From assembly GCA_020053795.1 (NCBI GenBank), contig JAGVMN010000047.1:1-54837 (forward strand): DNA of 54,837 nt, written 5' to 3'. Source of the DNA: Bacteroidia bacterium. GTDB taxonomy: Bacteria > Bacteroidota > Bacteroidia > NS11-12g > UBA9320. The position numbers were made by a program, and so were the translations under genes. The number at the start of each line of letters is the position of its first letter. The stretch's first letter is position 1. Positions 1 to 54,837 of the stretch are shown one piece after another. The notes below the pieces were generated by a model. That model searched no databases. It saw only the letters and a program-made list of their open reading frames with translations, and was not told where the DNA came from.

Positions 1-107
1 GACTTTTGAAGGAACTAATTGAAATTAAGTTGACGCATAGGTGGCGGAACACCAACCGAAGGAGAAAGTATTTGAACCCATATTCTGGTGGGTGACAACT
101 CCAGCCC

Positions 108-128
108 ACGCTCGCGTCCTGCGAGTGT
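108..128. other. Short hairpin in the left-edge non-coding stretch
   Basis: An inverted repeat (ACGCTCGC / GCGAGTGT, one G-U pair, 5-nt loop) lies 16 nt beyond the stop codon of the GAPDH gene. It has no U-run, so at best it is a weak terminator. I see nothing else convincing in bases 1-143; a + frame is open from the edge to a TGA at 93-95, too short to judge. Confidence 0.3.
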
Positions 129-143
129 AATCCCAAACCTATT

Positions 144-1619
144 TCAAAAATACACCAACCTTCTCACATTAGAAACATGTTTGGCCAGCCGCACCACCTG
201 TTTGGTATAGCCGAATTCGTTGTCGTACCAAACATAGAGCACGATGTTTCTTTTGTCTGGAGAGACTATGGTAGCCGGGCTGTCGAACACAGCCGGGCAG
301 GAGTTGCCTATGATGTCGCTGGAAACCAGTTCGGGCTCTATGGAGTATTTGATCTGGCTCACCAAAGGTCCTTCCAAAGCAGCTTTTTTTATCAGGGCTT
401 TAACTTCGTCCAATGAGGTTTCTCGCTTCACTGAAAGATTCATGATGGCCAGAGATCCATTCGGTGTGGGAACCCTAACCGCATTGGCAGTCAGCTTGTC
501 TTTCAGTTGCGGAATCACTTTAGAAACCGCTGAGGCAGCACCCGTTTCGGTGATTACCATATTGATGGCAGCCGAACGGCCGCGGCGGAATTTCTTGTGC
601 ATGTTGTCCAGCAGATTCTGGTCGTTGGTATAGGCATGCACCGTTTCTATATGGCCTTTTTCGATGCCCAGGTTGTCTTCAATTACTTTTAAGACGGGCA
701 CTATGGCATTGGTGGTGCAGGATGCCGCCGTGAAAATGGTTTCCTTCTCTATGTCGAAATCATCGTGGTTTACCCCGTAAACTATATTCGGCAGGTCTCC
801 TTTGCCCGGTGCGGTCAGCATCACCTTACTGATGCCCTTGGATTTCAGATGGAGGGCTAAAGAATCTCTGTCGCGAACGATACCGGTATTGTCAATCAGC
901 ACGGCATTCGTAATTCCGTAAGATTCATAGTTGATGTCGTCCGGTTTACTTGCTTCAATCATTTTAACAATCTGCCCGTTGATGATCAGGGCTTTGTTGA
1001 TGAAATCTTCGGTGATATTCCCCCGGAAAGCTCCGTGCACAGAATCCATCCGCAGCAGAGCCGACCTTTTCATAATATCGGCATCGCTGTTAGATCGGGT
1101 CACAATTGCTTTCAGTTTCAACTGTTGTCCTTTGCCGGAAAGCCTGATCAGTTCCCTGGCAACCAATCGTCCGATGCGACCAAAACCATAGAGGACGACA
1201 TCCCGTGGTTCCACTGTCCGGGCATGTTGCCCCATAAAGCCCGTTAGCTTGTCTGAAAGAAAAGCAGCCGTGTTTCCGTAGTTGCCCTGTTCCTGTGTCC
1301 ACTCGTCGCTCAGTTTCCCTATGTCAATCTTGGACGGGGCGAGGTCATCGAACGTCAGCAGTTCGTTGGCCAGTTGTGAGGTTACATAAATATCCACGGT
1401 TTTGCTGATGATGTCTTTGGCGTATTGATGCAGTTTGAGCACCTCTGAACTACTCACGTCAATGAGGGTATTCCTGAAAAACACCAGTTCCACGGATTTC
1501 TCATAGATGAGCCTGCTCACAGCATTGATCAGTTCGGCACTGGCTTTTTCTTTTTCAACCCATGACAGCAATTCCTTGTCATAGGCGTCTTTTTTTGTTT
1601 GAATTGTTTTGGTTTCCAT
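144..1619 (-). CDS. gap: Glyceraldehyde-3-phosphate dehydrogenase, long Bacteroidota form
   Basis: Cytoplasmic enzyme oxidising and phosphorylating glyceraldehyde 3-phosphate to 1,3-bisphosphoglycerate, in glycolysis or gluconeogenesis. Visible are a Rossmann nucleotide-binding motif (LYGFGRIGRLVARE, around residue 145), the active-site motif AASCTTNAIVP with the catalytic cysteine, and the C-terminal WYDNEFGYTKQVVRL. At 491 aa it is longer than the usual 330-340 aa enzyme because of about 140 helical N-terminal residues, typical of the long Bacteroidota type. The ATG at 1617-1619 lies just downstream of a good promoter (1643-1674). The gene stands alone on its strand. Cofactor preference and metabolic direction cannot be read from the sequence. 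Confidence 0.95.
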   Translation of the reverse strand: METKTIQTKKDAYDKELLSWVEKEKASAELINAVSRLIYEKSVELVFFRNTLIDVSSSEVLKLHQYAKDIISKTVDIYVTSQLANELLTFDDLAPSKIDIGKLSDEWTQEQGNYGNTAAFLSDKLTGFMGQHARTVEPRDVVLYGFGRIGRLVARELIRLSGKGQQLKLKAIVTRSNSDADIMKRSALLRMDSVHGAFRGNITEDFINKALIINGQIVKMIEASKPDDINYESYGITNAVLIDNTGIVRDRDSLALHLKSKGISKVMLTAPGKGDLPNIVYGVNHDDFDIEKETIFTAASCTTNAIVPVLKVIEDNLGIEKGHIETVHAYTNDQNLLDNMHKKFRRGRSAAINMVITETGAASAVSKVIPQLKDKLTANAVRVPTPNGSLAIMNLSVKRETSLDEVKALIKKAALEGPLVSQIKYSIEPELVSSDIIGNSCPAVFDSPATIVSPDKRNIVLYVWYDNEFGYTKQVVRLAKHVSNVRRLVYF

Positions 1620-1642
1620 AACAGGTCCGATTTATAACGCAG

Positions 1643-1674
1643 CGAAATTAAGTTTTTCAGTCGCTGAACTCAAA
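1643..1674 (-). promoter_or_regulatory. Bacteroidota-type promoter of the GAPDH gene
   Basis: On the minus strand TTTG (1671-1674) is followed after 20 nt by TAATTTCG (1643-1650), one mismatch from the Bacteroidota -7 consensus TAnnTTTG. It would start transcription about 15-20 nt before the ATG. Confidence 0.6.
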
Positions 1675-1728
1675 TGAAGTCCTCAACTTTTGAGATGATA
1701 TTTCTACGGTTGTCAGTTCAGTGAAACA

Positions 1729-1835
1729 GTTCCGTAGGAACGGGTAATATTGTAACAACGGACTTCAGTCCGTTGAAAAATGCGATAGAAAATTCTGCTT
1801 ATCTAAGAGTTACCAGTAGATAGGGCTTTGCCCTA
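1729..1835. repeat. Cluster of three REP-like palindromes
   Basis: Three short perfect palindromes follow one another: GTTCCGTAGGAAC (1729-1741), CAACGGACTTCAGTCCGTTG (1756-1775, 9-bp stem) and TAGGGCTTTGCCCTA (1821-1835). Palindromes of this style occur as intergenic REP elements mobilised by Y1 transposases (RAYTs); no such transposase is in the window. The next stretch (1848-2010) has an A/T-rich inverted motif (TTTTTTTTAAC / AAAAAG) and a small hairpin GTCCACCGCTGGAC, and looks like a dispersed element rather than a gene. Confidence 0.55.
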
Positions 1836-2025
1836 AACCCAATCATTTCTTTTTTTTAACAAAAAGAAACGAAGTAAAGAAAAGTCAAGAACGAAATCCA
1901 ACCTTCTTTTTTCTTTTGCACGAGCCCACCGCCTCTCAGCCGAAAAAATCAGGTTCGCACATTTCGTTCACGCCCGTCCACCGCTGGACAGACCTTCTCC
2001 GTAAAAAGGATTTAAGTATTATGTT

Positions 2026-2056
2026 TTTGAAGTTATCACGAAATAAAGTAATTTTG
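2026..2056 (+). promoter_or_regulatory. Consensus Bacteroidota promoter of the LVIVD T9SS cargo
   Basis: TTTG (2026-2029), 19-nt spacer, TAATTTTG (2049-2056): a full match to the Bacteroidota sigma-factor consensus, 22 nt upstream of the ATG at 2079. It supports that start codon and shows that the palindromes upstream lie outside the transcript. Confidence 0.75.
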
Positions 2057-2078
2057 ATTTAACCTTAATTGCTGAAAA

Positions 2079-3599
2079 ATGAAATTAATCACTCACAATC
2101 ATTCATTTTCAAATCCGCTAGCTATCGGATCTCAAATTTCTCGAACTGAGCGGAGTCGAAGTGTTAAATTAGCACATTGTCTTTCGATTTTTGTATTGAT
2201 TTTAACCACCAACCAGATCAACGCCCAATGCGGCCAAAAAGTCAACTTACAGGCAGGGTGGGAGATCGCCTATTCTTTTCCGGATCAGGCCATGACCGCC
2301 CATCACGATATCAACGGGAAAGACTTTTTGTATGTCGCGTCAAAGGAAGCCGGACTTAGGATTTACAATCTATCAGACACGACGCCATCATTGGTGAAAA
2401 CCATCCCCATTTCAAGTATTGACAACCTGCATGTGATGTCGGTTAGCCAGTCGGGCAATTACCTATATCTCTCCCTGGGTGATTTCTTTTCGTCCAAACA
2501 GAATACAGGCGTGGCCATTGTGGATGTCACCAATCCTACAACTGCAACTTTGACGGATTTCTGGAAAAACGAACCCGCCACCCAGGGAACCGGAATGGTT
2601 CAGGTGGAGGGAAATTATGCCTACGCAGCCGGAATGGGGAATGGACTTTTTATACTCGACATCAGCGATAAAAGCGATATCAAATTCGTCTCGCAATTCG
2701 TGCCGGACATATCCTATCCTAATCCCAAAAGTCCGGACCCGCTGAAATACAATGCCAGAGGTCTGGCCGTGAGAAATGATGTTGTTTATTTGAGTTACGA
2801 CGCCGGAGGTATCCGCATCATAAACGTTTCAAACAAAGCAAAACCTTTAGAGACAGGGCGTTATTCAAACCCTGTTTTGAACGACAGACCCAGGGCCTAC
2901 AACAATCTGGTGCTGAATGATACCCTTCTTTATGTAGCCATAGATTACTGCGGAATGGAAGTTCTGAGTGTTAAAGATACCGCTAAGATCAGGCAGGTTT
3001 CATGGTGGAATCCGTGGAAATGTGAGACGCCGGCTAACAACTGGTTCAACAGTCCTGGACATACCAATGAGATTGCTTATGACAAAGATTGCAAAGTGGT
3101 TTTCATGTCATCGGGCAAAAGTGAGATGCATGCAGTTAGCGTTGCCGACCCGGCAAAGCCCGATTCCTGTGCCAGCTTTGGGAATACAACCAATAGTCAG
3201 GGTACGTGGGGCCTGGGTCTTTACAAAAACAAGGTCTATACAGCTTATATTTTTGTCCCGTTGGGAATACCGTTTTTCTCCAATTGGTCAGGGATCAAGG
3301 AAATTATCTGGGATAATAAATGCACGAATAGAACAGAGGGAAACCTCAAGGTGAAAAAGGGTTTTGACCTTTATCCGAATCCTGTTTTGGAAGGCAAGGT
3401 CAAACTGAATACCGGAGAAGTGGCAAATATTGTTGTCGAAGTATATGATTATCTGGGAAGAAAAGTTTACCATGAGTCCTTTGAGACCTTGTCTCCCGGA
3501 CAGAAGTTGGACATTGGCTACTTGGAAAACGGGAATTATCAGGTGGTTCTGAAGGCTGCCGATAGAGTAGAGACCGGGCGAATGGTAGTTGCGAGATAA
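2079..3599 (+). CDS. LVIVD-repeat beta-propeller protein with T9SS type A sorting domain
   Basis: Exported protein of 506 aa. An N-terminal signal segment has its hydrophobic core around residues 31-45 and a probable cleavage after INAQ. The middle carries LVIVD-type blades (for example VAIVDVTNPTTATL, LFILDISDKSDI, IRIINVSNKAKPL) expected to form a beta-propeller. The last 85 residues (from FDLYPNPV to GRMVVAR) are a type A T9SS sorting domain, so it should cross the outer membrane and be surface-attached or released. The n-region before the hydrophobic core is unusually long (about 30 residues) and includes RTERSRSV, encoded by a dispersed repeat at 2131-2170. A consensus promoter lies at 2026-2056. 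Ligand or activity is unknown. Confidence 0.88.
   Translation: MKLITHNHSFSNPLAIGSQISRTERSRSVKLAHCLSIFVLILTTNQINAQCGQKVNLQAGWEIAYSFPDQAMTAHHDINGKDFLYVASKEAGLRIYNLSDTTPSLVKTIPISSIDNLHVMSVSQSGNYLYLSLGDFFSSKQNTGVAIVDVTNPTTATLTDFWKNEPATQGTGMVQVEGNYAYAAGMGNGLFILDISDKSDIKFVSQFVPDISYPNPKSPDPLKYNARGLAVRNDVVYLSYDAGGIRIINVSNKAKPLETGRYSNPVLNDRPRAYNNLVLNDTLLYVAIDYCGMEVLSVKDTAKIRQVSWWNPWKCETPANNWFNSPGHTNEIAYDKDCKVVFMSSGKSEMHAVSVADPAKPDSCASFGNTTNSQGTWGLGLYKNKVYTAYIFVPLGIPFFSNWSGIKEIIWDNKCTNRTEGNLKVKKGFDLYPNPVLEGKVKLNTGEVANIVVEVYDYLGRKVYHESFETLSPGQKLDIGYLENGNYQVVLKAADRVETGRMVVAR
2131..2170 (+). repeat. ERSRS-type dispersed repeat inside the signal-peptide coding region
   Basis: TCAAATTTCTCGAACTGAGC followed by GGAGTCGAAGTGTTAAATT. 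The core is an imperfect hairpin (CGAACT / AGTCG around GAGCGG). Related copies lie at 4264-4283 (reverse), 4310-4390 (interrupted) and 52965-53008 (reverse). Here it is read in frame as SQISRTERSRSVKL, adding several arginines to the signal peptide n-region. Confidence 0.75.
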
Positions 3600-3620
3600 A
3601 ATGGGTGTGTTCTCTGCTGA

Positions 3621-3668
3621 GAAGCTGAAACAAACCTGAAATAAATTCAGGATGACTTCGCATGACCA
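3621..3668 (-). repeat. CTGAA...TTCAGG dispersed repeat between convergent genes
   Basis: Contains the hairpin CCTGAA-ATAAA-TTCAGG (3635-3651) with flanks CTGAAAC and GATGAC. On the minus strand it reads as SHPEFISG, a peptide signature I associate with intergenic repeats in many bacteria. It sits between the convergent LVIVD and DoxX genes and could also stop transcription, although no U-run follows. Confidence 0.45.
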
Positions 3669-3678
3669 CCGCACATAC

Positions 3679-4092
3679 TTATTTCTTATGAATCACCCGA
3701 TCCAAAGCGTATTTGCCGCCACCAAAAACGATAAGACCGAGATAAACAATCAGATATAATAAGGCCATTTCTTTATTTTTGAAAGGATCATCGGCATGTA
3801 CTACAACAACAGCTACAATCATGGTAAATATGAGCGGAATAACAGCCCATCTGACCTTATAACCAATGGCAACAAGAATGGAACAGATCACTTCGGCAAA
3901 AACAGCCATCACAAGCGAAACTGTTTCGCCAATACCTAACGGGTTGGCAAATTTGATTTCACCGCCGGCCAACAACTTTTCTATTTTTGGCCAGCCATGC
4001 GATAACATAAGTGCTGCAACGCTGATTCTCAGAACCAACAACCAGATATGGGCGAAATCTTCATTAAGAATAATCAGATGTCCTTTTTTCAT
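3679..4092 (-). CDS. DoxX family membrane protein
   Basis: A 137-aa integral membrane protein with four predicted transmembrane segments (around residues 15-35, 52-75, 80-98 and 110-130). The first carries the ALMLSHGWPKIEK motif characteristic of DoxX-type proteins and the last ends with FGGGKYALDR. The family includes quinol-oxidase-linked and redox-related membrane proteins, but most bacterial members have no proven reaction. The gene is monocistronic and convergent with the LVIVD gene. The start MKKGHLIIL is the only sensible ATG. Confidence 0.85.
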   Translation of the reverse strand: MKKGHLIILNEDFAHIWLLVLRISVAALMLSHGWPKIEKLLAGGEIKFANPLGIGETVSLVMAVFAEVICSILVAIGYKVRWAVIPLIFTMIVAVVVVHADDPFKNKEMALLYLIVYLGLIVFGGGKYALDRVIHKK

Positions 4093-4263
4093 GTTGTCAT
4101 AAACTTTGAGAGGTGTGAAATTGTTTGCATTGATCTGAAATTGAATGAAAATTGACGCGGTACGGATTGTTCATTTATTGGAAGTCAATTTTAGATATTG
4201 GTTCATCCCTAGACTATCCATTGTAAACTTCGGCTCATCTCAGTTTCAAGTTCAATTTAGTGT

Positions 4264-4390
4264 AACTTCGACTCCGCTCAGTTACCCCTGACACATTTGC
4301 CAAATCCTCATTATCAAATTTCTCGACTGAGCTATTCCGATTACTGACTGAGCGGAGCCGAAGTCAGCCGTCGGAACGAAGTGTCAAATT
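4264..4390. repeat. Composite of ERSRS-type repeats with a long hairpin
   Basis: A reverse copy of the element (core at 4264-4283) is followed by a forward copy beginning TCAAATTTCTCGACTGAG (from 4315) and ending GAAGTGTCAAATT at 4390. The forward copy is interrupted by a 42-nt hairpin at 4335-4376 (TTCCGA-CTGACT / AGTCAG-TCGGAA) that itself contains GAGCGGAGCCGA. The inverted pair resembles a REPIN. The rest of the gap 4093-4406 holds a possible eroded copy near 4226-4245 and no gene. Confidence 0.65.
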
Positions 4391-4394
4391 ATAT

Positions 4395-4402
4395 TAACTT
4401 TG
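4395..4402 (+). promoter_or_regulatory. -7 promoter box giving a near-leaderless DUF4293 transcript
   Basis: TAACTTTG matches TAnnTTTG exactly and ends 4 nt before the ATG at 4407, so transcription should start at or next to the start codon. No clear TTTG is seen 19-20 nt upstream, where the repeat at 4264-4390 ends. Confidence 0.5.
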
Positions 4403-4406
4403 CCTC

Positions 4407-4877
4407 ATGATTTATCGCAAACAGACTTTATATTTTTTGGCTGTCGCAATCATTGCTTTTATGTTGATTTGGACCGACCCGGTTTACTTTACCAGCAATA
4501 GAAAAGATGCTGGTGTAAATGTTGGATTAGTCGAAGTTGGATTCAGTAATACTGTTTTAAAGAAAGGCGATATTGTCATTAACAATTTGCTCTCAAGCAC
4601 CTTGTTTACCATAGGGACACTATCTTTTGTAGCGATCTTCTTTTTTAAAAATCGTAGAATTCAACGTTTAATCACGATCATAAACGCTTTGTTAATCCTT
4701 GCACTTCCTTTTATCATGTACAAATATAGTTTAGGAATGAGCTATTTCAACGATCCGGTTAACGAATTCAAAATGGCCACTTTAATCCCTTTGAGCCTTT
4801 TGCTTTTCAACTATCTGGCCTATGCCGGAATTCAAAAAGATGAAAGGTTGGTACGATCGGTGGACAGAATAAGATGA
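4407..4877 (+). CDS. DUF4293 family membrane protein
   Basis: A 156-aa protein with four predicted transmembrane helices (around residues 7-25, 60-82, 87-106 and 122-142). The N-terminal MIYRKQTLYFLAVAIIAF matches the start of DUF4293, a family of short four-helix membrane proteins found in Bacteroidota. Function is unknown. The stop overlaps the ATG of the following ABC gene by 4 nt (ATGA), so the two are co-translated. The start codon lies 4 nt after a -7 box, suggesting a leaderless or very short-leader mRNA. Confidence 0.8.
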   Translation: MIYRKQTLYFLAVAIIAFMLIWTDPVYFTSNRKDAGVNVGLVEVGFSNTVLKKGDIVINNLLSSTLFTIGTLSFVAIFFFKNRRIQRLITIINALLILALPFIMYKYSLGMSYFNDPVNEFKMATLIPLSLLLFNYLAYAGIQKDERLVRSVDRIR

Positions 4878-6556
4878 GGGAAGAGTCTCTGCTTTCCATC
4901 CAAAACCTCAGTATATGTTTTGGGGTAGGAGTCAACAAAGTTCAGGTAGTAGATGATTTTACTCTCAATATAAAAAAAGGCAAAATCTATGGTTTGGTAG
5001 GTGAGTCCGGCAGCGGTAAGTCGGTCAGCATGCTTTCCATCTGCGGACTGGTTCCAAAAATATATTATGATTCAGGCAAAATACTGTTTCAGGACGAAAC
5101 GGGCAAAACAACAGATTTGATCAACGCCAATAGAGAAACCATGATGAATGTGAGAGGCCGTCAAATAGCCTATGTGTTTCAGGAACCAATGACCGGTCTT
5201 AATCCTTTGATGACTTGCGGCAAACAGGTAGCAGAGGCGTGTTTCGAAGTCAGAGATACAAGAACTGAGGTGTTGAGATTATTCAATGAGGTAAAATTAC
5301 CTGATCCGGAAAGGATTTACAACAGTTATCCGCATCAGATTTCCGGCGGACAAAGACAAAGGGTGATGATAGCGATGGCCATTGCCAATAAACCGCAGTT
5401 GCTGATAGCCGACGAGCCAACGACAGCACTTGATGCCTCGGTGCAGAAAACCATTGTTGATCTTTTGGTAAACCTTAGTAAGAATCTCAATATGGCCATG
5501 GTTTTTATCAGCCACGACCTGATGCTGGTGAAGTCATTTGCAGATGAGGTGACCGTAATGTACAAAGGAAAGGTGATGGAACAGGGAGAGGCCGGGCATG
5601 TGTTCAACAACCCGCAGCATCCTTATACCAAAGCGTTGCTTCGAATTCACCCGTCCTATCATCAAAAAGGAGAATACCTGGCGACTCTGGATCATTTGCT
5701 GAATCGCGAAGATATGAGCAGTCTCCCGCAAAAAAGTGACGTAGAATATTGGCCAAAAGAACTAACAATTGCTGAGAATACGATATTGTCCGGAGAAAAA
5801 CTTCTGAAAAAATTTGGTCGAAAAACAGGTTTTAAAACGATCAGCAACGTAGTTCTTAAAGAGATAGACCTCGAAGTTTTTGAGGGAGAAACTCTGGGAA
5901 TAGTGGGAGAGTCCGGTTGCGGAAAAAGTACATTGGCTAAAATATTGGTTCGCCTTCATAGTCCTGATGGTGGCACTTTGACCTATAAAGGAAAAAGCAT
6001 TTTTGATATTGGTAAAAGGTATTCCCGCGAGGTTCAAATGGTTTTTCAGGACCCTTATTCTTCTCTGAATCCAAGAAAAAGAGTAGGCGAAGCATTGACG
6101 GAACCCATGAAGGTTCACAACATTTTGCCTTCATCTAAAGCACGTGTGGAAAAAGCAAAGGAGCTTTTGGAATCTGTTGGCCTTGATCCAGCACTTTTCG
6201 AAAGATACCCCCACGAACTTAGCGGCGGACAGCGTCAAAGGCTTTGCATAGCCCGTGCTTTGAGTGTTAACCCAAGAGTTATCATCTGCGACGAAAGCGT
6301 TTCGGCATTAGATGTTTCCGTTCAGGCCCAGATACTGAACCTGCTTAAAAAACTTCAGGTAGAAAAAAACCTGACTTATATATTTATTTCCCACGACCTG
6401 AATGTGGTGGCCTATCTCAGCGACCGTATCATGGTGATGAGCGATGGATCCATTTCAGAAATCGCAACCACCAAAGAAATCATCGAAAATCCAAAGAGTG
6501 ACTATACCAGGACTTTGTTGGGGTTAATGGAGGGTAGATTAAGTGGAGTGATATGA
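4874..6556 (+). CDS. Oligopeptide-type ABC transporter, two fused ATPase domains
   Basis: Tandem nucleotide-binding protein (560 aa) energising a dipeptide, oligopeptide or nickel-type importer, resembling DppD and DppF joined in one chain (as in YejF). Domain 1 (about 1-270) has Walker A GESGSGKS, signature SGGQRQR and Walker B LLIADEPTTALD. Domain 2 (about 300-555) has GESGCGKST, LSGGQRQR and VIICDESVSALD. Both D-loops and switch histidines (ISHDL) are intact, so both sites should hydrolyse ATP. Each domain ends with the HPYT-like oligopeptide-family extension (NPQHPYTKALL; NPKSDYTRTLL). No permease or binding protein is nearby, so the substrate is open. It overlaps DUF4293 by 4 nt. Confidence 0.9.
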   Translation: MREESLLSIQNLSICFGVGVNKVQVVDDFTLNIKKGKIYGLVGESGSGKSVSMLSICGLVPKIYYDSGKILFQDETGKTTDLINANRETMMNVRGRQIAYVFQEPMTGLNPLMTCGKQVAEACFEVRDTRTEVLRLFNEVKLPDPERIYNSYPHQISGGQRQRVMIAMAIANKPQLLIADEPTTALDASVQKTIVDLLVNLSKNLNMAMVFISHDLMLVKSFADEVTVMYKGKVMEQGEAGHVFNNPQHPYTKALLRIHPSYHQKGEYLATLDHLLNREDMSSLPQKSDVEYWPKELTIAENTILSGEKLLKKFGRKTGFKTISNVVLKEIDLEVFEGETLGIVGESGCGKSTLAKILVRLHSPDGGTLTYKGKSIFDIGKRYSREVQMVFQDPYSSLNPRKRVGEALTEPMKVHNILPSSKARVEKAKELLESVGLDPALFERYPHELSGGQRQRLCIARALSVNPRVIICDESVSALDVSVQAQILNLLKKLQVEKNLTYIFISHDLNVVAYLSDRIMVMSDGSISEIATTKEIIENPKSDYTRTLLGLMEGRLSGVI

Positions 6557-6685
6557 TACGATATGATTCGATGGAGAGACGATAATGTTGTTTGTTGGCG
6601 AAAAATACCAAAAAGGGGAATGAGACAATTGGGTTAAGTGTTGCTAAGAAACATCAGCAAAAGACAAAGTTAGTTTTTGGCAGGG

Positions 6686-7948
6686 TTATTTTTTTGCAGC
6701 GTCAAAACGCTCCAGCTTATCTTTATATTCTGCCTTTATCTTTCCTATTCGTGTTTTTTCTGAGTTATTGTTGTCTAACTTTTCGTATGCCTTAATTTGT
6801 GCATCAGCAGTTTTGAAATCGTTGATCGTAATTGCTGCTTCAACGATATTAATTAGCAATATTCTTGTCACTTTTTCATCAATTCTGGCTTTTTTGTCTT
6901 CTAAATCTGATTCACCAAGTGCCTTTACCCACATTTCTAAAGCTTTTTCCAAATCAGGATTTTTATCTGTGTACTTAAAAGCTGTATAGCCTGATATGGC
7001 AAAGTCTTTCGCTTTTTCCAAATCATCGTATTCACCGCTTTTATTTTTCACATAATGAACTTCCCTTTTGATTTCAAAAGGTGAATAGCCGTATAGATTG
7101 TTGATGAATTCATTTGCGTTGATCAGCGATTCCTCGACAGATTTTTTTTCCAAGGCTAACAGATTAGGACCACCAGAACTTTCGGATATTGTGTAATCAG
7201 AAGACCCTTCTAATAACCCGCTGAAAACCTCAGTACCATTATGTTCCAATGTCATTTCTACTGGTCTTCTATGGGATGTTTCGTAATAATATTCCACTCT
7301 TTTTTTTGTTGTTTGCGAGGCTTTGTCATAGTAGCTCACTTCCCTCGACTTTCTTTCAGGCTCCAGGTATTCAAAATTGGAAATTTTGATTTTTCCAACC
7401 AATGCATTGACATCTCCCTTTTCGAATCCATGTAATTTAAGGTACAACGTTGACAACATTTTAGGGTCATAAGTAATGGCCCTGGTTACATCCGGCTCAA
7501 CGTAGCGAGGTTCAGATGGCTTATAATACATTGGTTTTCTTGGCATTTTCAGCGTTGGTTTTTGATCTTTTAATGCCATTCTTTCTACTAAAGTCATTTT
7601 TTCCCATGCTTCATTTTCAAGCTTGAAATTTTCGCGTGCCTCTATAACCTCCTCATCGTACTTTAATAAATCTTCCTGGTATTTCCTTTCTGATTCTGCA
7701 ACTACATTCGGATGGTTTTTTAAATCGTCCTCATATTTCTTTTGGGCAAATTCTTTAAGAGAATTGTTGTTTTCAGCATAAGGTGTAGATACAGTAAAAT
7801 TGTATGCTTTTATGGTACTAATAGGTTTTGAAGGCAACCGGTTGTCTATAAAAGTAACAAGCTCTTCTTTGGTGTTTTGTGAGAAAACTGTCTGCATTTG
7901 CACCGATAACAAAAGCATAAGAATTGAATGGAGAATTGATGGTTTCAT
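6686..7948 (-). CDS. Secreted or periplasmic helical protein with TPR-like C-terminus
   Basis: I do not recognise this 420-aa protein. It starts with a clear signal peptide (hydrophobic core residues 5-20, cleavage after VFSQ). Residues 60-130 are strongly charged and helical (KKYEDDLKNH, EEVIEAREN), followed by a proline/tyrosine-rich linker (PRKPMYYKPSEPRY) and a beta-rich middle (about 150-255). The last 130 residues are helical and look like degenerate tetratricopeptide units (ALEMWVKALGESDLEDKK, AAITINDFKTADAQIKAYEKL). It is monocistronic, tail to tail with the ABC gene. The roughly 130-nt gap 6557-6685 contains short iterations of GATATGAT and nothing else. Confidence 0.7.
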   Translation of the reverse strand: MKPSILHSILMLLLSVQMQTVFSQNTKEELVTFIDNRLPSKPISTIKAYNFTVSTPYAENNNSLKEFAQKKYEDDLKNHPNVVAESERKYQEDLLKYDEEVIEARENFKLENEAWEKMTLVERMALKDQKPTLKMPRKPMYYKPSEPRYVEPDVTRAITYDPKMLSTLYLKLHGFEKGDVNALVGKIKISNFEYLEPERKSREVSYYDKASQTTKKRVEYYYETSHRRPVEMTLEHNGTEVFSGLLEGSSDYTISESSGGPNLLALEKKSVEESLINANEFINNLYGYSPFEIKREVHYVKNKSGEYDDLEKAKDFAISGYTAFKYTDKNPDLEKALEMWVKALGESDLEDKKARIDEKVTRILLINIVEAAITINDFKTADAQIKAYEKLDNNNSEKTRIGKIKAEYKDKLERFDAAKK

Positions 7949-8066
7949 TTTTTCCTTTTTCTATATTGTAAGGGTACAAGGATAGGCAAATTATTTGAAT
8001 ATCTATTGAGATTGGTTTTTCCCGTAATTGTCACATTAGCACATTAACAGATTGCCCCATAATCCA

Positions 8067-8074
8067 TAGCTTTG
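8067..8074 (+). promoter_or_regulatory. -7 promoter box of the serine operon
   Basis: TAGCTTTG, an exact TAnnTTTG match, ends 17 nt before the serC ATG. No good TTTG is seen 19-20 nt further upstream. Confidence 0.45.
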
Positions 8075-8091
8075 CCAAAAATTCAAATACA

Positions 8092-9144
8092 ATGTCAAAA
8101 ATTCACAATTTCACTGCCGGCCCGGCCATTTTACCCAAAGAAACAATAGAGGCTTCCATAGCGGCTCTTAGGGATTTTGCCGGAACAGGTTTGTCTTTGT
8201 TAGAGGTTTCGCACCGAAGTAAAGAATTTGTGGCGGTTATGGACGAGGCCTGTGCGATTGTCAAAGAAATACTGGATTTGGGCGATGATTATAATGTGAT
8301 TTATACGCAGGGCGGTGCCAGTCTGGAGTTTGTGATGGTGGCCATGAACCTGTTGGAAAAGAAGGCCGCCTATACCTGCACCGGCACCTGGGCAAAAAAT
8401 GCCATCAAAGAAGCCAAAGGTTATGGACAGGTGGACGTTGTAGCCAGCAGCGAGGACAAGGATTTTACTTATATCCCAAAAGGTTATACGATCCCTGCCG
8501 ATGCGGATTATTTTCACTGCACCTCCAACAACACGATTTACGGAAGTCAGATGCACCAATTCCCCGAATGCCCGGTGCCGTTGGTTTGCGATATGAGTTC
8601 AGATATTTTCAGCAGACCTTTTGATGCGAAAAGATTTTCGCTGATTTATGCAGGGGCACAGAAAAACCTTGGTCCGGCAGGTGCGGTATTGGTTATCATC
8701 AAAAAAGGCATTTTGGGAAAAGTGAGTCGCTATATTCCTACTATGCTCAACTACCAAACGCATATAGACAAAGAGTCTATGTTCAATACCCCGCCGGTGT
8801 TTTCGGTATTTGCAACCTTGCAAACTTTGAAATGGATTAAACGTTTAGGTTTAGCTGAAATCAACCGCCGAAACATTGCCAAAGCTGCTTTGCTGTATGC
8901 CGAAATAGACCGAAACGATTTGTTTCGGGGAACGGTTGTAACAGAAGACCGGTCGCTGATGAACGCCACCTTTTTGTTGAATGATGAATCTCTGAACGAA
9001 AAATTCATGGCTGCCTGCAAAGAAGCGGGCATTGTCGGGATCAAGGGTCATCGTTCTGTGGGTGGATTCCGGGCTTCGATGTACAATGCCCTGGAACTGG
9101 AAAGTGTAGAAGCTTTGGTTAATGTGATGAGGACTTTTAATTGA
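8092..9144 (+). CDS. serC: Phosphoserine aminotransferase
   Basis: PLP enzyme converting 3-phosphohydroxypyruvate and glutamate to 3-phosphoserine and 2-oxoglutarate, the second step of serine synthesis; SerC also acts in pyridoxal phosphate synthesis. Seen: N-terminal NFTAGPAILP, the QGGASLEF phosphate loop, FHCTSNNTIYG, the Schiff-base lysine in YAGAQKNLGPAG, and C-terminal GHRSVGGFRASMYNA. At 350 aa it has the usual length. It is first in a three-gene operon; serA begins 1 nt after its stop codon. Confidence 0.96.
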   Translation: MSKIHNFTAGPAILPKETIEASIAALRDFAGTGLSLLEVSHRSKEFVAVMDEACAIVKEILDLGDDYNVIYTQGGASLEFVMVAMNLLEKKAAYTCTGTWAKNAIKEAKGYGQVDVVASSEDKDFTYIPKGYTIPADADYFHCTSNNTIYGSQMHQFPECPVPLVCDMSSDIFSRPFDAKRFSLIYAGAQKNLGPAGAVLVIIKKGILGKVSRYIPTMLNYQTHIDKESMFNTPPVFSVFATLQTLKWIKRLGLAEINRRNIAKAALLYAEIDRNDLFRGTVVTEDRSLMNATFLLNDESLNEKFMAACKEAGIVGIKGHRSVGGFRASMYNALELESVEALVNVMRTFN

Positions 9145-9145
9145 T

Positions 9146-10099
9146 ATGATAAAAATACTCGCCAACGACGGAATAGACACAAAAGGAAAACAAATGCTGG
9201 AAACAGCAGGCTTTCAGATTTCTACGGAGCATATCCCGCAACCTGAACTCGTTTCTCAAATTTCAGGGTTTGATGTGATACTTGTCAGGAGTGCCACAAA
9301 AATAACGAGAGAAATCATTGACGCCGGAAACCTGAAAGCCATAGGTAGGGCAGGGGTGGGTGTTGACAATATTGATGTTGCTCATGCCAAAGAACGGGGA
9401 ATACCCGTTTACAATACTCCGTCTGCTTCTTCGATTTCCGTTGCAGAACTTGTCTTTGCCCATTTGTTTGGTCTATGCCGCAAGATCCAAATCACCAACC
9501 GCGTTATGCCAATGGAAGGTGATTCACGATTCAAGGAACTAAAAAATTTGGCCTCAACGGGAATTGAATTAAAGGGGAAAACACTTGGAATAATTGGGAT
9601 TGGCCGCATTGGTCAGGAGGTAGCAAAAATTGCCATAGGCTGCGGGATGAAAGTGTTGGGCTATGATCCATTTGTAAATAAAGTGGCATTAAACGTTACG
9701 TTCCATCCTGATCTGGACCTTCCGGAAATCACGATTAAGCTTAAAACAATTTCGAAAGAGGAGGTTTTGAGAGATTCAGATTTTGTAACGTTGCATATCC
9801 CGGGTGGTTCAGAACCTGTTATTGGCTTAAAAGAATTTTCCATCATGAAAGCCGGTGCCGGGTTGATCAATTGTGCCCGTGGTGGAGTGATTGACGAAAA
9901 AGCACTTTTAGAAGCCATTGAAAACGGACATATCGCTTTTGCCGGTTTAGATGTTTTTGAAAAGGAACCGCCTGTTTATCTCGATATACTGAAACACGAC
10001 CATGTATCGCTTTCGCCTCATATCGGTGCCTCCACAAAAGAAGCCCAGGAGAGAATAGGAATAGAACTGGCTTCCAAAATAATAGACCATTTTCAGTAA
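9146..10099 (+). CDS. serA: D-3-phosphoglycerate dehydrogenase, short form
   Basis: NAD-dependent oxidation of 3-phosphoglycerate to 3-phosphohydroxypyruvate, the committed step of serine synthesis. Seen: substrate-domain motif GRAGVGVDNID, nucleotide-binding GIIGIGRIGQEVAKIA, catalytic NCARGGVIDE (Arg) and LSPHIGASTKEAQERI (His). The 317-aa chain ends right after the last dehydrogenase motif, so the ACT or ASB regulatory domains of long SerA forms are missing and serine feedback by those domains is not expected. The stop TAA is directly followed by the ATG of the DUF1015 gene. Confidence 0.95.
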   Translation: MIKILANDGIDTKGKQMLETAGFQISTEHIPQPELVSQISGFDVILVRSATKITREIIDAGNLKAIGRAGVGVDNIDVAHAKERGIPVYNTPSASSISVAELVFAHLFGLCRKIQITNRVMPMEGDSRFKELKNLASTGIELKGKTLGIIGIGRIGQEVAKIAIGCGMKVLGYDPFVNKVALNVTFHPDLDLPEITIKLKTISKEEVLRDSDFVTLHIPGGSEPVIGLKEFSIMKAGAGLINCARGGVIDEKALLEAIENGHIAFAGLDVFEKEPPVYLDILKHDHVSLSPHIGASTKEAQERIGIELASKIIDHFQ

Positions 10100-11326
10100 A
10101 TGCCTAGAATCTATCCATTCAGGGCGTTGCGTCCAAAAGTAGGTTGGGAAAACAAAATTACTGCGAAGTCAACAGATTTCGCAACCCATGAGGAATTGGT
10201 TGCCGAGGTAAATGCCAATCCATACAGTTCTCATCGCGTCACCAAGTCAAATCTGGTAGCAGAGTATGAGTTGTTTCCGAAAGACCGGCATCAAAGGTTG
10301 GGACTCGATTATTTGAATAAAATGAAAGATCAGGGCCTTTTGGTAAAGGAACAAAAAGACAGTTTTTATCTGTACAGGCAAGAAACCGAATCGGGTAAAT
10401 CTTTTGCTGGTATCATGGCTTTATGTAATCTGGACGATTACGACAAACATCTGATAAAAAGACACGAAAACACCCAATCCAATCGCGAAAAACACATGTC
10501 TGACCTATTCGAGGCTACCGGTGTAATGGGGGAGGGGGTGCTTTTAGCACACAGGCACAATGATGAACTTTCGGCTATTTACATTGATATTCAAAAAGCA
10601 AACCCCTCCTCGGATTTTGTTTCGATTGATCATAAACGGCATCGGATTTGGGTCATATCAAATAGTTCTGTCATTTCAAAAATATCAGAAATACTGTCTG
10701 GAATTCCCGAATTCTATATTGCTGACGGCCATCACAGATTTGCATCGGCGTTGAGGTTGTCGCACAAAAAAAAAGGGCTGCGTTTTCATTTCTGCAGTGT
10801 CTTTTTGATTGATGAAAATCAGATAAACATTTTTCCATTTTATCGTTGGATCAAAGATACTGAAAATTCAATTCCATTGAATTTGGATCATATAAGTTCG
10901 GTACTGTCTCCTTCTTTTAGCATATTTCCTGTTGATGTAAGTTTCTATGAGCCCAATGAAAAAGGTACATTCGGAATGTATTTCGACGGAAAGTGGTATA
11001 AGCTGGTCCGGAAAAATACCGCTAAAATTGATAATGATGTTTTGTCTCAGTTAGATGTTCGCCTTCTTGAAAACAAGATTTTACTTCCTTTGATTGGTAT
11101 GGTTGATTCCAAGACAGATAATCGTCTTGCCTATAAATCTGCCAATGTAAGTCTCGAAGAATTTACGGAGAAAATTGATGACGGCACTTACCGGGTAGGT
11201 TTTACACTTTTCCATGTCACCTTTGAAGAAGTTAAAAAGATTGCAGATGCTGAATTAATAATGCCTCCAAAATCTACCTATATTGAGCCGAAACTCAGAA
11301 ATGGAATGGTGATTATGGAGTATTGA
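10100..11326 (+). CDS. DUF1015 family protein of the serine operon
   Basis: A 408-aa soluble protein of the DUF1015 family. Its N-terminus (YPFRALRPKVG) and the central motif YIADGHHRFASALRL are the family's strongest features. The family has no firmly established reaction known to me. DGHHR is also the active-site signature of ParB/sulfiredoxin-fold free-serine kinases such as archaeal SerK. The gene starts on the base after the serA stop, so transcription and translation are coupled to serC-serA. No SerB-type phosphatase is present in the window. I infer a role in serine or phosphoserine metabolism, perhaps an ATP- or ADP-linked phosphotransfer; this is not shown by the sequence alone. Confidence 0.8.
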   Translation: MPRIYPFRALRPKVGWENKITAKSTDFATHEELVAEVNANPYSSHRVTKSNLVAEYELFPKDRHQRLGLDYLNKMKDQGLLVKEQKDSFYLYRQETESGKSFAGIMALCNLDDYDKHLIKRHENTQSNREKHMSDLFEATGVMGEGVLLAHRHNDELSAIYIDIQKANPSSDFVSIDHKRHRIWVISNSSVISKISEILSGIPEFYIADGHHRFASALRLSHKKKGLRFHFCSVFLIDENQINIFPFYRWIKDTENSIPLNLDHISSVLSPSFSIFPVDVSFYEPNEKGTFGMYFDGKWYKLVRKNTAKIDNDVLSQLDVRLLENKILLPLIGMVDSKTDNRLAYKSANVSLEEFTEKIDDGTYRVGFTLFHVTFEEVKKIADAELIMPPKSTYIEPKLRNGMVIMEY

Positions 11327-11331
11327 TTCTA

Positions 11332-11922
11332 TTATTTGTGGGAATCGGCCTTTTGAGATACCGGATTGATAAACATCACATTTACACAAAAACGATGGCA
11401 AGCAATAATCATAAGAGTGAAAAAGAGGGTAGCTATGACATGGTTGAAGAAAAAACTGCCAAAGAATTGTTGCCTATAAAACACTAACCCGGCTATGTAA
11501 CTCTGAATCAAGCCTGCCATGTCTTTTGTATAAACAGGGTCGTAGAGCCAGGCCCCAAAGTTGGTAATGAGATAATAAATAACAGAAGAAAAAATAGCTG
11601 CTCCTGCTAATTTTGTCCAACTTGCTGATTTCTTTATATATGAGCCAATAAGTACGGTTAAAATGTAGCTGATATACACCAACACAAAACTGATACTGAA
11701 AAGATAGTCTGCATTTTCTTTGGAAACCAATCCCAGAAACAAATCGCTAAATAAAAGCCCAGCAATAGGAATGATGAAAGCCCATTTGTTTTTTCCGAGT
11801 AAAAATCCTCCGCTAAGAGCCATAGCGGCAATAGGAGAGAAGTTAGGGATTGGGATATAAAGTCTGAGAATACCAACGCCAAGTATCAAAGCGAGAAGAA
11901 ATGCGATATTTTTAGTTTTCAT
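11332..11922 (-). CDS. DUF6580 family putative transport protein
   Basis: A 196-aa membrane protein with five or six hydrophobic helices. The N-terminal part (RLYIPIPNFSPIAAMALSGG, then KWAFIIPIAGLLFSDLFLG) is typical of the DUF6580 family, which resembles the substrate-binding S components of ECF transporters. Substrate unknown. It is convergent with the DUF1015 gene, with 5 nt between stop codons, and has a promoter at 11947-11977. Confidence 0.8.
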   Translation of the reverse strand: MKTKNIAFLLALILGVGILRLYIPIPNFSPIAAMALSGGFLLGKNKWAFIIPIAGLLFSDLFLGLVSKENADYLFSISFVLVYISYILTVLIGSYIKKSASWTKLAGAAIFSSVIYYLITNFGAWLYDPVYTKDMAGLIQSYIAGLVFYRQQFFGSFFFNHVIATLFFTLMIIACHRFCVNVMFINPVSQKADSHK

Positions 11923-11946
11923 GTGTCAAAAATTTCTTTGAAGGCA

Positions 11947-11977
11947 CAAATATAAATCCCTTTAACCAAGCATCAAG
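11947..11977 (-). promoter_or_regulatory. Promoter of the DUF6580 gene
   Basis: On the minus strand CTTG (11974-11977), 19-nt spacer, TATATTTG (11947-11954). The -7 box is a perfect consensus and the -33 box differs by one base. Confidence 0.6.
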
Positions 11978-12103
11978 TCATTATAATTAACATCTGTCAA
12001 GAAAATTACATTGAAAATAGGTAATTCATTGAAAATCTGTACCAAATGACCAAAAATCGCAGGTTATTATTGATCAAATTCAGAGAAGATAAATGGCGAG
12101 CCG

Positions 12104-12161
12104 TTTACAATTGTTAATAAAGAAGATTTACATTTGTAAAAGGAAAATAAACAATTGTAAA
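12104..12161 (+). promoter_or_regulatory. Three operator palindromes upstream of the XRE regulator
   Basis: Three related 14-nt inverted repeats: TTTACAATTGTTAA (12104-12117), TTTACATTTGTAAA (12127-12140) and TAAACAATTGTAAA (12148-12161). Their centres are 23 and 21 nt apart, about two helical turns each, placing them on one DNA face. The middle site contains TACATTTG, a perfect -7 box (12129-12136), and the third ends one base before the ATG. Binding would block both promoter and translation start, consistent with autorepression. Confidence 0.7.
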
Positions 12162-12162
12162 A

Positions 12163-12513
12163 ATGGAAAATATTAATGCAAGAGTGCAGTTGGTTGTCGA
12201 TAAAATGGGATTCAAGAAAGGAGAGCTTGCAAATAGGCTCGGTGTCAGTGCAGCGGTAATTACCCATATTTACAGTGGCAGAAACAAGGCTGGTCTTGAT
12301 TTGATACAGAAACTGCTTGTTGAATTTCCTGATATAGATGAAAGATGGCTGCTTATTGGTGAAGGAAATATGCTAAAGGAGAAAAAAGGTACATCCTTAA
12401 TAGATTTTAAAGCCAAAATAGAACTGGCAAAAGATCGAATGAAATTGCAGCAACATGCCATGTATGATATAGGCACATTGATGGATGATATATTACGTGA
12501 GATAAAAATTTAA
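12163..12513 (+). CDS. XRE-family helix-turn-helix regulator
   Basis: A 116-aa DNA-binding protein with an N-terminal Cro/C1-type HTH (residues 5-60): helix 2 KKGELANRLGVS, turn, recognition helix AAVITHIYSGRNKAG, then the Bacteroidota-typical DERWLLIGEGNML. The C-terminal 40 residues (KAKIELAKDRMKLQQHAMYD) look like a short helical dimerisation region. The operator array directly upstream argues for negative autoregulation. The stop codon overlaps the stop of the convergent DMT gene by 4 nt. No phage or toxin gene is adjacent, so it appears to be a stand-alone regulator. Confidence 0.85.
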   Translation: MENINARVQLVVDKMGFKKGELANRLGVSAAVITHIYSGRNKAGLDLIQKLLVEFPDIDERWLLIGEGNMLKEKKGTSLIDFKAKIELAKDRMKLQQHAMYDIGTLMDDILREIKI

Positions 12514-13400
12514 GTAGCCCGATTGCTTTTTCTGATAACCGCTACTCCAATCAGAATGAGACCAAGTCCTATTAACTGTAAGTATCCAATGGTCTCACCA
12601 CTTACAAACCCCCAAAACATGGCTACAATTGGTATCAGATACGTTACAGAGGAAGCAAGAACAGCGTCGGTAATTTTTATGAGCTTGTTGAAAAGCACAA
12701 GACTAAAGGCGGTACCAACCAGTCCTAATATATTGACAGAGACAAAGGATACCCAACCCTGATATGAGTTCACCCGATCAAATTCTATGTCATTACAAAC
12801 AAAAAAGAGCATCATGAGGGATGGAATGAACATGAAAATAAGCGGAAGTGACGCAATGGCCCAAGAGTTATATGCCGAAAGCCTTATTTTGATAAGGTTG
12901 ACATTGACTCCGTACATCAGAGTCGCAAGAATGATAAGAAATCCATGAAAAGTTGCGGACTGAAATTGGCCGCCCGGTTTTAGTAAAATCAAGGCCAAAG
13001 CACCTGAAAGACCTATGATAACGCCAAGCAGCTTGAGCTTGTCCATGGCAATCCCCAAAAATAAAACGCCTATTAATAAGGTGAATATTGGCGTTAACGC
13101 ATTTAATGCACCGGCAGTAGAGCTGTTAATCGTCATTTGTGCATAGGTAAAAAGAAAGGCAGGTATTCCGCTTCCAACCAATCCTGCAACTAATAGAATG
13201 ACTCTGTCAGATTTCTTTATTTGTTTGAGATACTTAAAAGTGAAGGGTGTAAAAACAAGTCCTGCAATAAAAATACGATAAGCGGCTACTTGCCATGAAT
13301 TAAACGTCTTTAAACCCTCTTTCATTAAGATAAAGGAACTTCCCCAAATAACAGCGAGGATGACCAGCAGAAAAATTGGATACAATTTATGGTTCTTCAT
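12510..13400 (-). CDS. EamA/DMT family transporter
   Basis: A 296-aa drug/metabolite transporter with ten hydrophobic helices in two EamA halves (about 8-140 and 152-290). Typical motifs are AVIWGSSFILMKEGL in helix 1, NSSTAGALNALTPIFTLLIG in the first half and ASSVTYLIPIVAMFWGFVSGE in the second. Members export metabolites such as amino acids; the substrate here cannot be predicted. It begins 1 nt after the RDD gene ends, so the two form an operon. Confidence 0.88.
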   Translation of the reverse strand: MKNHKLYPIFLLVILAVIWGSSFILMKEGLKTFNSWQVAAYRIFIAGLVFTPFTFKYLKQIKKSDRVILLVAGLVGSGIPAFLFTYAQMTINSSTAGALNALTPIFTLLIGVLFLGIAMDKLKLLGVIIGLSGALALILLKPGGQFQSATFHGFLIILATLMYGVNVNLIKIRLSAYNSWAIASLPLIFMFIPSLMMLFFVCNDIEFDRVNSYQGWVSFVSVNILGLVGTAFSLVLFNKLIKITDAVLASSVTYLIPIVAMFWGFVSGETIGYLQLIGLGLILIGVAVIRKSNRAT

Positions 13401-13401
13401 T

Positions 13402-14133
13402 TTAGCGGGTCAGGATAATATATTCTTTAATTATTTCTTTTAAAAATAGATGTCCATCCATTTCGGGTTTTGGCATTTGAAGTCTTGCACAAACTTTATT
13501 CACTGCGGTGAATATCATTTCACTATAACAATTGTTCTTGCCAGATCGAATGTATCGTTCAAGCAACTTTTTGATCAGCAAAACTTCTTCTTCCCTGAGA
13601 TTGACAACATTTGGGTATAAACCGGTGTAATTATCTCGGTTGGGCAGGTTTTGCAGACTTCTCAGTTTAAATCGCATTGAATTCCTTGTTTTTACGACTG
13701 CCGTTCCGGCTAAAACATCACCCAATCGTTGTCCTGATTGATTCCCCGAAATAAAAACCATTCCAATGGTCCCCATACTAAGCCAAATATCAATGAAACG
13801 GCAAGCCCAGCGGGCAAAAAGTTGAGAGAAAAAGATAGATTCGCCATCAAGCGAAACTATTTTGAGGCTAAAGGCACGTTTGCCTGGTGAGGTGCCATTG
13901 AAAAAGTACTCGTTGATTAAACTATAGAATCCTACAATGGAGGAAGCGATGGCAGCACTCGACTCCTGACTGATCATACCTTGCATAACGGTTATTAAAA
14001 TAACTATCAGCACCAGAAGGGAGACCCCCATGATGAACAAATCTACTAAATATGCACCCATACGCTGCCATAACGAAGCTGTTTCGTACTGAATGGTAAC
14101 ATTTTGAGCGTTTAGAAGTTCTATGTGTTGCAT
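13402..14133 (-). CDS. RDD family membrane protein
   Basis: A 243-aa protein from the ATG at 14131-14133; a GTG 24 nt upstream would add eight residues but leaves only 2 nt to the divergent spoIIM start. The RDD domain spans residues 15-145: ASLWQRMGAYLVDLFIMG in helix 1, then FNGTSPGKRAFSLKIV and FARWACRFIDIW. A soluble helical tail of about 90 residues follows. RDD proteins are three-helix membrane proteins, some shown to be Na+/H+ antiporters in other bacteria. Divergent to the SpoIIM operon with only 26 nt between start codons, a pairing usual in Bacteroidota. Confidence 0.82.
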   Translation of the reverse strand: MQHIELLNAQNVTIQYETASLWQRMGAYLVDLFIMGVSLLVLIVILITVMQGMISQESSAAIASSIVGFYSLINEYFFNGTSPGKRAFSLKIVSLDGESIFFSQLFARWACRFIDIWLSMGTIGMVFISGNQSGQRLGDVLAGTAVVKTRNSMRFKLRSLQNLPNRDNYTGLYPNVVNLREEEVLLIKKLLERYIRSGKNNCYSEMIFTAVNKVCARLQMPKPEMDGHLFLKEIIKEYIILTR

Positions 14134-14159
14134 TGAAAAATCTCTATTTTTACCCACTG

Positions 14160-15959
14160 ATGCGTGAATCTGAATTCGTCGGCCAAAATAGTGAAAAGTG
14201 GCGAAGCTTAGAGGCTCTTTCTGACTCGAAAGTGGGAAAAGTAAATGATCTCGAGGAAATGTATGTTTCCTTAAACGATTATCTTTCCATCAGTCGCACC
14301 CTTTTTCCGAATAGATCGGTGAAGGTTTACCTCAATCAGGTAGCACAAGTGTTGCATTTACGGTTATACCCCAAAAGGAAATTTAGCCTGAATGCTGTCG
14401 TGTATTACTTCCGGGAGGCGGTTCCCTCAATAATTTACAGTGCCAGAAAGGAAATGATATTATCTTTTTTTCTCTTGCTTTTTGGTGTTTCAATAGGTGT
14501 GTTTTCAAGTGTAAAAGACGATGACTTTCCTGCTGTAGTGCTTGGCGAAGGATACGTGAATATGACCAAGGCAAATATAGAGAAGGGCAATCCAATGGCA
14601 GTTTACGAAGAAGGAAGGGCGGCAGACGGATTTATTTATATACTCGTCAACAATGTCAAAGTTGACTTGTTAATTTTTGCATTGGGACTTCTATTCAGTT
14701 TTGGCTCAATTTATATCTTGCTGTCAAACGCCATTATGTTAGGGGCTTTTCAATACTTCTTCTATCATTCTTATGCATTTAAAGATTCGGTACTGACTAT
14801 TTGGATGCATGGAACCATTGAAATATGCACTCTGGTGTTGATGGGTGGAGCAGGCATTATGGCAGGCAAGGGATGGTTTTTTCCTGGTTCTTATCCAAGA
14901 GGCTTGGCATACAAAATTTCGGCATTGCGATCGTTAAAATTGTTGTTGGCCGTTTTACCCATGACTTTTATTGCTGCTTTCATAGAAGCATTTGTTACAA
15001 GGCAAACAGGATTGTCGGATTTGCTTAAGATTGTCATAATAGCCGGATCATTGTTAATGATTGTCAGTTACTTTTTTCTTTTGCCATATCGCAAGCGAAA
15101 GCTGTTCGATGATCCTCCAACCAGTCTTAAACCTTTTTCATTCAATCCCGATTGGAGAGGCGTAAAAACCCAAACCCAAATCATCTCTGCATCATTTTTA
15201 TGGATGAAACAAAACCTGAATAAAGCATTTTGTTTGGCAGCGGGTTTGGCCATGTTTACTGTACTTTATATCCTTTTTTTCGACCCTTATTATCTCAACT
15301 ATTCTTTTTACAAACCTGAAATATGGATTTTTAAAATACTCAAGATTGTCAAAATTGACCACTATTTTCAATTGAACCAATATTACTTTGCAGGGATAAT
15401 GATTGGTGTTTTTTGTATGATTCAACTGCATGTTTTATTATCTTGTCCGATAGCTGAAAATCTGAAAGATAAGAAAAGCAAAGTATTTTTACTATTTGGT
15501 TTGATAGCTATTAACACTTTGGCTTTAGTGCCTTTATATTTCTCATTTGGATTGGGTATTCTTTATTTTCTAACCATCGAATTATTCGGATGGCAACTTG
15601 TTTTATTCCTCTGTGATAAAGTAGAAGTACTCAAGTTAGTTCGTGCCTTTCCGAGGATGTCTTTGCGTTTTTTATCGTTTATTGTGCCTTTATTTTTAAT
15701 GAGCCTGGCTTTGTTTCTACTCATGGGCTCACCTGTTATCAACATAGTAGTTCATATCATTCTAACCGTTGTTCCCCTGCCTGAGAATATTCTTCATACA
15801 GGTGAAAAAGTTCTGATTACATTCGCTATATGGACTGTGTTGCTATTGGAATTCTCCTGGTTATTGCGAGCACTTTCCATGTTCTATTTTTCAGAAAACG
15901 AGAGAATTTTAGGTGCGGCACTGAAGAAAGAATTAATCGAAAATAATTTGGCTGACTAA
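14160..15959 (+). CDS. SpoIIM family membrane protein with long C-terminal extension
   Basis: A 599-aa protein whose first ~330 residues match the SpoIIM (stage II sporulation protein M) family as found in non-sporulating Bacteroidota: soluble N-terminus MRESEFVGQNSEKW, then helices with LLSNAIMLGAFQYFF and WMHGTIEICTLVLMGGAG. The remaining ~270 residues add about five more transmembrane helices, nearly doubling the usual length. The ATG at 14160 is preferred over an upstream TTG at 14133. The stop is followed at once by the ATG of the DUF4129 gene. Family members in Bacillus act in septal peptidoglycan removal; here the role is unknown and envelope-related by context. Confidence 0.82.
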   Translation: MRESEFVGQNSEKWRSLEALSDSKVGKVNDLEEMYVSLNDYLSISRTLFPNRSVKVYLNQVAQVLHLRLYPKRKFSLNAVVYYFREAVPSIIYSARKEMILSFFLLLFGVSIGVFSSVKDDDFPAVVLGEGYVNMTKANIEKGNPMAVYEEGRAADGFIYILVNNVKVDLLIFALGLLFSFGSIYILLSNAIMLGAFQYFFYHSYAFKDSVLTIWMHGTIEICTLVLMGGAGIMAGKGWFFPGSYPRGLAYKISALRSLKLLLAVLPMTFIAAFIEAFVTRQTGLSDLLKIVIIAGSLLMIVSYFFLLPYRKRKLFDDPPTSLKPFSFNPDWRGVKTQTQIISASFLWMKQNLNKAFCLAAGLAMFTVLYILFFDPYYLNYSFYKPEIWIFKILKIVKIDHYFQLNQYYFAGIMIGVFCMIQLHVLLSCPIAENLKDKKSKVFLLFGLIAINTLALVPLYFSFGLGILYFLTIELFGWQLVLFLCDKVEVLKLVRAFPRMSLRFLSFIVPLFLMSLALFLLMGSPVINIVVHIILTVVPLPENILHTGEKVLITFAIWTVLLLEFSWLLRALSMFYFSENERILGAALKKELIENNLAD

Positions 15960-16601
15960 ATGAACCGGAAATTTCTTCTCATTCTTGCAATCATTTTAAT
16001 GGCAGGATCCATAGCTGGGAGCCGCGAATCTTTGATGAATAGAAATGAGTGGGAAAAATTAAAAGACGGCCACAATTATGAGGAGAAACTACCCGAGAAA
16101 AAACAGAGAGCAAGAAAAGAAAACACAGAGCCTGTCAATTTGCCGGACTTAAACTTCGACAATCTGCTTAAAGTTTTTGCTTACGTGGGGATTGTAACAA
16201 TTCTACTCATGACTCTTTACCTCATCGTCTGGCGTATGGGACTTTTTGATAAAATAAACGCTAAGACTAAAGCATTCATATATGAGGAACATTCACCCGA
16301 GATGCCTATGGAAAATGAATTGAAAAAATCATTAAATAATGCCTTAGAGAATAATGATTTCCGATTAGCAATCAGGTTGCTATATACCTTAATACTTATT
16401 CGAATGCATGAAAGACAGTGGATCATATTCTCGAAAGACAAGACATCCGGACAATATATGTTTGAAATACAAGAGTCTGAGACCAGAAAAGTCTTTTGCG
16501 AGTTGATTCGGGTTTATGAAAGATCATGGTTTGGTAATTTCCCATTGACGAGGAAGGAATGGGAAACATCTTTCAGACTCTGCCAAAACATACTCAACTA
16601 A
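15960..16601 (+). CDS. DUF4129-type membrane protein
   Basis: A 213-aa protein with a signal or first hydrophobic segment (residues 4-20), a charged periplasmic linker (about 25-65), one transmembrane helix (about 73-92) and a cytoplasmic helical domain. That domain (ALENNDFRLAIRLLYTLILIRMHERQWIIFSKDKTSGQY) is typical of the DUF4129 C-terminal region. Starts directly after the spoIIM stop and its stop overlaps the next start (TAATG). Part of the SpoIIM-DUF4129-DUF4350 operon. Confidence 0.75.
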   Translation: MNRKFLLILAIILMAGSIAGSRESLMNRNEWEKLKDGHNYEEKLPEKKQRARKENTEPVNLPDLNFDNLLKVFAYVGIVTILLMTLYLIVWRMGLFDKINAKTKAFIYEEHSPEMPMENELKKSLNNALENNDFRLAIRLLYTLILIRMHERQWIIFSKDKTSGQYMFEIQESETRKVFCELIRVYERSWFGNFPLTRKEWETSFRLCQNILN

Positions 16602-17827
16602 TGAAAGTAAGAGTCTCTATATGGGTGATAATAATTATTTTAGTAGCGTTATTATTACTTTTGGTTTCCAACGCTAAAACGCTGAAATACAACTGGAATG
16701 TTTTATACAACATCGAAAATCAGCCATACGATCTTGAGTTACTTAAAGAAACATTATCTAAAGGTAATAAAGGTTTTTTTAGTGAAACGGATATTCCATT
16801 TCACCGATGGATGAACGATTGGTACGAGAAAAAATGCAGTTATATCTTTTGTGGCTCGCTTTTCAATCCGGACTCAACAGATGTTATGGCTTTGCTCGGT
16901 TTCATATCTTATGGAAATAATGCGGTGATTTCTTCTCAGAATTTTGGTGATGTATTTCGGAATCAATTGAATGATTATATTGAATTCGCATTGCCGGAAA
17001 TGAAATACAGTAACGATACAGACTACCTGATCACAGTTTATGATGACTTAGATACAATAAAATATACGCTGAACTATTTTGGGCCGGATAAAGTAAAATA
17101 CCCGTACCATTTCCAGCATATAAAACAAAACGATTCCTTTAATGGATATTTAGCCAAAGGCTGGGATGAAAAAAGAAATCTCAATTTTTTTACCATTGCG
17201 ATAGGGGAAGGCAGCCTGACACTGCATTTAACACCGCTACTGCTCACTAATTATCATTTAAAGAATTTGGAAGCAGAACGTTATGCAGAACAAATATTCA
17301 AGACTGAATATAATGCCAAAGTCTTTTGGGAAAGCCGACGATCTGTTTTGCCAACGAGCGAAACAGTGACAGCAGGCAAGCAAAACCCTTTTGTATATAT
17401 ATTTTCACAGGCCTCTTTGAAATGGGCTTTTACGCTGATTTTATCTGGGTTATTTATTTTTCTGCTTTTCTCTTCAAAAAGAAAACAAGCTGCCATTCCG
17501 ATATTTCACCAACCTGAAAACACCACCCTTCGATTTTTGGATAACATGAAAGAACTGCACAAACTGCAGCCGAATTATACTGATATAGCGAGATTCCGCT
17601 ACCTCTATTTCATGCAATGGTTGCAAAGAAATTACATGATTGACAGGTCAGAACTGAAGCAAGCAGGTTTTCAGGATCGGATGCAATCGCTTTGTAAGTG
17701 GGACAAAGATGAAATCAGCCGTTTTGTTTCGAACCTCAGGAGACTGGAAGCCCATGAGCCTTTTAGCGATGTAATGCTATATCATGTCAGTCTCCAGTTT
17801 GAAAGATTTTACGCTGGCAAAAATTAA
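16601..17827 (+). CDS. DUF4350-type membrane protein
   Basis: A 408-aa protein with an N-terminal membrane anchor (residues 5-24), a periplasmic domain of about 240 residues with ESRRSVLP near its end, and a second membrane helix (about 275-295). A cytoplasmic helical tail follows (FLDNMKELHKLQPNYTDIARFRYLYFMQWL). The arrangement matches the DUF4350 proteins that follow DUF4129 genes in Bacteroidota. I start it at the ATG overlapping the DUF4129 stop; an upstream GTG-type start would overlap by 42 nt. MoxR ATPase and DUF58 genes, usual next members, are missing: the next gene is an unrelated T9SS cargo. Confidence 0.72.
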   Translation: MKVRVSIWVIIIILVALLLLLVSNAKTLKYNWNVLYNIENQPYDLELLKETLSKGNKGFFSETDIPFHRWMNDWYEKKCSYIFCGSLFNPDSTDVMALLGFISYGNNAVISSQNFGDVFRNQLNDYIEFALPEMKYSNDTDYLITVYDDLDTIKYTLNYFGPDKVKYPYHFQHIKQNDSFNGYLAKGWDEKRNLNFFTIAIGEGSLTLHLTPLLLTNYHLKNLEAERYAEQIFKTEYNAKVFWESRRSVLPTSETVTAGKQNPFVYIFSQASLKWAFTLILSGLFIFLLFSSKRKQAAIPIFHQPENTTLRFLDNMKELHKLQPNYTDIARFRYLYFMQWLQRNYMIDRSELKQAGFQDRMQSLCKWDKDEISRFVSNLRRLEAHEPFSDVMLYHVSLQFERFYAGKN

Positions 17828-17884
17828 CCAAAGAGCTTTTGTCCTTACAAAAATGTTACTTTGTACCCAATAAATAGAATTCCA

Positions 17885-19327
17885 ATGAAACGATTCTTAC
17901 TATCCCTTACCTTTTTGGTTGGTTTTCAAATCCTATTTGGTCAGATAAATGATTTTCAAATCAGAAAATATCGCAACTCAAACAGAAAAGATCAAATTAC
18001 GACACCTGTGAGATGGCTTAGTCAGGATATGGCTCGTAAAATGACGACTTATAACGGCAAGAAACATAACAAAGCCGGGGCAGTTGAAAAGCTTGACTAT
18101 AAACTGCTTGAATTATGGGACTCGGCCTCAGCCAAATGGGTAAATTCAGAAAAGACGGTTTATCAATACAATACAAGCGAAAAACTTATGACAGATTCAG
18201 TTCTTGTCTGGGATGTTGACGAGTGGCTGAACGATTACAAAACAGTATTCAATTATGATGGATGGGGAAAGAATACTTTGATTTCATACTTTTCATGGGA
18301 ATCAACTTCAGAAATATGGGAGCTTATTGGAAGAGATGAAATTGCCTATGATGTTGCCAACAATATAACCTCTTCCGTTTATTCGAATTGGGATAAATCG
18401 AAAAGCCTTTGGATTAAAATCACAAAGAACGATTATACTTATGATGCCGGCAAAAACATGTTAAGTGACATCTATTTTGAATGGGATGCTACGAAGAGTC
18501 TTTGGGCGAATTTTGACAAATTCGAATATACATACGATGCCAATGGTAATTTATTGAAAGATGCTTATTTTGTTTGGAATAAGCTCGGGTCCAGATGGGA
18601 TAGCAATGACAAGTTTGAATATACATACAATGCCAAGGACAACGTTTCGACCATCACCTTTCAGGAATGGATTGCTGGAGATTGGATTAATGGAAATAAA
18701 GAAACATATAGTTATGACGCTCAGGATAGAGTTTTGACTATGATTTACACTGTTTGGGATAAAACAAAGAGTTTATGGGTGAATAATCTGAAAAATGATT
18801 ACACCTATGACGCCGGAAGCAATGAAAGTTTGATAACCAAGTCAGTTTGGATTGTTAGAGAAGGTAAATGGGTGAACAGTGAGAAAGACGAGCGGAACTA
18901 TGATCTGACTATGAAACTGGAAGATGTAGTGTGGCCCTATGCAGATGAATTCGAAGCTGTTAATTTTACAAGCAAACCCACACTGTTGTTGTCATCTGAA
19001 TGGCTCACCGGCAGTTCAACATGGCAAAACTATTCTAAGCTGACCTACACTTTTGTTGCATTGGGAACTTCCGGCATTGGAGAAATAGGGCCGCATTACA
19101 ACATTCGCATTGTTCCCAATCCGGCAACCGGTGTGGTAAATATTGAGGGCATTGAAACAGAATCATACGAAGTCCGATTATATGATTATGCGGGCAGATT
19201 GTTGAATACCAGGGCTGAGACAGGTCAAACCAAAATGGATATCAGTATTTTAGGCAAGGGATTCTACTTGCTTGAGTTTATTTCTGAAGGAACATCCTTG
19301 GGTCAGAAGAAACTCGTTGTTTATTAA
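17885..19327 (+). CDS. Repeat-rich T9SS type A cargo protein
   Basis: Secreted 480-aa protein from the ATG at 17885; a TTG eight codons upstream is less likely. Signal peptide residues 1-19 (MKRFLLSLTFLVGFQILFGQ). Residues 55-360 contain about nine repeats of roughly 31 residues with the pattern YxYDAxxN...W-x(6-7)-W, for example FEYTYDANGNLL and WDKTKSLWVNN. They resemble YD-type repeats and probably build an elongated beta structure. The C-terminal 80 residues (IVPNPATGVVNIEG to LGQKKLVVY) are a T9SS type A sorting domain. Function unknown; a surface or adhesive role is an inference. Confidence 0.83.
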   Translation: MKRFLLSLTFLVGFQILFGQINDFQIRKYRNSNRKDQITTPVRWLSQDMARKMTTYNGKKHNKAGAVEKLDYKLLELWDSASAKWVNSEKTVYQYNTSEKLMTDSVLVWDVDEWLNDYKTVFNYDGWGKNTLISYFSWESTSEIWELIGRDEIAYDVANNITSSVYSNWDKSKSLWIKITKNDYTYDAGKNMLSDIYFEWDATKSLWANFDKFEYTYDANGNLLKDAYFVWNKLGSRWDSNDKFEYTYNAKDNVSTITFQEWIAGDWINGNKETYSYDAQDRVLTMIYTVWDKTKSLWVNNLKNDYTYDAGSNESLITKSVWIVREGKWVNSEKDERNYDLTMKLEDVVWPYADEFEAVNFTSKPTLLLSSEWLTGSSTWQNYSKLTYTFVALGTSGIGEIGPHYNIRIVPNPATGVVNIEGIETESYEVRLYDYAGRLLNTRAETGQTKMDISILGKGFYLLEFISEGTSLGQKKLVVY

Positions 19328-19333
19328 GTCTCA

Positions 19334-21715
19334 TTAAGGCTTTATATATTCAACGAGTTTATTGTAGAGATCTACCGGATTAAAAGGTTTAACCACCAGA
19401 TCGTCCATACCGCTTTCCATAATTTTTCGGCGAACATCAATTAATGCAGATGCTGTTAAGGCAATGACGGGGGTAGAAATATGTCTTTTTCTCAATTCCA
19501 AAGTGGCGGTATAACCATCCATTTCAGGCATTTGAAGGTCCATTAATACCAAATCATGATTATCAAACATTTCTATTGCCTCAAGGCCATTTTCGGCTAC
19601 CGTCACATTTACTTTCCACCTTTTCAGGAATTCAGAAGCCACAAGAATATTCATGGGATTATCCTCAACCAATAAAATTCTTTTTCCAGCAAGCAAATCT
19701 CCCTCCGGCAAGTTAATTTTCAATGGTATAGAATTGTCTGGCGTTTCAGACGGGATATCAAACGTAAGCTCGAAGTCAAATGACGATCCTCTGCCTTCGG
19801 AGCTTTGCAGGTGAATTTGCGAACCCTGCAGTTCAAGTAACCTTCGTGTTATGGACAAACCTAAACCGGTGCCTCCATATTTTCGTGTAGTGGAAGAGGC
19901 AGCCTGCGTGAATGCTTCAAAAACCAACTTCTTCTTGCTTTCCGGAATTCCAATACCATTGTCTTTAACGGTGAAACTCAGGGTCACTTTCATATCATCG
20001 CCTCCGATTTTCTTTGCGATCAATTCTATCTGCCCGTTTTTTGTGAATTTCACTGCATTGCTCAACAAATTTGATAAGACCTGACTCAACCGTGTCGGGT
20101 CACACATGAGAACATTTGGGATATTCGGATCGACCGTCAGTATTAATTCATTTCCGCGTTCCTTTGCCTTGGCCATATAGACCATGGTCATGTTTTGCAA
20201 AAGGTCGTGAAGGTTGGTTCTGACAGGTTCAAACTCTATTTTGCCAACTTCTATTTTAGAATAGTCTAAAATATCATTAATCAGCATCATCAGATTTTGG
20301 GAGGCAAATCGCAAAGTTTTCAAATTTTCTTCTTGCGAAGGGTCAACACTGATGATATTTGAAATACCTACGACTGCATTTAAAGGCGTTCGTATTTCGT
20401 GAGACATGGTTGAAAGAAACTCAGTCTTTGCCTCTGATGCCTGCTGGGCTTTGGCTAACGCTCTTTGATATGATTTTGAAAAACGGTATGAAAGAACGAG
20501 TGATTGCAGAAAAAAGAAACTGATATAGCTAAAAAAGATAAACAGATTATTTTTGGCGTAAACACCCAGATAGGCCAGAATATCAAACGAGAAAGAAAAG
20601 AAAATGACTACAGTACTGAGCAAGGCAAAAACGGCCCCATCAAGTCGCTTAACAACGGCACGATAATATATCCATAGGAAAACAGGTACGTAAGCAAAAA
20701 CAAAAACAAAGAATGGAGTTATGGCAGCAGTAAAAAGCGAAACAGGCAAAAAGATAACGGTCAGAATGAAAAGTGACGAAATGATTGAGAAACTTTTTTG
20801 AACGAATCTTGGAATAACCGAAGGGTATAGATTACATGTATATTTACACCAAATAAAAACGGAAACAAACAGAGCGAGGTACTCGAGATGAACGGTGATA
20901 CTCCACGGAACATTCTCGAAGAGATGGTGCATGGCGTAGTTCTTTGCCCCAAAAAAGCGATAGCTGTAGGTAATGCAGAAGAGCGAAAACCAAAGCATCG
21001 AACGCTCATTTCTTCCGAAGAAATATAGTCCCAGAAAAAAAAGTCCACCCATGAACAAACAGCCAAACAGGATGTAGTCATAAGCAAGGGCGGAATTGAA
21101 TTGTTTTTTTACTGTTTCTTCTGTTCCTAACCAAAGTTCCTCTCTGATTCCACCTTTGTGATGACTAAAATTAGCCACCTGTAAAACTACTTCTACTGTG
21201 TCAGATTTCTGTTGAAAAGGAGCATATTGTGGTTTCCAGTATGGAGTATAGGCTTGTTTGCCGGAGGCAACCACACCATTTCCGGCAATAAACTCACCAT
21301 TCACAAACAGGGCATAGGAGCAATACATATCGGGCATTCCCAACGCCATTCTATGAAATACTCCATCAAATTTTGGAAGAATAATTTTAAAACGATAGGT
21401 GCCAAATCCAAATGATTTCATTGAATCATTAATCTCCTTCATAGAATTCCAAAGTCCCGGTAAAGGAACTATATTCTTTTTGGCAGCATGCTTGGCAAAA
21501 TCTGATGGGGTAAGTAAAAGGTGATTCCAATAAAATTCTACCCTGCCTGAAAGAGGAACCAAAAACTTATTTTCAGAAACAGAGGAAAGATTGATTTCTG
21601 CATTATTGATCGTCGGAATTTTCTCAAATGCACTTGAGAAAATCGGAAGCAGAAGGAATATCAGGGATGGAATTTTGGAAAGCATTCTATTTTCATATTT
21701 TAGTATTTTAATCAT
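19334..21715 (-). CDS. Hybrid sensor histidine kinase with 7TMR-DISM sensor and receiver domain
   Basis: A 793-aa membrane kinase. Order: signal segment (1-30), extracytoplasmic 7TMR-DISM domain (about 45-200) with a carbohydrate-binding-like fold, seven hydrophobic helices (about 208-400), short linker, HisKA (H in STMSHEIRTPLNAVVG), HATPase_c (N box NLLSNAVKFT, G1 DNGIGIPES, G2 GGTGLGLSI), and a C-terminal receiver (ILLVEDNPMN, phospho-acceptor in LVLMDLQMPEMDG, K in VVKPFNPVDL). It can autophosphorylate and pass phosphate to its own receiver, but has no HPt or DNA-binding output, and no response regulator is adjacent. Signal unknown. An ATG ten codons in (MLSKIP) is an equally good start. 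Confidence 0.92.
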   Translation of the reverse strand: MIKILKYENRMLSKIPSLIFLLLPIFSSAFEKIPTINNAEINLSSVSENKFLVPLSGRVEFYWNHLLLTPSDFAKHAAKKNIVPLPGLWNSMKEINDSMKSFGFGTYRFKIILPKFDGVFHRMALGMPDMYCSYALFVNGEFIAGNGVVASGKQAYTPYWKPQYAPFQQKSDTVEVVLQVANFSHHKGGIREELWLGTEETVKKQFNSALAYDYILFGCLFMGGLFFLGLYFFGRNERSMLWFSLFCITYSYRFFGAKNYAMHHLFENVPWSITVHLEYLALFVSVFIWCKYTCNLYPSVIPRFVQKSFSIISSLFILTVIFLPVSLFTAAITPFFVFVFAYVPVFLWIYYRAVVKRLDGAVFALLSTVVIFFSFSFDILAYLGVYAKNNLFIFFSYISFFFLQSLVLSYRFSKSYQRALAKAQQASEAKTEFLSTMSHEIRTPLNAVVGISNIISVDPSQEENLKTLRFASQNLMMLINDILDYSKIEVGKIEFEPVRTNLHDLLQNMTMVYMAKAKERGNELILTVDPNIPNVLMCDPTRLSQVLSNLLSNAVKFTKNGQIELIAKKIGGDDMKVTLSFTVKDNGIGIPESKKKLVFEAFTQAASSTTRKYGGTGLGLSITRRLLELQGSQIHLQSSEGRGSSFDFELTFDIPSETPDNSIPLKINLPEGDLLAGKRILLVEDNPMNILVASEFLKRWKVNVTVAENGLEAIEMFDNHDLVLMDLQMPEMDGYTATLELRKRHISTPVIALTASALIDVRRKIMESGMDDLVVKPFNPVDLYNKLVEYIKP

Positions 21716-21844
21716 GCGAATATCGCTTAAATGGGATGTTTAATAAAATTTCAGGAAATATAAGTTGTCTTAAAGTTTGTAGAATGGACACTTATTCCGG
21801 ACTTATGAACAAAATATGCATAAATCGAGATGGTTTCGGAAGGA

Positions 21845-23587
21845 TCAAATAAAAATATCTTCTTGCTTTTGCTGTAGAGTGTAATAGTATCCCTTCGAAT
21901 TTAGAAGGGCGTTGTGATTACCCCTTTCTACTATTTTCCCTTTTTTAAATACCAAAATTTCATCCGAATTTTGTATGGTAGAAAGTCTGTGTGCAATGAC
22001 TATTGATGTTCGATTCTTCATCAGCTTTTTGGTTGCCTCTTGAATCAGTTCCTCTGTTTCTGAGTCCACAGAACTTGTAGCTTCATCCAAAACCAATATT
22101 TTGGGGTCAAAAGCCAGAGCTCTGATAAAACTGATCAATTGTCTTTGGCCAACCGAAAGGGAATTGCCCCTCTCCATGACCTTATAGTCCCAACCATAAG
22201 GCAGGCGATTAATGAATTTCAGTGCTCCAATTGAGGCCGCTGCTTCTACCATTTTTTCCCTTGAAATCACACCTGTGGAGAAGTCAATATTATCGCTCAC
22301 TGAACCTGAAAACAAAAACACATCCTGTAAGACAACGGCAATCTGAGATCTCAGTTTTTTTAAATCCCAATTTCCGACTTCAACACCATCAATAAGTATC
22401 TCGCCATCATTTATTTCATAGAAACGATTAAGTAAATTAATTACAGATGTTTTACCTGCACCCGTTGCACCGACAAGGGCAAGAGTTTTGCCGGGTTTCA
22501 GGCTAAATGAAATATCTTTCAGCACATATTCTTCCTTCCGATAGGCAAACCAAACTTTCCTGAACTCGATATGTCCTACTATCTCTGCATCATGATGGCC
22601 ATTTGTCTCACTTGTTTGATTATCGTCCAAAAGTTTAAAAATTCGATCCGCCGCCACCATACCCATTTGTATCGTGTTGAAGCGATCCGCAATCATTCGA
22701 ATTGGGCGAAAAAACATGTTGATATACATGATAAATGATATGATTATCCCGGGAGAAACCCCTCCATTTAGTGCATCGCGGGTTCCCCACCAAACAAGAA
22801 GCCCCGTTGCAGCAGCGGTAATGATTTCGACCACAGGGAAAAATATGGCATAATATAAAACAGACCGATTGTGAGCTTTCATGTGCTCTTTGTTGATTTG
22901 CCTGAATTTTTCGTATTCGGCCTTTTCGCGGTTAAATATTTGGACCACAGACATTCCGGTCAGATGTTCTTGAACAAAGGAGTTGAGCCGGGCAACCTGT
23001 GTCCTGACATCATGAAAGGTGCTCTTGATACCCTTTCGAAAGATATTAGAAGCGATGACCAAAAATGGTAAGACCGAAAGGCAAACCATAGTTAGCTTCC
23101 AGTCGGTGTAAAACATCGCACAGGTTATTACTATAATTTGAAGTACATCCCCCGAAATCGTAATCACCCCTTCTGAAAAAACTTCGGATATTGTTTCGAT
23201 ATCACTCACGCTTCTGGTGACTAAAGTTCCGACAGGGGTCTTGTCATAAAAACCAAGTTTGCGTTGAATTAAATGTTTAAAGACCCTTGTTCTTAGATCG
23301 AGAATCACGTTTTGTCCAAGCCAATTGGTGAGCCAGGTATGAACAAATTGTATCAACCCCTGAACCAATAAAACACCGATCAAAATAACCATCATCAAAG
23401 CCAACCCGTCAATATCGCCATTGGCAATTTCATGGTCTATGGCAAATTGAACCATAATGGCTCTAAGAGGTGCGAGCAAAGCAATAATCATCGTCAAAAT
23501 AATTGACCAGATCAGTTTTGCCTTGAAAGGTAAAGCCAGTTTAAAAAGCCTACCCAATAATCTGAGGTCTTGATCTTTCTTTTTCAA
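21845..23587 (-). CDS. ABC exporter, fused permease and ATPase (MsbA-like)
   Basis: Half-transporter of 580 aa: six transmembrane helices (about 20-310) followed by one nucleotide-binding domain with Walker A GATGAGKTS, signature LSVGQRQ, Walker B ILVLDEATSSVDSE and switch IAHRLSTI. It should dimerise to export a lipid, peptide or drug; the substrate is not deducible. It follows truA on the same strand with a 74-nt gap. A truA-exporter pairing recurs in Bacteroidota, so cotranscription is likely. Confidence 0.9.
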   Translation of the reverse strand: MKKKDQDLRLLGRLFKLALPFKAKLIWSIILTMIIALLAPLRAIMVQFAIDHEIANGDIDGLALMMVILIGVLLVQGLIQFVHTWLTNWLGQNVILDLRTRVFKHLIQRKLGFYDKTPVGTLVTRSVSDIETISEVFSEGVITISGDVLQIIVITCAMFYTDWKLTMVCLSVLPFLVIASNIFRKGIKSTFHDVRTQVARLNSFVQEHLTGMSVVQIFNREKAEYEKFRQINKEHMKAHNRSVLYYAIFFPVVEIITAAATGLLVWWGTRDALNGGVSPGIIISFIMYINMFFRPIRMIADRFNTIQMGMVAADRIFKLLDDNQTSETNGHHDAEIVGHIEFRKVWFAYRKEEYVLKDISFSLKPGKTLALVGATGAGKTSVINLLNRFYEINDGEILIDGVEVGNWDLKKLRSQIAVVLQDVFLFSGSVSDNIDFSTGVISREKMVEAAASIGALKFINRLPYGWDYKVMERGNSLSVGQRQLISFIRALAFDPKILVLDEATSSVDSETEELIQEATKKLMKNRTSIVIAHRLSTIQNSDEILVFKKGKIVERGNHNALLNSKGYYYTLQQKQEDIFI

Positions 23588-23661
23588 TTACAATAATAAT
23601 TTCGACTTCTGATTTAGCTTTATGGTAACCACTTGCTCCTTATGTCTATTTTGCTTTAAGC

Positions 23662-24387
23662 TTAATACCCCACATCCCACAAATAAAGACCACAGGCCGG
23701 AACCGAAACACCAGCCTCCTGCCGGTTTTTGCTTTGCAATATCTCTTCGAATTCCTTAAGGTCTATTCTGTTTTCTCCAACCCAAATCAAAGTTCCAACC
23801 ATGGCCCTGACCATATTCCTAAGGAATCGGTCAGCCCCTACGATGAATACCAATTTGTCTTCCCTTTTATACCATCTGGCTTTGGTTACATGGCAGGTAT
23901 TTGTTTTGTTGCTGCTGCGGGTTTTTCTGAAACAACTGAAATCAGTATAATTCATAAGCAACACGCAAGCTTTGTTCATTGTTTCGATGTCAAGGTTTCG
24001 GCTGTAAAAATAGCTCAACTTATTTAAAAAAGGGCTTGACTTCCGGTGCATAAAGTATCGGTACTGCCTTGTTCGGGCATCATATCTGGCATTGAAATTA
24101 TCTGTCACTCTTTGTAAATTATGTGAGACTATATCGCAGGGAAGAAGGCCATTGAGGTTTTGAACAAACATTGCAAGGTCACAGATCTCAACGGAATCAA
24201 AATGCAGAAAATATTTTCTGGCATGAACGCCGGTGTCTGTGCGACCGCAACCCATTGTTTGAGTTGTTTCGCCACACAGCGTCTCCAAATGTTTTTCAAG
24301 TGTTTGTTGTACAGAAATGGCATTCTTTTGTTTCTGCCACCCGCAGTAATTAGTGCCATTGTAAGCAATCTCCAGCAAATAACGCAT
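23662..24387 (-). CDS. truA: tRNA pseudouridine synthase A
   Basis: Isomerises uridines 38-40 of the tRNA anticodon arm. The 241-aa form starts at MRYLLEIAYNGTNYCGWQKQ, the conserved family N-terminus; the frame stays open 66 nt further into the thiolase gene, but that extension is not family-like. Catalytic aspartate in GCGRTDTGVHAR; also FNARYDARTRQYRY and FLRNMVRAMVGTL. The ATG lies 1 nt after the thiolase stop, so the two are translationally linked. Confidence 0.95.
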   Translation of the reverse strand: MRYLLEIAYNGTNYCGWQKQKNAISVQQTLEKHLETLCGETTQTMGCGRTDTGVHARKYFLHFDSVEICDLAMFVQNLNGLLPCDIVSHNLQRVTDNFNARYDARTRQYRYFMHRKSSPFLNKLSYFYSRNLDIETMNKACVLLMNYTDFSCFRKTRSSNKTNTCHVTKARWYKREDKLVFIVGADRFLRNMVRAMVGTLIWVGENRIDLKEFEEILQSKNRQEAGVSVPACGLYLWDVGY

Positions 24388-24388
24388 C

Positions 24389-25588
24389 TTATGCTTTTTC
24401 GTAAATGATGGCCACGCCCTGGCCAACACCGATACACATTGTGGCCAGCCCATAGCGTGTGCTGCGACGTTTCATTTCACAAAGCAAAGTGCTGCTGATT
24501 CTTGTTCCACTTGCTCCAAGGGGGTGGCCTATGGCTATGGAGCCGCCATTGACATTTACAATATTTTTATCAGTCTTAAGATCACGCATGCAGGCAATAG
24601 ACTGTGAAGCAAAGGCCTCATTAAGTTCAATAAGTCCTAAATCAGCTATCGAGAGACCTGCACTTTTCAAAGCCTTTTGAGTGGCAGGCACCGGGCCGAT
24701 TCCCATAATTTCAGGCGGTACACCAACAGCGGCCATGGACACTACGCTTGCCAAAGGCTTTAGACTATAACGTTTTATGGCATCTTCCGAAGCCATCAGC
24801 AAAACAGCAGCACCATCATTAATTCCGGAAGAATTACCGGCGGTAACACTTCCGCCTTTTTTGAAAACAGGGGAGAGGTTACCCAGTTTTTCAATGGAAC
24901 TCAATCGCGGATGCTCGTCCTTATTAAATAAAATTGGAGCGGATTTTTCTTGTGGAATTTCTACCGTCATTAGTTCCTGTTCAAATTTTCCAGCATTGTG
25001 GGCTGCCTCATATTTCAATTGTGAGTTGTAAGCAAATTCGTCTTGTTCTTGTCTGGTGATGTTGTATTTATCAGCAACATTCTCAGCTGTTTCGCCCATA
25101 GAATAGGGATAATGCAAAGCAGACAATTTGGGATTGGTGAACCGCCAGCCGATGGAGGTATCATATATCTTCACATTTCGATCAAACGCCGTCTCAGCCT
25201 TGGCCATCACATAAGGTGCTCTACTCATGCTTTCAACACCACCGGCAATGTAAAGATCACCTATGCCGAGCATGATGCCTTTGGCTGCGTCCATTATAGA
25301 CTGCAAGCCAGATGCACAAAGTCTGTTGACAGTCAAGCCAGGAACGGTGACCGGCAACCCGGCTAACAACAAGGCCATGCGGGCTACGTTTCGGTTGTCT
25401 TCACCCGCCTGATTTGCATCGCCTAAAATGACATCTTCTATCTCTTTCCAATCTACTGTTGGATTTCGTTTGATCAGTTCTTTGATTACCATGGCGGCCA
25501 GATCATCAGGCCTGACTGCAGACAATGTTCCACCAAATTTGCCAACCGGTGTTCTGATGGCATCAACAATGTAGGCTCTTTTCATCAA
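24389..25588 (-). CDS. Acetyl-CoA C-acyltransferase (thiolase)
   Basis: Thiolase II family enzyme (399 aa) joining or cleaving 3-oxoacyl-CoA with CoA. Seen: N-terminal AYIVDAIRTPVGKFGG, nucleophile Cys91 in NRLCASGLQS, the GGSIAIGHPLGASGTR histidine loop and the second cysteine in TMCIGVGQG. The DWKEIEDVILGDANQAGEDNRNVAR segment resembles PcaF-type 3-oxoadipyl-CoA thiolases, but no aromatic-degradation gene is nearby, so beta-oxidation (FadA-like) use is equally possible. First gene of the thiolase-truA-ABC run. Confidence 0.9.
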   Translation of the reverse strand: MMKRAYIVDAIRTPVGKFGGTLSAVRPDDLAAMVIKELIKRNPTVDWKEIEDVILGDANQAGEDNRNVARMALLLAGLPVTVPGLTVNRLCASGLQSIMDAAKGIMLGIGDLYIAGGVESMSRAPYVMAKAETAFDRNVKIYDTSIGWRFTNPKLSALHYPYSMGETAENVADKYNITRQEQDEFAYNSQLKYEAAHNAGKFEQELMTVEIPQEKSAPILFNKDEHPRLSSIEKLGNLSPVFKKGGSVTAGNSSGINDGAAVLLMASEDAIKRYSLKPLASVVSMAAVGVPPEIMGIGPVPATQKALKSAGLSIADLGLIELNEAFASQSIACMRDLKTDKNIVNVNGGSIAIGHPLGASGTRISSTLLCEMKRRSTRYGLATMCIGVGQGVAIIYEKA

Positions 25589-25647
25589 AATTATTTTCGC
25601 AAATTTAATAAAAGATTTGCCCGTCTTGTGGTCATGGCTTTCATCCT

Positions 25648-26064
25648 ATGCTGGTACAAGTTTTTAACTCGTACCTCTTTAATAACATGCTGAAGCAAAT
25701 TAAACACTGGCAACAATTCTATCTGAAGTTAACCAACTACCTCTACGATGACTGCGGAAATTTCGACCATTACGTGAGGGCCATGATCAAATTGCTAAAA
25801 TCCTTCTGCCATTGGGTGGAAACTGAAAAGGGGATCATCCTTTGTTGGTACAATTCGGATGGCTGATATGCTTTGAACACTTTGCCCGATATTCCTGAAA
25901 ATTACCATTTTCCGTCTGCAAAATATTATCTGCTTAATATTGATGAATAGGGTTTTATTATTCGTGATGCGGAACATATCTGATACCTTTGGAAGGTTGG
26001 AGAAAAACACCAACCTTTGGGCAAAGGTTTTGACCAAATTTCAACCTATGCCTGCAAACTATAA
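25648..26064 (+). pseudogene. Decayed reading frame with three in-frame stops
   Basis: From the ATG at 25648 one frame runs for about 138 codons to a TAA at 26062-26064, broken by TGA (25864-25866), TAG (25948-25950) and TGA (25981-25983). Between the stops it still reads like protein: WQQFYLKLTNYLYDDCGNF, YALNTLPDIPENYHFPSAKY, GFIIRDAEHI, YLWKVGEKHQPLGKGFDQIS. No frameshift is needed. I do not recognise the family. The most economical reading is a gene inactivated by nonsense mutations, since neighbouring genes use TGA and TAG as normal stops. The rest of the gap (25589-26169) holds nothing else. Confidence 0.5.
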
Positions 26065-26169
26065 TGCACTTTTATTCCACAAAATACCCGCCCTGTCTCA
26101 ATCCGACTACTTTTTTCTCGCTGACTAAGAAGTATCTGTTAACACCAAATCATCGCATTCATCATACGA

Positions 26170-27045
26170 CTAATAAAGCGTATCACTTTCTAAAACTGTA
26201 CCGGCAAATATGCCCAATCCATTGCTTATATTGTTATAAATGACCAATCCCCCAGCGTAAGGATTCTGATCGAAGTCTATAAAATCACGGTAGTCTTGTA
26301 GGGTGGTTTGATACTTGTAATACTCTTCGCTGATGTTTCGCAATTCAATAAGGTACTTGTAAGTGGTGTTGGCAAGTACCAACCCAAATGGCGGTACAAC
26401 TGTAAGTTCCTTATTTTTACCATTAAAGAGTCTATCGCTGAAGAGAAATCCGCCATCTATGGTCTTTTTTGAATCATAGGCTTTCAAAGAAGGGTCTGTG
26501 ATAGCAAAATCAAAAGGGACAAATTGTTGTGCCAGTTGCGAATAATAGAAAAAATTGACTTTATAGTAGTTCTTTTCAGAGCCATTGTCATTCCACGCTA
26601 TTTTTAATAGATCGCTAAGTTGGCCGCTTTGATCCTTACCACCTTCTGGAATCAAAGAAACATTTTTGTTATCGAGTAAAGAAGGCATCTTACCGCTTGC
26701 AGAGGCGGTCTTAAAGCCAACTTTCTCAACAATAATGCTGTATGAGCTACCCGGTTTTGGGATAATAGAAGTAAAATATGTTTGACTGTTAGAGTCAAAA
26801 AATAATGTACGTTCAGCCCCATTCTCATAAAACTTTATCAATGCTTGATCCATCAAACCAGGATTTTTGGCTTTGTAAGCATCTACACTGTATGTCACAC
26901 TGATTTCCGCAGGTGATAAGTTATCCAGAGCCGAATGAACGACTATCTTTTCTTCGTATTTACCCAGTTTGGTCAGATCAACGGGTTCCTCGCATGACAA
27001 AATCAGGCTCATGAAAAGAAAATATAGTATGATTGATTTTCCCAT
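26170..27045 (-). CDS. DUF4249 domain lipoprotein
   Basis: A 291-aa lipoprotein: signal peptide with lipobox SLILSC (Cys around residue 18), then the start of DUF4249 (KYEEKIVVHSALDNLSPAEISVTYS). A beta-rich body follows, with PKPGSSYSIIVEKVGFKTASASGKMP. DUF4249 genes in Bacteroidota regularly follow a TonB receptor with a carboxypeptidase-regulatory N-domain, as here (1-nt gap). It is probably an outer-membrane accessory lipoprotein of that receptor. Substrate unknown. Confidence 0.85.
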   Translation of the reverse strand: MGKSIILYFLFMSLILSCEEPVDLTKLGKYEEKIVVHSALDNLSPAEISVTYSVDAYKAKNPGLMDQALIKFYENGAERTLFFDSNSQTYFTSIIPKPGSSYSIIVEKVGFKTASASGKMPSLLDNKNVSLIPEGGKDQSGQLSDLLKIAWNDNGSEKNYYKVNFFYYSQLAQQFVPFDFAITDPSLKAYDSKKTIDGGFLFSDRLFNGKNKELTVVPPFGLVLANTTYKYLIELRNISEEYYKYQTTLQDYRDFIDFDQNPYAGGLVIYNNISNGLGIFAGTVLESDTLY

Positions 27046-27046
27046 A

Positions 27047-29383
27047 TCAAAATTTTATAACATAATAAACACCGGGAATAAAGAAGAAAAAGCTCACCTG
27101 ATAGGCACTGTAAACTAAATTTCCCTGTTGATTGAATTCGTCAATGGCATAAACTATTGATGGATTTCGTTTGAAAAACATATTATAAACCGAGAAATAC
27201 AATTCATGAGAGATTCCATCAGATAATTCACCAAAATGATTGTTTATCCCCAAATCAAAACGTGAATATCGCGGAGCCCTGTAATTATTGATGGAACCAT
27301 AGTCAAGCACCTGTCGCCCATCTATATCCAGATATTTGCCAACAGGCAATGTAAATGGATTTCCCGATCCCAGTACAAAATTTATAGAAGCCGAGGTTAC
27401 ATCATTAACCCAGAATTGAAACAACAAATTCACCTGATGCCTTCTATCGAAATTGAAAGGAAAAGGATTGCCGAGATTAATGGTCTCAAAAGTTCGGGTG
27501 GCTTTAGAAAAAGAATAGCCTAACCATCCGGTAAAAGACCCTGCTTTCCGTTTAATCAGCATTTCTAAACCATACGCATCACCTGTGCCTTGATTCACTA
27601 GTTTCTGCCAATCCTGTTTCACATCAGAACTCGAAAAGCTATTGTCAAGTGCCACAAGGTTGTTCATTTTCTTATAATAGGCATCAACGGAGAGCTGAAA
27701 TTTGTCATTTAGTACTCTCACCATCCCAATGGTTACCTGATCTGCATATTCCGGTTTAACTTTTTCTGTGGCCGGTGCCCAATAAATATAAGGGCTGCCA
27801 GAACCGCTATTGGTCAAAAGGTGCATGAATTGGTTCATTCTTCCGGCGGATGCTTTGAAAGACAATACATCACTAACGCGATATCGCATATTAATTCGCG
27901 GCTCAGGATATACTTTTTGAAATCCCTCAGTAAGATAAACAACGGCCCGCAGCCCAAGATTAATTTTCCACCTGTCATTGGATGCAATGTCATCTTCCAA
28001 ATAGAAGGCCATTTCATTTGATTGCAGGTATTTTTTATTTCCGTATTCATTGACAAAATTGTCAGTAGATGGGATGTTTTTTCCTTCTTGTCGGAGGTAA
28101 CCGGTGTTAAATCCTCTAAAAGAAGCCTGTAAACCATATCTGAGGAAATGTGTTGCACTTTTGTTGAACTCGAAATCTGCGTGCAGTAAAACATCTCTTA
28201 TTCCACTTTTATAATCTGAAGTATAATTACCGACGGACGATGTTGAATCACTAATCCTTTCGGTATATGCTTGTTTCACCCCATATTGGCTGAACATCAA
28301 TGAAACGCTGCCGAATAATTTCATACCGTAAATGTGGTTCCATCTAATTGATCCGGCAAGATTACCCCAACCAATATTTGCGTCTGACCTGATATTTGAC
28401 ATTTGAGAAGAATCAAATATTGTATTGTTAAATACCAAGCGGTCCCTGCCCAAGTATCCCGAAAAATAAATTTTATCTCTTTTATCTATTTTATGAACCA
28501 TTTTAAAATTCAAATCAGCGTACTTAACGGCAGACAAACCAAGTAGGTTCGTAAGAAGGCCTTTCAGGAAAAAATCAAAATAAGACATTCTTAGCCCGAA
28601 ACTGTAAGTGGTTGCGGTATCTTTTGATCCACCGGTAAGAGCGAGTTTAATCGAAAGTGGTGTTAAAGAAACCGATCCGTGAGATTTGTTTGAATTTCCT
28701 TCAATGGTTGTAATATCAATAACCGAAGAAAGCCGGCCGCCATAATGAGGAGCAAAACCACCCTTGTGCAATTGAACATTATTAATGGCTTCCGGGTTAT
28801 AAACGCTGAACATGCCACCAAGATGAGAGTTGTAATAAACCGGAATGCCATCTATCAGCATCAAGTTCTGATCTGTACCCCCGCCTCTGACAAACAAATT
28901 TGAAAAACCTTCATTGCCGAATTTCACCCCTGGCAAGTTCTGAAGTCCTTTAATCAAATCCGTTTCGCCAAACATATATGGAATTTCACGGGTGAACTTC
29001 ATTGGTAAATCTATTTTGTTTCCCAAAACATCAGTAACCTCATTCTGGCTTCTCGGCAGGTCGTTATGGTCGTAATCCTCGTGTTCTTCCTGTTCCAGAA
29101 AAATATTCAGAAACCGGTCGTTTTCGATAGAAAATGAATCTCTTAAAGCCCTGTATCCTGACTGATTAATTGACAAGACAATGTCCTGCGGCGGTGAGGA
29201 TATATTGAAATAGCCATATCTGTTTGTATAGCTTTCCACCCGCCAACCTTCGATGAAAACACGAACACCCATTAAAGCTTCGCCGGTTTTTTTGTCATGT
29301 ACATATCCTGAGATCGTGTACGAATATTGACATAACCCGAGCATTGGCTTCAAGGTCAATAAAATTACCAACAGGCGTTCCAT
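27047..29383 (-). CDS. TonB-dependent receptor with carboxypeptidase-regulatory-like N-domain
   Basis: Outer-membrane transporter of 778 aa. Signal peptide MERLLVILLTLKPMLGLCQ, then a carboxypeptidase-D regulatory-like domain (YTISGYVHDKKTGEALMGVRV, about 20-105), the plug (about 115-240: DLIKGLQNLPGVKFGNEGFS, FVRGGGTDQNLMLIDGIPVY, RLSSVIDI) and a beta-barrel ending in an aromatic residue (YYVIKF). Start chosen at the ATG 29381-29383: a perfect -7 box (29394-29401) lies upstream of it and inside the longer open frame. Forms an operon with the DUF4249 gene. No SusD gene, so it is not a glycan SusCD pair. Confidence 0.92.
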   Translation of the reverse strand: MERLLVILLTLKPMLGLCQYSYTISGYVHDKKTGEALMGVRVFIEGWRVESYTNRYGYFNISSPPQDIVLSINQSGYRALRDSFSIENDRFLNIFLEQEEHEDYDHNDLPRSQNEVTDVLGNKIDLPMKFTREIPYMFGETDLIKGLQNLPGVKFGNEGFSNLFVRGGGTDQNLMLIDGIPVYYNSHLGGMFSVYNPEAINNVQLHKGGFAPHYGGRLSSVIDITTIEGNSNKSHGSVSLTPLSIKLALTGGSKDTATTYSFGLRMSYFDFFLKGLLTNLLGLSAVKYADLNFKMVHKIDKRDKIYFSGYLGRDRLVFNNTIFDSSQMSNIRSDANIGWGNLAGSIRWNHIYGMKLFGSVSLMFSQYGVKQAYTERISDSTSSVGNYTSDYKSGIRDVLLHADFEFNKSATHFLRYGLQASFRGFNTGYLRQEGKNIPSTDNFVNEYGNKKYLQSNEMAFYLEDDIASNDRWKINLGLRAVVYLTEGFQKVYPEPRINMRYRVSDVLSFKASAGRMNQFMHLLTNSGSGSPYIYWAPATEKVKPEYADQVTIGMVRVLNDKFQLSVDAYYKKMNNLVALDNSFSSSDVKQDWQKLVNQGTGDAYGLEMLIKRKAGSFTGWLGYSFSKATRTFETINLGNPFPFNFDRRHQVNLLFQFWVNDVTSASINFVLGSGNPFTLPVGKYLDIDGRQVLDYGSINNYRAPRYSRFDLGINNHFGELSDGISHELYFSVYNMFFKRNPSIVYAIDEFNQQGNLVYSAYQVSFFFFIPGVYYVIKF

Positions 29384-29393
29384 TCGCACACGG

Positions 29394-29401
29394 CAAAAAT
29401 A
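29394..29401 (-). promoter_or_regulatory. -7 box upstream of the TonB receptor
   Basis: TATTTTTG on the minus strand ends about 10 nt before the chosen ATG, implying a very short leader. No matching -33 box. Confidence 0.4.
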
Positions 29402-29474
29402 TTCAGAAGTCATCGCATTTTTGTCAGAGCATTCAGATAATCGTCAAACTAATGGTATTTTCGCAAATTTATTT

Positions 29475-29548
29475 GGACCCGTAGCTTAATTGGATAGAGT
29501 ATCTGACTACGGATCAGAAGGTTGGGGGTTCGAATCCCTCCGGGTTCA
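29475..29548 (+). tRNA. tRNA-Arg (anticodon ACG)
   Basis: A 74-nt cloverleaf: acceptor GGACCCG / CGGGTTC plus discriminator A, anticodon stem TCTGA / TCAGA around loop CTACGGA (anticodon ACG), T-arm with GGTTCGAATCC. The 3' CCA is not encoded. It reads CGU and, after deamination of A34, CGC/CGA codons. Confidence 0.95.
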
Positions 29549-29558
29549 CAAGCACAGT

Positions 29559-29593
29559 AAAGGCTTTCAGGATAATGAAAGCCGGAAGCCTTT
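29559..29593 (+). terminator. Stem-loop after tRNA-Arg
   Basis: AAAGGCTT / AAGCCTTT (8-bp stem) followed by a T-rich stretch, 10 nt beyond the tRNA: a likely terminator. The remainder of the gap up to 30039 is AT-rich and I see no gene in it. Confidence 0.45.
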
Positions 29594-30039
29594 GTATCTT
29601 CTTTTGGAAAATAATACCTCAAAATTGAATATGGACATTGTGATGTGAGCTATGCTATTAATGCATTTTCTTCCAAATTCACTGACATGCTTGCAATATC
29701 AACATAATAGCTCTGAAATATTGGATCACCTTCTTCATCTCATTTTAGTAGTTCCTTATTTCTTTATTTCATGGCGGAATCTGAGGCCATATTATCAACT
29801 TTTTTGCCTATTCCCAGAAGATATCATTTTATACAGAAAGTACTTTCCGTTAAAAAAACGGTGGTTCGCAACTTAAGTCCTTAAAAATATTTCTACTTAT
29901 TCTTCCAATTCGTTCATCCCCATTTAACCCCTGATAAACGACAATAAATGTTTTCTCCAAATGAAGGAAATGAAAGATTATGAAAGACTATTTAACATTA
30001 TTAACTTGATATGACACCATGTTGTATTTGCTAAGATGC

Positions 30040-31290
30040 TTAATCAATCGGAAAATCATTCATCAATCTTCGGAGCATTTCCAGTGCTGTCAATGCCGAT
30101 CTTTCAATGATTTGCAGACGGCTGCCTTGAAACATAAACTTTCTCGTAAAGGAACCGCCTTCTGATTCTACACAAATCCAAACAGTTCCAACCGGTTTTT
30201 TTAACGTTCCGCCACCGGGTCCGGCAATCCCTGATGTGGCAATGGCATAATCAGATTTAAATGTTTTGCGAAGTCCTTCTGCCATTTTAACAACAACCGC
30301 TTCACTTACGGCTCCGTGTTTATGAATGATTGATCTGGATACCTTCAGTTGTTCTTCTTTTATCTGATTGGCATAACTCACCACAGATCCCAAATAATAT
30401 TCAGAACTTCCGGGTATGGAAGTGATGAGGTGGGCGATATAGCCTCCCGTGCAACTCTCGGCGGTGGCAAGTGTTTGCTTTCTCTTTCTAAGGTTCTCAC
30501 CAATAGTTTCTGCCAGATTTTTATCGCCTTCAGATGCAATGTTTTCTTTGACGATTTGCCTCAGTTCAAAGACCTTTTCACGTAAATCTTTCTCTAATTT
30601 TTTTTGTTGATCACTTTTCCCTGAAAGTCTGAGCCTTACGGTATTCAGATGGGGAAGATAGGCCAATTTGATGTGAGGTGGTAGATTATTCTCAAAATCG
30701 TTCAGCATGTTACTGAGAATAGATTCAGGAATATTAACCACCATCAGCGTTTTATGTATAATTGAAGGCAGAGAGAATTTTCTGACAATTTCAGGCAGCA
30801 CAAATGCTTCCATGATTCCTTTCATCTCAAATGGAACGCCCGGCATTGATACATAAATAACTCCGGATTTTTCAAACCACATAGCGGGTGCCGTACCATT
30901 GATGTTTTGAATGACTGTGCAGTTTTTTGGAACCCAAGCTTGTAGTTCGTTGGATTTTCCAACGGGAATATTTCTTTTGTTTAAAAGTGCATAGACGTTA
31001 TCGAGAACCGAGATATTCAATACCAAATCGGTTTCAAAATAGTGGCAAAGAGCTTTTTTGGTGATATCGTCTCTGGTAGGACCCAATCCACCGGTTATGA
31101 GTACAATAGCGGATCTTTCTGATGCAAGTTTAAAAGCCTGGGTTATTTCATGAAGATCGTCGTGAACAGATGTTATCTGAACGACACCAACCCCGATGGC
31201 ATTAAGTTTTTGAGCCATCCATGCCGAATTAGTGTCAACTATCTGACCAATCAGTATTTCATCCCCAACGGTAATTATTTCAGCTGTCAA
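30040..31290 (-). CDS. cinA: CinA family protein (MoCF-like domain plus nicotinamide-nucleotide amidase)
   Basis: A 416-aa two-domain protein. The N-terminal COG1058 domain (1-250: EIITVGDEILIGQIVDTN, TGGLGPTRDDITKKAL, MPGVPFEMK) is a MoCF-like fold linked to NAD-metabolite pyrophosphatase activity. The C-terminal PncC domain (260-412: LATAESCTGGYIAHLITSIPGSS, YAIATSGIAGPGGGT) deamidates nicotinamide mononucleotide for NAD salvage. Translation must start at a TTG (31288-31290): no ATG precedes the family N-terminus. A promoter-like pair lies at 31312-31345. Confidence 0.92.
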   Translation of the reverse strand: MTAEIITVGDEILIGQIVDTNSAWMAQKLNAIGVGVVQITSVHDDLHEITQAFKLASERSAIVLITGGLGPTRDDITKKALCHYFETDLVLNISVLDNVYALLNKRNIPVGKSNELQAWVPKNCTVIQNINGTAPAMWFEKSGVIYVSMPGVPFEMKGIMEAFVLPEIVRKFSLPSIIHKTLMVVNIPESILSNMLNDFENNLPPHIKLAYLPHLNTVRLRLSGKSDQQKKLEKDLREKVFELRQIVKENIASEGDKNLAETIGENLRKRKQTLATAESCTGGYIAHLITSIPGSSEYYLGSVVSYANQIKEEQLKVSRSIIHKHGAVSEAVVVKMAEGLRKTFKSDYAIATSGIAGPGGGTLKKPVGTVWICVESEGGSFTRKFMFQGSRLQIIERSALTALEMLRRLMNDFPID

Positions 31291-31311
31291 ACGGCGTACT
31301 TAAAGATGTTT

Positions 31312-31345
31312 CAAAATTAGACATTTAAGATTTGAAAATGACAAA
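31312..31345 (-). promoter_or_regulatory. Promoter of cinA
   Basis: Minus strand TTTG (31342-31345), 22-nt spacer, TAATTTTG (31312-31319). The -7 box is perfect; the spacer is 2-3 nt longer than usual. Confidence 0.45.
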
Positions 31346-31595
31346 AGGGGCATGAGGATTAAGGTGCCAAGTTCCAAATTCCAAGACTCAATCTCTCATA
31401 TTAGTTCACCAATTTTGATGTGAGAAGAACCATAATCAATGGGTTATATAATTGACTCCTAAGAATTTGGTTCCGTAAATTCGGTTCTTGGAATTTAATC
31501 CGAAATATAAACTTAAATTTAATCTTAAGGGTTTTCAAAAATTTCTTAAAAAAGGAAGCTGGGAATCTCTTAATTTCGCGACCACAATTGTTGAT

Positions 31596-31934
31596 ATGAA
31601 AAGCGAAAAAGCCAATAAAAAACTTGCCGATCTGGTTAAATCAAGCAAAAAATCATGGGACTCTGAAAGCATCGCTTCTGCTTTACTTGAAATAAGAGAA
31701 ATTGCCAAAGCGGAAGCCGACCCTGCCATCGTCAAAATATTGCGTTTGGCTTCAGAATATATTTCTGCCAACGATGGTTTCGATACCGGATACCTTAGCA
31801 GTGATGAAGAAAATGCCGATCTCGAAATGAGCGATTTTGACTACCTGATTGAATTGATTATCCATTCTGATAAAGAATCAAACCGCTCTGAAATTAAGGA
31901 AATCAGGAATTTATTGGTTGGTCAGTTGTATTAA
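31596..31934 (+). CDS. Small acidic helical protein upstream of prfB
   Basis: I do not recognise this protein. From the ATG at 31596 it has 112 residues, with a basic start (MKSEKANKKLADLVKSSKK), helical middle and an acidic C-terminal half (SSDEENADLEMSDFDY). The frame is open upstream to a TTG at 31488 (148 aa). I prefer the ATG because a -7-like TAATTTCG (31571-31578) lies 17 nt before it. No membrane segment or signal peptide. prfB starts 18 nt after its stop, so the two are probably cotranscribed. Confidence 0.55.
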   Translation: MKSEKANKKLADLVKSSKKSWDSESIASALLEIREIAKAEADPAIVKILRLASEYISANDGFDTGYLSSDEENADLEMSDFDYLIELIIHSDKESNRSEIKEIRNLLVGQLY

Positions 31935-31952
31935 CAATTTACAAATAATAAA

Positions 31953-33045
31953 ATGACTTACGATCAATTACAGGATTTAAAGGGTAGATCTCACGCCCTG
32001 AGGAGGTTTCTTTGACGTCGGGAAGAAGCTTGCCCTGATAGAAGACGAGGAACAGCACACCCACGATCCCGATTTTTGGCTCGACCCCAAAAAAGCGGAG
32101 GCTCATCTAAGGGAAATAAAAAAGAAAAAAGTTTGGACAGATGCCTGGCAACGGATAGATGATTCGGTTTCCGAACTTGAAATATTTTACGAATTCAAGC
32201 AGTCCGGTGATATGACTGACAAGGAGTTGGACGAACAATTTTTCAAGACGCTAGAGATGATAGAAAATCTCGAGTTCAAGAATATGTTAAGCGGCGATGA
32301 GGATATTCTCGATGCAATTATAGAAATTAATGCCGGAGCAGGGGGAACAGAAAGCAATGACTGGGCATCAATGCTAATGCGTATGTATATTTTGTGGGCT
32401 GAGAAAAACGGATACCAAACCAATATTGTTGACATGGTGGATGGCGAGGTTGCCGGAGTTAAATCTGTTTCGATAGAAATATTAGGTCAGTTTGCATACG
32501 GTTACCTGAAAGGTGAGAATGGCGTTCATCGTCTGGTGCGGATTTCTCCATTTGATTCAAACGCGAGAAGACATACATCTTTTGCTTCCGTTTATTGTTA
32601 TCCCTTGGTTGACGACACCATTACTATTGAAATTAACGAAGCACTTGATGTAACCTGGGATACTTTTCGTTCGAGTGGCAAAGGCGGGCAAAATGTAAAT
32701 AAAGTTGAAACTGCAGTTCGATTGAAACATGCTCCTTCGGGAATAATTATCGAATGTCAGCAGGGGAGGTCACAGGCAGAAAATAAGAACAAGGCTTTAA
32801 AAATGCTGAAATCTCAGTTGTTTGAACTTGAACTGAGAAAAAGAAATGAAGAACGGGACAAAGTTGAGGCTTCAAAGATGAAGATTGAATGGGGCTCACA
32901 AATCAGAAATTACGTTTTGCATCCATACAAATTGGCCAAAGACTTGCGAACCGGTTATGAAACTTCAAACGCTCAGGCAGTTTTAGATGGCGATCTCAAT
33001 GAGTTTTTCAAATCTTATTTGATGGAGTTTGCCAAAAAGAATTGA
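31953..33045 (+). CDS. prfB: Peptide chain release factor 2, with programmed +1 frameshift
   Basis: RF2 releases peptides at UGA and UAA. The gene starts at ATG 31953 and runs 20 codons to an in-frame TGA (32013-32015). There the site AGGAGG TTT CTT TGA C has the internal Shine-Dalgarno (32001-32006) 3 nt before CTT. Slipping +1 on CTT gives GAC and continues to the TAA at 33043-33045, about 363 aa in total. The downstream part carries the stop-recognition SPF motif ([12 protein letters not shown]) and the catalytic GGQ ([10 protein letters not shown]). Low RF2 favours slippage and thus more RF2, the classic autoregulation. A caller that ignores the shift would see only a truncated 277-aa protein from 32212. 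Confidence 0.95.
32001..32016 (+). promoter_or_regulatory. RF2 +1 frameshift site
   Basis: AGGAGGTTTCTTTGAC: SD-like AGGAGG, slippery CTT, and UGA followed by C (a weak termination context), matching the well-known prfB element. Confidence 0.92.
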
Positions 33046-33061
33046 CCAAGACTTATCTTTG
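33028..33061 (+). promoter_or_regulatory. Promoter of tRNA-Leu inside the end of prfB
   Basis: TTTG (33028-33031), 22-nt spacer, TATCTTTG (33054-33061), ending 15 nt before the tRNA. It would allow transcription independent of prfB. Confidence 0.5.
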
Positions 33062-33076
33062 CCGACTTAAAAACAT

Positions 33077-33158
33077 GCCCAGGTGGTGAAATTGGTAGAC
33101 ACGCTACTTTGAGGGGGTAGTGGCTTTGGCTGTGCAGGTTCAAATCCTGTTCTGGGCA
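33077..33158 (+). tRNA. tRNA-Leu (anticodon GAG)
   Basis: An 82-nt class II tRNA: acceptor GCCCAGG / TCTGGGC, anticodon stem CTACT / GGTAG around TTGAGGG (anticodon GAG), short variable arm (TGGCTTTGGC), T-arm with GGTTCAAATCC, discriminator A. Reads CUU/CUC. The 3' CCA is not encoded. Confidence 0.94.
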
Positions 33159-33162
33159 CAAA

Positions 33163-33194
33163 AAAAAACCTTCGGGAATTCCGAAGGTTTTTTT
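33163..33194. terminator. Bidirectional terminator after tRNA-Leu
   Basis: AACCTTCGG-GAATT-CCGAAGGTT (9-bp stem), flanked by eight A on the left and seven T on the right, so it can stop transcription from prfB/tRNA-Leu and also from the opposite strand. Confidence 0.85.
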
Positions 33195-33214
33195 ATCCAT
33201 CAAAAGTCTATGAT

Positions 33215-33559
33215 TTATTCAATATCAACAGAGTCCTGACCAGACCCTTCGGGCTTTACAATGGGCATTTCTTCCGGAATAGAAGTTTCAGATTCAGAAA
33301 TTGTTTCAGCCTCAATGGCAGGCATCTCAGAAATAACCTTCTTCGTCACCTTTTTGGCTTTCATTAAGGGTGGCGTTTCGGCAGGGTTTTCTGTCATAGT
33401 AATTACTTCTATATCAGTATGGTCCAGGATGATCCCACTCTCGGCGGCATAAGGAGACTTAATATATAGTCTGCTTTTGTTAATTTTAAGATTCTCAACC
33501 CTCACTCTGGCTCTGGTCTTATTTAATAGTTCTTTTCTTTGTAATCTTGTTACAGCCAT
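33215..33559 (-). CDS. Small protein with basic head and acidic tail
   Basis: A 114-aa protein of unknown function. The first 35 residues are strongly basic (MAVTRLQRKELLNKTRARVR), as in small nucleic-acid- or ribosome-associated proteins. The second half is low-complexity, rich in E, P and K (AIEAETISESETSIPEEMP), and probably disordered. I have an impression of a conserved Bacteroidota family beginning MAVTRL-RK but cannot name it. A TATTTTTG box lies at 33576-33583, and the shared terminator at 33163-33194 lies downstream. Confidence 0.6.
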   Translation of the reverse strand: MAVTRLQRKELLNKTRARVRVENLKINKSRLYIKSPYAAESGIILDHTDIEVITMTENPAETPPLMKAKKVTKKVISEMPAIEAETISESETSIPEEMPIVKPEGSGQDSVDIE

Positions 33560-33689
33560 CTTCTATTTTTTTTTGCAAAAATAAGATTTTTATCCGTTAA
33601 CAAAAACAGGTTTTAGAAAGTCAAAAAGGAAAAAGAATGGCAGGGCAATAAAAAAGTCCTTGATCAACTATGGCTTTAAATATTTTGAT

Positions 33690-35345
33690 CTATTGAATCT
33701 GAATTCTTCTTTGAAGGATGGCCCCGCCCTGTATTACTTGAAGCACATACATCCCGGCTGAAATATTGTCAATATTTAATTGAGCAGTTCCGCTCGCATT
33801 TGATATGCTTAGCAACTCGCGGCCGGCAATGTCTTTCAAAATGATATCGGCATTACTCAGGGTAAAATTTACGCCATTAACCATAATGAAACCATGAGCA
33901 GGATTAGGGTAAACCAAGAGATTTAGATTTGATGAACCCAAATTATTAATACCAAGAGTGCTGACATTAAAATAAGAATTTTTTGTCCTGGAATCAGAGC
34001 CAAATTCGTTTGTTACATCCAGTTTAACAGTATAAAATCCTACAGCCGAAAACTTAACGGTAATGCTTGCATCACTGTTTGGATTACCATTTACTATATC
34101 AACATTTGCTGTGCTTCCAGTTTGAGAAGTAACAGTCCATTTTCTACTCGTGGCTGGTTTACCTCCTGAATTATCTGTAAGGGTAGATTCTTCATTTACC
34201 ATAAGATTTACTTTGGATGCCGTAAAGTCGCTTGAGGGTGCTAAGTTATTTATGGTTATTTTTTTAATTAGGTGGTAATCAACATCGGTAACGTAAAGAG
34301 CATTGAAGCCATCATAAGCCATACCTGACAATTTACCAAATCTTGCATCACTTCCCGTTCCATCAACATTTCCTGTAGCATTCAGGCTCCCGGCAAATGT
34401 AGAAACAGTATTCTTTGCAATATCAATTACCCTGATTGCTGTTACATCATTTACATAAATAAGTCCATTAACAAAAACGATACCTTCCGGACTTTTAAAT
34501 CTCGCCTCGGCTAAGGTTCCGTCTTTCGGATTGAAATCTAAAGCTTTACCTGTTATAGTGGTCGTTTTACCAGAGGAAATGTTAACCTTCCTTATGCTAG
34601 AATTATATTGGTCTGCCACTATCAACTCATTATCATTCATCATGGCCATACCCCATGGTCCCCCAAAAGTGCTATTGGTGCCATTAGTTCCATCTGTTGA
34701 ACCAAAAGTACCAGGAATGCCTGCCAGATTGGTTACAACACCTCCGGAAGAAATTTTTCTTATACAGAAATTCCACCAGTCCGATACATAAAAATTTCCG
34801 TTTTTATCCATTACAATTCCCTTTGGGGTGTTAAACCTTGCATTTGTTCCGGTTGCATTTTTGTAATCGGCAATGGCTGTAGGGGGTGGTGCTCCGGCAA
34901 ATGTAGTGATTGATTGAGGCTGACCTAAACTTGTATAAGCAGCCAGTTTTCGAATAGAATGATTTTCTGAATCAACGATGTACATATTACCATTGGCATC
35001 TGAAATGATATCGGATGGAGCCGCTAATTCACCCGAAATCCCTGCTCCATCTTTGTACCCTTGAGAAAAGCTCCCATTTCCAAGTTTTCCTGAACGGTTA
35101 TAAAATTTTCCATTAATCAAAACCCTTATTTTATTGCGTTCCGTGATATACATATAACCACTTGGATCCCATGCAATACCCTGTGGTTGGTAGAAATAAG
35201 CATTTTGCGGACTGGCAGTATCATTGTTGAAGTTGGCCGTTGGATTAGCACTGTTATCTATACCTGCAAAAGTAGTAACTGTTTGTGCCTTGATTGTGAT
35301 TAGGTTAATAATCAAAAGAGTATAAAGTAAGGTTAAAATTCTCAT
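33690..35345 (-). CDS. NHL-repeat beta-propeller with PKD-like domain and T9SS type A sorting domain
   Basis: Secreted 551-aa protein from the ATG 35343-35345 (MRILTLLYTLLIINLITIKAQ signal peptide); an upstream in-frame start is unlikely. Residues 25-370 carry about six NHL-type blades (GIAWDPSGYMYITERNKIR, DIISDANGNMYIVDSENHSIRKL, GIVMDKNGNFYVSDWWNFCIRKI), expected to form a six-bladed propeller. A PKD-like beta domain follows (FSAVGFYTVKLDVTNEFGSDS), then the type A sorting domain (LLVYPNPAHGFIMVNG to RRIQIQ). Ligand unknown. It is the third T9SS cargo in the window and lies in its own transcription unit. Confidence 0.88.
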   Translation of the reverse strand: MRILTLLYTLLIINLITIKAQTVTTFAGIDNSANPTANFNNDTASPQNAYFYQPQGIAWDPSGYMYITERNKIRVLINGKFYNRSGKLGNGSFSQGYKDGAGISGELAAPSDIISDANGNMYIVDSENHSIRKLAAYTSLGQPQSITTFAGAPPPTAIADYKNATGTNARFNTPKGIVMDKNGNFYVSDWWNFCIRKISSGGVVTNLAGIPGTFGSTDGTNGTNSTFGGPWGMAMMNDNELIVADQYNSSIRKVNISSGKTTTITGKALDFNPKDGTLAEARFKSPEGIVFVNGLIYVNDVTAIRVIDIAKNTVSTFAGSLNATGNVDGTGSDARFGKLSGMAYDGFNALYVTDVDYHLIKKITINNLAPSSDFTASKVNLMVNEESTLTDNSGGKPATSRKWTVTSQTGSTANVDIVNGNPNSDASITVKFSAVGFYTVKLDVTNEFGSDSRTKNSYFNVSTLGINNLGSSNLNLLVYPNPAHGFIMVNGVNFTLSNADIILKDIAGRELLSISNASGTAQLNIDNISAGMYVLQVIQGGAILQRRIQIQ

Positions 35346-35408
35346 AAAACAAATTGTATTAAGGTGCATTAAAAAAATGAAAAGCAAATTAAGCGAAAAG
35401 TGATTTAT

Positions 35409-36368
35409 TTATGGTAAATTTCTTGAAATAAAATCATTCACACACTGTTCAATAGTCTCCGAAATGTCATGGTAATCCCTTCTCATAAATGGTTCGCCAA
35501 TGATTTGTTCATAAAGTTCAATGTACCGATTAGTTACGCTGTCAACGAATTCATTGGTCATTGTTGGAACAAACTCGCCTTCGCGACCCTGAAAACCATT
35601 TTCCATCAGCCATTTTCTTACAAACTCTTTGCTCAGTTGCCGCTGCTGCCTGTCTGCCTGTTGTATTGTTTCATAAGTATCACGATAAAAATACCGCGAG
35701 GAATCGGGCGTATGAATTTCGTCTATCAAAAGAATCTGCTCTTCAAAAAAACCAAACTCGTACTTCGTATCAACTAATATCAGATTGCGGGAGGCTGCTC
35801 GTTTGCTGCCATAATTAAAAAGCGAAAGTGCATAAGCCCCTATTTGATCTACTTGGCGTTTTTTTAGGATTTTTTGTTCATATATATCTTTTAGACTAAT
35901 GTCTAAGTCGTGTCCATCCTTGCTTTTTGTGGTTGGGGTTATTATGGGTTGCGGAAGTTGATCATTTTCTCCGAGTCCATCTGGAAGGGTGACACCACAA
36001 ATAGTTCTAATACCCGAGCTATAGAGCCTCCAAGCATGTCCGGCCAAATATCCTCTTACTACGATTTCCACAGGTATAGGATTACATTTTATGCCTATGG
36101 TAACATGCGGGTCTGGCTCTGCCAATTTCCAATTTGGTACCAAATCCCTGGTCTCGTCGAGGAATCTGGAGGCAATTTGATTGAGTACCTGACCTTTGTA
36201 AGGAATTGGTTTTGGAAGTACCTGATCAAACGCCGAAATCCTGTCACTGGCTACCAATACAAGAAATTTATCATCAATATTATAAACATCGCGAACCTTG
36301 CCTCGGGCGAAGTCCTTTTGCTTTTTAAAAAACAAGTTGGTTGACACCAATGTATCCATATTTGTCAT
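35409..36368 (-). CDS. purC: Phosphoribosylaminoimidazole-succinocarboxamide synthase
   Basis: SAICAR synthase: ATP-dependent joining of CAIR and aspartate in purine synthesis. Seen: N-terminal GKVRDVYNIDDKFLVLVASDRISAFD, VRGYLAGHAWRLY, LILVDTKYEFG and LIDEIHTPDSSRYFY. About 319 aa, the longer bacterial/yeast type rather than the 240-aa type. Start set at ATG 36366-36368; the ATG at 36357-36359 is an alternative, and a TTG at 36404 would sit on the predicted transcription start. Consensus promoter at 36412-36442. Confidence 0.95.
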   Translation of the reverse strand: MTNMDTLVSTNLFFKKQKDFARGKVRDVYNIDDKFLVLVASDRISAFDQVLPKPIPYKGQVLNQIASRFLDETRDLVPNWKLAEPDPHVTIGIKCNPIPVEIVVRGYLAGHAWRLYSSGIRTICGVTLPDGLGENDQLPQPIITPTTKSKDGHDLDISLKDIYEQKILKKRQVDQIGAYALSLFNYGSKRAASRNLILVDTKYEFGFFEEQILLIDEIHTPDSSRYFYRDTYETIQQADRQQRQLSKEFVRKWLMENGFQGREGEFVPTMTNEFVDSVTNRYIELYEQIIGEPFMRRDYHDISETIEQCVNDFISRNLP

Positions 36369-36411
36369 GATTTTGTCAGTTGCCTTATCTTTCGCTCTCT
36401 GCAAGCAGGTT

Positions 36412-36442
36412 CAAATCTAATCTACACGATGCTATGTTCAAA
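36412..36442 (-). promoter_or_regulatory. Consensus promoter of purC
   Basis: Minus strand TTTG (36439-36442), 19-nt spacer, TAGATTTG (36412-36419): perfect Bacteroidota promoter, predicting a start near 36405. Confidence 0.75.
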
Positions 36443-36473
36443 AATTAATTTCAAAAAAAATGATTTTTGGCTG

Positions 36474-37481
36474 TCATTTAAGATTTTGCAAAAAAGTAAA
36501 AGTATTGATATGATCGGCAAAGTCAGTTAATTTGGGTTTCTGAGAAAAACCAAAAGGAACAACTCCCTGACATAAATCTACGTTGCCAATGACGCATTGA
36601 ATATTGCTCTCCTTTTCTTTGATGCTTTTTTGTAACGCTTCCTGGGAGTTATAAAAGCTGTAAAATAAGGCACCCAATGGTGAATTGACGGCTTCGTCTT
36701 CCTTTAGCAATAGAAAACCCGTATCGAGATGGGGTGTTTGATTCAAAAGGTAAATGGCCCTGTGATAGGTGTAATTATTGGCGTATTTATGATGATCAAG
36801 CACAAATGAATATGGCATCAGATGATCCAAGATTCTGGTCAGATCAAATCCGGTGGGTAAAAAAAGTTTACCTACATTCCTGCACCCAAGTCCAAAATAC
36901 CTAAAAACATCCTCACCCAAAAGTTTTAAGTCATTATCCGAAATCTTATGCTGAATAACAGCTACTGACGTTCGATTTTTTCTGATCAGGTGAGGAATAT
37001 TTCTGAAATAGTATTCAAAATAACGCGATGTGTTATTCGAACCTGTTGCAATGACTGCATCAATATCGTTCAGTCGTTCTTTTATTTCCCAAAATTCATC
37101 AATACCAGGTAAAATAGTTTGGAGCTTTTTCAACAGATGTTGTATCAGAATTTCATCGTCTGACGATAATTTTATGACCGCTTTGTTTCCACTTAGCAGT
37201 ACACAAACAAAATCATGAAAGCCAACCAGTGGAATATTGCCTGCCATCACTATTCCAATATTCTTTGGAGATTTTTGCAGATGATTCTTCGGAGCTAATT
37301 TCACAAGATTGTTTACGGTTAGTATTTCTGACCAGTGTTTCAATGCGTATCGTGAATTATCAGGGGTAAACCACCCATTTTTGTGCGAGGCCATTGATAT
37401 GACATCGTTCCACTCTTCCGGCAGGCGACTTAGTTCTTCACCTAATTTTGCGAAAGCTTTTTGTATTTTTAATTGGTTCAT
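36474..37481 (-). CDS. LuxC-family acyl-CoA reductase
   Basis: A 335-aa protein from the ATG 37479-37481 (MNQLKIQKAFAKLGEEL). It is related to the aldehyde-dehydrogenase-like acyl-CoA/acyl-protein reductase family (LuxC): NIGIVMAGNIPLVGFHDFVCVLLSGNKA as the nucleotide-binding region, DAVIATGSNNTSRYFEYYF, and the region of the catalytic cysteine in YFGLGCRNVGKLFLP. The family reduces fatty acyl groups to aldehydes with NADPH. No luciferase or acyltransferase (luxD/E) is near. Bacteroidota carry such stand-alone genes; the physiological substrate is unknown. Confidence 0.82.
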   Translation of the reverse strand: MNQLKIQKAFAKLGEELSRLPEEWNDVISMASHKNGWFTPDNSRYALKHWSEILTVNNLVKLAPKNHLQKSPKNIGIVMAGNIPLVGFHDFVCVLLSGNKAVIKLSSDDEILIQHLLKKLQTILPGIDEFWEIKERLNDIDAVIATGSNNTSRYFEYYFRNIPHLIRKNRTSVAVIQHKISDNDLKLLGEDVFRYFGLGCRNVGKLFLPTGFDLTRILDHLMPYSFVLDHHKYANNYTYHRAIYLLNQTPHLDTGFLLLKEDEAVNSPLGALFYSFYNSQEALQKSIKEKESNIQCVIGNVDLCQGVVPFGFSQKPKLTDFADHINTFTFLQNLK

Positions 37482-37586
37482 TGAATTTAGCACACAAAGA
37501 ACGCTCAAAGAGTTTATACTATGTTTACAAGTGATTCAGATTCTTTTAATGACTAATTGAATTGAAATCGTTTATATTCGAACCTT

Positions 37587-38057
37587 ATGAAAATTTGGCG
37601 AAAACTATCGGGTGAACGACTGCTCAATTCCCTTACTTATGAAGTGGAGGCGGCCATCCTCCGTGAAAGAGAGAATCGTTTGAAAGTTTGTATTGGTTCC
37701 GATTCTCAAGTCAGGGGAGAGGTAACGGATTTTGCAACGGCTATCGTTTTTATACGTGAAGGCAAGGGAGGATTCATTTTTATGAATCATTACAAGTCGA
37801 ACATTAAATACTCCTTAAAAGAAAGAATGATCAAAGAGGTTTCAGATTCAATAGAAGTGGCATACGAACTTTGTCCATTGCTCGACAAATTCAATGTGGA
37901 ATTGGAGGTTCATGCGGACATCAATACGGATCCTCATTTCAAATCTAATGTGGCTCTTAAAGAAGCGATGGGATATATACTTGGGATGGGTTATACTTTC
38001 AAGGCAAAGCCCGATGCATTTGCCAGTTCTTACTGTGCTAACAAGGCAGTCAAATAA
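37587..38057 (+). CDS. YkuK family RNase H-like protein (DUF458)
   Basis: A 156-aa protein with an RNase H-like fold signature: LKVCIGSDSQVRGEVTDFATAIVF (first strand with acidic residue), a central helix KERMIKEVSDSIEVAYEL, LEVHADINTDPHFKSN (second acidic site) and a C-terminal GMGYTFKAKPDAFASSYCANK. It corresponds to B. subtilis YkuK. No activity is firmly assigned; nuclease or nucleic-acid binding is inferred from the fold. It diverges from the acyl-CoA reductase gene with about 100 nt between them. Confidence 0.82.
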   Translation: MKIWRKLSGERLLNSLTYEVEAAILRERENRLKVCIGSDSQVRGEVTDFATAIVFIREGKGGFIFMNHYKSNIKYSLKERMIKEVSDSIEVAYELCPLLDKFNVELEVHADINTDPHFKSNVALKEAMGYILGMGYTFKAKPDAFASSYCANKAVK

Positions 38058-38066
38058 TTGATGGCC

Positions 38067-38765
38067 CTATTTGTCATTTAGAATATAATTCTTCAACTTC
38101 TTTTGATTCTTTTTATAAATGACATTCCCTGCTTCGCAAACCAAACAGGTTTTGCTCCACACACCATGAACTGAAATATTTAATGTTGTCAACTTCAATG
38201 ACTTTAATTCTTTTAATTCTTTTATTCGGTGGAAGGCCAGATTAAGCTCGGCAGATAAATTTCCGAGATCATCGGCATCCCGATCGTGGTAACCGTTAGC
38301 TGATAATAGGTCAATACGCTTCTTTGCGGTGAAATAAAAATGCATTAAATGGTCAGCAAGTCCTTTCATCTGCATCTTTGTACTCTGAAATTTCTCAAAA
38401 CCAAACTCTTCAATAACTTCCCGGTAATGCCCAAATGCCTTGTTCGATATTGACAACAGATGTTCAACCATTTTATAAGCTTTTAGCTGGAGTTGGTTGT
38501 ACAAATACTGAGCGTGAATAAGACTGTTATCGAGTTCCTCTGTCTTCAGTCCGGCATAGGCTTTGTGAATTAATTCCATCCATTCGTCGGCAAATTCTTT
38601 GTTGAGATACCTTGCAAATGAATTAAAGTCATCAAGGTCATGAACGAAGCAAGCATGCTTTTTCAGAGCCAGTTTTAACATCTCTTCATCGGGCATATCA
38701 AACGGCCTGATAATTTTGTTGTCCAAAACAGGATATAGTAAAGTTAGTGCGATACGTTGCTGCAA
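38067..38765 (-). CDS. Hypothetical helical protein
   Basis: I do not recognise this 232-aa protein. It is nearly all helical with many charged and leucine residues (MVEHLLSISNKAFGHYREVIEEF, NLAFHRIKELKELKSLKLTTL). It has no signal peptide or membrane segment and ends with a basic tail (YKKNQKKLKNYILNDK) preceded by a CLVC pair. It is convergent with YkuK (9-nt gap). The start at MQQRIALTLLYP is the only good one. Confidence 0.6.
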   Translation of the reverse strand: MQQRIALTLLYPVLDNKIIRPFDMPDEEMLKLALKKHACFVHDLDDFNSFARYLNKEFADEWMELIHKAYAGLKTEELDNSLIHAQYLYNQLQLKAYKMVEHLLSISNKAFGHYREVIEEFGFEKFQSTKMQMKGLADHLMHFYFTAKKRIDLLSANGYHDRDADDLGNLSAELNLAFHRIKELKELKSLKLTTLNISVHGVWSKTCLVCEAGNVIYKKNQKKLKNYILNDK

Positions 38766-39087
38766 CGAAAAGAAACCGACATTATTTTATCTTTTTTAAT
38801 TAGTTCTTAACATTGTTGTCCGTTATTCCCTATTTTTTCGAAAGAAAATAATTTCTTTAGCAAAGGGTCGGAATAAGATAAATAGTAATTTTGGACGACA
38901 AGGACTACTTAACTAAATATTTGATTTTTAACATCTTAAAATACTTTTGCTTTAGACAGATGATGAAATGAAAAACCAGATATTTCATGAAATGAAACCT
39001 ATATGCAGTTGTTTAGATAGATTAAAAATAGAAGTTGTACATACCTAACCTGGAGGAAGGGCTATTGCATAACTGAAATCGTCAAAG

Positions 39088-39157
39088 AAAAAAGACCTCC
39101 CGTTTCCTCGGGAGGCTTCATTAAGGTAAGGTGACATATCCAATTTGGATTAAACGA
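39088..39157 (-). ncRNA. Candidate small RNA with own promoter and terminator
   Basis: On the minus strand the promoter at 39164-39195 predicts a start near 39157. About 40 nt later comes a strong hairpin CCTCCCG-AGGAAA-CGGGAGG (39096-39115, extendable by AAG/CTT) followed by TTTTTT (39088-39093). The transcript would be about 70 nt and contains no ORF of note. It lies in a 600-nt gap without genes. Expression is not shown. The other strand of the gap has a -7 box (38886-38893) and a doubtful 26-codon frame (38968-39048). Confidence 0.5.
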
Positions 39158-39163
39158 CATGGT

Positions 39164-39195
39164 CAAATATATTATCATGGTAAAAATTGAGCAAG
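39164..39195 (-). promoter_or_regulatory. Promoter of the candidate small RNA
   Basis: Minus strand CTTG (39192-39195), 20-nt spacer, TATATTTG (39164-39171): perfect -7 box, -33 box off by one base. Confidence 0.55.
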
Positions 39196-39364
39196 AATGT
39201 TTTGTCATTTTTTCTAAAGTGATTTTTATTATGACATTCCCGTTATATTTGAGGGTTGCTTGTGAACCCGATTGTTAAACCTATTCAATATTCCTTTTGC
39301 CTTTTGGCGGAATAACCATTTCAAGTTGTAACCAAAAAACGAAATTCAAATATTTATTAATCAG

Positions 39365-39778
39365 ATGCCCAGAATACTTGCCATAGATTATGGTAGAAAA
39401 CGTTGCGGTATAGCCGTTACAGATCAATTGAAACTTATTGCCAGACCACTTATTACGGTTAAAACAATTGATTTGATGAATTATCTTGAGTCTTATTTTA
39501 AAACAGAACCGGTAGAAACTGTGGTTGTGGGCCAACCTTTTCGTTTTGACGGAAGTCACCCTGAGATTGAAACTGAAATCCTTTACTTCATTGTTAAATT
39601 CAGTGAAAAATTTCCTGTAATGAAGGTCGAAAGGGTCAATGAGATGTTTACGAGCAAAGAAGCCATGCGTTCTCTGATTGCCTCTGGTGTAAAAAAAAAG
39701 CAACGACGCGATAAGAGTTTATTGGATTCTGCCAGTGCCGCTCTAATATTGCAGGATTACCTTCAAAACTGCCTATGA
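39365..39778 (+). CDS. ruvX: Holliday junction resolvase-like RuvX (YqgF)
   Basis: RNase H-fold nuclease of the YqgF/RuvX family, implicated in 16S rRNA 5'-end processing and also named a putative Holliday junction resolvase. Seen: ILAIDYGRKRCGIAVTD with the catalytic Asp, VVVGQPFRFDGS, RVNEMFTSKEA and KSLLDSASAALILQDYL with the second acidic site. 137 aa, usual length. Its stop overlaps the def start by 4 nt (ATGA), heading a four-gene operon ruvX-def-ubiA-maf. Confidence 0.92.
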   Translation: MPRILAIDYGRKRCGIAVTDQLKLIARPLITVKTIDLMNYLESYFKTEPVETVVVGQPFRFDGSHPEIETEILYFIVKFSEKFPVMKVERVNEMFTSKEAMRSLIASGVKKKQRRDKSLLDSASAALILQDYLQNCL

Positions 39779-40326
39779 TATTGCCAATTAGAGCCATTGG
39801 AGACCCAATTCTTCGAAAGAAATGTCTGGATATCGGTTCAGACTATCCCGGACTTTCCGATCTTATTGCAAACATGTTTCAAACGATGAAGGCCGCAAGG
39901 GGTGTGGGGCTTGCTGCTCCCCAAGTGGGCAAAGACATTCGCTTATTCATCGTAGATTCTCCAAGAATGTATGAAGACCCTGCACTCGGGATCCGAAAAG
40001 TTTTTATCAATGCCCGTATCGAGTCGGAGTTTGATGAAAGGTGGTCTTACGAAGAAGGTTGCCTGAGCATACCTGATGTCAGGGAGGATGTGGAAAGAAA
40101 TAAAAAAATCAGAATCCGGTTTCTGGATGAAAAATTTATGGAACATTCTGAAGAATATGACGACTTGAATGCCAGGGTTATCCAACATGAATACGATCAT
40201 ATTGAAGGAATACTTTTTGTTGACCACCTCTCAGCATTCAAAAGGCAATTGCTAAAAGGCAGGTTCAACAACATTTCGAAAGGCAAGGTATCGGTGGAAT
40301 ACAAAATGAAATTCCCTAAGACCTGA
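39775..40326 (+). CDS. def: Peptide deformylase
   Basis: Removes the formyl group from nascent N-formylmethionine peptides; Fe/Zn metalloenzyme. All three motifs are intact: GVGLAAPQVG, EEGCLSIP (Cys ligand) and HEYDH (two His ligands and catalytic Glu). 183 aa. Overlaps ruvX upstream and the prenyltransferase downstream (TGATG). Confidence 0.96.
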   Translation: MILPIRAIGDPILRKKCLDIGSDYPGLSDLIANMFQTMKAARGVGLAAPQVGKDIRLFIVDSPRMYEDPALGIRKVFINARIESEFDERWSYEEGCLSIPDVREDVERNKKIRIRFLDEKFMEHSEEYDDLNARVIQHEYDHIEGILFVDHLSAFKRQLLKGRFNNISKGKVSVEYKMKFPKT

Positions 40327-41186
40327 TGATAATAGGACTTTCTATTTTTCGACCTCTCAATTTATTTTTATTGGCAGCAACCCAGTTGCTGGCATTTTTG
40401 TTCTTGGATAATTCCCCCGATATCGGGCATTTGTTTTATCCTTCTGTTTGGCTGTTGATTACCGGAACACTGATGACCACTGCAGCCGGTTATCTTGTGA
40501 ACGATTTTTTCGACATGGATCGGGATACCATTAATAAGCCCGAAAAAGTTGTGATCGGTTTTTGGATAAAGAAAAGACTACTATGGCCGGCTTACACATT
40601 ACTGAATCTGGTGGCTCTTTTATGCTCCTTTCTCATATCGGTTCAATTACTGCTGCTGTTCGGCACCTTTATCGTATTATTGTTCTTATACTCCTGGAAG
40701 TGGAAAGACCTTCCGCTGCTTGGGAATTTGTTGATCGCATTTTTGGTCGCTGTTTCATTGCTTGTTGTTCGGCATGTCAATCCAAATATCAATACGAAAT
40801 TGCTAATGTTTTACGCCATGTTTGCTTTCTTTATTAATTGGCTTCGCGAAATGATCAAAGATATGGAGGATTTTTATGGTGACAAACAATTTGGTGCTCA
40901 TACACTGGCAGTATTGCTTGGAATGACCAGATCGAAATACTTTGTAACCGGGTTGACGATCTTTATACTCGCCTTGTTGTTCAGTTCATGGTCCATGTTT
41001 AAAGAATTCCTGCCCACACCTGAATTGTGGGTATTTGACGTTTACTATATATTGTGTCTGATGGTTCCATTGCTTTGGATGCTCTCGGAGCCGAACTTGC
41101 TCAACAGACAGCCGGATTATCATCTCATGAGTCAAATCTGTAAATATGTGATGGCTACCGGTGTCGCCTCTATGATGTTCTTCTAA
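40326..41186 (+). CDS. UbiA family prenyltransferase
   Basis: Integral membrane enzyme (286 aa, about eight helices) transferring a prenyl group to an acceptor. The two Asp-rich motifs that bind Mg and the prenyl diphosphate are present: NDFFDMDRDTINKPEK (about residue 60) and KDMEDFYGDKQFGAHTL (about 180). It resembles Bacteroidota members annotated as geranylgeranylglycerol-phosphate geranylgeranyltransferase-like, but acceptor (quinone or lipid) cannot be decided. Translationally coupled on both sides. Confidence 0.88.
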   Translation: MIIGLSIFRPLNLFLLAATQLLAFLFLDNSPDIGHLFYPSVWLLITGTLMTTAAGYLVNDFFDMDRDTINKPEKVVIGFWIKKRLLWPAYTLLNLVALLCSFLISVQLLLLFGTFIVLLFLYSWKWKDLPLLGNLLIAFLVAVSLLVVRHVNPNINTKLLMFYAMFAFFINWLREMIKDMEDFYGDKQFGAHTLAVLLGMTRSKYFVTGLTIFILALLFSSWSMFKEFLPTPELWVFDVYYILCLMVPLLWMLSEPNLLNRQPDYHLMSQICKYVMATGVASMMFF

Positions 41187-41800
41187 TGCCCAATCCCATT
41201 CTAAATCTGCCTAATGTCGTTTTGGCATCCGCTTCACCCCGAAGATATGAGTTATTAAAAAGTCTCGGAATTGCCTTCAAAGTAGTGAAACCGGACACTG
41301 ACGAGTCATTTTCAGTCTCTATTGCAGCCTTGGAGGTGGCCCCCTTTCTTGCCCGCAAAAAAGCTGAAGCCTATTCCGGATTGAAAACAGATGAAATTCT
41401 GATCACCTGCGATACAACTGTTTGCCTTGATGGTATGGTGATAAACAAACCTGAAAATAAAGATGAAGCCAGACAGATGTTACAAACATTGTCCGGCAGA
41501 GATCATACGGTTGTCACAGGGGTGTGCCTGAGGTCAGCAGAAAAAGAAGTTATCTTTTCAGAGAAAACACTGGTGCGATTTAAGAAACTGACCGAGAATG
41601 AAATTGATTATTATTTGGAGCATTTCAAACCATACGACAAAGCTGGTGCGTATGGCATTCAGGACTGGATTGGTTTTATCGGAGTCGAACGTATTGAAGG
41701 ATGTTTCTACAATGTGATGGGCCTTCCTGTTGCCAGACTTTATAAGGAATTAGTGGGTTGGATAGGGGGAGACTTTATGGGTTACACTGAGCGATTCTAA
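41186..41800 (+). CDS. maf: Maf-like nucleotide pyrophosphatase
   Basis: House-cleaning enzyme hydrolysing non-canonical or methylated NTPs such as dTTP/UTP-type substrates. Seen: LASASPRRYELLKSLG, RKKAEAY, ITCDTTVCLDG, GRDHTVVTGV and KAGAYGIQDWIGFIGVERIEG. 204 aa. Its ATG overlaps the upstream stop (TAATG); last gene of the operon. Confidence 0.93.
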   Translation: MPNPILNLPNVVLASASPRRYELLKSLGIAFKVVKPDTDESFSVSIAALEVAPFLARKKAEAYSGLKTDEILITCDTTVCLDGMVINKPENKDEARQMLQTLSGRDHTVVTGVCLRSAEKEVIFSEKTLVRFKKLTENEIDYYLEHFKPYDKAGAYGIQDWIGFIGVERIEGCFYNVMGLPVARLYKELVGWIGGDFMGYTERF

Positions 41801-41838
41801 AAGTAATTTGGATTTGAGAACGAAATCCATCGTTCGAG

Positions 41839-42410
41839 TTAAAGGTTAGAAAATTTGGCTGAAATAATTCGACAATATTTATTCATTGTCGGTTCAAAAA
41901 GAATGATTTCCGTTTCTAAATATCGGTTTATGGGCTTCATATAAAAACAATCAAGTTTTTGGTCTTGTTTAAATCTAAAGAGATTTTCGTTGAAGTTTAT
42001 CAATCTTATTAATCCTGTACTCAGATTATTCCTGTTGCCCGAACACAGCATCCCTTCAAACTTTGCTCGATAATACCAAACACATTCTCTACCCGTTTAA
42101 TTGTTTTTAAATGTATGGGCGTTGCTCATTTTTAGGTCATTTTTTAACGGCTTGTTCTTATAGCCTTTCTGTTAAACCTTGTTATTTATGAGGTATCTTG
42201 CTATTGCTTGTTCTTGTTTCTCACCCGTGTATGCACTTTCAGCGTTTAATTCCTGATCATTTTCTAAGCCCTTTACTGCCTGTATATCATGCTCAGAACA
42301 GCGGTTATAATATAAAGTGATAATGAATTTGCCTTTATTATCAACCTTAGTGTGATTTTATAAATGTAAAAAATATCTTCATTTTTCTTTGTTCGGCGGG
42401 CATCTATGTC
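41839..42410 (-). pseudogene. Remnant of an IS5-type transposase
   Basis: The minus strand still reads like the C-terminal half of an IS5-family DDE transposase: DIDARRTKKNEDIFYIYK (42357-42410), then after a 1-nt frameshift NHTKVDNKGKFIITLYYN, LNAESAYTGEKQEQAIARYL, a stop (42172-42174), QKGYKNKPLKNDLK, a second stop (42097-42099), and LSTGLIRLINFNENLFRFKQ. SAYTGEKQE and GYKNKPL are strong family signatures. The N-terminal half is unrecognisable and no terminal inverted repeats were found. The rest of the 790-nt gap (41801-42589) appears to be eroded element plus the promoter region of the next gene. Confidence 0.78.
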
Positions 42411-42561
42411 TTAGTATCGTGTCATATCCATTCTTAAACCTTTGTCTTTCAATCAAAAAGTTTTGTAATGGCTTGATTGTCAAATTTTAATTTACTGAAC
42501 CCTTCTAATGAAGGAATACCCGTTACGACTCAAGTGGTAGTCTGTGAAGATTTGATAATCC

Positions 42562-42569
42562 TATATTTG
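42562..42569 (+). promoter_or_regulatory. -7 box upstream of the FkbM methyltransferase
   Basis: TATATTTG, a perfect TAnnTTTG, 20 nt before the ATG at 42590; no clear -33 box. Confidence 0.4.
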
Positions 42570-42589
42570 CAGCATAAATTAAAGAAGTA

Positions 42590-43324
42590 ATGCTTAGGAA
42601 TTCAGTTGTTTGGTTGAAAAAAAAACTATCCCGAAAGACGAACTTTGATTCGATTGTAAGAGAAACTCGGGAATACGATATTGAGGGGATGAAGTTCTTT
42701 TTTAAGGATGTTAAAGGAAGTGAAACGTTACATTGGGTAATCAATGAAGCCCTGATAGAAGATGAGTATGGTTTGAAGAATATTGAATTTTTCGACAATG
42801 ATATTGTACTGGATATCGGTGCAAATATTGGTTGTATTTCAATATATTTGGCTAAGAAATTTCCCAATATCAGGATTCTGTCTTATGAGGCACATCCCGT
42901 AAATTTTCAGAATCTTTTGGAAAATATGGAAGCCAACGGCGTCACAAATGTTACGCCTTTTAATTTGGCAGTCCTGAACGAAACAGGAAAGCAAATGAAT
43001 ATTTATTTTGACAGTCAAAATTCGGGAGCAAGTAGCAGTTATACCATCAAAAAGTCTCATCATATTGCCAAAGTAGAAACTATATCTTTGGACGATATTT
43101 TGATTCAAAATAACATTAGCCGATTAAAGCTCTTAAAGATGGACTGCGAAGGTGCAGAATTCGATATACTTCAGGGTTCTCAAAAGATTAACACCATTGA
43201 AATTGAAAATTTAGGAATTGAAATTCATCGGTTTATGGAAAAATTTGACAAAAATGTAGATTCGTTATTAACTACCATTAACGGATTGAAGCTAAAAAAT
43301 AAAGTAATTAAAATACTTGGGTAG
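42590..43324 (+). CDS. FkbM family methyltransferase
   Basis: SAM-dependent O-methyltransferase of the FkbM family (244 aa). Motif I VLDIGANIGCISIYLAKKF, then SYEAHPVNFQNLLENM, and the hallmark KMDCEGAEFDIL near residue 185. Bacterial members of this group often methylate sugars of surface glycans; the neighbouring glycosyltransferase fits that (inference). It stands alone between the transposase remnant and a convergent glycosyltransferase. Confidence 0.87.
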   Translation: MLRNSVVWLKKKLSRKTNFDSIVRETREYDIEGMKFFFKDVKGSETLHWVINEALIEDEYGLKNIEFFDNDIVLDIGANIGCISIYLAKKFPNIRILSYEAHPVNFQNLLENMEANGVTNVTPFNLAVLNETGKQMNIYFDSQNSGASSSYTIKKSHHIAKVETISLDDILIQNNISRLKLLKMDCEGAEFDILQGSQKINTIEIENLGIEIHRFMEKFDKNVDSLLTTINGLKLKNKVIKILG

Positions 43325-43389
43325 AAAATGATTGGAGTCAATGTTGTTTTTTGGGTTGCAATGAATTTTAAGAGAACAATTTTACCAAA

Positions 43390-44484
43390 TCAATGTAGTT
43401 CACAATAGGATTTTATAAGAAGTTGGGCCACCCTTTCAGGTAAAAACAATTTCTGTCTAAGAGCAATTTTCTCAAACAGGTTCTTATCATTCATCACTTC
43501 AGCAATGCGGTCGATAGATTCTGCAATAGATTCGATATTTAAAGAAGAAAAGTAGAGTGCGGCATCTCCGGCAATTTCGGCCATGCTTGTGCATTCAGAA
43601 GTAAGGATTGGCAAGTTAAATTGAAGAGCATCCAAAACCGGTATTCCAAAACCTTCGTAATGCGAAGGGTAAATAAAAGCACAGGCGTTCAGATAATATG
43701 ATCTTATTTCCGCATCTGTTGGGTTGAAATGAATTGTTATTTTTTGTTTCAAGTTGAGATTTTCAACAAGTTTAAGGCAGTCTGTCGCAGTGTTTCCTTT
43801 TTTGCCTGCAATAACCAATTGCCAATACCTCGAGCTTTGACTATAAGCTGCAATTAAACGTTCAATGTTCTTGCGTTTCTCAAAACCGCTGATGCAAAGT
43901 AAATAGGGTTTTGTATTTATATCTCGATGTACAGTTCCATGAATTTTTGTTTGAACTTCAAAGGACGAAACAGGAGGGATGACGATAATTTTGTTTTCAT
44001 CAACACCATAAAATTTTATCAAATCTTTACGGGTGGCTTTCGAGATTGCTATGATTTTAGAAGCATTCTTGCAAACCAGTCTGGTTTTTTGATCGTAGAT
44101 AAATCTATCTGCAGGTTTATAATATTCGGGAAGGCGTTTGAAAAGCAGATCGTGAATGGTTACAATTCCCGGTATTTTACATTTATCCAGATTCAGAGGC
44201 AATTCATTACTCAACCCATGAAAGAGATCAATCTTGTCGCGTTTTAGGTCTCTGCCAATACCAAATGTTCGCCAAACAAAAGAAGGAAATGAGCTTTTAT
44301 TTGTATGAATATGAGCATCAAAAGTTTTAGCTTCCCTCTCGAAAGAACCTCCGGCTTTAGGTGAATAAAGATGGTATTGGTTTTCGGGATATTTCTCAAC
44401 TAACAACTTTACCAAACTGCGGCTGTAATGTCCCAGTCCTGTTCGGTTATGAAAAAAACGTTTTGCATCGAATCCAATGTTCAT
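43390..44484 (-). CDS. Glycosyltransferase family 1 (GT4-type)
   Basis: GT-B fold glycosyltransferase, 364 aa. N-terminal acceptor half begins MNIGFDAKRFFHNRTGLGHYSRSL. C-terminal half has CISGFEKRKNIERLIAAYSQS and the donor-binding EGFGIPVLDALQFNLPILTSE with its EX7E-like motif, then DAALYFSSLN. The sugar and acceptor are not predictable. It begins 9 nt after the dapD stop, so it is likely read from the dapD promoter. Confidence 0.88.
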   Translation of the reverse strand: MNIGFDAKRFFHNRTGLGHYSRSLVKLLVEKYPENQYHLYSPKAGGSFEREAKTFDAHIHTNKSSFPSFVWRTFGIGRDLKRDKIDLFHGLSNELPLNLDKCKIPGIVTIHDLLFKRLPEYYKPADRFIYDQKTRLVCKNASKIIAISKATRKDLIKFYGVDENKIIVIPPVSSFEVQTKIHGTVHRDINTKPYLLCISGFEKRKNIERLIAAYSQSSRYWQLVIAGKKGNTATDCLKLVENLNLKQKITIHFNPTDAEIRSYYLNACAFIYPSHYEGFGIPVLDALQFNLPILTSECTSMAEIAGDAALYFSSLNIESIAESIDRIAEVMNDKNLFEKIALRQKLFLPERVAQLLIKSYCELH

Positions 44485-44493
44485 TGGTTTGAT

Positions 44494-45309
44494 TTAGACA
44501 GGTATATCATATTCCCGAAGGACATTGTTCAGTGAAGTTTTTTTATCGGTTGACTCCTTCCTTGTTCCGATAATCAATGCACAATTTACACCGTAATTTC
44601 CGGCTGGGAAACTTTTTTGAATGCTTCCCGGGATGACCACAGACCTCGCAGGAATAAGGCCCTTGTATTCTTTGGCATCGCCGTTGGAAACATCTATTAT
44701 CTTGGTTGACATGGTTAAAGTGACACCGGCACCAATAACGGCTTCACTTTCAACCCGAACGCCTTCCACAATAATGCTTCTGGATCCGATAAAACAATTA
44801 TCTTCAATGATAACGGGTGCTGCCTGAACAGGTTCTAATACACCGCCGATACCGACACCACCGCTGAGATGAACATTCTTTCCGATCTGAGCACAACTAC
44901 CCACAGTAGCCCAGGTATCAACCATTGTCCCGCTGTCAACATATGCTCCGATATTGACATAGGATGGCATGAGGATTACGCCCGATGAAATATAGGCCCC
45001 ATATCGGGCAACAGCATGTGGAACCACCCTGATACCCAATTCCTCATAACCGGTTTTTAGTTTCATTTTGTCGTGAAATTCAAGTGGGCCGGCATGAAAG
45101 GTTTCCATTTTCCTGATGGGGAAATAGAGAATTACCGCTTTTTTTACCCATTCGTTTACTTGCCAACCCTTGGGGGATGGTTCCGCAACCCTTAGCCTGC
45201 CTTTATCCAAATCCTCTATGACACTTTCAATTATATTAATTGTTTCGGTGGATTTTAGAAGTTCCCTATTGTTCCAGGCTTTTTCTACGAGGTCTTGTCT
45301 TTTGTCCAT
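44494..45309 (-). CDS. dapD: Tetrahydrodipicolinate N-succinyltransferase
   Basis: Transfers succinyl from succinyl-CoA to tetrahydrodipicolinate in lysine and meso-DAP synthesis. 271 aa: helical N-domain, then left-handed beta-helix hexapeptide repeats (YISSGVILMPSYVNIGAYV, VDTWATVGSCAQIGKNVHL, CFIGSRSIIVEGVRVESEAV). A succinylase-type DAP pathway supplies peptidoglycan precursors. A promoter pair lies at 45327-45357. Confidence 0.95.
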   Translation of the reverse strand: MDKRQDLVEKAWNNRELLKSTETINIIESVIEDLDKGRLRVAEPSPKGWQVNEWVKKAVILYFPIRKMETFHAGPLEFHDKMKLKTGYEELGIRVVPHAVARYGAYISSGVILMPSYVNIGAYVDSGTMVDTWATVGSCAQIGKNVHLSGGVGIGGVLEPVQAAPVIIEDNCFIGSRSIIVEGVRVESEAVIGAGVTLTMSTKIIDVSNGDAKEYKGLIPARSVVIPGSIQKSFPAGNYGVNCALIIGTRKESTDKKTSLNNVLREYDIPV

Positions 45310-45326
45310 GTGCTGTTATGAGAGTG

Positions 45327-45357
45327 CAAAGATGCTTGCAGCAAGTTTAATATCAAA
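45327..45357 (-). promoter_or_regulatory. Promoter of dapD
   Basis: Minus strand TTTG (45354-45357), 19-nt spacer, CATCTTTG (45327-45334), one mismatch in the -7 box; start expected 10-15 nt before the ATG. Confidence 0.6.
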
Positions 45358-45443
45358 TAAAATAAGTCTTTTACCGTAAATGGGGTTATTTGAAACCTTA
45401 ACTTGACTTTATTTGAAAATCGAATTTTAACAATAGACCAACC

Positions 45444-47630
45444 ATGAAAAACCTCATTTTCCTGTCCTTACTTGTTACATCTCAAATCTCGTTCGCCCAG
45501 CAAAAACTGTTAACCCTGCAGGAAGCCGTCAGCGGAGGTTTTACAACCCTTGCACCAAAGGGAGTAGAGCAGTTTCAATGGATACCCAAAAGCAATAAAT
45601 TCTCTATGGTCGTCAGCGACTCCGGAGAGAAAAAGTTGCAGATATTGGAGATGGAATCTACAAAGAATGGATTGATTCGGGTAGTCACACTTCAGGAATT
45701 GCAGGAGGTAGTCCTTTGGCGAATAGACCGCAAATTGCCTCATAAGCCTCTTGAAGTATTGCCGCCCGTTATTTGGATGGACGCTTATACGTTTAGATTT
45801 CTGCATGATAGTGTTTGGTTTGCCTATAACTACGGAGATAAAAAAGCGAGATTTTTGTGCTACTACAACCCAAAAGAAATGGAACATGCGGAAATTGAAG
45901 CCACTAATTTTAAAACGGCATACGTAAAGGGCGACAACTTGCATCTCAATCTGCAATACCCTGAAACAAGACAATTGACTCAGGATGGCGGCAAAGGAAT
46001 CGTTTACGGACAAGCCGTACATCGCAACGAGTTCGGGATAGAAAAGGGATTATTTTGGTCCCCTGTGGGAAATAAACTGGCTTTTTACAGAATGGATGAA
46101 ACGATGGTGAGCGAATATCCGCTTTACAAACTGGAAGACAGACCTGCCACTGTAACGATGATTCGCTACCCGATTGCAGGGTCAAAGAGCCATCATGTAA
46201 CGGTTGGTGTTCATAATGTTGCCACTAACAAAACCATTTATCTGCAGACAGGAGAACCCAAAGAGCAATATCTGACCAATATTTCTTGGAGTCCGGATGA
46301 GAAACATGTTTTCATTGCCATTGTCAATAGGGCACAAAACCACATGTGGCTGAACCAATACGATGCAGAAACAGGAGCTTTTGTTAAAACGCTTTTTGAG
46401 GAAACGCATCCCAAATATGTGGAACCGGAAAACGGAATGATATTTCTGAAATCAAAACCCGATCAGTTTCTTTGGTTTAGTGAAAGAGACGGATATAATC
46501 ATCTCTATCTTTATGACCTTACCGGAAAACTCATTAAACAAGTAACTAAAGGGCCATGGGTCGTGACTTCTTTGGTTGGAACCGGTGACAATGACGAAGA
46601 ATTATTTGTGATGACCACAGCCGAGAGTCCACTGGAACGACATCTTTATTGTATAAAGATAAAGAGTCGAAAATCCGATATATATCCGATGGTTAAACTT
46701 ACACAGGAAGCCGGATTACACAACATCAGAGCAAACGATGCATGTAAATTCTTTTATGACGATTTCAACAACGCCGCCCTGCCAAGAAAGGTGCAATTGA
46801 TAGATGATGATGGCAGTTTGCTGCAAATACTCGCACAACCGGAAAGTACCCTGAAAGATTATCAATTAGGGGAAACAAACACCGGAAACTTGAAAGCTGA
46901 TGACGGAACAGATTTGTATTATCGCATTTATAAACCCATCAATTTCGACGCTAATAAGAAATATCCTGTCGTAGTTTACCTTTATAATGGACCGCACTTG
47001 CAATTGGTGACCAATAACTGGCAGGGTGGGGGAAACCTCTGGTATCATTATATGGCTCAAAAAGGTTTCGTTGTTTTTATATTGGACGGAAGAGGTTCCT
47101 CAAACCGTGGACTCGCTTTCGAAAACGCCGTTCATCGCCAAATGGGAACTCTGGAAATACGCGATCAACTGGTTGGTGCGAATTGGTTAAAACAGCAACC
47201 TTGGGTTGACAGCACCCGAATGGGAATACATGGCTGGAGTTATGGCGGGTTTATGACCACCAGCATGATGACCAGGGCTCCCGGAGTTTTTAAAGCCGGT
47301 GTTGCGGGTGGACCAGTGATAGACTGGGGACTTTACGAAATCATGTACACGGAAAGGTATATGGACACGCCCGAAGAGAATCCCGAAGGATATAAAACCT
47401 CAAATCTGATCAATCATATTGACAACCTAAAGGGCAAACTACTTATCATCCATGGGGCTCAGGACGATGTGGTTCTTTGGCAACACACCCTTTGGTATCA
47501 GCAGGAAGCCATAAAGAAAGGCAAGCAGGTGGAGTATTTCGTATATCCGCAACACCCGCACAATGTCAGGGGTAAGGATCGTTTGCACCTGATGGAGATG
47601 ATCAGCAATTATTTTATCGAGAATCTATAA
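45444..47630 (+). CDS. S9 family dipeptidyl peptidase (DPP-IV type)
   Basis: Exported serine peptidase of 728 aa. Signal peptide MKNLIFLSLLVTSQISFAQ. DPPIV_N beta-propeller (about 80-470: FWSPVGNKLAFYRMDETMV, ISWSPDEKHVF), then an alpha/beta-hydrolase domain with nucleophile GWSYGGFMT, Asp in HGAQDDVV and His in YPQHPHNV, so the triad is complete. It would cleave dipeptides from peptide N-termini, with preference for Pro at position 2 if it follows DPP-IV. No T9SS sorting domain, so it is probably periplasmic. Monocistronic. Confidence 0.93.
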   Translation: MKNLIFLSLLVTSQISFAQQKLLTLQEAVSGGFTTLAPKGVEQFQWIPKSNKFSMVVSDSGEKKLQILEMESTKNGLIRVVTLQELQEVVLWRIDRKLPHKPLEVLPPVIWMDAYTFRFLHDSVWFAYNYGDKKARFLCYYNPKEMEHAEIEATNFKTAYVKGDNLHLNLQYPETRQLTQDGGKGIVYGQAVHRNEFGIEKGLFWSPVGNKLAFYRMDETMVSEYPLYKLEDRPATVTMIRYPIAGSKSHHVTVGVHNVATNKTIYLQTGEPKEQYLTNISWSPDEKHVFIAIVNRAQNHMWLNQYDAETGAFVKTLFEETHPKYVEPENGMIFLKSKPDQFLWFSERDGYNHLYLYDLTGKLIKQVTKGPWVVTSLVGTGDNDEELFVMTTAESPLERHLYCIKIKSRKSDIYPMVKLTQEAGLHNIRANDACKFFYDDFNNAALPRKVQLIDDDGSLLQILAQPESTLKDYQLGETNTGNLKADDGTDLYYRIYKPINFDANKKYPVVVYLYNGPHLQLVTNNWQGGGNLWYHYMAQKGFVVFILDGRGSSNRGLAFENAVHRQMGTLEIRDQLVGANWLKQQPWVDSTRMGIHGWSYGGFMTTSMMTRAPGVFKAGVAGGPVIDWGLYEIMYTERYMDTPEENPEGYKTSNLINHIDNLKGKLLIIHGAQDDVVLWQHTLWYQQEAIKKGKQVEYFVYPQHPHNVRGKDRLHLMEMISNYFIENL

Positions 47631-47752
47631 AGGTAATTTTTGATGTTTAATTGAATGTTACCGCATCAAGGCAAATTTGTCGTTGAAATGCTATTCTTGA
47701 AATTTCCCTAAATTCGAACAGTATTTAGTCAGACTTGTTAATCAAATGAAAC

Positions 47753-48901
47753 ATGACGGATAAATTTCACAGAAGAGGGTTTCTTGGCAGATTGTCGCTC
47801 GGACTCTCGTCATTAATGGCTTTGCCCTTGGTGACAGTGGCCAAAGCTCTAAAAGAAGATAACAACTTGAAAGATATGAATGAAAATGAAAGTCCTGTAC
47901 TCAGGGTAAAACCATTGGGTTTTCAGTGGGAAACTGCTGATCCATTTTTGTTTTGTGTACACCACGAAGATAAATTTCCGAGGGGGAATGATGTTATGGG
48001 TCCCGTCACATCAATGGAAGGGAGGCATTTGGGTGATGATTTCATTATCAAAGACGGGTTCAGAATGTATCACGGCAAAACGGTACCAGGTTTTCCCGGC
48101 CATCCGCACCGGGGATTTGAAACCATAACCGTTGTTAGAGAGGGAATTGTGGATCATGCTGACTCTTTGGGGGCCTCCTGAAGATATGGAGATGGTGATG
48201 TGCAGTGGATGACGGCAGGAAAAGGGGTTCAACATTCCGAAATGTTTCCATTGATTGATAAAGACAAAGAAAACCCGATGGAGCTATTTCAGATTTGGCT
48301 GAATCTGCCCAAAAAGAATAAAATGGTGGATGCTCATTTCAAAATGCTTTGGGCTGACAGTATTCCAAAATATGTGCATACTGACGCCAATGGAAAGAAA
48401 ACGGAAATTGAAGTTATAGCCGGGACATTAGGCGACCTAAAGGCACCATCGCCACCGCCTGATTCATGGGCTTCAGTCTCTGAAAATCAAGTTGCTATAT
48501 GGAATATCAAAATGGATGCTGACGCTATCTGGACGGTTCCGAAAACATTGGCCGGGATTAACCGGACGATCTATTTCTATATTGGAGAATCTATTGAAAT
48601 GGCCGACACCAAATTGCCCAGGTACAGTGCGGCAGAAGTAAAGCCGGATCAGGACATAGTTATTAATAATGGCCATCATGAATCGCGGTTGCTCGTATTA
48701 CAGGGAAAACCAATTGGTGAGCCTGTCATTCAGTACGGACCATTTGTGATGAATACCAAGGAAGAAATTAATCAGGCATTTGAAGATTATCACAAAACGC
48801 AATTCGGCGGATGGCCCTGGCCAAAGAGCGATCAGGTTCACGATCGCAACAAAAGTCGTTTTGCTTTGCACGCTGACGGTACTATGGAGATTAAGGGTTA
48901 A
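47753..48901 (+). pseudogene. Pirin-like cupin with Tat signal, interrupted by one in-frame TGA
   Basis: Frame of 382 codons from ATG 47753 to TAA 48901, broken once by TGA at 48179-48181. On both sides the pirin pattern is intact: GHPHRGFETITVVREGIVDHADSLGAS before and RYGDGDVQWMTAGKGVQHSEMFP after. Pirins normally have Gly at the broken position, so GGA to TGA is the likely single change. The N-terminus has a twin-arginine signal (HRRGFLGRLSLGLSSLMALP), implying export of folded cupin, unusual as most pirins are cytoplasmic. A GTG at 48200 could restart a 233-aa C-terminal half. Nonsense mutation, sequencing error or suppression cannot be separated here. Confidence 0.8.
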
Positions 48902-48990
48902 CCGCTGTAAAATTTACGAATTTGATAAGAATTGGAAGATATTTTATTGTTATATAATTAATATTATGTTAACTAATATTCAAGACATAA

Positions 48991-49011
48991 GAAAAGACCT
49001 CATTAAAGGTC
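48991..49011 (-). terminator. Terminator of the gyrA-TPR operon
   Basis: Minus strand GACCT-TTAATG-AGGTC stem followed by TTTTC, 27 nt beyond the TPR stop codon. Confidence 0.5.
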
Positions 49012-49037
49012 CTTCCCATTTAAGCTTTGACTTATAA

Positions 49038-50246
49038 TTATTTTCCCTTATTAGATTCTATAAAGGCTTTCATTTCTCCTTCTTTAGCGGTATTAGCAAT
49101 TTTCTTATAAATTCTTTTCATCGTTCCGGCCAGATCAACTTTTTCAGCAGTACTCATCATCGGATTCTCAAATGCCTTTTCGAAATTCACAATAGCAATT
49201 TTGTAGTATTTATCCATGGTGGCTTCAAGGGTATCGATATCGCTTTGTTTGTAGGTCTTTTGGTATTGCTCGATCAACGGATTGCATTTATTAACATACA
49301 TCACTCCCACATTATAAAATGCATCGTAATAGTCTGGATCCACTTCAGTCGCCTTTTTATAGTCTGCTTCGGCCTTTTCCGTGTTACCCAGTCCCTCATA
49401 ACTCACTGCTCTGGCAAAATAATATATCTTGTTCTCCGGATCGCCTTCAATGGCCACATTCAATTTATCCAGCAGTAGTTGAAGTTTACCTTGCTTCAAA
49501 TAGATATCAAGTTCCATATTGATTAGGTTCTTATCATCTTCTTTTATCGCCCTTCCTTTTTCGACGTAACTCAGGGCTGCGGCAGTATCCTTTTCCATTA
49601 GGAGAATGGTAGCCATGTCTGCGTAAATCCTTGGATCGCGGAAATTCAATGAAATCAACTTGTTGATGTAGGTTTTGGCATCGGTGTAATTGCCTTCAGC
49701 CTGTGCAGCATAATACATGAGTTGTGTGATTTTCTCTTCGGTTACTTCTCCCCCGCTATTGCGTTTTAAATCACCTTTCTGATCCAACGGTGTTATTTGA
49801 AGTATTTTTTTATAGATTTCAACAGCCTTTTTGTATTCCTTGGCATTAAAGGAATTGATGGCGTTATTATAAAGACCCATAGCACAGTAAAGCAGGTAGA
49901 AATCGGCGTTTTCAGTGTACTTAGCCTTTGCGTCGGTCTTTTTCGATTCAAAGAAAGATTCCGTGGCAATGTCAATAGATGTTGGGTTTTCTGATTTCAA
50001 AGCCGCATCGGCCGATGCATAAATCGAATAATAAGTCAATCCGCGGTAATACCACATTTTGGGGTCGTTAGCGGTTTTGGGATTTTCTTTGGCTGCATCA
50101 ATATTGGCTTTGCATTCTCGTAAATCCTTTTCAGCAATATTCGGGTCTTCAAGTTCCATCTTCACTGATTCAACTTTTGAAAATTGAGCAAATAAATTGG
50201 TTGTGATAAAGCCAAATACAATTGTAATTAAAGCAAATCTTTTCAT
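49038..50246 (-). CDS. Exported TPR protein downstream of gyrA
   Basis: A 402-aa protein with signal peptide MKRFALITIVFGFITTNLFAQ and several TPR units: AINSFNAKEYKKAVEIYKKILQITPLD (about 135-160), RDPRIYADMATILLMEKDTAAALSYVEKG (about 200-235) and KIYYFARAVSYEGLGNTEKAEADYKKATEVDPDYYDAFYNVG (about 275-315). Likely a periplasmic protein-interaction scaffold. It starts 26 nt after gyrA ends and should share its transcript. Confidence 0.83.
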   Translation of the reverse strand: MKRFALITIVFGFITTNLFAQFSKVESVKMELEDPNIAEKDLRECKANIDAAKENPKTANDPKMWYYRGLTYYSIYASADAALKSENPTSIDIATESFFESKKTDAKAKYTENADFYLLYCAMGLYNNAINSFNAKEYKKAVEIYKKILQITPLDQKGDLKRNSGGEVTEEKITQLMYYAAQAEGNYTDAKTYINKLISLNFRDPRIYADMATILLMEKDTAAALSYVEKGRAIKEDDKNLINMELDIYLKQGKLQLLLDKLNVAIEGDPENKIYYFARAVSYEGLGNTEKAEADYKKATEVDPDYYDAFYNVGVMYVNKCNPLIEQYQKTYKQSDIDTLEATMDKYYKIAIVNFEKAFENPMMSTAEKVDLAGTMKRIYKKIANTAKEGEMKAFIESNKGK

Positions 50247-50272
50247 AGGTTCTGTTTCGTTTTTAGTTCAAA

Positions 50273-52828
50273 TTAATCCTGTGTATCTTCATTCTCTTTT
50301 TCCGGAGCATTAAGGTTTTCAAGATTCTCGATTGCAGCATTCATACCTTCTTTGGGCTCAAGGTCAATTTCTGTAACTTCCTCACGTTCAACCTTAGCTA
50401 CTGATGCTATCACATCGGTTTCTTTCATTCTGATCAGCCGAACACCTTGTGTGGCTCGGCCCATGGTTCTAATCTGAGCAATTGACATCCGGATCATCAC
50501 CCCTGATTTATTGGTAATCATCAGATCATCCTCGTCGGTAACGTCTTTAATGGATACCAGATTACCTGTTTTGTCAGTTATATTCAAGGTTTTAACCCCT
50601 TTACCTCCCCTGCCTGTTACCCTGTAATCCTCGAGTGGTGAACGTTTTCCGTATCCTTTTTCAGAAACAACCATAATGGTAGTATTTTTCTCCGTTGGGT
50701 CAACGCATATCATCCCAATGACTTCGTCTGTGGTACTTTCCAGCTTCACTCCTTTGACCCCAGAGGCATTCCGCCCCATTGGTCGTACTTTACTTTCATT
50801 GAATCTGATGGCCTTTCCGGATTTTTTGGCCATAATCATTTCCATAGAACCAGTGGTGAGTTTCGATTCTAGCAATTCATCACCTTCTCTGACATTGATG
50901 GCGATAATTCCGTTTGCCCTAGGTCTTGAATATGCTTCTAAAGTCGTTTTCTTGATAATGCCGTTTTTGGTACACATGATGATGAAATTGCTGTTAATAT
51001 ATTCAGCGTCTTTAAGTGTTTTGACGTTTATATACGCTTGGACATTATCTTCTTTGGGTATATTTATCAGGTTTTGTATGGCCCTGCCTTTTGATGCTTT
51101 GGACCCTTCCGGAATTTCGTACACCTTCATCCAGAAGCATCTTCCGTGGTCTGTAAAGAATAATAAATAGTTGTGATTGGAAGCAATGAACATGTGTTCA
51201 GTAAAGTCCTCATCACGATGGGTAACGCCCCTGTTCCCAACTCCTCCGCGTCCCTGGGTTCTGTATTCTGTGAGTAACGTCCGTTTGATATAGCCCATCT
51301 TGGAGATGGTAACCACTACATCGTCATCTGGAATAAGGTCTTCAATATTGATTTCACTGCTGTCAAATTCTATCCTTGTCTTTCTGGCATCGCCAAATTT
51401 ATCTTTGATTTCAGCTAATTCCTTTTTGATCAGGTCCATTCTCAAACCTTCGTTAGATAAAATATCTTCAAGATAAGCAATAGTCTCCATAATTTCTCGA
51501 TGTTCCCCGCGGATTTTATCTCTTTCAAGTCCTGTAAGCTTCTGCAGACGCAGATCCAAAATTGCTTTGGCCTGAATTTCTGATAAACCGAAATTGTTCA
51601 TCAGGCCAAACTTTGCTTCATCAGGTGTTACAGATGCTCTGATTAATTTAATTACCTCATCCAGATTATCAAGTGCAATAAGCAATCCTTCTAAAATATG
51701 GGCCTTTTTGCGGGCTTCATTCAACTCGTATTGAGCCCTGCGGACAACAACCTCATGCCGATGTTCAACAAAGTGAACCATAAGACTTTTAAGATTCAGC
51801 ATTTCCGGCTTGCCCTTAACCAGGGCAATATTGTTCACAGAAAAAGACGTTTGAAGCGGGGTGAATTTATAGAGTTGGTTCAGGACAATGTTGGGAATAG
51901 CATCGCGTTTAAGTTCGAATACCAAACGCAATCCATCTCTGCCCGATTCATCTCGTAAATCGGAAATTCCGTCAATGACTTTTTCGTTTATCAGATCAAC
52001 AGCCTTAACAATTATTTGAGATGGCGTGATCTGATAGGGTACTTCAGTAACAATTATGAATTCACGGCCATTGGGTTGTGTTTCAAAAATAGCTTTTCCC
52101 CTTAAAACAATTCTACCGCGGCCTGTCTCGAAAGCATCTTTTACGCCTTCGTAACCATAAATAATTCCACCGGTTGGGAAGTCAGGGGCTTTTACATGGT
52201 GCATTAATTCTTCGATGGAAATGTCCCTGTTGTCTATATAAGCCAGGATACCATCTACCACCTCAGTTAAATTGTGCGGCGGCATATTGGTTGCCATACC
52301 TACTGCAATTCCGGATGCTCCGTTTACCAATAAGTTTGGAATCTTGGCAGGCATCACTGATGGTTCAGTAAGAGAATCGTCAAAGTTTGGGGTGAAATCA
52401 ACCGTGTCTTTGTCCAAATCAGTCATCATCTCCTCTGCCATCTTCCGCAATCTGGCTTCTGTGTAACGCATGGCAGCCGGTGGATCTCCATCTATAGACC
52501 CGAAGTTTCCCTGACCGTCAACCATCATATACCTGACACTCCATTCCTGGGCCAAACGAACCATGGCGTCGTAAACACTCTGATCGCCATGCGGATGGTA
52601 TTTTCCCAACACCTCCCCTACTATTCTGGCCGATTTTTTATAAGGACGGTTGCTGGCCAATCCCAGTTCAGTCATGCCATAAAGCACCCGACGATGAACG
52701 GGTTTCAAGCCATCTCTAACATCGGGCAAAGCCCTTGAAACGATAACCGACATTGAATAATCAATGTAGGCAGTTTTCATTTCGTCCTCAATGTTTATTG
52801 GAATAATTTTCTCGTTTGAATGATCCAT
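50273..52828 (-). CDS. gyrA: DNA gyrase subunit A
   Basis: ATP-dependent negative supercoiling with GyrB. 851 aa: breakage-reunion domain with [21 protein letters not shown] and catalytic tyrosine in [17 protein letters not shown], coiled-coil tower, and a C-terminal beta-pinwheel. The GyrA box-like [15 protein letters not shown] marks it as gyrase rather than topoisomerase IV ParC. An acidic tail ends the chain (EKENEDTQD). In the quinolone-resistance region, E. coli numbering is preserved and position 83 is Gln ([10 protein letters not shown]), with Asp at 87. Cotranscribed with the TPR gene. Confidence 0.96.
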
Positions 52829-52926
52829 TATGGGTTTTTATTGTAAGCGGTAAAAGTAATACCAAAGCCCCGTTTTGTGGCAATTATATTGACGAAAATA
52901 CCAACAAGTTTTGGACAAGGCGATAA

Positions 52927-52945
52927 TCCCGAAACAATTGCGGGA
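52927..52945. repeat. TCCCG...CGGGA hairpin upstream of gyrA
   Basis: TCCCG (52927-52931) and CGGGA (52941-52945) around AAACAATTG. A repeat-like palindrome close to the ERSRS-type copy that follows. Confidence 0.35.
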
Positions 52946-52964
52946 CAGGTATTAACAATTCAGG

Positions 52965-53008
52965 AATTTGACACATCGACTACGCTCAGTACGAGAGATT
53001 TGATAATG
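52965..53008 (-). repeat. ERSRS-type dispersed repeat, reverse copy
   Basis: Reverse complement reads ATTATCAAATCTCTCGTACTGAGC... ending GTCGATGTGTCAAATT, matching the copies at 2131-2170 and 4310-4390 in core and in both flanks. The remaining gap (53009-53304) has a direct repeat AAACAGCGAA (near 53147 and 53203) and short ATCAATC/AATCAT iterations, and no gene. Confidence 0.65.
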
Positions 53009-53304
53009 GGAGTTTTGGACAGAAGTCTAATTTGAAAATTTGTGAAGTACAAGCCACATACTCATTAAGTCTTGCGAATAGTCTATATCAAGTCTTCTTT
53101 AAATTTCTTCTGCGGTTGATGTTTTTCTACTAAGCAAATATCGCTAAACAGCGAAAGAGAATGTGGCTAATCAATCATATGAATCAAATTAATCATAGCT
53201 CAAACAGCGAAGGATTAAAGATATTTTCCTTGCAAATGCTGTAAGGGTTTCGTTTGTTTGAAAGCAGATTTACTTTAGGGTTTAAAACAACTAAAATTGA
53301 ACCT

Positions 53305-54732
53305 ATGAAAAAAACAATTGTCTTATTATTCATGTTTGTTTTTTGCAGTGAAATATTTGGTCAGATTTCCAAAGCTAAACAAGTCAACATTGGTAGTGGG
53401 TATTCTGATCCAAGTATCCAAAATCTTTATGAAGATGGCCTCGCTATTGAGTCGGAAATTGGCAATAAGCTTACATTCTACGACCGTAATTTAGTAAATA
53501 AAGGAACAGTTGAATATTCTATAGGCAAGCAACCCAAATGGTGGACGCTTTTTTTTATAAGTGATAAATGGGTATCAACCTCATATTATGATTCTTTGTT
53601 AGATAATTTTGTCATTGTTTCAGGAAGCAGGGCAAATTCGCACCGGCGAATCAGCCTAATCTCACCTAAAACCAACAAAGTTTCATATGTCCATTTGAAG
53701 TATTCAAAGGGGAAAGCGTACATGAAAATTCGCACAAAACTATATAGAGTGGATAAAAACGTCTTTCTAATAACCGTTGTTAAAAAAAACAATACATTAG
53801 GAACAGTTGATCTGAAAACGGGGTTAGTAACACCGATACTGTATTCAGAAGCCTGGAATTCACGGAATATTTTAGAATTATGTCGCATCAATTCAAAGTC
53901 TCTAGCCGTATATTATTCAGAAACTGTAGATAATATAAAAAGAACGAATATCGCTATATTAGATGACGAAGGGAAGGTTCTAAAAGATAAAATCTTTGAG
54001 AATGAGGGCAAAATAATTTCTTCCTTCACTATTTCAGAATTAACCGAGGATCAATTTGCAATTGGGGGAACTTATCGAGAAAAGAATTCACGAATTGAAA
54101 GTGGATTCTATTTATCCAAGTATGTTAGATTGGAACAAGAATTTATGAACTATTATGAGTTCAAATCAATAGATGATTTTTACAAATGCCTTCCGGATGG
54201 AGATGGGAAAACCAGTAACTATTTTGCCAGAGTCCACCCTGTACAGCAATTGGATGGTCATTTTGTTTTAGCGGCAGATTGTTCATATCAACATCAATAT
54301 GAATATCAGACTGAAAAAGGAACAAGAACGAGAACAGAATATATACATACACACGCGGTTATTCTGCAAATTGATGAATCCGGTGAAATTGAAAATGAGT
54401 TTTGCATTCCAATAAAATCTCAACCACACAGTAATGCTCCAGGTCTAATTATTACTCAAGTCAAACTCGGGAAAAAGATCGTATATAGCCAAATCTCTGA
54501 AAAGCTATTTTCAAATTCTTTTTCTGATAATGAATTAAAAGAGAATGATGTAATTCTATTGCCAAAAAATATTCCAACGGAGTCATCAGATGGCACTACA
54601 ATATTTCAACCTTGGTATGGCCTATATTATTATTCTGTCTTAAATATAGATACAGGTAAAAAGAAAGGCCTTTTGAGATTCAAAGTTTATGATTTTGAAC
54701 TTGTCAAATACAGTATTGACTTTGATGAATAA
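53305..54732 (+). CDS. Exported protein of unknown function
   Basis: A 475-aa protein from the ATG at 53305 (MKKTIVLLFMFVFCSEIFGQ signal peptide); a start 51 nt upstream would mask the signal. The body is beta-strand-rich with periodic strands, for example NKLTFYDRNLVNKGTVEYS and RTNIAILDDEGKVLKDKIF, suggesting a beta-propeller. There is no T9SS sorting domain or lipobox. I do not recognise the family. Codon use appears more AT-rich than its neighbours. Confidence 0.7.
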   Translation: MKKTIVLLFMFVFCSEIFGQISKAKQVNIGSGYSDPSIQNLYEDGLAIESEIGNKLTFYDRNLVNKGTVEYSIGKQPKWWTLFFISDKWVSTSYYDSLLDNFVIVSGSRANSHRRISLISPKTNKVSYVHLKYSKGKAYMKIRTKLYRVDKNVFLITVVKKNNTLGTVDLKTGLVTPILYSEAWNSRNILELCRINSKSLAVYYSETVDNIKRTNIAILDDEGKVLKDKIFENEGKIISSFTISELTEDQFAIGGTYREKNSRIESGFYLSKYVRLEQEFMNYYEFKSIDDFYKCLPDGDGKTSNYFARVHPVQQLDGHFVLAADCSYQHQYEYQTEKGTRTRTEYIHTHAVILQIDESGEIENEFCIPIKSQPHSNAPGLIITQVKLGKKIVYSQISEKLFSNSFSDNELKENDVILLPKNIPTESSDGTTIFQPWYGLYYYSVLNIDTGKKKGLLRFKVYDFELVKYSIDFDE

Positions 54733-54837
54733 AATCCAAGCTATTAGTCACTTTCACTTCTTCTTTTTCACTTTCGATCCTCGATTTGAACTCGTTCAGG
54801 CTTCTTTCGTTGGCGGCCATTTTCTCTCTGGACGCTA
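54704..54837 (-). CDS. 3' end of a gene running off the right edge
   Basis: The minus strand is open from the window edge to a TGA at 54704-54706, overlapping the end of the preceding + gene. It reads as a charged helix (REKMAANERSLNEFKSRIE, then SEKEEVKVTNSLDFIHQ). Probably the C-terminus of a protein, but only 43 codons are visible and overlap with another gene weakens the call. Confidence 0.3.
   Translation of the reverse strand, partial: ASREKMAANERSLNEFKSRIESEKEEVKVTNSLDFIHQSQYCI

Follow-up and report, generated by a model that had tools for sequence, protein, structure and literature searches.

What is a dispersed palindromic repeat doing between the first codons of a gene for a secreted protein and the hydrophobic core of its signal peptide, and does the protein gain anything from its presence? 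The question is raised by a gene of 506 codons in a stretch of 54,837 nucleotides from a Bacteroidia bacterium (assembly GCA_020053795.1, contig JAGVMN010000047.1), here called the window. A sequence-only reading of the window had proposed that a mobile non-coding repeat may have been exapted as signal-peptide sequence. A plainer account now appears quite probable, namely that the n-region of the signal peptide received an in-frame insertion of a REP-like palindromic repeat, which has been tolerated there with no gained function.

The repeat and its hairpin

The host protein begins with MKLITHNHSFSNPLAIGSQISRTERSRSVKLAHCLSIFVLILTTNQINAQC and carries LVIVD repeats (Pfam, E 2.6e-18) and a C-terminal Por_Secre_tail domain at residues 431-503 (E 3.2e-8). 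The earlier description of the product as a T9SS cargo agrees with this sorting domain, whose above-cut-off match is the one point on which the label turns; a profile search for SprA_N gave no match in this genome, a fragmented and 74% complete assembly of 2.32 Mb, and likewise none in the control genomes. The positions of the gene, the repeat and its neighbouring copies are collected in Table 1.

Table 1. Features of the window that bear on the repeat, in window coordinates
Feature	Positions	Strand	Basis
Host gene, 506 codons, LVIVD repeats and Por_Secre_tail	2079..3599	+	ORF list, Pfam
Putative inserted block, 84 bp = 28 codons, between AAATTA copies 2082-2087 and 2166-2171	2088..2171	+	Orthologue gap and Met-to-anchor spacing; exact ends putative
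Dispersed repeat unit in host gene	2104..2170	+	BLASTN to G000:C44:2512-2586, 79%, E 1.2e-12, query 17-83 of 84
Left palindrome ATCCGCTAGCTATCGGAT, one mismatch short of perfect	2113..2130	+	Sequence; BLASTN to C44, C34 and C1 over query 20-49
Repeat core CTGAGCGGAGTCGAAG, apical part of hairpin, read as T-ERSRS	2146..2161	+	38 genome matches (<=2 mismatches), reversed control 1
Signal-peptide hydrophobic core LSIFVLIL, 3' of repeat	2181..2204	+	Translation, aligned to orthologue signal peptides
Core copy, intergenic, inverted	4266..4281	-	Core search of window
Long intergenic copy, second core 4348-4363 nested in loop	4310..4391	+	Sequence, core search; end about 16 nt 5' of ATG 4407
Long intergenic copy (CTGAGCGTAGTCGATG) between ORFs 50273-52828(-) and 53254-54732(+)	52965..53008	-	Core search, side-by-side comparison

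The 16-nt core of the repeat lies in frame within the intact host ORF, where the DNA that contains it is read as ...SQISRTERSRSVKL, and five of the six frames through it are open. Its location inside a coding region had thus been recognised correctly. Its extent had been placed at 2131-2170 and has to be widened, since in a BLASTN comparison of 2088-2171 with the genome a second long copy on another contig matched over 67 nt, from 2104 to 2170, together with many copies of the core only. The left palindrome of this unit is also found elsewhere without the rest of the repeat.

Across the genome, the core has 38 matches with up to two mismatches against a single match for the reversed pattern, and in the window five with up to three mismatches against a mean of 0.13 in shuffles, which together with the long copy on another contig bears out the dispersal that had been claimed. 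Both of the intergenic copies to which the sequence-only reading had pointed, at 4310-4391 and, on the minus strand, at 52965-53008, are present and intergenic. Copies also recur every 90 bp near contig ends at two loci (L149, G000:C73:1-400; L150, G000:C13:1-300), where a tandem array probably broke the assembly, and at L001 some 50 nt separate a copy (1501-1516) from a gene for small SRP RNA (1567-1661, RF04183). Rfam gave no match at the repeat in the window loci; the miRNA/sRNA matches at L167 and L169 are weak, fall below threshold and look like generic hairpins.

The long form of the repeat, seen in the window copies at 2104-2170, 4310-4391 and 52965-53008 and at L119, L124 and L125, reads AAATTTCTCG-ACTGAGC-X-CGAAGTGTCAAATT, in which X is either GGAGT or a whole further hairpin and which is preceded in some copies by the left palindrome ATCCGATAGCTATCGGAT. 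The flanks of the core vary in sequence between copies yet remain complementary. Outside the core, the 38 own-genome copies have a mean of 3.0 perfect pairs, which drops to 0.98 if the left flank of one copy is combined with the right flank of another; for 71 copies of other genomes the corresponding means are 2.42 and 0.52, and none of 200 shuffles exceeded 0.87. Among 69 exact-pattern copies in other genomes, the first stem pair is CG in 24, GC in 20, AT in 10 and TA in 10, and the second is CG in 23, GC in 22 and TA in 15; the stems therefore covary. Pairing of the outer stem in own-genome copies declines across four positions, from 0.97 to 0.69. Because the core is kept while its flanks vary and still pair, the family is, to judge from its sequences, a hairpin whose tip stays constant and whose stem is rewritten but complementary. 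Within the core, which contains unpaired G-A/A-G positions, position 8 takes any of the four bases and position 11 either T or C, a variation that we take to fit a small loop of the GNA type closed by a G-C/G-T pair. Nested hairpins of the form CTGAGC-[..CTGAGCGGAGTCGAAG..]-CGAAG occur at 4310-4391 in the window and at L002, L013, L153, L125 and L119, as if the loop of one hairpin were a preferred landing or copying site for another.

A stable palindromic hairpin is evident in the paired stems of the family, with a fold z-score of -7.16 for the copy at L119. Unlike it, the copy in the host gene keeps a single Watson-Crick pair outside the core and folds with z-scores of -0.22 and +1.02, no better than shuffled sequence; it is a degenerate member whose own hairpin has decayed.

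A longer N-terminus than in the orthologues

The orthologues are 30-53% identical to the host protein and none is from the same genus, and the insertion was therefore compared at the protein level. In three that were fully read, 24-27 residues precede a conserved Cys, and their alignment with the host protein opens a gap of 26 residues after its residue 3. A scan of 48 named orthologues, among which these three apparently also stand, allowed 47 to be anchored (L220, which has no anchor, was dropped). The distance from Met to anchor is 84 residues in the host protein and 52-62 in 43 of the 47, L228, L247, L249 and L261 being those with no Met in that range; none has a Met at 75-95. The orthologues hence lack both the element and the extra residues, and share no common N-terminus with the host protein, as the earlier proposal had anticipated if the element was a true addition. 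The in-frame gain that it described stands as well; its size does not, since the spacing in the orthologues points to some 84 bp gained in all (2088-2171) and not to 40 nt. Subtracting 28 from 84 gives 56, the commonest Met-to-anchor value among the orthologues.

Two copies of AAATTA, at 2082-2087 and 2166-2171, bound exactly 28 codons, and excision between them would leave the junction MKLAHCLSIFVLILTTNQINAQC. If 84 bp had been inserted with duplication of an AAATTA target, the empty site would have read uninterrupted and ATGAAATTAGCACAT-like. The pair need not be a target duplication, however, because AAATTA belongs to the 3' end of the repeat itself in other copies, and the 16 nt at 2088-2103 may be ancestral because BLAST does not match them to the long second copy; the exact ends of the block are accordingly putative.

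Given these observations, the REP-like repeat would have landed, in frame, behind the first codons of a gene for a secreted protein and ahead of the part that encodes the hydrophobic core of its signal peptide, so that the n-region grew by about 28 residues (ITHNHSFSNPLAIGSQISRTERSRSVKL). Survival of the gene may be owed to an insert length that is a multiple of three and to a repeat core open in five of six frames, and an n-region that is long and basic need not prevent Sec export. More generally, the family would be a selfish element, similar to the Rickettsia palindromic elements (RPEs), that invades intergenic DNA and occasionally genes; it would prefer intergenic DNA and be kept in genes where the frame is open and the site tolerates extra residues.

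Other coding copies and the rival readings

Copies in other genes bear directly on what the insertion means. About four of the 38 own-genome copies lie in frame in supported genes, namely the host gene, a WD40 gene (L004), an XdhC-family gene (L153) and a DDE transposase gene (L027). In the WD40 gene (G000:C14, ORF 1201-2151, minus strand) the repeat is read in frame as ICQWFPIPIADFDSAQSTTGAIGLHTMEL, and in 28 of the 29 orthologue alignments the orthologue is 18-21 residues short at that point; this copy is internal, so that no argument from start codons applies. The XdhC-family gene (G000:C48, ORF 1462-2436, minus strand) carries a nested copy in its C-terminal tail, and five orthologues cease to align just before it. 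Own-genome ORFs of at least 90 aa over the copies at L008, L009, L015, L016, L020 and L029 were set aside as unsupported, on the grounds of low codon scores or, for L015, of no Pfam match, and L156 is probably a chance match (two mismatches, no stem).

In other genomes, ORFs of 150 codons or more contain 15 of the 69 copies, of which two share a single doubtful ORF. They include copies in TruA (L074) and HsdM (L187), and others in what we take from their sequences to be GHMP-kinase-like genes (one site, three genomes), urocanate hydratase (N-terminal) and TrmD (C-terminal end). TruA and HsdM contain the core with no net length gain relative to solved relatives, and simple insertion therefore does not account for all coding copies; in these two the core may have replaced coding sequence or arisen within it. 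The conservation of the core in the GHMP-kinase-like genes (16/16 in all pairs, with 2.5% of 16-mers identical in all three) was considered as a sign of selection and rejected as biased, because these loci were found by that very core.

It could be argued that the insertion is a true exaptation, in which the arginine-rich RTERSRS n-region is retained since it alters export, either by slowing Sec targeting or in a role comparable to that of extended signal peptides. The intact frame and the placing of R22, R25, R27 and K30 ahead of the hydrophobic core would suit such a role, and the added segment, which includes the peptide ITHNHSFSNPLAIGSQISR, does lengthen the n-region as had been described. 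However, the hydrophobic core and the cleavage region are ancestral, so that the signal peptide is older than the insertion, and the fully read orthologues, like the others, have short N-termini. Moreover, other copies lie in a WD40 loop, in the tails of enzymes and in a transposase, and no second case in a signal peptide was seen across the 38 copies of this genome and the 69 from others. Copies in such unrelated protein contexts suggest tolerance and not recruitment as a signal. Exaptation is thus possible and improbable, with nothing here that speaks positively for it, and "exapted as signal-peptide sequence" overstates what is a lengthening of the n-region and no more.

The remaining rivals turn on whether the repeat is translated, whether it is a repeat at all and whether the gene is alive. 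Initiation 3' of the repeat, which would make it an untranslated leader element, is about as improbable as exaptation. In its favour is the caution of Di Nocera and colleagues, in a passage of PMC3733652, that most N-terminal REPs may be extragenic with their start codons mis-called. Here, however, the frame contains no ATG, GTG or TTG after 2079 until a TTG at residue 40, which already belongs to the hydrophobic core, so that a start there would leave no signal peptide; the interval between the repeat and the hydrophobic core is free of such codons, and a signal begun at a non-standard ATT (residue 37) would lack a basic n-region. Since there is no usable start codon 3' of the element, the repeat would have to be translated if the protein is exported. 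That the gene is a decaying pseudogene, damaged by an insertion that could have displaced its original start, is more doubtful still given the 506 open codons, the intact C-terminal domain and a codon score (0.157) close to the mean of 0.162 of the 30 long window ORFs used to train it, which include the host gene. Least credible is a chance resemblance of old coding sequence to the repeat: the weak hairpin of the host-gene copy would fit it, but the 67-nt match at another locus, the exact 16-nt core and the 47 anchored orthologues without the extra residues do not. The reading that we prefer is hence that of a near-neutral insertion in a protein that presumably continues to be exported.

Mobility, known repeat systems and significance

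Of 395 sampled genomes of the phylum (Bacteroidota, as the named orthologues indicate), 112, from 65 of 171 genera, contain the pattern CTGAGCGNAGYCGAAG, with up to 164 copies in one genome (G098), whereas its reversed pattern has matches in two of the 395; in the set of relatives, 18 of 97 genomes, the own genome counted, have the 16-mer when one mismatch is allowed. Y1_Tnp is present in 92 of the 112 repeat-positive and 179 of the 283 repeat-negative genomes (Fisher p 0.0003), in a test that ignores relatedness and compares genome sets by eye from two listings. Mobilisation by a RAYT was considered and rejected, as the core, in a weak form, lies near only one of 60 Y1_Tnp loci (which include L104, one of three own-genome Y1 matches) and repeat-rich genomes lack Y1: G098, G200, G097, G416 and G373 have many copies and no Y1_Tnp match. 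The richest of them, G098, bears its core copies equally on both strands of a single contig. We know of no mobilising enzyme for repeats of this type. The epithet "mobile" in the sequence-only reading would follow from the dispersal and from the orthologues without the element, with no mobilising enzyme found.

Searches of open-licence PMC text for the core sequences and the peptide TERSRS, which would miss sequences given only in figures, returned no relevant paper, and broader concept searches of the same text led to the publications cited here and to nothing on this core sequence; its 12-nt middle part appears in two unrelated papers. The closest parallel in behaviour is that of the RPEs of Rickettsia, described in passages of PMC10969869 and PMC3733652 as dispersed palindromic repeats read in frame in unrelated protein genes, N-termini included, and in the former as about 150 bp long. 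With RPE-1, RPE-4 and RPE-6 the family shares the in-frame dispersed palindromic repeat in genes whose orthologues lack it, as in the host and WD40 genes. It differs in sequence, phylum and unit length (about 67-84 bp here), and only about four of its 38 own-genome copies are in supported genes; the likeness is one of behaviour and not a claim of homology.

The CGTC-tagged REPs (Di Nocera 2013), according to passages of PMC3733652, are small and mostly intergenic hairpins of several phyla including Bacteroidetes, some of them intragenic, with no dedicated transposase as a class; their tag is an unpaired CGTC, TGTC or CCTC at one foot of the hairpin. GTCA precedes the stem in 28 of 69 other-genome copies, as expected of that class, and GTC stands at -6..-4, where the tag has it, in 31 of the 69 and in none of 29 own-genome copies; their stem is of 8-9 bp with a loop of 4-5 nt and a CCA tail, whereas the stem here is interrupted. 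The comparison is with the text descriptions of that class, apart from the consensus sequences in its figures, and the family could be one of theirs. Hairpin repeats in genomes that often have Y1 transposases also recall the REP/RAYT systems, of which a Bacteroidetes TnpA-REP subclass 2.6 exists (PMC6006769, in part); a Y1 transposase flanked by the repeat, a trait of those systems, is seen here at one weak locus of the 60. Formal REP membership fails, with the tag absent in the own genome and no Y1 transposase convincingly linked.

A broader view, which we hold only tentatively and consider on the whole unlikely, is that of a phylum-wide selfish Bacteroidota hairpin family with a constant apical 16 nt, a rewritten complementary stem and nested hairpins. 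Such a family would spread via single-stranded DNA without a linked Y1 transposase, by a copying mechanism acting on the apical hairpin, and would repeatedly enter genes in frame, leaving ERSRS, FDSAQ, LSGVE and STPLS as its footprints in secreted and housekeeping proteins.

Overall, the host-gene copy would place an RPE-like family of protein-coding palindromic repeats in Bacteroidota, far from Rickettsia, and it offers a clean case of a repeat that needs to be translated, as it precedes the hydrophobic core of a signal peptide. With its 164 copies on a single contig and no Y1 match, G098 would be the place to seek the mobilising enzyme. In the annotation of these genomes, peptides such as TERSRS or FDSAQ should be expected as footprints of the repeat.
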